IMG/VR virus record: IMGVR_UViG_3300030090_003273
Coordinates: 1 to 20,394 of that record
DNA: 20,394 bases
Source: a virus
Reading direction: 5' to 3' (one strand)
Numbering within the stretch: position 1 is the first letter of the stretch; every line of letters begins with the position of its first letter. The position numbers were made by a program, and so were the translations under genes. The notes beneath the pieces are model-generated. The model saw only the letters and a list, made by a program, of their open reading frames with translations, did no database searches and was not told the origin of the DNA. This document shows positions 1 through 20,394 of the stretch, in pieces.

Positions 1-1584
1 AATTGGGGTTTTAGAGATGTGCGTAGATCAATGATTACATTACCTAATGGCAAAACATTTAAAAGTCCGCTTACAAGATTACAATATATAAAAGAAGTTT
101 ATAAAAGTTTAAAACCTGCCGCAAAAAGTATTTATGGAACAGGAACAGAATTAACAAGACATATGGAAAAAAATGGATTTTTTATAGGAATAGAAGAAGG
201 GTATAGAGGAGATGCAGGAATGGCTCGGTCAAGACTTGAATTAGATGAAGATAGTTTTGCATTAAAAAGATTTATTGATGAACAGTATATTCAAAAAGGA
301 AAATTTGGAGAATTATATGATGGAACAATGGGTAAATATTTAATGCACTCTGGAAATATAGCACGAACATTAGAAAGAAGTCATAAAATTGCAGGATATA
401 AAATATTAAAAGATCAAGTTGCTAAAGGTGAGTTAGATTTAACAGATGCAGAAATGATGTATATTGTACAAACGCAAATAGGATCTCCAAGTTTTTTAAG
501 AACAGGAAAAGCAAACCCTGTATTAAATACTTTGCTTTTATTTTACAATGCAAATAAAGAAGGTTATAGAGGAGATTACGAAGCGTTTAAAAATGATCCT
601 GCAGGAGTAGGTGGAAGATTTGCTGCATATAGTGCCGCTCCACAAATTTTAAAATTTTTAATAAGTATGGGTTTGTTAGGTGGTGGATTGGCGGCATATA
701 TGAACGCTATTCCAGATCACGATAGACATAATTTTAATATTATTCCTACAGGTATGCTTACACAAGATGGTAGACCTATATACATTAGAATTCCTATGGA
801 TTTTACATCACAATTAATATCATCAATAACTAATATAAGTTTAGAAACTGCATTTGATTTACATACAGCAAAAAATACAGGTGAAAAAATAAGAATGTTT
901 TGGAAAGCATTTGATTCTGGATCACCTTTTCAAGTTACTCCTATTGCACCTGCAGTATTAGATACAATGAAATTAGTTTTTGGCGAAGATGCACGAAATT
1001 TTTTTGGTGGACCTATAATAAATGAAGATATTATGGCATTAGATATAGATGATTTAGAGTACAAAAAATTAAAAGAAATAATGAAATATAATTGGAATAC
1101 ATATGGACCTAGTTGGACATATAGATTTCAAACAAATGATAAAGCAGAAATATTAAAACAATATCAACAAATGACAGGTGTTCCTGTATTAGATCCGTTA
1201 ATTAATAAATTTGTAAAAGTTGGTCCTAATCCTATTTTAGACACAGCAAGGGAATATGAAAAAATAGAAAACGATAGAGATAATGTAATGATTGTTGCAA
1301 GAAAAGATGCAATAAAAAAAATATTACAGGGAAAAACAGATTTAACACAAGAAGAAATAAATTCTATAGGATTAATGAAAGAAGATATAGTTGAAAACGC
1401 AGAATTTATAAGACAATTAGGAGATCTTGTTGGAGCGGATGAATTGTTAATAGAATATGTAGTAGGTGATAGAAGGCAACGAATAAATATATTAAGAGCA
1501 ATGCATAAATATCGTACACAAAATCCAGAGTTTTACAAAAAATGGGAAGAAGCACGAAAAGGATTGTCTAAATTAACAAAATAA
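1..1584 (+). CDS. Large virion-associated protein, LPD38-like C-terminal part (5' truncated)
   Basis: The reading frame is open from base 1 and the first possible start, GTG at 19, has no SD, so this is probably the C-terminal ~527 residues of a larger protein that begins outside the window. Counting from the GTG, residues ~165-265 have a layout I recognise from LPD38 (large polyvalent protein-associated domain 38): a stretch ending PVLNTLLLFYNANK, a hydrophobic glycine-rich segment (~208-227, possible membrane contact), then DHDRHNFNIIP and YIRIPMDF. The remaining C-terminal half is charged and helical, with no catalytic motif seen. LPD38 proteins are very large phage proteins, often ejected or internal virion proteins, encoded beside tail genes. 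The position directly before the tail fibre fits. Domain assignment is from memory of the family pattern; the ejection role is inference. Confidence 0.6.
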   Translation, partial: NWGFRDVRRSMITLPNGKTFKSPLTRLQYIKEVYKSLKPAAKSIYGTGTELTRHMEKNGFFIGIEEGYRGDAGMARSRLELDEDSFALKRFIDEQYIQKGKFGELYDGTMGKYLMHSGNIARTLERSHKIAGYKILKDQVAKGELDLTDAEMMYIVQTQIGSPSFLRTGKANPVLNTLLLFYNANKEGYRGDYEAFKNDPAGVGGRFAAYSAAPQILKFLISMGLLGGGLAAYMNAIPDHDRHNFNIIPTGMLTQDGRPIYIRIPMDFTSQLISSITNISLETAFDLHTAKNTGEKIRMFWKAFDSGSPFQVTPIAPAVLDTMKLVFGEDARNFFGGPIINEDIMALDIDDLEYKKLKEIMKYNWNTYGPSWTYRFQTNDKAEILKQYQQMTGVPVLDPLINKFVKVGPNPILDTAREYEKIENDRDNVMIVARKDAIKKILQGKTDLTQEEINSIGLMKEDIVENAEFIRQLGDLVGADELLIEYVVGDRRQRINILRAMHKYRTQNPEFYKKWEEARKGLSKLTK

Positions 1585-1599
1585 AGTAAAATATGTAAA

Positions 1600-3783
1600 A
1601 TGACTATTACAACAACAACAATTAAAAACAGTTATTCTGGTGATGGTTCGCAAGATACATTTGCGTACACTTTTAAAATATCTGCAGATGCTGATATGCA
1701 GGTTATTATTAGATCATCTACTGGTTCAGAAACTGTAAAAACATTAACAACACATTATACAGTTACAAGTGCAGGTGCAGCTAGTGGTGGTAATGTAGTA
1801 TTTACAACTGGCAATATACCTGCAGCTACAGAAACAGTTGTATTAAGAAGAAATACTACACAAACACAAACATTAGATTTAGTTGAAAATGATCCATTTA
1901 CTGCGGATAGTGTTGAGGGAGCATTTGATAAAAACCTTGCAGCTATACAAGAATTACAAGAAGAAGTTAATCGTTCATTTAAAGTAAGTAGAACAAATAC
2001 AATTAGTAGTTCAGAATTTACAGATAGTGCTACTTCAAGAGCAAGTAAAACATTAGGATTTGATTCATCTGGAGATTTAACAACAGTTGCTGATTTTTTA
2101 CCTGCTGGTGGTGATAGTGCAATGTTTCAATATTCAACGACTACAACAGATTCTGATCCCGGAGATGGATATTTAAGATTAAATAATGCAACAATAGCGT
2201 CAGCAACTATAGCTTATATTGATGATAAAGAATATAACGGAACAGATGTATCAGCTTGGGTACAATCATTTGATGATGTATCTGGCAATGACACTAACAG
2301 AGGAAGAATAAGAATAAGTAAAGCTAATACTTTAGATACTTGGGCATCATTTAAAGTTACAGGAGCAGTAACAGATGCTACAGGATATACAAAAATAACA
2401 TTAGTTCACATTGATAGTGCAGGAACATTTACTAATGATGATAAAGTATTTGTATCATTTGTAGCAAGTGGTGAAGATGGAGCAATTCCTGGATATTATT
2501 ATAAATTTGCAACATCAACAACGGATAGTGATCCCGGAGGTGGATATTTAAGATTTAATAATGGTACTTATGCTTCAGCAACAGCAATCTACATTGATGA
2601 TGCTGATGCAAATGGATCAACAACACAAGCTGACACAATTACTTGGGATGATAGCACATCAACAATTAAAGGATATTTACACATTGTAGATATTAACGAC
2701 AGTTCAACATACGCAAGATTTTCTATAACTGGTAGTTCTACTGATGCTAGTGGTTATAATAAATTAGCGGTTACTCATTTAGTTTCAAATAATACTTTTT
2801 CAGCAGATGACGAATTGTCTGTTCATTTTACAAGAGTTGGTGATAAAGGTGATACAGGTAGTACAGGAAGCACAGGAGCAAGTGGAGTAGCAGGATTGGC
2901 TATGACTTGGAGCAGTTCAACTTCTGATGCTGATCCCGGAGCAGGAAAAATAGCATTTAATAATGGAACAGTATCAAGTGTATCTATATTGTATGTAGAT
3001 GATGCAGATGATGCTTCAGCAGATATATCTGGTTTTGTACAATCGTGGGATGATGTTTCAAATTCTACTGCAAGAGGATATGTTACTGTTACTAAAGAAG
3101 GTACTCCATCAACTTATGCTACTTTTAAGGTAAGTGGTGCTGTTACAGATGCAAGTGGTTATACTAAAGTTCCTGTAACTCATGTTGTGTCAAATGGTAC
3201 ATTTTCAAATACAGATGGAGTAGGAGTTCAGTTTGTACATTCTGGTGCAGATGGTTCAGATGGAGATATGACTTCATTTACATTAGCAGGTTCAGCAGGT
3301 GCAAATCAAACAATAACTAATGGCAATACAGTAACGATTGCAGCAGGTAATGGTATAACAACTACAGGTGGATCAACTGATACAGTAACAGTTGCAGTAG
3401 CTTCTACTGTAGTAGAAACAGATGAACAAAATACTTTTACTAAAGCACAATTACCTTCAACTTATACAGCGGCTTTGTCGGCAACATCTGGTGTTTTAGA
3501 TTATGACACTTATCAAAATTTTATTATTACTTTAGCTAGTGGTTCAAATACATTAGCTGCACCTACTACCGAAGCATCTCAAGTAGGGCAAACAGGAGTT
3601 ATTATATTTATTCAACCAAGTTCTTCTAGTGCTGGAACAGTAAGTTTGCATGGAGATTATGAAACACCAGCAGCAGGAGGATTAACTTTAAGTTCAACTA
3701 ATAATGCATATGATGTCGTGCCTTATATTGTTAAAGCTGATAATTCTATATTGTTAGGTAGTCCTCAACTTGCATTTGGATAA
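1600..3783 (+). CDS. Tail fibre protein with T7 gp17-like N-terminus and three internal repeats
   Basis: Residues ~5-130 match the T7 tail-fibre N-terminal (virion-anchoring) type: NSYSGDGSQDTFAYTF near the start, VVLRRNTTQTQ, then a helix with LQEEVNRSF. Three tandem copies of a ~115-residue module follow, at about residues 180-295, 303-415 and 436-550. Each opens with D(S/A)DPGxG and carries a YIDD/YVDD motif, a W-DD segment and a T(G/S)YxK element. A short collagen-like run (GDKGDTGSTGSTGASG) joins modules 2 and 3, as in trimeric phage fibres. The C-terminus is glycine/serine/threonine rich with no chaperone domain seen. The protein probably attaches to the tail and reaches the host receptor, with the distal function shared with the next two genes. 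The ATG lies 13 bases after the previous stop and has no obvious SD. Confidence 0.85.
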   Translation: MTITTTTIKNSYSGDGSQDTFAYTFKISADADMQVIIRSSTGSETVKTLTTHYTVTSAGAASGGNVVFTTGNIPAATETVVLRRNTTQTQTLDLVENDPFTADSVEGAFDKNLAAIQELQEEVNRSFKVSRTNTISSSEFTDSATSRASKTLGFDSSGDLTTVADFLPAGGDSAMFQYSTTTTDSDPGDGYLRLNNATIASATIAYIDDKEYNGTDVSAWVQSFDDVSGNDTNRGRIRISKANTLDTWASFKVTGAVTDATGYTKITLVHIDSAGTFTNDDKVFVSFVASGEDGAIPGYYYKFATSTTDSDPGGGYLRFNNGTYASATAIYIDDADANGSTTQADTITWDDSTSTIKGYLHIVDINDSSTYARFSITGSSTDASGYNKLAVTHLVSNNTFSADDELSVHFTRVGDKGDTGSTGSTGASGVAGLAMTWSSSTSDADPGAGKIAFNNGTVSSVSILYVDDADDASADISGFVQSWDDVSNSTARGYVTVTKEGTPSTYATFKVSGAVTDASGYTKVPVTHVVSNGTFSNTDGVGVQFVHSGADGSDGDMTSFTLAGSAGANQTITNGNTVTIAAGNGITTTGGSTDTVTVAVASTVVETDEQNTFTKAQLPSTYTAALSATSGVLDYDTYQNFIITLASGSNTLAAPTTEASQVGQTGVIIFIQPSSSSAGTVSLHGDYETPAAGGLTLSSTNNAYDVVPYIVKADNSILLGSPQLAFG

Positions 3784-3786
3784 AAT

Positions 3787-5229
3787 ATGTTTAGTAGCGA
3801 ATTATGGCAACAATCTGGAGTAAGCACATACTCTATAGACCAATCAATTAGGTTTAATGATGATGATTCAGCTTATATGCATAGAACACCAAGTGGTGCT
3901 GGAAATCAAAGAACTGCTACTTGGTCTTGTTGGATAAAAAGGGGAAATTTAACAACAGATTCTATGATGTTTGCTTGGTTATCTGATTCTAATAATTTAA
4001 TGCACTTTTATATAAGAGAGTTATCTTCATTTAATTGTCGTTTAGATTTTAATATAAGAGTTGGTTCTTCAACAACTAGAACTATGAATACAAATGCTGT
4101 ATTCCGAGATCCATCAGCTTGGTATAATTTTGTTATGGTAATAGATACAACACAAGCAGTATCTACTGAAAGATTTAGATTTTATGTAAATGGTCAAAGA
4201 ATAACAAGTTTTTCTTCCGAAACTTTATCAGCAAACATTTCACAAAATACTGATTTAATTATGAATACTACAAATAAAATGACGATTGGTGCATATTGGA
4301 ATGGTTCGTCAGTATCAACTTTTATGGATGCTTATATGGCTGATATAGTATGGATAGATGGCACAGCTTATGGTCCAGAAAACTTTGGAGAATTCAAAGA
4401 AGATGTTGGAATTTGGATTCCCAAAGATGTAAGTGAACTAACATTTGGTACTAATGGTTTTTATATTGATGGTAGAGATAGTTCAGATTTAGGAGATGAT
4501 GAGTCAGGGCAAGGTAATGACTACACTACATCTGGTCTTGCCTCACATGACCAAATGACCGATACACCAACAAATAATTTTCCAGTAATGAATCCATTAA
4601 GTAATTATTATGCTAGTAGTACATTTGCAGAAGGAAATTTAAAAGTTACACATGGAGGAAGTAGTATATATACATTTAATGAATCTACAATGGCTATGAC
4701 ATCTGGAAAGTGGTATGCAGAAGTTGATGTAGATGCAATGGATTCTACTCTTATAGGAGTAGCTGGTCAATCAAGTGGAGCTGCATCTCATATATTAGGA
4801 ACTAAAACTGACCAAGTTGGTTATTATGGGCCAGATGGAAATTATTATAAAAATAATTCTGCTACATCTTATGGTAATAGTTATGCAACTGGTGATATAA
4901 TTGGAATTGCATTAGATTTAGATAATAATAAACTATATTTTAGTAAGAATGGAACTTGGCAAAACAGTGGTGTTCCAACAAGTGGTGCAACTGGTACTGG
5001 TGCTATATCTATTCCTGCCGCATCTGCTACCTATAATTTTTCATATACATTTGCTTTTGGGGATTTTTCAAATAGTAGTGCTACATCTATAGCAAATTTT
5101 GGACAAGATGGAACTTTTGCTGGTAATGTAACTGCTGGTGGGAATAGTGATGGTAATGGAATTGGTAATTTTAAATATAGTGTACCAAGTGGATATTTGG
5201 CTTTGTGTACAAAGAATTTAGGGAGTTAA
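3787..5229 (+). CDS. Putative adhesin/tail protein with LamG-like and SPRY-like domains
   Basis: The start is 3 bases after the tail-fibre stop. Residues ~40-200 look like a concanavalin A/LamG fold: TWSCWIKRGN, a FRFYVNGQ strand, MTIGAYWNG, and a closing MADIVWIDGTAYGPENFG. A short linker with DDESGQGNDYT follows at ~237. Residues ~300-400 look SPRY-like: SGKWYAEVDV, IIGIALDLDNNKLYFSKNGTW. Such domains bind carbohydrate or protein on the host surface in phage tail proteins. There is no signal peptide or membrane segment. It is clearly related to the N-terminal ~480 residues of the next gene (shared CWIKRG/MWIKRG, DGTA, GKWY, KNGTW), so the two are tandem paralogues. Receptor binding is inferred from domain type and position, not demonstrated. 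Confidence 0.75.
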   Translation: MFSSELWQQSGVSTYSIDQSIRFNDDDSAYMHRTPSGAGNQRTATWSCWIKRGNLTTDSMMFAWLSDSNNLMHFYIRELSSFNCRLDFNIRVGSSTTRTMNTNAVFRDPSAWYNFVMVIDTTQAVSTERFRFYVNGQRITSFSSETLSANISQNTDLIMNTTNKMTIGAYWNGSSVSTFMDAYMADIVWIDGTAYGPENFGEFKEDVGIWIPKDVSELTFGTNGFYIDGRDSSDLGDDESGQGNDYTTSGLASHDQMTDTPTNNFPVMNPLSNYYASSTFAEGNLKVTHGGSSIYTFNESTMAMTSGKWYAEVDVDAMDSTLIGVAGQSSGAASHILGTKTDQVGYYGPDGNYYKNNSATSYGNSYATGDIIGIALDLDNNKLYFSKNGTWQNSGVPTSGATGTGAISIPAASATYNFSYTFAFGDFSNSSATSIANFGQDGTFAGNVTAGGNSDGNGIGNFKYSVPSGYLALCTKNLGS

Positions 5230-5230
5230 T

Positions 5231-7645
5231 ATGGCAGCACCAACAATAATAAGAGGCGAAGAACATTTCTTTACAACTTTATATGAAGGCAATGGTGGTG
5301 GGCAGAGGGTTGGTAAGTTCGTACCTTTCACAGATAATGGCACGATTGCTAATAGTTGTATATTTGATGAAGCAAGTTCTGCATATTTAAGTAAAACTTT
5401 TTCTGGTGATGGAGATAAACAAAAGTTTACTTTTTCTATGTGGATAAAAAGGGGTAATATAGGAAGTAGGATGGATTTTGTTTCTTTTAAACAAGATGTT
5501 CCTTTAATTTTTAATGCTGATAATACTTTATATGTTTATCTATTTGGAGCTAATGCTTTAACTACAAATAGAACATTTGAAGATACATCTAAATGGTATA
5601 ATATAGTTTTAAGTGTTGATTCTACAAATAGTACAGCAGATGACAGAGTAAGACTTTATGTAGATGGTGACCAAATAACTAGTTTTAGCACAAGAAATAA
5701 CCCATCTCTTAACGCATCAGCAAATATATATACTTCTACTAGAGAATTTATGTTTGGAAATATTGTTGGTGGTTCTTATTATACAGATGCTTATTTTGCA
5801 GAAGTAAATTATATAGACGGCACAGCATTAACACCATCAACCTTTGGCTTGACCGACACCTCAACTGGTAGATGGATTCCAAAAACATTAACTGGTATTA
5901 CATACGGAACTAATGGATTTAGATTAAAATTTCAAGATAGTTCAGCACTTGGAGATGATACGAGTGGAAATGGGAATGATCTAACTGCTACAAATTTAGC
6001 TAGTACAGATCAAACTACCAGTAGTCCTACTCAAAATTATAACACATTTGGTTCTTTTGCTTCTGGTACATCTGCAACTGAAGGTAATTTAACAATAAGC
6101 ACAGGAACAACTAATGGAGATACACAATGTGTAGGACAAGCTGGATTTGGTGTAGCAACTGGTAAATGGTATTGGGAAGCAAAAATTACAACAGTAGGTG
6201 CTGGATTATATGGTTGGAAAGATGATGCAAATGCTGGTGGTTCACAAGCAGTAAATACATCTAGTAATGGAACACATAGTACTAATAATAGTGCTGGTAT
6301 GTTGTCAACTGCTGCATCTGGTTCTTTTTCTTCTGGTTCGTGGTTTATAGATGGAGGTTATGGAGATGAAGTAAATTATACAACAGTTTCAACAAATGAT
6401 GTTTTAATGTTTGCAATAGATTTAGATACTGGTAAAGGATATTGTGGTAAGAATGGTACTTGGTTTAATAGTGCTAATCCAGCAAATGGTACAGGAGAAA
6501 TTGGTGGATGTCATTTTGCTAATGGTATAAATAAATTCTATCCAATGGCAAGAAGATTAGATTCAAATAGTGTTGCAGAGTATAATTTTGGACAAAGAAG
6601 TTTTGCACATACTCCACCAACGGGATTTTCTGCTCTACAACAAGACAACTTACCAGAAACAGCAAAAGGAGTAAGTGGATTTGTGTGGGTTAAGAACCGA
6701 GATAGTGCAAGTTTTAATCATGTTTTATATGATTCAAGTAGAGGTGTTCACAACTATCTTAATTCTAATACCACTGGCGCAGAAGGCACAGATTCAGATG
6801 GTCTTACAAAATTTTTAAAAGGTGGCTTTGCAACAGAAGATGCTGGATATACAAACACAAGCGGTAATTCTTTTGTAGGCTGGAACTGGGTAGCAAACGG
6901 AGGAACTACTGCAAGTAGCACAAACTCAACAGTACAAGTTAATTCAACATCAAAATTTTCTATAGTGCAATATAATGGAACAGGGTCTGACCAAACAATA
7001 GGACATGGGTTAGGTGTAACACCAGATACCATTTGGGTAAAATGTATTACTGAAAATTCAGCAACTGGAAGTGGAGTATCTTGGAGAATTTGGCAAAAAG
7101 ATGTAATAAGTTTATCTAGTGATGCCAATAGTTATTTAAGATTTGATTCTGATGATTCGCATACTGCTGGTGGAGATTCTTGGGGAGATACCGCACCTAC
7201 ATCAAGTGTGTTTACAGTTGGTGCAGATGTACATACAAATGCTTCAGTTAGTGGTGGAACAGCACAATACATAGCTTATTGTTTTGCTAATGTTGATGGT
7301 TATTTTAAAACTGGTAAATATGTTGGTAATTCTAGTAGTGACGGAAGTTTTATCTATTTAGGTTTTAAACCAGCTTTTTTGATGGTGAAAGCTTACAATT
7401 TAGGTTCTGATTTTCAAATATGGGACAATGCTCGTAGTCCAATTAATCCAATAACTAATAAAGCACTTTTTCCAGATTTAACAAATGCAGAGGGTGGAAC
7501 ACATACTTTGGATTTACTTTCCAATGGTTTTAAATTAAGAAGCACAGAAAATTGGGTAAACAGTAGTAGTTATACTTATGTGTATTGGGCATTTGCTGAA
7601 CATCCATTTGTAGGTGATGGAACAAATCCAGTTACTGCTAGATAA
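5231..7645 (+). CDS. Putative adhesin with LamG-like, SPRY-like and C-terminal DUF7483-like domains
   Basis: It starts one base after the previous stop, with SD GGGAG five bases before the ATG. The domain order is: N-terminal extension (~1-55); LamG-like (~60-206, FTFSMWIKRGN to YFAEVNYIDGTALTPSTFG); linker GDDTSGNGND (~241); SPRY-like (~311-410, TGKWYWEAKI to GYCGKNGTWF); then two stretches resembling DUF7483 of phage tail proteins (~478-560, GFVWVKNRDSASFNHVLYDSSRG to NSFVGWNWVANGG; and ~573-803, with YNGTGSDQTIGHGLGVTPDTIWVK, YIGFKPAF-type strand pairs and YVYWAFAEHPF). The first ~480 residues parallel the upstream gene; the C-terminal ~320 are extra. It most likely forms part of the host-recognition apparatus. 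DUF7483 is named from pattern memory and needs a profile search. Confidence 0.75.
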   Translation: MAAPTIIRGEEHFFTTLYEGNGGGQRVGKFVPFTDNGTIANSCIFDEASSAYLSKTFSGDGDKQKFTFSMWIKRGNIGSRMDFVSFKQDVPLIFNADNTLYVYLFGANALTTNRTFEDTSKWYNIVLSVDSTNSTADDRVRLYVDGDQITSFSTRNNPSLNASANIYTSTREFMFGNIVGGSYYTDAYFAEVNYIDGTALTPSTFGLTDTSTGRWIPKTLTGITYGTNGFRLKFQDSSALGDDTSGNGNDLTATNLASTDQTTSSPTQNYNTFGSFASGTSATEGNLTISTGTTNGDTQCVGQAGFGVATGKWYWEAKITTVGAGLYGWKDDANAGGSQAVNTSSNGTHSTNNSAGMLSTAASGSFSSGSWFIDGGYGDEVNYTTVSTNDVLMFAIDLDTGKGYCGKNGTWFNSANPANGTGEIGGCHFANGINKFYPMARRLDSNSVAEYNFGQRSFAHTPPTGFSALQQDNLPETAKGVSGFVWVKNRDSASFNHVLYDSSRGVHNYLNSNTTGAEGTDSDGLTKFLKGGFATEDAGYTNTSGNSFVGWNWVANGGTTASSTNSTVQVNSTSKFSIVQYNGTGSDQTIGHGLGVTPDTIWVKCITENSATGSGVSWRIWQKDVISLSSDANSYLRFDSDDSHTAGGDSWGDTAPTSSVFTVGADVHTNASVSGGTAQYIAYCFANVDGYFKTGKYVGNSSSDGSFIYLGFKPAFLMVKAYNLGSDFQIWDNARSPINPITNKALFPDLTNAEGGTHTLDLLSNGFKLRSTENWVNSSSYTYVYWAFAEHPFVGDGTNPVTAR

Positions 7646-7675
7646 TTTATTATGAATATGGTATAAGGAGATATT

Positions 7676-8320
7676 ATGTGGGCATTAGTAAAAGCAAGTC
7701 AAGTTATAGAAATAATAGGAAGTCCTAAATCAATTACTGTAGGAGAAATTAGGCATTCTAAAGATATATTTACGCATTGGAGTTTTAGTGATCTTAAAGC
7801 TATTGGAGTATATGAGTTAATATCTGGATCAACACCAGATGATAAGTTTGAAACTGCAACAACTACATCTTATAAAGTAGATAATTCTAAAGGTACAGTT
7901 ACAGAAACTATTAATAAAAAAAATAAAGCAATAACCGATACTTTATATACTTCTCAAAACAAAACTGATGGTGTTATTCCAGATGGTAAAGATGTAGGAG
8001 ATGTAGCAAGTAAAGGTTTAAAAACTATATATACAGAACAAATACAAAAACAAGCATCTAGTTTATTAGCACCGACAGATTGGATGGTTACTAGAAAAGT
8101 TGAAGATAGTAGTAAAACAATACCAAGTGCAGTATCTACATATAGAGCATCTGTTAGAACAGAAGCTGATAAAATAGTAAAAGCTATAGATGATTGTGAT
8201 ACTCTTGATAAGTTAAAAGCATTGTTTGTTACAGAATATAATAGTGATGGATCGGTTAAAACATTGGCTACAATGCAAACATTACCTAGTGATAAAGATA
8301 TAGAGGAATATAAAAGATGA
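7676..8320 (+). CDS. Hypothetical protein downstream of tail adhesins
   Basis: Function not recognised. It has the strongest SD of the plus-strand genes (AAGGAG at 7665-7670, five bases before ATG), which suggests high expression. The 214-aa product opens with a compact hydrophobic segment (MWALVKASQVIEIIG) and then IRHSKDIFTHWSFSDLKAIGVYEL. The middle and C-terminus are charged and helical (KQASSLLAPTDWMVTRKVED, YRASVRTEADKIVKAID). The pattern 'polypeptide, then L-x-PTDW, then alternating charged helices' is common in phage tail-fibre assembly or tail-tip accessory proteins (DUF4376-like), and its place right after the fibre genes supports that. This is a suggestion only. No signal peptide, membrane helix or enzyme motif is seen. 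Confidence 0.6.
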   Translation: MWALVKASQVIEIIGSPKSITVGEIRHSKDIFTHWSFSDLKAIGVYELISGSTPDDKFETATTTSYKVDNSKGTVTETINKKNKAITDTLYTSQNKTDGVIPDGKDVGDVASKGLKTIYTEQIQKQASSLLAPTDWMVTRKVEDSSKTIPSAVSTYRASVRTEADKIVKAIDDCDTLDKLKALFVTEYNSDGSVKTLATMQTLPSDKDIEEYKR

Positions 8321-8439
8321 TGCTAACAAAAGACCATATTATTTTATCTAAATATTTTATGATAAAAATTCCTGCCAAAACAAAAAGGGTTAATGATTTA
8401 TCAGAAAACAGATGGGGATATAAAAAAATTGTCAAATAA
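8317..8439 (+). CDS. Possible small 40-aa protein
   Basis: A 40-residue frame begins with ATGATG, overlapping the stop of the 214-aa gene by four bases (ATGA), the same junction type used repeatedly on the minus strand. The peptide is basic, with MLTKDHIILSKYF and VNDLSENRWGYKK. Against it: it overlaps the following 76-aa gene by 47 bases and has no clear SD. If it is not a gene, 8321-8392 is a 72-base spacer. Function unknown. Confidence 0.4.
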   Translation: MMLTKDHIILSKYFMIKIPAKTKRVNDLSENRWGYKKIVK

Positions 8440-8623
8440 AACTATACAAAATGTTGCATCAGAATTAGAAGCACACGAAAGAGAATGTGCTGTATATAGA
8501 GATATGACAAAAATGTCTTTAGATAAATTAGAAAGTAGAATAAAAAGATTAGAATTATTAATAATGGCATCAACTGCTTCTATATTAGGATTAATGTTTG
8601 CTATATTAACAAAAGCATTATGA
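8393..8623 (+). CDS. Small coiled-coil protein with C-terminal membrane helix (XhlA/holin-like?)
   Basis: A 76-residue protein with a charged, probably coiled-coil N-terminal two thirds (NVASELEAHERECAVYRDM, LDKLESRIKRLELL) and one C-terminal hydrophobic helix (~54-74, IMASTASILGLMFAILT). This is the architecture of XhlA/hemolysin-type holin accessory proteins and of some phage small membrane proteins. It sits at the end of the plus-strand late module, just before another protein with a C-terminal membrane anchor, so a lysis or envelope role is plausible. However, a clear holin/lysozyme pair lies on the other strand 1.2 kb away. An AAGGG sequence lies a few bases before the ATG. The role is inference. 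Confidence 0.6.
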   Translation: MIYQKTDGDIKKLSNKTIQNVASELEAHERECAVYRDMTKMSLDKLESRIKRLELLIMASTASILGLMFAILTKAL

Positions 8624-8632
8624 AAGTAATAT

Positions 8633-9097
8633 ATGTTATTAGATCCATTAACAGCATTTGCCGCAACTAAATCGGCAATAGGATTAATTCAACAAGGTAT
8701 AAAAGTAGGTAAAGACTTAACTGAACTTGCTAGTCCAATAATGAAATGGGCAGACGCAGAAGCTCATATAGATACTCATTCTAGTAATAAAGGGAAAAGT
8801 ATACTTGGTAAATTTAGTAGTATTGAAAAAAATGCTATTGCCGCACATTTACGCAAAATGGAAATAGAAAAAATGCGTAATGAATTAAGAGAAATATTTT
8901 TATTATATGCACCAGATGGATTGGTTCAATGGGAAGCGTTACAAAAAGAAATAGCAAGACAAAGAAAAGCACATAAAGATGCATTAAAAAAACAGCAAGA
9001 AGAAAAACAAAAAAGATTAAATATTTTAATGTGGATTGGTGCTAGTATAATTGTTATAGGATTTGCTGTAATAGAATTTTATATATTATTATACTAA
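8633..9097 (+). CDS. Hypothetical protein with coiled coil and C-terminal membrane anchor
   Basis: 154 residues, family not recognised. The N-terminal ~50 residues are amphipathic (LTAFAATKSAIGLIQQGIKVG). The middle is helical and basic (SSIEKNAIAAHLRKMEIEKMRNELREIF). Residues ~100-128 form a strongly charged coiled-coil-like run rich in K, Q and E, and residues ~131-153 are one membrane helix ending the protein (ILMWIGASIIVIGFAVIEFY). This suggests a tail-anchored inner-membrane or virion protein. It follows the 76-aa protein by nine bases and shares its general plan of coil plus C-terminal helix. Its last nine bases overlap the 3' end of the oppositely directed metallophosphoesterase gene. 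Confidence 0.6.
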   Translation: MLLDPLTAFAATKSAIGLIQQGIKVGKDLTELASPIMKWADAEAHIDTHSSNKGKSILGKFSSIEKNAIAAHLRKMEIEKMRNELREIFLLYAPDGLVQWEALQKEIARQRKAHKDALKKQQEEKQKRLNILMWIGASIIVIGFAVIEFYILLY

Positions 9098-9787
9098 TTT
9101 TTTAATCCATTTACCTTTATTGTTAAGAATCATAGGCAATAATCTAGGCACACCATCTATAATAATTCCACAACCAATTATAAATCTAGTTCTAAAGTTT
9201 TTAGCGTATGCAAATGCCATACTTTTTTGGTTAATTAAACATCCTACATTCATAGCAAAAAATAAATTGTCTGGATTTGCCCACCATTGTATTAAAAATT
9301 TAGTATGGTAATGCCCTTGTACTGCTGACATTCCCATTGTTTGTGATACTTTTAAAACATCTGTTGCCCTTCCGTGTGTAAAAAAACATTTTTGTTTGTT
9401 GGACATTTCTAATGTTAAATCGTCTACCCATTTCCATTTTTTTGTACCAAGAAAATCACCATAATTTTTAAGAAATTCTTTACTCATTCCATATCGCAAT
9501 GCTCGTCTATATACTAAACTAGAATGATTACTTTCTACTTCTACCATATTAGGAAATATAGATTCTAATTCTTTTACATATTGTTTAGATAATTTTAATT
9601 CATCACCTGCTGATGGTAAATCTGGATTATGTGAATGCATACTTATTGCGTGAAAATCTAAAAGATCACCTATGTTTACAATAAAATCAGGTTTGTATTC
9701 TTTTTTTATTTCTTTTAAAAATTCAAAACTATCCTTATGATGATAAGGAATATGTAGGTCGCTTATAACTAATATTCTTTTGTACAT
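9089..9787 (-). CDS. Calcineurin-type metallophosphoesterase
   Basis: A 232-aa protein with the ordered motifs of the metallophosphatase superfamily: D10-L-H12 (SDLHIP), G40-D41 (NIGDLLDFH), N87-H88 (ESNHSS, in place of the usual GNHD/E), H138 (FTHG) and G158-H159-Y-H161 (GHYH). These residues would bind two metal ions and hydrolyse phosphomono- or diesters. The substrate cannot be told from sequence; phage homologues include nucleotidases and DNA-end or nucleotide-processing enzymes. There is no signal peptide, so it is cytoplasmic. It is the last gene of the minus-strand operon after holin and lysozyme, 40 bases beyond the lysozyme stop, and converges with the plus-strand late genes. The SNHS variant lacks the acidic residue that often follows the motif III histidine, which may alter catalysis. 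Confidence 0.88.
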   Translation of the reverse strand: MYKRILVISDLHIPYHHKDSFEFLKEIKKEYKPDFIVNIGDLLDFHAISMHSHNPDLPSAGDELKLSKQYVKELESIFPNMVEVESNHSSLVYRRALRYGMSKEFLKNYGDFLGTKKWKWVDDLTLEMSNKQKCFFTHGRATDVLKVSQTMGMSAVQGHYHTKFLIQWWANPDNLFFAMNVGCLINQKSMAFAYAKNFRTRFIIGCGIIIDGVPRLLPMILNNKGKWIKKLV

Positions 9788-9793
9788 AAAAAG

Positions 9794-9830
9794 TTATCCA
9801 CAGGTTAAAAGTACCATATTCTGTGGATTA
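9794..9830. repeat. Inverted pair of DnaA-box-like sequences
   Basis: TTATCCACA (9794-9802) is a perfect consensus DnaA box. Facing it at 9822-9830 is TGTGGATTA, the complement of TAATCCACA (one mismatch). Together they make an inverted repeat with 8-bp perfect arms (ATCCACAG/CTGTGGAT) and a 17-base spacer. It fills the gap between lysozyme and phosphoesterase, and the second arm includes the lysozyme stop codon. It could be a host DnaA binding site, a transcript hairpin or both. No T-run follows, so it is not a standard terminator. Confidence 0.55.
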
Positions 9831-10265
9831 TGCAAGACTACGCATTATTTCGGCTAGAGAATCTGCTCTGTTTTTAGTTTGTTTTGCCCATTTTGAATCT
9901 AACATTTCATCTGCAGCTTTATTATAATCTTGTCCAGATAATGCTTCCCACATTTTCTTAAATTTTTTTACACCTGTTTTACCTAATTGAAATACCATTT
10001 CTAATATAATTTCATTTGCTTCTTTTTCTAAAACTAAATTGCCTATTAATTCTTCTGTTTGTTTAGTCGCTTCCATAAAATCTATTTCAAATACATCATT
10101 TAAATAAACATTATCGTAACATTTACCATCTTCCCATTTTTCATCATCTGTACATAAATGTCCGTAACCTACTGTTCGTTTACCTAATGTATCTTTATAC
10201 ACATAATTAACAAAACCTTCGTGAGTTTTAATCCGTTCTTTTACTTCGTCTAAATTGTAAAACAT
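9828..10265 (-). CDS. Endolysin: T4-type lysozyme (glycoside hydrolase family 24)
   Basis: 145 aa, close to the usual size for single-domain phage lysozymes. The catalytic triad of T4 lysozyme is present with identical spacing: E16 (in THEGF), D25 (in YKDTLG) and T31 (in RTVGYGH), corresponding to T4 E11, D20 and T26. The C-terminal region is helical (KKFKKMWEALSGQ, KWAKQTKNRADSL). It cleaves the N-acetylmuramic acid to N-acetylglucosamine bond of peptidoglycan. No signal peptide or signal-anchor is seen, so it should depend on the holin for release. Its ATG shares one base with the holin stop (TAATG), indicating coupled translation. Confidence 0.92.
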   Translation of the reverse strand: MFYNLDEVKERIKTHEGFVNYVYKDTLGKRTVGYGHLCTDDEKWEDGKCYDNVYLNDVFEIDFMEATKQTEELIGNLVLEKEANEIILEMVFQLGKTGVKKFKKMWEALSGQDYNKAADEMLDSKWAKQTKNRADSLAEIMRSLA

Positions 10266-10633
10266 TATTTTCTAAATTGTGCTATGCTTTTTAACCCAAA
10301 AGATCCACCGATAGACGCAAGGATTCCCCAGCTAATCCATTCTGGACAATCGTTTTTAAGAAATATAAATCCTTGTTTCATAAATGGTTGTAATGCAGGT
10401 ATAAAGGATGCTAAAATTATAGCTATAAAGGTAAGTGTCCACGCTTCGTCTTTCCACGAATTATCAGATGCGGACATTGCTTTTTCTTCCCAAGTGCCAT
10501 CTGATTCTATTTGTTTTTTTGTAGCTTGTAATTTAGTAAGTTCTACTTGTGTTTTAAGTTTAGCTTTTTCCTGTTTTCCTTGAATCCAAGTAGATGCTAA
10601 TTTAGCAACAGGTCCTATTATTGCTTGAAACAT
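10265..10633 (-). CDS. Holin, Holin_3TMs type
   Basis: 122 aa. A charged N-terminal helix (QGKQEKAKLKTQVELTKLQATKKQIES) is followed by the SWKDEAWTL motif typical of the Holin_3TMs family, then hydrophobic segments at ~66-85 (TFIAIILASFIPALQPF) and ~98-115 (WGILASIGGSFGLKSI). These proteins assemble in the inner membrane to release or activate the endolysin. The gene lies directly upstream of lysozyme with a one-base TAATG overlap. Its SD (GAAGG, six T residues before ATG) is part of an 18-bp sequence repeated at 18076-18093. Confidence 0.85.
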   Translation of the reverse strand: MFQAIIGPVAKLASTWIQGKQEKAKLKTQVELTKLQATKKQIESDGTWEEKAMSASDNSWKDEAWTLTFIAIILASFIPALQPFMKQGFIFLKNDCPEWISWGILASIGGSFGLKSIAQFRK

Positions 10634-10635
10634 AA

Positions 10636-10653
10636 AAAACCTTCGTTTCGTAA
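10636..10653 (-). repeat. 18-bp repeat, copy A (holin leader)
   Basis: AAAACCTTCGTTTCGTAA on the plus strand is identical to 18076-18093. On the minus strand it reads TTACGAAACGAAGGTTTT and contains the holin SD. I found no third copy in the window. Confidence 0.7.
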
Positions 10654-10658
10654 CTTAC

Positions 10659-10778
10659 TTACCAGACACTCCATAATATTAAGAGTAATAAAACCATTTC
10701 TATTAAATGAAAAAACATAATTTTTTCACTATTATAAATAGTCCAATTCTCTAAAATCTCTTTAATTTTATCCCACAT
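10659..10778 (-). CDS. 39-aa putative membrane peptide upstream of holin
   Basis: A 39-residue frame between the exonuclease and holin genes, on the same strand. It has a charged N-terminal half (MWDKIKEILENW, YNSEKI) and one hydrophobic C-terminal helix (~21-39, MFFHLIEMVLLLLILWSVW) ending with the protein. Size and topology suit a small lysis accessory (antiholin or spanin-like anchor) or another envelope peptide, and it fills an otherwise empty 190-base gap. There is no strong SD; a weak promoter-like sequence (TTGATA-N16-TAACAT) places a transcript start at or beside the ATG. Existence as a gene is likely but unproven. Confidence 0.55.
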   Translation of the reverse strand: MWDKIKEILENWTIYNSEKIMFFHLIEMVLLLLILWSVW

Positions 10779-10785
10779 AATTGAT

Positions 10786-10813
10786 ATGTTAGACTAGATC
10801 GTGGGTTTATCAA
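10786..10813 (-). promoter_or_regulatory. Weak candidate promoter for the holin/lysozyme genes
   Basis: The minus strand reads TTGATA (10808-10813), 16 bases, TAACAT (10786-10791). This uses the same 16-base spacing as the two stronger minus-strand promoters. The predicted start falls near the ATG of the 39-aa frame, leaving about 145 bases of leader for the holin. Sequence match only. Confidence 0.3.
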
Positions 10814-10824
10814 GTGTATTTTAG

Positions 10825-11730
10825 TTAAGTATCTACACCCATATAATGACTACAAAACTGATTAACTTTGCAGTAATTTTTACATCTAACATCTTCTCCT
10901 GCTCTATACACAATAGCACAACCTTTATTTTCTGTCATATTTTTATCTTTTAAATATTGTAATGCATCTTCTCTGGTAGGTAATAATCGTAATGCAGTTT
11001 TTCTACCATCTTTAATAACTGCATATTGATCTTCTTTTCTCCAACGCTCCTCTGCGGTGCATAATGGAAGTTTATCTGCAGTTTCAGAATCTTGATGTAA
11101 TTTAATTCGCTCTCTAATAAAATCCTCTTGCTCTTGATCTGTCCACTTTCTAATGGGAATAGTCATAGCTTGTTTCTTTGGGTATCTATCATCTTTTTCT
11201 ACTCTGTTAATAGACCAATCTCTTAACACCGCAACAATAGACAAATCTTTTACTTGTATATTTTTGCTACCAACAGTTAATTCATTTTGGTTTTTTCTAC
11301 ATAAAAAATCTAATACATTTAATTGTTGCTCCCATTCTGGTTTGCCACTTTCTGACGAACTAATAGCGGAATATGCAGAGGTGGTTTTAAAATCAATAAG
11401 ACTACCCTCGCCTGTAAGCAAATCAAATGTGCCAGAAATTTTCCACCCATTTGTAATATCATCATCTTGATAAAATAAAGTTTTTTCTGCTATATCTGTT
11501 TTTCGTGCAGATCGTTCAATAATATGATGTACTGATTGTCCAAGTAATGACCATATTCTATCTGACACATCTTCTTCTAATAAATCCCAATTCCGTTTTT
11601 CCAAGATTCTTATTCTAGGTGGTGCGATTATTCGTGTTGCAGATATATCTGACTTTGAGGCATCATAAGGATCGTTTTCTACTGCTCTGACTAAACAGGC
11701 AGGTAAGTTTGAATGATTAGTTATTTTCAC
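10825..11730 (-). CDS. PD-(D/E)XK exonuclease with Cas4/AddB-like cysteine cluster
   Basis: 301 aa with RecB-family nuclease motifs: H68 (GQSVHH), D103 (SGTFDLL), D113 and K115 (LIDFKTT), and Q136 (WEQQLNVL) as the QxxxY-like element. Downstream are C224 (LPLCTAEERW) and C283-x3-C287-x5-C293 (RCKNYCKVNQFC), a four-cysteine set like the Fe-S cluster sites of Cas4 and AddB. It probably resects double-stranded DNA ends during phage recombination or replication, working with the SSB-like protein of the same operon. The start is GTG at 11730 with SD GGAG seven bases upstream; an in-frame TAA just upstream excludes a longer form. It overlaps the 71-aa gene by 14 bases. The metal cluster is inferred from the cysteines. 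Confidence 0.85.
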   Translation of the reverse strand: MKITNHSNLPACLVRAVENDPYDASKSDISATRIIAPPRIRILEKRNWDLLEEDVSDRIWSLLGQSVHHIIERSARKTDIAEKTLFYQDDDITNGWKISGTFDLLTGEGSLIDFKTTSAYSAISSSESGKPEWEQQLNVLDFLCRKNQNELTVGSKNIQVKDLSIVAVLRDWSINRVEKDDRYPKKQAMTIPIRKWTDQEQEDFIRERIKLHQDSETADKLPLCTAEERWRKEDQYAVIKDGRKTALRLLPTREDALQYLKDKNMTENKGCAIVYRAGEDVRCKNYCKVNQFCSHYMGVDT

Positions 11731-11932
11731 GATACAACTCCATTAGTGGTTTATTTACTTCAAATTCTGTATAACTATCGCATTTAACTGCAATAAGTTT
11801 TGTTGGCTTATCTTTATATTTTTCGTATAATTTTTCTACTGCAGATTCACAAGAGTATGGTGTAAGTTTATAATGTTCGTGCAGCTTGTCATTATACTCT
11901 ACCCAAATGGTCAAGATTATGTATTCTAACAT
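11717..11932 (-). CDS. Hypothetical 71-aa protein
   Basis: Function not recognised. A hydrophobic start (MLEYIILTIWVEY) is followed by a charged helical body (CESAVEKLYEKYKDKPTKLIAVKCDSYTEFEV). Two cysteines are far apart, so no zinc ribbon. The plan of short beta start, helix, then a strand ending in FEV suggests a small alpha/beta protein rather than a membrane protein. Its ATG shares one base with the stop of the 49-aa gene (TAATG, with GGTAGG before it), and its end overlaps the exonuclease start, so it is translated as part of the SSB-to-exonuclease chain. Confidence 0.65.
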   Translation of the reverse strand: MLEYIILTIWVEYNDKLHEHYKLTPYSCESAVEKLYEKYKDKPTKLIAVKCDSYTEFEVNKPLMELYRENN

Positions 11933-12081
11933 TACCTACCCCATACCTTATAATATTTTCTATAATCCTCTGGCACAAAAATATCTCTGCCGTGATGATC
12001 TTTTACTATTGTGCCAAAATGATCCACAATATATCCGTCTTTATTTATGTATTCAATCATTCCGTCTTTAAAATGGTACAT
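11932..12081 (-). CDS. Small 49-aa protein between SSB-like and 71-aa genes
   Basis: A 49-residue frame, MYHFKDGMIEYINKDGYIVDHFG and onward, rich in Tyr, Asp, His and Lys and ending YYKVWGR. The repeated strand pattern (DGMIEYINKDGYIVDHFG, TIVKDHHGRDIFV) suggests a small beta sheet. Its first codons overlap the last codons of the SSB-like gene by 14 bases, and its stop shares one base with the next ATG (TAATG). This packing, with no gap left, supports a real gene. Function unknown. Confidence 0.6.
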   Translation of the reverse strand: MYHFKDGMIEYINKDGYIVDHFGTIVKDHHGRDIFVPEDYRKYYKVWGR

Positions 12082-12631
12082 TACCACTACTTTCTTCTTC
12101 TTTAGTTAATTCACTTGAACTTAAAATAATGTTTCTAATACCCTCTCTAATTTGATTAAATACTTCCTTATTACCTTTTTGATAATCTTCTATGCTAAAT
12201 AATTTAGACTTATGGTACTGTTGATTTATGTCATCTTTAAGTGGCATAATGCTTACAATATGTTGTTTACCATTATCTTTTTCCATTATCTGTATTTGAC
12301 AAGTTTGACCTAACATATCGCCTAAATTAAATTGCTTTTTCTCTTGAGCAGAAAATGGTTTACCTCTCCACGAAGTTAAATCTTTTGATAGATTTGATTT
12401 TTCGTAAAATGATACATTATAAAATTTGCTTATAGTTAATGGTTCGTTATCATTATTAGTATGTTCTGGAACTTCCCATTCAAACAATACTTGTCGTTTC
12501 CAAGATGTTTCTCCTTGCCAATTATTTTCCTGTGTACCTAAATCTAATACACTAATACATCTAGCTTTTTGAACACCAAGTGGGATCGTTGGATATTTTG
12601 GTTTACTATCTTCTGACATTACTAAACTCAT
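12068..12631 (-). CDS. Putative phage single-stranded-DNA-binding protein
   Basis: 187 aa. The central pattern resembles a phage family found in replication/recombination clusters: IPLGVQKARCISVLDLGTQ, VLFEWEVPE, TISKFYNVSFYEKSNLSKDLTSWRGKPF, LGDMLGQTCQI. This fits a small beta-rich (OB-type) core. The C-terminus is acidic and ends in EEESSGNVPF, like the SSB tip (D-D-I-P-F) that docks partner proteins. It would coat single-stranded DNA and pass it to the exonuclease encoded downstream. It has a very good SD (AAGGAG at 12638-12643) and the best minus-strand promoter in the window. It is first gene of the operon, divergent from the Cro-like repressor. The binding function is inferred from pattern and context. 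Confidence 0.65.
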   Translation of the reverse strand: MSLVMSEDSKPKYPTIPLGVQKARCISVLDLGTQENNWQGETSWKRQVLFEWEVPEHTNNDNEPLTISKFYNVSFYEKSNLSKDLTSWRGKPFSAQEKKQFNLGDMLGQTCQIQIMEKDNGKQHIVSIMPLKDDINQQYHKSKLFSIEDYQKGNKEVFNQIREGIRNIILSSSELTKEEESSGNVPF

Positions 12632-12653
12632 AATTTTCTCCTTATATTTAAGT

Positions 12654-12669
12654 TTTACTTTGGTTAAGT
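12654..12669. promoter_or_regulatory. Candidate operator, copy 1
   Basis: TTTACTTTGGTTAAGT is exactly repeated at 19710-19725. It contains an ACTT-N5-AAGT dyad (12657-12669). It overlaps the -10 and start of the SSB-operon promoter, where a bound protein would block transcription. Confidence 0.6.
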
Positions 12670-12694
12670 ATAACTTTATTAATTATATAGTCAA
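12667..12694 (-). promoter_or_regulatory. Promoter of the SSB/exonuclease/lysis operon
   Basis: The minus strand reads TTGACT (12689-12694), 16 bases, TATACT (12667-12672). Each hexamer differs from the sigma-70 consensus at one or two positions. The predicted start is near 12660, leaving a ~29-base leader with a strong SD before the SSB-like ATG. Confidence 0.7.
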
Positions 12695-12706
12695 CTAAAT
12701 ATTGAC
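12690..12706. repeat. Dyad between divergent promoters
   Basis: GTCAACTAAATATTGAC has 5-bp inverted arms around a 7-bp spacer. The arms are parts of the -35 elements of the two divergent promoters (TTGACT leftward, TTGACA rightward). It may be a repressor site or just the result of two back-to-back -35 boxes. Confidence 0.45.
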
Positions 12707-12728
12707 ATATGTTAATTTTTTTTATAAA
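12702..12728 (+). promoter_or_regulatory. Promoter of the Cro-like repressor gene
   Basis: A consensus TTGACA lies at 12702-12707. The -10 is TATAAA (12723-12728, spacer 15) or TAAATT (12725-12730, spacer 17). Either puts the transcript start only a few bases before the ATG at 12737. With no SD present, this suggests a leaderless mRNA. Confidence 0.5.
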
Positions 12729-12736
12729 TTTACAAT

Positions 12737-12937
12737 ATGAGTAATAAATACGATTTAGCAATACAACGAAAAAAAGAAATTGTAGCCAAGTATGGTGGTA
12801 AAAACTTATCTGAAAAGTTAAATATATCTCACCCTGCAGTTTCTAAATGGGAAGTCATACCACAATTAAGGGCGTACCAGATTGCAAGTTTTGGTGATTA
12901 CAAATTAGAATATATTAGACCAGATTTAAGTTTTTAA
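12737..12937 (+). CDS. Cro/YdaS-like helix-turn-helix repressor
   Basis: A 66-aa protein matching the small Cro/YdaS pattern: an N-terminal helix (YDLAIQRKKEIVAKYGG), a helix-turn-helix at ~22-41 with recognition helix SHPAVSKWEV, then IPQLRAYQIA and a closing RPDL. Such proteins bind DNA as dimers and control early phage promoters. It lies divergent to the SSB operon, next to two dyad sequences, one of which recurs upstream of the early operon. It has a consensus -35 but no SD, so it may be made from a leaderless message. The next gene starts two bases after its stop. No integrase or CI partner is visible, so whether it belongs to a lysogeny switch is unknown. Confidence 0.82.
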   Translation: MSNKYDLAIQRKKEIVAKYGGKNLSEKLNISHPAVSKWEVIPQLRAYQIASFGDYKLEYIRPDLSF

Positions 12938-12938
12938 A

Positions 12939-13151
12939 ATGAAAACTTTATTTGTTGTTGTTGCCTTGTTAACATATCCAAAAGAACAAGCTGTAGTTTT
13001 TCACAACTTATATGATAATTGTAAAGTCGCAATACACGAATTAAAACAAAAATATGAATTTGAATGGTATGTGTGTATAACTGAACCACATTGGAGAAAA
13101 TGGCATAAAGATAAGACTGCTGGAGAGTGGTTAAAGTGGTTTAAGGATTGA
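12939..13151 (+). CDS. Hypothetical 70-aa protein paired with the repressor
   Basis: Function not recognised. A hydrophobic N-terminus (MKTLFVVVALLTY) could be a short signal or anchor segment. The rest is soluble and unusually rich in Trp, His and Lys (FEWYVCITEPHWRKWHKDKTAGEWLKWF), with two cysteines (in DNCKV and VCIT) that could form a disulphide if exported. Its ATG lies one base after the repressor stop, so the two are co-transcribed and coupled. Its last 11 bases overlap the 3' end of the oppositely directed HNH nuclease gene. Confidence 0.6.
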   Translation: MKTLFVVVALLTYPKEQAVVFHNLYDNCKVAIHELKQKYEFEWYVCITEPHWRKWHKDKTAGEWLKWFKD

Positions 13152-13443
13152 TACTACCCAAAAGGTCTAAAACCTCCTCTAGGAGCTTTATTTGGCTACC
13201 AAAACGATCTTCAAATTTTTTAGGAGAATAATGATAGCTTTCGTTTGAATTTCTATGATGATTAGGGCATAAAGGTAAAACTAGCATATGACTAGACCTT
13301 TTTCCCATACCTGTTTTATTTCTTATGTGATGAATTTCTGCAGGTGAATCATAAATTCCTAATTTACGACAAGCGATACAACCTAGACTAACAACTTTGT
13401 TCATATGTCGTTGTTCTTTTAGTGTTGGTTTTTTACGCACCAT
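13141..13443 (-). CDS. HNH nuclease, Ref-like (RecA-dependent nuclease family?)
   Basis: About 100 aa. Numbered from the GTG at 13458, the motifs are a C27-x2-C30 pair (GCIACRK), the HNH histidines H43-H44 (EIHHIR), and LPLC64-x-N66-H67-H68. Sequence around these (GMGKRSSHMLVLPLCPNHHR, then YHYSPKKFEDRFG) resembles the Ref/phage recombination nuclease family, whose members cut DNA at RecA-bound displacement loops. It would bind zinc through the cysteines and nick or cut DNA during recombination or host genome attack. It is last gene of the long minus-strand operon. I prefer the ATG at 13443, since the upstream alternative is a GTG without SD. The start overlaps the 114-aa gene by 11 bases. 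Confidence 0.82.
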   Translation of the reverse strand: MVRKKPTLKEQRHMNKVVSLGCIACRKLGIYDSPAEIHHIRNKTGMGKRSSHMLVLPLCPNHHRNSNESYHYSPKKFEDRFGSQIKLLEEVLDLLGSINP

Positions 13444-13777
13444 ATTTTTTTCGTTCACTCATTACTGCAAATTGATTTACTTTCCAATAATCAAATTTCA
13501 TCTCAATAATTTTTCGCTCCCACCAAAGTCTTGATTCTTCTTCTACTGCTTGAGATAATTCTTTACACAATTTTTGATATTCTTCTGTTGCTCGTGATTC
13601 AAGATCCGCTTTTGCAACACTCATTTTTTCATTGCCTGACATTTTTATTTTCATCATTTTGGCTAATTCTATTTTTCTATTGTTTTCGTGAAAATTTAGA
13701 GTCGCTTTAGCTTTTGCATAAGACTCTCCAATTTTTCTTATTTCTTCCATTCGTCTTTCTAATTCTTGTTCACTCAT
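13433..13777 (-). CDS. Coiled-coil hypothetical protein
   Basis: 114 aa, almost entirely helical and charged (ELERRMEEIRKIGESYAKAKATLNFHENNRKIELAK, EEYQKLCKELSQAVEEESRLWWERKIIEMKFDYWKVNQ). Similar small coiled-coil proteins occur in recombination clusters of temperate phages, but I cannot name the family. The start sequence ATGAGTGAACAAGAA is identical to that of the upstream 50-aa zinc protein, and ATGAGTGAAC occurs again near this gene's own 3' end (13453-13462, encoding MSER in frame). It overlaps its neighbours on both sides. Function unknown. Confidence 0.65.
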   Translation of the reverse strand: MSEQELERRMEEIRKIGESYAKAKATLNFHENNRKIELAKMMKIKMSGNEKMSVAKADLESRATEEYQKLCKELSQAVEEESRLWWERKIIEMKFDYWKVNQFAVMSERKKYGA

Positions 13778-13922
13778 TTTTATTCTCCAAACATTTATTA
13801 CACATTACAGAATTATCTTTTAATCCCCACATTTCACCTTGAAAAAATTGTGTTTCATCATTGTAATTATGCTCATAACTACAATAATCACATTTTATTT
13901 TATATATTTCTTGTTCACTCAT
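13770..13922 (-). CDS. Small zinc-ribbon protein (50 aa)
   Basis: A 50-residue frame with two CxxC knuckles: C11-x2-C14 (KCDYCSY) and C41-x2-C44 (MCNKCLE), the arrangement of a small zinc ribbon. Its ATG overlaps the stop of the 93-aa gene (ATGA), and its end overlaps the 114-aa start by eight bases. The SD-like GGGG/GTGAG lies in the last codons of the preceding gene. Partners and function are unknown; nucleic-acid or protein binding is the usual role of such ribbons. Confidence 0.7.
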   Translation of the reverse strand: MSEQEIYKIKCDYCSYEHNYNDETQFFQGEMWGLKDNSVMCNKCLENKNE

Positions 13923-14200
13923 AATCTCACCCCCCTTTTTTTCTCCATATATTTTATGACATTCTTTTTAAATTCATTGGTTCTATGTTCCTCTTGAATA
14001 TATTTTCTAACACTCCAAGCTAAAGAATCTATTTGTTCCCATATAAAATTTGGATCACAATATTCAAAAAATTCCCAAGCATTATCTGTTAAAAACTTAT
14101 TAAGTTTTTCTTCTTCCCATTCTTCAAAATCTGATGGCAAATGTTTCCCTAAAAAATGACCACTTGCCCATATATAATCTTGTGTAGTAGGTTCACTCAT
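13919..14200 (-). CDS. Acidic hypothetical protein (93 aa)
   Basis: Function not recognised. It is acidic and Trp/Phe-rich in the first two thirds (FEEWEEEKLNKFLTDNAWEFFEYCDPNFIWEQIDSLAW), with a basic C-terminus (KKNVIKYMEKKRGVRL). An acidic, aromatic, DNA-mimic-like or regulator-like composition is notable but not diagnostic. SD AGGAG lies seven bases before the ATG. Its last codons (GVRL-stop) contain the ribosome site and start of the next gene, as at the end of the helicase gene. Confidence 0.65.
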   Translation of the reverse strand: MSEPTTQDYIWASGHFLGKHLPSDFEEWEEEKLNKFLTDNAWEFFEYCDPNFIWEQIDSLAWSVRKYIQEEHRTNEFKKNVIKYMEKKRGVRL

Positions 14201-14203
14201 TAA

Positions 14204-14371
14204 TTACTCTCCTACTTTTTCTATATCAGAAACAAATACTTGTGGGTCAGTTATTGAGTTAATTTGACCACAAATTGCCATTTCTTTAACATCTTCTTCA
14301 CAATCTGCTTTAACATAAGTTGTTTCAGTAGTTGTAACTATACATCTGTATAAATTTTTATATTTTTTCAT
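14204..14371 (-). CDS. Small 55-aa protein after the helicase
   Basis: A 55-residue frame (MKKYKNLYRCIVTTTETTYVKADCEEDVKEMAICGQ and on) overlapping the helicase stop by four bases (ATGA) and ending three bases before the next start. Three cysteines are widely spaced. The strand-helix-strand plan (YRCIVTTTETTYVKADCEEDVKEMA) suggests a small alpha/beta protein. Its last codons carry the AGGAG used by the 93-aa gene. Function unknown. Confidence 0.65.
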   Translation of the reverse strand: MKKYKNLYRCIVTTTETTYVKADCEEDVKEMAICGQINSITDPQVFVSDIEKVGE

Positions 14372-15852
14372 AATCTAACTCCTTTTGATTTAGCTTTTTT
14401 AATTTGTAAATGCTTAATAAAATTATGCACTTCGTTAGTAGGTGGTATGGGCAAGACCATTTTAGAATGGGGAAAGTGATGGAATTTTTCTCTAAAAGTA
14501 TGACTTGCCCACCCCTCTTTATACCCTTTTTGTTTTGCAATAAACAATAGTTGGGCATAAAACCTTTTTTTATCTTCTGCTTTTGTTTCTTTCATTTTTG
14601 GTAATTCTATTAATCTACCTTGTTTAATTAACATAATCTGTTCTTTTTTAGTTGGTATGTGAGAACAGTTTGGACATTCTGGTTCTTCTTTTGTAGGTTT
14701 GTAAACAAAATCACATTTAACACAAGTATAAGGTTGTTTTTCAATAGGCACAGGTTCTTTCTTTTTTCTTTCTTTTTCTTCTCTGCGTTTTAATTCCCAT
14801 TTAGGTACATCTTCTGGGAATCCGTGTTCATATATGCAACCACTATGATCTATTATTAATGTGTCGTTTTTATCTGGGTGTGGTCTTAATGATCTACCTA
14901 CCATTTGCAAATACATTCCATAAGATTTTGTAGGGCGACAAATCACTACACAAGAAACTTTTGGACAATCCCACCCCTCCGTCAGTATCATACAATTTGA
15001 TAACACTTTAATTTTATCTTCCTGTAAATCTTTTAACACTTGCTCTCTATCTTCATCATTCATTTCACTATCAATATGTCCTGCTGGCACACCATTTTGA
15101 TTAAATATGTTGGCTATATATTTACTATGGGCAATACTACTAGCAAAAACAACTGTTGGCCTGTTCTCTGCAAACTTGATCCAATGAGTTACAGTATCGC
15201 CAACTAATTTTGTTTTATTCATTCTTTTATCTAATTCTCTTTTGTCATAGTCGCCCATTGAAATTTTTAATCCCTGTAAATCTGGAATACTAGGTGCAAA
15301 AACTCTGTTCTTAACAAGATACCCTTGTGCAGTTAAATCTCTTATATTACTACTCTCTACTAACTCATCATAAATATTGCCAAGTGGTTTTCCGTCATTT
15401 CTAATTGGTGTTGCGGTTAATCCCACGACATAAGCATCTGGATATTCTTCTAATAATTTTTTAAATGTATCACTCGTTGATCTGTGTGCCTCATCTAAAA
15501 TAATCAAATCTGCATCTGGTTTAATAAAATCGTCATTATCTTTTCTGGCAGTATAAGTTTGAATACTTGCTACTTGTGTGTCGTGTAAATAACTTCCTGT
15601 AATACCTGCCATTATCACTCCTGCATCAATTCCAAATTGATGTAATTTATTGGAACATTGCATCACAAGTTCACGCCTGTGAGCTACAAACAAACAACAT
15701 TTATTTTTCTCTCTCGCTTTTTCTATCATTCTACTTGCAATAACAGTTTTACCACTCCCTGTTGGAGCGACTAATAAAACTTTCTTATTTCCTTGTTGAA
15801 ATTTTTGTTTTATTTGCTCTATGGCAAACTCTTGATATTCACGCAGTTGCAT
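14368..15852 (-). CDS. Superfamily 2 DEAD/DEAH helicase with zinc ribbon
   Basis: 494 aa. Motifs in order: Q-like start (REYQ, 4-7), Walker A APTGSGKT (29-36), Ia VAHRREL, DEAH (120-123), TATP (146-149), VVFASSI (234-240), EGWDCP (292-297) and motif VI QMVGRSLRP (316-324). Then comes a zinc ribbon C377-x2-C380, C393-x2-C396. This is the SSL2/UvsW-like phage helicase type: an ATP-dependent translocase acting on branched DNA or at replication start. The basic tail (RREEKERKKKEP) precedes the ribbon. It overlaps the primase gene by 14 bases and is presumably its replication partner. The C-terminal GVRL and stop form the ribosome site and start of the next gene. Confidence 0.92.
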   Translation of the reverse strand: MQLREYQEFAIEQIKQKFQQGNKKVLLVAPTGSGKTVIASRMIEKAREKNKCCLFVAHRRELVMQCSNKLHQFGIDAGVIMAGITGSYLHDTQVASIQTYTARKDNDDFIKPDADLIILDEAHRSTSDTFKKLLEEYPDAYVVGLTATPIRNDGKPLGNIYDELVESSNIRDLTAQGYLVKNRVFAPSIPDLQGLKISMGDYDKRELDKRMNKTKLVGDTVTHWIKFAENRPTVVFASSIAHSKYIANIFNQNGVPAGHIDSEMNDEDREQVLKDLQEDKIKVLSNCMILTEGWDCPKVSCVVICRPTKSYGMYLQMVGRSLRPHPDKNDTLIIDHSGCIYEHGFPEDVPKWELKRREEKERKKKEPVPIEKQPYTCVKCDFVYKPTKEEPECPNCSHIPTKKEQIMLIKQGRLIELPKMKETKAEDKKRFYAQLLFIAKQKGYKEGWASHTFREKFHHFPHSKMVLPIPPTNEVHNFIKHLQIKKAKSKGVRL

Positions 15853-16633
15853 ATCTTCTCCACATATCGTCTAATTGCCATAATACTTCCTGTTCTGAAT
15901 CTGGTGGATTACACATACTATTAAACTTTAATACTTCTGCTTTTGCATACTGATATTCCTCTCCACGCTTAATTATTGAAATTACCATTTTGACTAATCT
16001 AGCGTGTCTATCACCTTGTGTTGCTCCTGTCATACCACCTGTATATTTATGTGTATAATTTGGATTATGTACAAACACTCTTTTTTTTGGTCTTTCTAAA
16101 CCAAAACCATCTCTAATTTCTTCTTTTGTGTATTCTGACATTATGTTTTGTTGAATAACTTTTACAGGATATGGTTCTTTTTTATTATGCCAAAAACCTG
16201 CACATCTCATTATTCTAGGTAAATCTTTTACAACAGGATCACTTCCAAACTTACTTGCTAATGCCTGTTGGTAAAGAGTAAAACTTTCTAATGGCATATC
16301 TTTTACTAGCCAATAGGTATGATATTTATTAGGACTTGTATTTACTATAAAATGTGGCTCTACATCAAACTTTTCTGGCATTGGTGTTCCGTCAAAATCA
16401 CAAAATACTGCTCTTATCTTTTTAATGTTTTTAGTTGTTCTGCCCTGCAAATCAGTTTCATTGACAGTAAAATAAACTCCTGCACCCTTTTGATTTAATT
16501 CTGACAGTTCATCTATATGCTCGTCAATATGTCCGTGCAATTGTTTTATAAGTCTTTTATTCTTACCCTTATCACAAAAACATTGAAAACTATTTGTTAA
16601 ACCAAATGGATATAAAAAATCGTAATACATCAT
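15839..16633 (-). CDS. RepB-like/AEP-type DNA primase
   Basis: 264 aa with archaeo-eukaryotic primase core motifs: D79-x-D81 in AVFCDFDG (metal ligands), H105 in NKYHTYWLV (sxH-type motif), and D132 to R143 in SDPVVKDLPRIMRCAGFWHNKK. This final block is the 'D..R..R.PG..N.K' signature of RepB-like and phage primases. The C-terminal part (GDRHARLVKMVISIIKRG) looks like a primase C-terminal helical unit. It would make primers at the phage origin. The start is ATGATG with a weak AAGAG SD, overlapping the 21-aa peptide by four bases. The next gene is the helicase; primase and helicase as separate adjacent genes replace a fused T7-type protein. Confidence 0.82.
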   Translation of the reverse strand: MMYYDFLYPFGLTNSFQCFCDKGKNKRLIKQLHGHIDEHIDELSELNQKGAGVYFTVNETDLQGRTTKNIKKIRAVFCDFDGTPMPEKFDVEPHFIVNTSPNKYHTYWLVKDMPLESFTLYQQALASKFGSDPVVKDLPRIMRCAGFWHNKKEPYPVKVIQQNIMSEYTKEEIRDGFGLERPKKRVFVHNPNYTHKYTGGMTGATQGDRHARLVKMVISIIKRGEEYQYAKAEVLKFNSMCNPPDSEQEVLWQLDDMWRRYATA

Positions 16634-16695
16634 CTCTTATGTTCCCACCAATACACAAACAAACCTAAAATCATATAAACTAAAACTATTTCCAT
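16630..16695 (-). CDS. 21-aa membrane micro-peptide
   Basis: A 21-codon frame lies exactly between the DUF1376 and primase genes: its ATG shares one base with the DUF1376 stop (TAATG), and its stop overlaps the primase start (ATGA). The peptide is a single hydrophobic helix (MEIVLVYMILGLFVYWW) with a charged end (EHKR). The exact fit at both junctions argues against chance. It could be a real membrane peptide or a translation-coupling leader for the primase. Confidence 0.5.
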   Translation of the reverse strand: MEIVLVYMILGLFVYWWEHKR

Positions 16696-17072
16696 TATTT
16701 ACCCCACCTAATTTTAGCACCAAGTTTCCCTGCCTTTTGTTTTTTAACTCTGTTTATAGCTTGTTCTTTTCTTTCCTGTTCTGCTTGAACACATATAAAA
16801 TAAGTTTTTCCGTTTCGCTCTTTCTTTACTAAAAATTTTTTCTCTACTAACTTTGCAAATATTCTGCGAATTTTATCAATAGTACAATTACACATTCTAC
16901 TTAATACTTCTTCGTCATACTCTATTTCAAAACTCACCCAACAACGACAATATAGCAAGATATATGCTCCTTGTTCTTCTAAACTTAATTTTACTCTGTC
17001 ATTACTCGCTAACCAATCGTTAGCATAAAACCTAAAAATAGGTGATTGTTCTTCCCTAGTTGTTCTTCTCAT
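16695..17072 (-). CDS. DUF1376 (YdaU-type) replication-associated protein
   Basis: 125 aa. The N-terminus has the DUF1376 pattern SPIFRFYANDWLASND, KLSLEEQGAYILLYCRCW, then a winged-helix-like stretch with LSRMCNCTIDKIRRIFAKLVEKKFLV, and a basic tail (INRVKKQKAGKLGAKIRWGK) suited to DNA contact. DUF1376 proteins are found at the start of phage replication operons beside helicase or primase genes and are thought to act in replication initiation. SD AAGGA lies before the ATG, inside the end of the upstream 48-aa frame. Full-length DUF1376 proteins often carry a longer C-terminal region; this one is short. Confidence 0.78.
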   Translation of the reverse strand: MRRTTREEQSPIFRFYANDWLASNDRVKLSLEEQGAYILLYCRCWVSFEIEYDEEVLSRMCNCTIDKIRRIFAKLVEKKFLVKKERNGKTYFICVQAEQERKEQAINRVKKQKAGKLGAKIRWGK

Positions 17073-17077
17073 TTACA

Positions 17078-17224
17078 TTATCCTTGTTGTTCTATCTTGG
17101 TAGTATAAGTGTAAGTATAGGCATTGGTATTGGTATAGGTATATGTATAGCTATATTTTGCCATTAGCAAAACGATAGCACAACTATGGCATTGCCATAA
17201 CATATTTTTACACCATTTAATCAT
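17078..17224 (-). CDS. Small 48-aa protein with Tyr-Thr repeat
   Basis: A 48-residue frame with its ATG overlapping the previous gene's stop by eight bases. The N-terminal part is Cys/Trp-rich (WCKNMLWQCHSC) with a short hydrophobic stretch (AIVLLM). Residues ~24-42 are an alternating Y-T/N-T repeat encoded by a hexamer tandem repeat. It ends KIEQQG five bases before the DUF1376 start, and its last codons carry that gene's SD. The frame fits the gap-free operon, but the repeat may instead be a DNA element read by chance. Internal ATGs at 17203 and 17164 are alternative starts. Confidence 0.45.
   Translation of the reverse strand: MIKWCKNMLWQCHSCAIVLLMAKYSYTYTYTNTNAYTYTYTTKIEQQG
17102..17155. 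repeat. Imperfect hexamer tandem repeat, about nine units
   Basis: Nine six-base units follow one another, consensus GGTATA/AGTATA on the plus strand (TATACC/TATACT on the minus): AGTATA, AGTGTA, AGTATA, GGCATT, GGTATT, GGTATA, GGTATA, TGTATA, GCTATA. It lies immediately upstream of the DUF1376-primase-helicase genes, where an iteron-like origin would be reasonable. Confidence 0.65.
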
Positions 17225-17384
17225 CTTTTGGCTCTGTATCACAAGGTAAAGCGTCTATATGTTCATCTGCGGAAACATAATAATCAAAATCCGCTTTTCT
17301 ATCAAACCAGATAGAACGATCATATCCGCCATAATTAAAATTTCTTTTTAACTTAATAACTTTAGATTTTTTTTGGTTGTTCAT
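17217..17384 (-). CDS. Small 55-aa acidic-tailed protein with perfect SD
   Basis: A 55-residue frame: basic start (MNNQKKSKVIKLKRNF), middle NYGGYDRSIWFDRKADFDYYV, acidic end (ADEHIDALPCDTEPKDD). It is preceded by the longest SD in the window (AGGAGGTGAT, 17387-17396), so it should be translated strongly. Its first 23 bases overlap the end of the zinc-ribbon gene. The family is not recognised; the basic-to-acidic polarity is notable. Confidence 0.65.
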   Translation of the reverse strand: MNNQKKSKVIKLKRNFNYGGYDRSIWFDRKADFDYYVSADEHIDALPCDTEPKDD

Positions 17385-17526
17385 TTATCACCTCCTGCAT
17401 AGTTATTTCGTGGCAACGGCTACACACGACCCCGTACTTATGATTAATTGCGTACATTTCAGTATATCTAAAATAGTGATAACAACGATCACATTTTAAA
17501 CTTGCTTTTTTATTGGTTAATTTCAT
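17362..17526 (-). CDS. Small zinc-finger protein (54 aa)
   Basis: A 54-residue frame with two CxxC pairs: C12-x2-C15 (KCDRCYHYF) and C35-x2-C38 (VCSRCHE), a compact zinc ribbon with basic surroundings. The ATG shares one base with the stop of the 83-aa gene (TAATG). Its C-terminal codons (MQEVIN) are the ribosome-binding site and start region of the next gene. It is likely to bind nucleic acid or a protein partner. It is the second small zinc-ribbon protein in this operon. Confidence 0.65.
   Translation of the reverse strand: MKLTNKKASLKCDRCYHYFRYTEMYAINHKYGVVCSRCHEITMQEVINEQPKKI
17387..17396 (-). promoter_or_regulatory. Ten-base perfect Shine-Dalgarno sequence
   Basis: AGGAGGTGAT on the minus strand is fully complementary to the 16S rRNA 3' end. 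It sits with AGGAGG six bases before the ATG at 17384, inside the coding region of the upstream zinc-finger gene. Confidence 0.75.
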
Positions 17527-17777
17527 TACATTTTCTCACAAATTGTTTCCTGCATTTCGTATTCTTTCTGAAATTCGTTTCTACTGTTTCCTAAATCTAA
17601 TTGAATTAATGCCAAATTGTGCAAACTATCTTTATTTTCTTCTATTCCTAAATCTTCTAATTTTTTTATTAATCTGTCTAAATCTTTTATTAAATCATTA
17701 TAATGATTAATAACTTGTTCCATTTTTAATCTTCGCATATTTGCTAAATGAATGTTAATATCTTCTTTACTCATCAT
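17526..17777 (-). CDS. Coiled-coil hypothetical protein (83 aa)
   Basis: Mostly one long charged helix (INIHLANMRRLKMEQVINHYNDLIKDLDRLIKKLEDLG) with leucine spacing of a coiled coil, then a second short helix (NLALIQLDLGNSRNEFQKEYEMQ). No catalytic or metal motif. The start is ATGATG, overlapping the stop of the 50-aa gene by four bases. The stop is coupled to the zinc-finger gene by TAATG. Similar helical proteins are common in early phage operons; function not recognised. Confidence 0.6.
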   Translation of the reverse strand: MMSKEDINIHLANMRRLKMEQVINHYNDLIKDLDRLIKKLEDLGIEENKDSLHNLALIQLDLGNSRNEFQKEYEMQETICEKM

Positions 17778-17926
17778 AAATCAACCTTATCTAATCTCTT
17801 ATCTAATTCTTCTCTTAAATCGTCATCAAGAGCATCAAAATAATCCATAAAAATATTATATGCTTTTTTATAACGCTTGTTTTCGTTTTCAAGCTGCTTA
17901 ATTCTTAATTTATCATCTATTACCAT
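17774..17926 (-). CDS. Small 50-aa helical protein, first gene of the replication operon
   Basis: A 50-residue frame, charged and helical (LRIKQLENENKRYKKAYNIFMDYFDALDDDLREELDKRL), with a basic N-terminal coil and an acidic C-terminal half. It is the first frame after the terminator at 17979-18018. AGG lies six bases before the ATG. It overlaps the 83-aa gene by four bases (ATGA). The proposed -10 lies so close to the ATG that the message may have almost no leader. Function unknown. Confidence 0.6.
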   Translation of the reverse strand: MVIDDKLRIKQLENENKRYKKAYNIFMDYFDALDDDLREELDKRLDKVDL

Positions 17927-17934
17927 ATTAACCT

Positions 17935-17963
17935 ATCTTAATTTATAAAAAATAGTAATGCAA
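17935..17963 (-). promoter_or_regulatory. Candidate promoter of the replication operon
   Basis: The minus strand reads TTGCAT (17958-17963), 17 bases, TAAGAT (17935-17940), just downstream of the terminator. It would start transcription only a couple of bases before the ATG at 17926. An isolated TATAAT at 17974-17979, also on the minus strand, is an alternative -10 with a normal leader but no clear -35. Confidence 0.4.
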
Positions 17964-17978
17964 GTTTTTTTTTATTAT

Positions 17979-18018
17979 ACAAAAAAAATCCCCTAAAGTC
18001 GTTAAACAATAGGGGATT
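17979..18018 (-). terminator. Intrinsic terminator of the early unit
   Basis: On the minus strand AATCCCCTA (18018-18010) pairs perfectly with TAGGGGATT (17995-17987) around a 14-base loop, followed directly by a T-run (17986-17981). It lies 33 bases past the stop of the 90-aa gene and ahead of the replication operon. It is the clearest terminator in the window. Confidence 0.85.
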
Positions 18019-18050
18019 CACTAGGAAAGAAATAATAATTAAAGTTATCA

Positions 18051-18323
18051 TTATTCAGTTAACTTTGCAAGGTTCAAAACCTTCGTTTCGTAATTATTTT
18101 TTTTTTGGGTATCTGTTTTTCTGGGATCTCCCATTTTTTGATCAACAGTATTCCAAGAAAAATTAGGCTGAACATCATAAATAAATCTACTAGGACTCCT
18201 ATAAATTTTAATAGGTTTTCTTACTTCTTTTTCAATATTATCAATAATTTCATAGATAAACTCTGGATAGTCAGAGCTTAATCTACCCCTTAACTCATCA
18301 ATTAATTTAATTATTTTAATCAT
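18051..18323 (-). CDS. Hypothetical 90-aa protein, last gene of the early unit
   Basis: Function not recognised. The N-terminal half is helical (IIKLIDELRGRLSSDYPEFIYEIIDNIEKEVRK). The second half is polar and probably less ordered (RSPSRFIYDVQPNFSWNTVDQKMGDPRKTDTQKKNN). GGAG lies ten bases before the ATG, two bases after the previous stop. A ten-base A-run (minus strand) in the KKN codons could allow slippage, but both shifted frames stop soon after. The C-terminal codons contain copy B of the 18-bp repeat also found before holin. Confidence 0.6.
   Translation of the reverse strand: MIKIIKLIDELRGRLSSDYPEFIYEIIDNIEKEVRKPIKIYRSPSRFIYDVQPNFSWNTVDQKMGDPRKTDTQKKNNYETKVLNLAKLTE
18076..18093 (-). 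repeat. 18-bp repeat, copy B
   Basis: Identical to 10636-10653 (AAAACCTTCGTTTCGTAA on the plus strand). Here it lies inside the 3' codons of the 90-aa gene, about 60 bases before the terminator hairpin, and is followed on the minus strand by a short AAGGTT-TG-AACCTT inverted repeat. Confidence 0.7.
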
Positions 18324-18325
18324 TT

Positions 18326-18514
18326 TTATTCATCTCCATTTAAAATAACTTCACCACAATTTGGATAGCCACTTGAACCCGTTGGCCATTCTTCAATATT
18401 TTTTAGCCAATAATTTGTAGTGTCATCATTTCCAAATTTTGGTGTTTCTAACCTTATAGGTAAAGATTTATCTTCAATGAATTGTAATTTTTTTATTAGT
18501 TCTTCAACAGTCAT
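18326..18514 (-). CDS. Hypothetical 62-aa protein
   Basis: The product begins MTVEELIKKLQFIEDKSLPIRLE and continues with NYWLKNIEEWPTGSSGYPNCGEVILNGDE. The layout of an N-terminal helix, then LPI-x-L strand, then a C-terminal beta hairpin is common in small conserved phage proteins; I cannot name the family. I chose the ATG at 18514 because AAGGA lies just before it. A longer form from the ATG at 18550 has no SD and adds a 12-residue leader unlike the rest. Confidence 0.6.
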   Translation of the reverse strand: MTVEELIKKLQFIEDKSLPIRLETPKFGNDDTTNYWLKNIEEWPTGSSGYPNCGEVILNGDE

Positions 18515-18600
18515 ATTTTTCCTTTTTAGGTAAGGGTTAATATTCATCAAACTATTTAAATCGCTCTGTATGGCTCTTAAAATCGCTTAATTATCACTAG

Positions 18601-18643
18601 ACAAGGCGAAAAATCGCCTTGTTTCTGTTTTAAACTTCATCAG
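18601..18643. repeat. Hairpin module 1 at the end of the 63-aa gene
   Basis: ACAAGGCGA and TCGCCTTGT form a perfect 9-bp stem with an AAAA loop (18601-18622), followed by TTTCTGTTTTAAACTTCATCAG. The same arrangement, with a changed stem core, recurs at 19274-19316. A T-rich tail exists only in the plus direction, although the neighbouring genes are on the minus strand. Two AAATCGCT direct repeats (18558-18565 and 18580-18587) lie on the other side. Confidence 0.65.
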
Positions 18644-18821
18644 TAGTGATTGCAGTTCTAAAAAGATCTTCCCTAAAATTAGGATTATCTTCCTTAAAAA
18701 CAAAACACAAATTATCTATTAAAATATTATGACAAGTTTGTGAATCGTGTTTTTCTGCCAATGCTTTTTGTTGTCTAACTAAATTGGCGAAAAGTCTAAA
18801 ATGTTTTCTTGATAAACTCAT
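18630..18821 (-). CDS. Hypothetical 63-aa protein
   Basis: Helical small protein: MSLSRKHFRLFANLVRQQKALAEK, then ILIDNLCFVFKEDNPNFREDLFRTAI. It is basic at the N-terminus and acidic at the C-terminus. I chose the ATG at 18821 because it makes the four-base ATGA overlap used throughout this genome and has GGAG/GGAA upstream. An ATG at 18836 would add five residues. Its last codons and stop fall inside hairpin module 1. Function unknown. Confidence 0.6.
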   Translation of the reverse strand: MSLSRKHFRLFANLVRQQKALAEKHDSQTCHNILIDNLCFVFKEDNPNFREDLFRTAITTDEV

Positions 18822-19012
18822 TTCCAAGTTCTCCATATTATTGATATTGATTTATATAAAAAAGTAGTACAGGCAATTAAATAGATCATGAATATAAAAA
18901 CCAATGCTCTGTCAGATAGATAATGGCTAAAATATTCCAATAAAAAAAATAGACCAAAAGAGATCACTCCGGTTAATCCAATTATTAAAGAATTGTTAAA
19001 AAATTTTTTCAT
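18818..19012 (-). CDS. Small membrane protein, two helices
   Basis: 64 aa with two hydrophobic segments, ~9-25 (LIIGLTGVISFGLFFLL) and ~36-54 (ALVFIFMIYLIACTTFLY), and basic ends (MKKFFNN, IIWRTWK). This suggests an inner-membrane hairpin with both ends inside. In an early unit it could act on the host envelope or in superinfection exclusion; that is speculation. Its ATG shares one base with the previous stop (TAATG). Confidence 0.65.
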   Translation of the reverse strand: MKKFFNNSLIIGLTGVISFGLFFLLEYFSHYLSDRALVFIFMIYLIACTTFLYKSISIIWRTWK

Positions 19013-19239
19013 TATTCTATCATTCCCTTTATTGCTAGTTTAATAGAAAGTTTGTTATAAATTGCACCATCTGGCGTTTTACAACCTTTTAAATTTAAAT
19101 AAATTAAATTAGTTGTTTTGGTTAAGCCATATTTATCTAAATAAATAAATATTTGTTTATAAATGTCATAATCATTATTGAGCCACAAAGAAACATTCCA
19201 AGCGTTCCAACTTCTATGACCATTGTAAGATTTTTGCAT
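19012..19239 (-). CDS. Conserved phage protein with WNVSLWLNND motif (DUF7249-like)
   Basis: 75 aa. The N-terminal NGHRSWNAWNVSLWLNND is a pattern I recognise from small conserved proteins of many phages (DUF7249-like), where G-x-x-x-W-x-x-W-N-V-x-L-W-x-x-N-D starts the protein. The rest is a helix pair (YKQIFIYLDKYG and YNKLSIKLAIKGM). No biochemical role is known to me. SD AGGAG lies before the ATG, and the stop is coupled to the membrane protein by TAATG. Confidence 0.65.
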   Translation of the reverse strand: MQKSYNGHRSWNAWNVSLWLNNDYDIYKQIFIYLDKYGLTKTTNLIYLNLKGCKTPDGAIYNKLSIKLAIKGMIE

Positions 19240-19273
19240 ATTTACTCCTAGTGTTAAATTAATATTGCAAATG

Positions 19274-19316
19274 ACAAGGGAAATTAATCCCTTGTTTCTG
19301 TATTAAACTTCTTCAG
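19274..19316. repeat. Hairpin module 2 at the end of the 118-aa gene
   Basis: ACAAGGGA and TCCCTTGT form a perfect 8-bp stem with a six-base loop (19274-19295), then TTTCTGTATTAAACTTCTTCAG. The flank differs from module 1 at two positions, and the stem core differs on both arms in a way that keeps pairing. It fills most of the 73-base gap between the 118-aa and 75-aa genes. Confidence 0.65.
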
Positions 19317-19669
19317 ATTTGCTTTTTATACTCTGGGAAAATTAGACGGTCAGATAACTTTTGATAAATTCTCTTTAAAACAATTTGTAAATGACAATAC
19401 AAATGTTTATCCTGTCCGTCTATTTCGTGTAACATATCATAAGCAATCCAAAATAAATTATTATTTAATTCAAATTGTTCTCTTAAACCATTTCCACCAT
19501 GTATTGTTGCAGATCCACCACGATCCTTATAAATGGCTACGGCATCTTTATAATATGAAGTTTTAATTTTATTATATTCAAGGACTTCATTGACTTTATA
19601 AATAAAATCCAAAAAACAACCGTGAAAGTCATTCATTTGTCTTACTAAATGTTGATCTAATTTGAGCAT
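19313..19669 (-). CDS. Hypothetical 118-aa protein, first gene of the early unit
   Basis: Function not recognised. Helical start (KLDQHLVRQMNDFHGCFLDFIYKVNEVLEYN), central YKDAVAIYKDRGGSATIHGGNG (a glycine-rich turn that could be a binding loop), then NLFWIAYDMLHEIDGQDKHLYCHLQIVLKRIYQKLSDRL. It has an excellent SD (TAGGAG, six bases before ATG), and the promoter with operator copy 2 lies 30-60 bases upstream. It is therefore the best candidate for an early, strongly made host-interaction protein. Its stop overlaps hairpin module 2. Confidence 0.62.
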   Translation of the reverse strand: MLKLDQHLVRQMNDFHGCFLDFIYKVNEVLEYNKIKTSYYKDAVAIYKDRGGSATIHGGNGLREQFELNNNLFWIAYDMLHEIDGQDKHLYCHLQIVLKRIYQKLSDRLIFPEYKKQI

Positions 19670-19700
19670 ATTTTTCTCCTAGTAATTAATATTAACTATG

Positions 19701-19728
19701 ATTTTAATGTTTACTTTGGTTAAGTCAA
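19701..19728 (-). promoter_or_regulatory. Promoter of the early unit
   Basis: The minus strand reads TTGACT (19723-19728), 16 bases, TAAAAT (19701-19706). The -35 hexamer and spacing match those of the SSB-operon promoter. Operator copy 2 covers the spacer and the inner edge of the -35. Confidence 0.65.
19710..19725. promoter_or_regulatory. Candidate operator, copy 2
   Basis: TTTACTTTGGTTAAGT is identical to 12654-12669. It also touches TTGGTT (19716-19721), which with TATTAT (19738-19743, 16-base spacing) could form a plus-strand promoter toward the terminase gene. One bound protein could thus affect both directions. Confidence 0.6.
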
Positions 19729-19762
19729 TAGCTTTTTTATTATTAAGGTGTTAACATAAGAA

Positions 19763-20176
19763 ATGGCTAATAAAACCCAAGAAAAGCAACAACCTTGCAA
19801 GGATGCTTTTATTAAGTATTTTTCAGAAACAGGGAACGCAAAACAAGCTGCGATCCGTTCTGGATATTCAGAAAAGACTGCAGAACAACAAGGCGCATAT
19901 TTAAAGAAAAGATATGCCAACGAGATATTTGAGAAACAACAGAGTATGTTAAACAGCTTAACTCCATTGGCTATTAAAACTCTGAATGATATTCTTTCAG
20001 ATCCTAAATGTAATGCCTCAACAAAAATGAACGCCGTAAATTCGCTTTTAGATAGGACTGGTCATCAAACTGTCCAATTACATAAAGATGTAACTAATGA
20101 GAAGTCAACAGAGGAACTACAGAAAGAACTGCAATACTTATTGGGTACAATAACAGAACCAGATAAACTGAATTAG
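19763..20176 (+). CDS. Terminase small subunit
   Basis: 137 aa. Residues ~13-50 carry the small-terminase helix-turn-helix pattern: AFIKYFSETGNAKQAAIRSGYSEKTAEQQGAYLKKR. A helical middle follows (LTPLAIKTLNDILSD, STKMNAVNSLLDRTG), then an acidic C-terminus (STEELQKELQYLLGTITEP) that would contact the large subunit. It recognises phage DNA (pac or cos) and hands it to the large terminase for packaging. It is divergent from the early unit. The SD is weak (AAGG about 14 bases before ATG). The large subunit gene, normally next, is not in the following 218 bases. Confidence 0.82.
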   Translation: MANKTQEKQQPCKDAFIKYFSETGNAKQAAIRSGYSEKTAEQQGAYLKKRYANEIFEKQQSMLNSLTPLAIKTLNDILSDPKCNASTKMNAVNSLLDRTGHQTVQLHKDVTNEKSTEELQKELQYLLGTITEPDKLN

Positions 20177-20394
20177 ACCCTTTTACTTTAGATCTCCTTT
20201 TTATTAGTGCAACAACTCCCTTATATATACTATATGTAGATCCTGCCATTTTAGATCCTTTTTTCCACACACACTCTCTCTCAAATCAAAAGAACAGATA
20301 TAATATATAGGTAGTTTTGCCCTGAGAATGGCTCTGACAAAGGATTTTAGATGATGCCGACCCCCCAAATCGGCATTCTGCCGCTAATATAATC
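20177..20394 (+). other. Gene-free region after the small terminase
   Basis: No convincing gene. It holds TTTAGATC/GTAGATC-type elements (20188-20194, 20236-20242, 20250-20256), a pyrimidine-rich CACACACACTCTCTCTC run (~20266-20282), a TATATATA stretch, and a GC-rich hairpin near the end. A frame open from about 20336 to the window edge has no start codon. Composition differs from the rest of the window. A packaging site, leader RNA or junction region are possibilities. Confidence 0.5.
20353..20377. repeat. GC-rich hairpin with C-rich loop
   Basis: ATGCCGA (20354-20360) pairs with TCGGCAT (20370-20376) around CCCCCCAAA; an outer G-T pair is possible. No T-run follows in either direction, so it is not a simple terminator. 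Confidence 0.55.

Follow-up and report, generated by a model that had tools for sequence, protein, structure and literature searches.

What does a tandem hexamer array do immediately in front of the replication genes of a marine virus, when an open reading frame (ORF) runs through its whole length? The window analyzed herein is a virus record of 20,394 bp, IMG/VR IMGVR_UViG_3300030090_003273. In its minus-strand early region, the genes for a DUF1376 protein, a RepB_primase-type primase and a DEAD/ResIII helicase are consecutive, and the array lies just before DUF1376. A preliminary description of this DNA offered two readings, an iteron-like origin and a fast-evolving beta-strand peptide, or both at once. 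The phage group concerned is marine and was recovered from many metagenomes, with one isolate, Pelagibacter phage Baldr, whose host is SAR11 (HTCC1062). Baldr was also the sole relative among annotated phages (INPHARED) in DNA and protein searches.

Several origin systems provide a background for these readings. The basal unwinding system of bacterial oriC comprises DnaA-boxes, a short GC-rich spacer and DnaA-trios (3'-GAT-5'), according to the available text of PMC8287927. In RepA_N plasmid and satellite replicons, for which the accessible parts of PMC5703833 and PMC7145576 describe pSK41, pTZ2162 and PLE RepA, iterons converge on poly-A tracts. In Vibrio cholerae ori2/RctB and in iteron plasmids (TrfA, RepE), iterons lie beside short DUE repeats, and the initiator binds both double and single strands (PMC10797057, available sections). 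We show herein that the array belongs to a conserved DNA module, and argue that this module is probably a replication origin.

Results

A period-6 array in front of the DUF1376 gene

The features of the region are as follows.

14368..15852, minus strand: DEAD/ResIII helicase (protein-family matches)
15839..16633, minus strand: RepB_primase-type primase (protein-family matches)
16695..17072, minus strand: DUF1376 protein, 125 aa, proposed initiator (PF07120, E 3e-8)
17078..17224, minus strand: 48-codon ORF over the module; ATG start, reads ...YSYTYTYTNTNAYTYTYT...; a GTG start gives 54 codons
17092..17098, minus strand: AAGATAG tail closing the module; AAGATA is conserved, and AAGATAG was an anchor in one DNA scan
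17103..17150, minus strand: hexamer array, 8 units (Tandem Repeats Finder, autocorrelation, exact coordinates)
17156..17172, minus strand: inverted repeat TTTTGCTAATGGCAAAA between iterons and array, retained in many relatives
17167..17177, minus strand: iteron 3, degenerate, TATCGTTTTGC (consecutive 11-bp block)
17178..17188, minus strand: iteron 2, degenerate, CATAGTTGTGC (consecutive 11-bp block)
17189..17199, minus strand: iteron 1, TATGGCAATGC (exact coordinates; lag-11 autocorrelation)

The minus-strand sequence of the array is nearly free of G, and its units read CTATAC ATATAC CTATAC CAATAC CAATGC CTATAC TTACAC TTATAC. Tandem Repeats Finder reported a repeat at 17103-17155 with a period of 6, 8.8 copies and 78% matches. 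Over the best stretch of 48 nt, the base six positions further on was identical at 38 of 48 positions; first-order Markov simulations of the window reached a maximum of 31 of 48, and none of 300 attained the observed value. The array is thus real and far above chance, and the earlier claim of a period-6 repeat before the DUF1376, primase and helicase genes was borne out.

The array belongs to a larger module

On the minus strand, in the direction of DUF1376, the module consists of three 11-bp blocks, the inverted repeat, the hexamer array and AAGATAG. The iterons, the inverted repeat and the tail all lie inside the interval 17078-17224 to which the preliminary description had drawn attention, where they had gone unnoticed. 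On the plus strand, iteron 1 appears at 17185-17199 as a hyphenated palindrome, TATGGCA-T-TGCCATA. Sixty-six distinct elements were derived from the 115 of 128 sequences that were matched by a regular expression (the other 13 were not counted), and over these elements the lag-11 autocorrelation had a z of 30, denoting an 11-bp periodicity. Direct repeats spaced by a helical turn near an initiator gene, the feature expected of an iteron origin, are present here, with DUF1376 as the putative initiator. The proposal of an iteron-like origin therefore stands in part: a conserved DNA module does lie beside the replication genes, but it is the 11-bp repeats, not the hexamers, that are the iterons.

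In three relatives (L015, L017 and L025), a different palindrome, AAATCGCATATGCGATTT, replaces the usual inverted repeat beside the array, upstream of DUF1376, as if symmetry rather than letters were kept.

Linkage of the module to DUF1376

A scan of IMG/VR with DUF1376 yielded 80 loci with protein identities of 51-99%, and the module was found upstream of the gene, on the same strand, in 78 of them. These comprise 76 loci in which the hexamer score was 27 or more out of 30, together with L061 and L075, which were read by eye and whose array units carry irregular insertions; in L074 and L077, the module was not found in the partial records. Absence or scrambling of the repeat in relatives, named beforehand as the observation that would speak against the earlier proposal, was thus not what the loci displayed. 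The reverse strand reached an equal hexamer score in 3 of the 76 loci, and the distance from the array start to DUF1376 had a median of 112 bp (range 60-535; 76 loci). Two scans with module DNA that ignored DUF1376 gave 46 and 25 matching contigs, of which 43 and 22, respectively, carried the gene, the two scans overlapping each other and the 80-locus set. Of 19 joined records, 18 contained a single copy of the module array, along with some other low-complexity runs that match the same looser pattern.

Another phage group (L099, L128, L135-L138 and L139) also bears iterons, an inverted repeat and hexamers, the latter of the WWYACC type. DUF1376 was not found in contigs L099 and L128, whose early regions are cut off. 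Among L135-L138 the search covered the L136 record (G016; 37,183 bp, early region cut off), in which the best match of the family profile had an E of only 0.07. The L139 record (G017) encodes a distant DUF1376-like protein about 3.7 kb from the module (5360-6064, minus strand), which was missed by Pfam at E 0.01 and detected by the family profile at E 8e-6. A scan from a neighbor gene of L128 returned L128 itself only.

In bacterial and archaeal genomes (84,980 species), the pattern CCCTTCAYCTTCAYCTTCAN{10,36}CAAGATA gave one match, a low-complexity sequence attributed to chance; this pattern recalls 50 of the 66 phage elements, so divergent copies would escape it. Twenty-three plasmid records matched and were read as low-complexity from the covered part of the query and one region inspected. 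Matches in MW202566 and MH319738 were rejected as coding low complexity, and L124 and L129 were rejected by eye as chance matches. The module is unnamed in the literature found by a search that covered few subscription journals.

A P22_Cro-type repressor gene is located at 12737-12937 on the plus strand of the window. In relatives L006-L009, L011 and L012, a similar Cro gene ends directly upstream of the module, and the differing positions indicate that gene order has been rearranged.

Composition and length of the array

Most relatives have units of CTNCAH, in which C (97%), T (97%), C (98%) and A (96%) occupy positions 1, 2, 4 and 5 (422 bases per position), position 3 is variable (T 67%) and position 6 is never G. 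The window lineage has mostly CTATAC or CAATAC units, a variant written WATAC(C/T). The L139 array mixes ATCACC, TTCACC, ATTACC and TATACA, and so provides a link between array types. Seven units are modal, being found in 43 of the 60 CTTCA-type arrays. Position 3 is T in all 60 first units versus 12 of 50 seventh units, drifting to A or G; this loss of T along the array makes it polar. Moreover, 47 distinct unit orders occur among the 60 arrays, which argues against a single frozen copy.

The span from the inverted repeat to AAGATA, obtained with a regular expression that uses alternative left anchors, was 63 bp in 42 of the 66 distinct elements, 64 bp in 9, 69 bp in 8 and 58 bp in 2, with 56, 57, 59, 67 and 74 bp found once each; these counts are not independent, since the elements are related by descent. 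The spans cluster at 57-58, 63-64 and 69 bp, so length appears to change mostly in steps of six.

The reading frame is not conserved

An in-frame Tyr-Thr reading frame of 48 aa, as previously described, does exist as an ATG-started ORF (17224-17078). A small, fast-evolving protein with Tyr-Thr repeats in the window, or Ser-Pro/Thr repeats in relatives, would explain why an ATG-started frame spans the array. It would also fit the finding that, in 51 of 60 CTTCA-type arrays, frame a has an upstream start codon with no stop in between, 50 of these being open throughout, and the deposited annotation of Baldr, which starts a coding sequence inside the element. Such openness is trivial, since stops are scarce in every frame of an array that nearly lacks G.

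The preliminary description had suggested that a comparison of relatives would distinguish a protein from a DNA element, and the outcome favors the latter: the base pattern is conserved and the reading frame is not. The frame that begins ATG GCA AAA encodes Tyr-Thr in the window, L001, L003, L004 and L073, and Leu-Tyr/Gln-Tyr in L002. L002 is the nearest relative, with a DUF1376 that is 99% identical, and it keeps the same hexamers in a shifted frame (MAKQCLYLYQYQYLYLHLYY against MAKYSYTYTYTNTNAYTYTYT); the frame of a Tyr-Thr protein is thus not kept even in a close relative. In CTTCA-type arrays, frame a is (NCA)(HCT), so that positions 3 and 6, the variable ones, each fall on the first base of a codon, where changes alter the residue. 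In addition, 14 of the 66 elements lack an ATG, 3 of the other 52 contain an internal stop, and the 48-codon ORF has no PHROG or Pfam match. A Leu-His frame (CTN.CAH), in which the changes are apparently synonymous, was rejected as well, 44 of 60 arrays having no start codon before the upstream stop. The frame change in L002, the variable first codon positions and the ATG losses and stops speak against the beta-strand peptide. The small-protein explanation is largely refuted, and we accord it a very slight chance; the 48-codon ORF is probably not a gene, and it is nearly certain that the module is non-coding DNA.

At 32360-32731 of Baldr (OQ414636), the coding sequence WDQ27616.1 starts within the module, and its first residues come from the array (32377 on). 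This start is probably misplaced.

Properties of the DUF1376 protein

The window DUF1376 scores 34.3 bits against PF07120, above the Pfam gathering cut-off of 30.1, and all 41 aligned members match this family, with E up to 1. The protein is mostly about 117-142 aa long in these phages, and in PHROG it matches primosomal and replication initiation proteins. An AlphaFold2 model (pLDDT 79) has the winged-helix order of helices and strands, to which a long helix is added at the C terminus. In a Foldseek search with this model, the five top matches were plasmid initiator N-domains (4pql, 5kbj and 4pt7; E 0.007-0.02); VIA-align placed 4pql first (Z 7.4, rmsd 2.9 over 83 residues), with a Fur chain at Z 7.3. 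The available text of PMC7145576 identifies 4PT7 and 4PTA as staphylococcal RepA_N initiators. The modeled fold is thus suggestive of RepA_N plasmid initiators, at a level below that which would exclude a generic winged helix. PF06970 was not among the best 25 of 26 Pfam families for the 41 DUF1376 members, and no PDB sequence matched the DUF1376 alignment at E <0.02.

GC skew and stability around the module

GC skew in the right half exceeded that in the left half in 13 of 18 records, but in the mean profile the element ranked only 27th of 100 rotations; the record G002, with an array that departs from the unit pattern, was excluded for this reason. Duplex stability was compared on both sides of the module. 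For the 100 bp downstream, the least stable 50-bp window reached the 90th genome percentile or higher in 16 of 18 records; for an upstream stretch of equal length this held in 4 of 18. In most relatives, the unstable DNA downstream overlaps a TTGAC-type promoter, and the window lineage lacks such instability (G001, 68th percentile).

Discussion

The anatomy of the module, its genetic linkage and its initiator-like partner lead us to propose that it is a phage replication origin in front of the initiator gene, of which the hexamer repeat forms the distal half. We put the probability of this reading at roughly two in three.

Other roles for the DNA have to be weighed against it. The module might be an operator or enhancer to which DUF1376 or Cro binds, and which controls the early promoter that drives the replication operon. 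A TTGAC-type -35 follows AAGATA in most relatives, with a full -35/-10 pattern in 32 of 66 elements, and in several relatives the module directly follows a Cro-like gene, P22_Cro being located elsewhere in the window. However, the window, L001-L004 and L073 keep the module without a following promoter, in DNA that is packed between ORFs, and TTGACA is likewise missing after the module in L128 and L139. The array is also long, polar and mostly quantized in length, from which the usual operators differ. We therefore regard a control region as unlikely, though worth bearing in mind.

A site for packaging, partition or some other DNA recognition unrelated to initiation is suggested by the 11-bp iterons, which occur in plasmid centromeres too, and by the position of the L128 module, near terminase-like genes as judged by eye. 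In Baldr, on the contrary, the terminase large subunit gene (3184-4590) is separated from the module (32.3 kb) by about 10 kb of the circular map; no partition genes were found in the Baldr annotation or among the scanned window proteins, and the steady neighbor of the module is a replication gene. Such a role is quite improbable. Slippage readily yields short tandem units, and a neutral microsatellite could arise in this way. Yet place and strand are constant in 78 of 80 loci down to about 51% DUF1376 identity, and four unit positions are kept at 96-98% while two vary, in 47 unit orders among 60 arrays, which leaves neutrality with hardly any probability.

As an origin, the module is called here a variant iteron origin that resembles the DnaA-box/DnaA-trio system without belonging to it. 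Both have, in this order, double-strand sites, a short C-rich spacer (TATCCCC/ATAGCCC in most relatives) and a directional array of three-base structure, and the polarity of the CTN triplets is that of a sequence complementary to 3'-GAN-5' (PMC8287927, available text). Unlike oriC as described there, the module has a period of six instead of three, every second triplet is CAH, and it occurs in phages with a DUF1376 gene (PMC8287927). A DnaA-box origin was rejected, since TTWTNCACA (at most one mismatch) occurs in 36 of 66 elements versus 57% of shuffles, at scattered positions. Runs of at least three 3'-NAN-5' trios are found in 55 of the 66 elements and rest on the variable positions 3 and 6.

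With the RepA_N replicons the module shares a winged-helix N-domain as best fold match, iterons that are semi-palindromic direct repeats, and, as a putative origin, a position in or beside the initiator gene (PMC5703833, PMC7145576, accessible parts). It differs in its hexamer array, none being mentioned for RepA_N in those parts, and in a DUF1376 protein without the long C-terminal portion (PMC5703833, PMC7145576). Iterons next to short repeats are a feature that the module has in common with ori2 and the TrfA and RepE plasmids, and the ATCACC units of L128 and L139 are similar to the (G/A)ATCA repeats of ori2, whereas the initiators of ori2, TrfA and RepE systems are other proteins and the array of the module is made of hexamers in nearly fixed number (PMC10797057, available sections).

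If the module acts as an origin, DUF1376 would bind the iterons, spaced one helical turn apart, and its assembly would then extend over, or melt, the hexamer array. The alternating CTN/CAH triplets may supply a directional register for a single strand or a filament. Opening would proceed into the less stable downstream DNA, where either host factors or the primase and helicase of the phage would be loaded. In the window lineage, the units would have drifted to CTATAC/CAATAC, with iterons, inverted repeat and tail retained. A single-strand or filament role of the array is a tentative suggestion, which we hold to be somewhat doubtful. Equally speculative is the idea that the array is an independent phage counterpart of the DnaA-trios, whose CTN/CAH code would be read in six-base steps by a winged-helix initiator or its filament, not by an AAA+ protein, and might drift to WATAC(C/T) or ATCACC without loss of function. 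An origin at this site would give a role to DUF1376, a domain of 'unknown function', provide a short motif for finding origins in metagenomic phages, and constitute an independent case bearing on whether triplet-structured arrays are a general way of opening origins.

A G-free 12-base repeat, CCATTACCAACA, was also observed inside gene 62 of Mycobacterium phage Malithi (1497-1542 of locus L134), which is annotated as a replication initiation gene; this repeat is possibly an origin inside an initiator gene.
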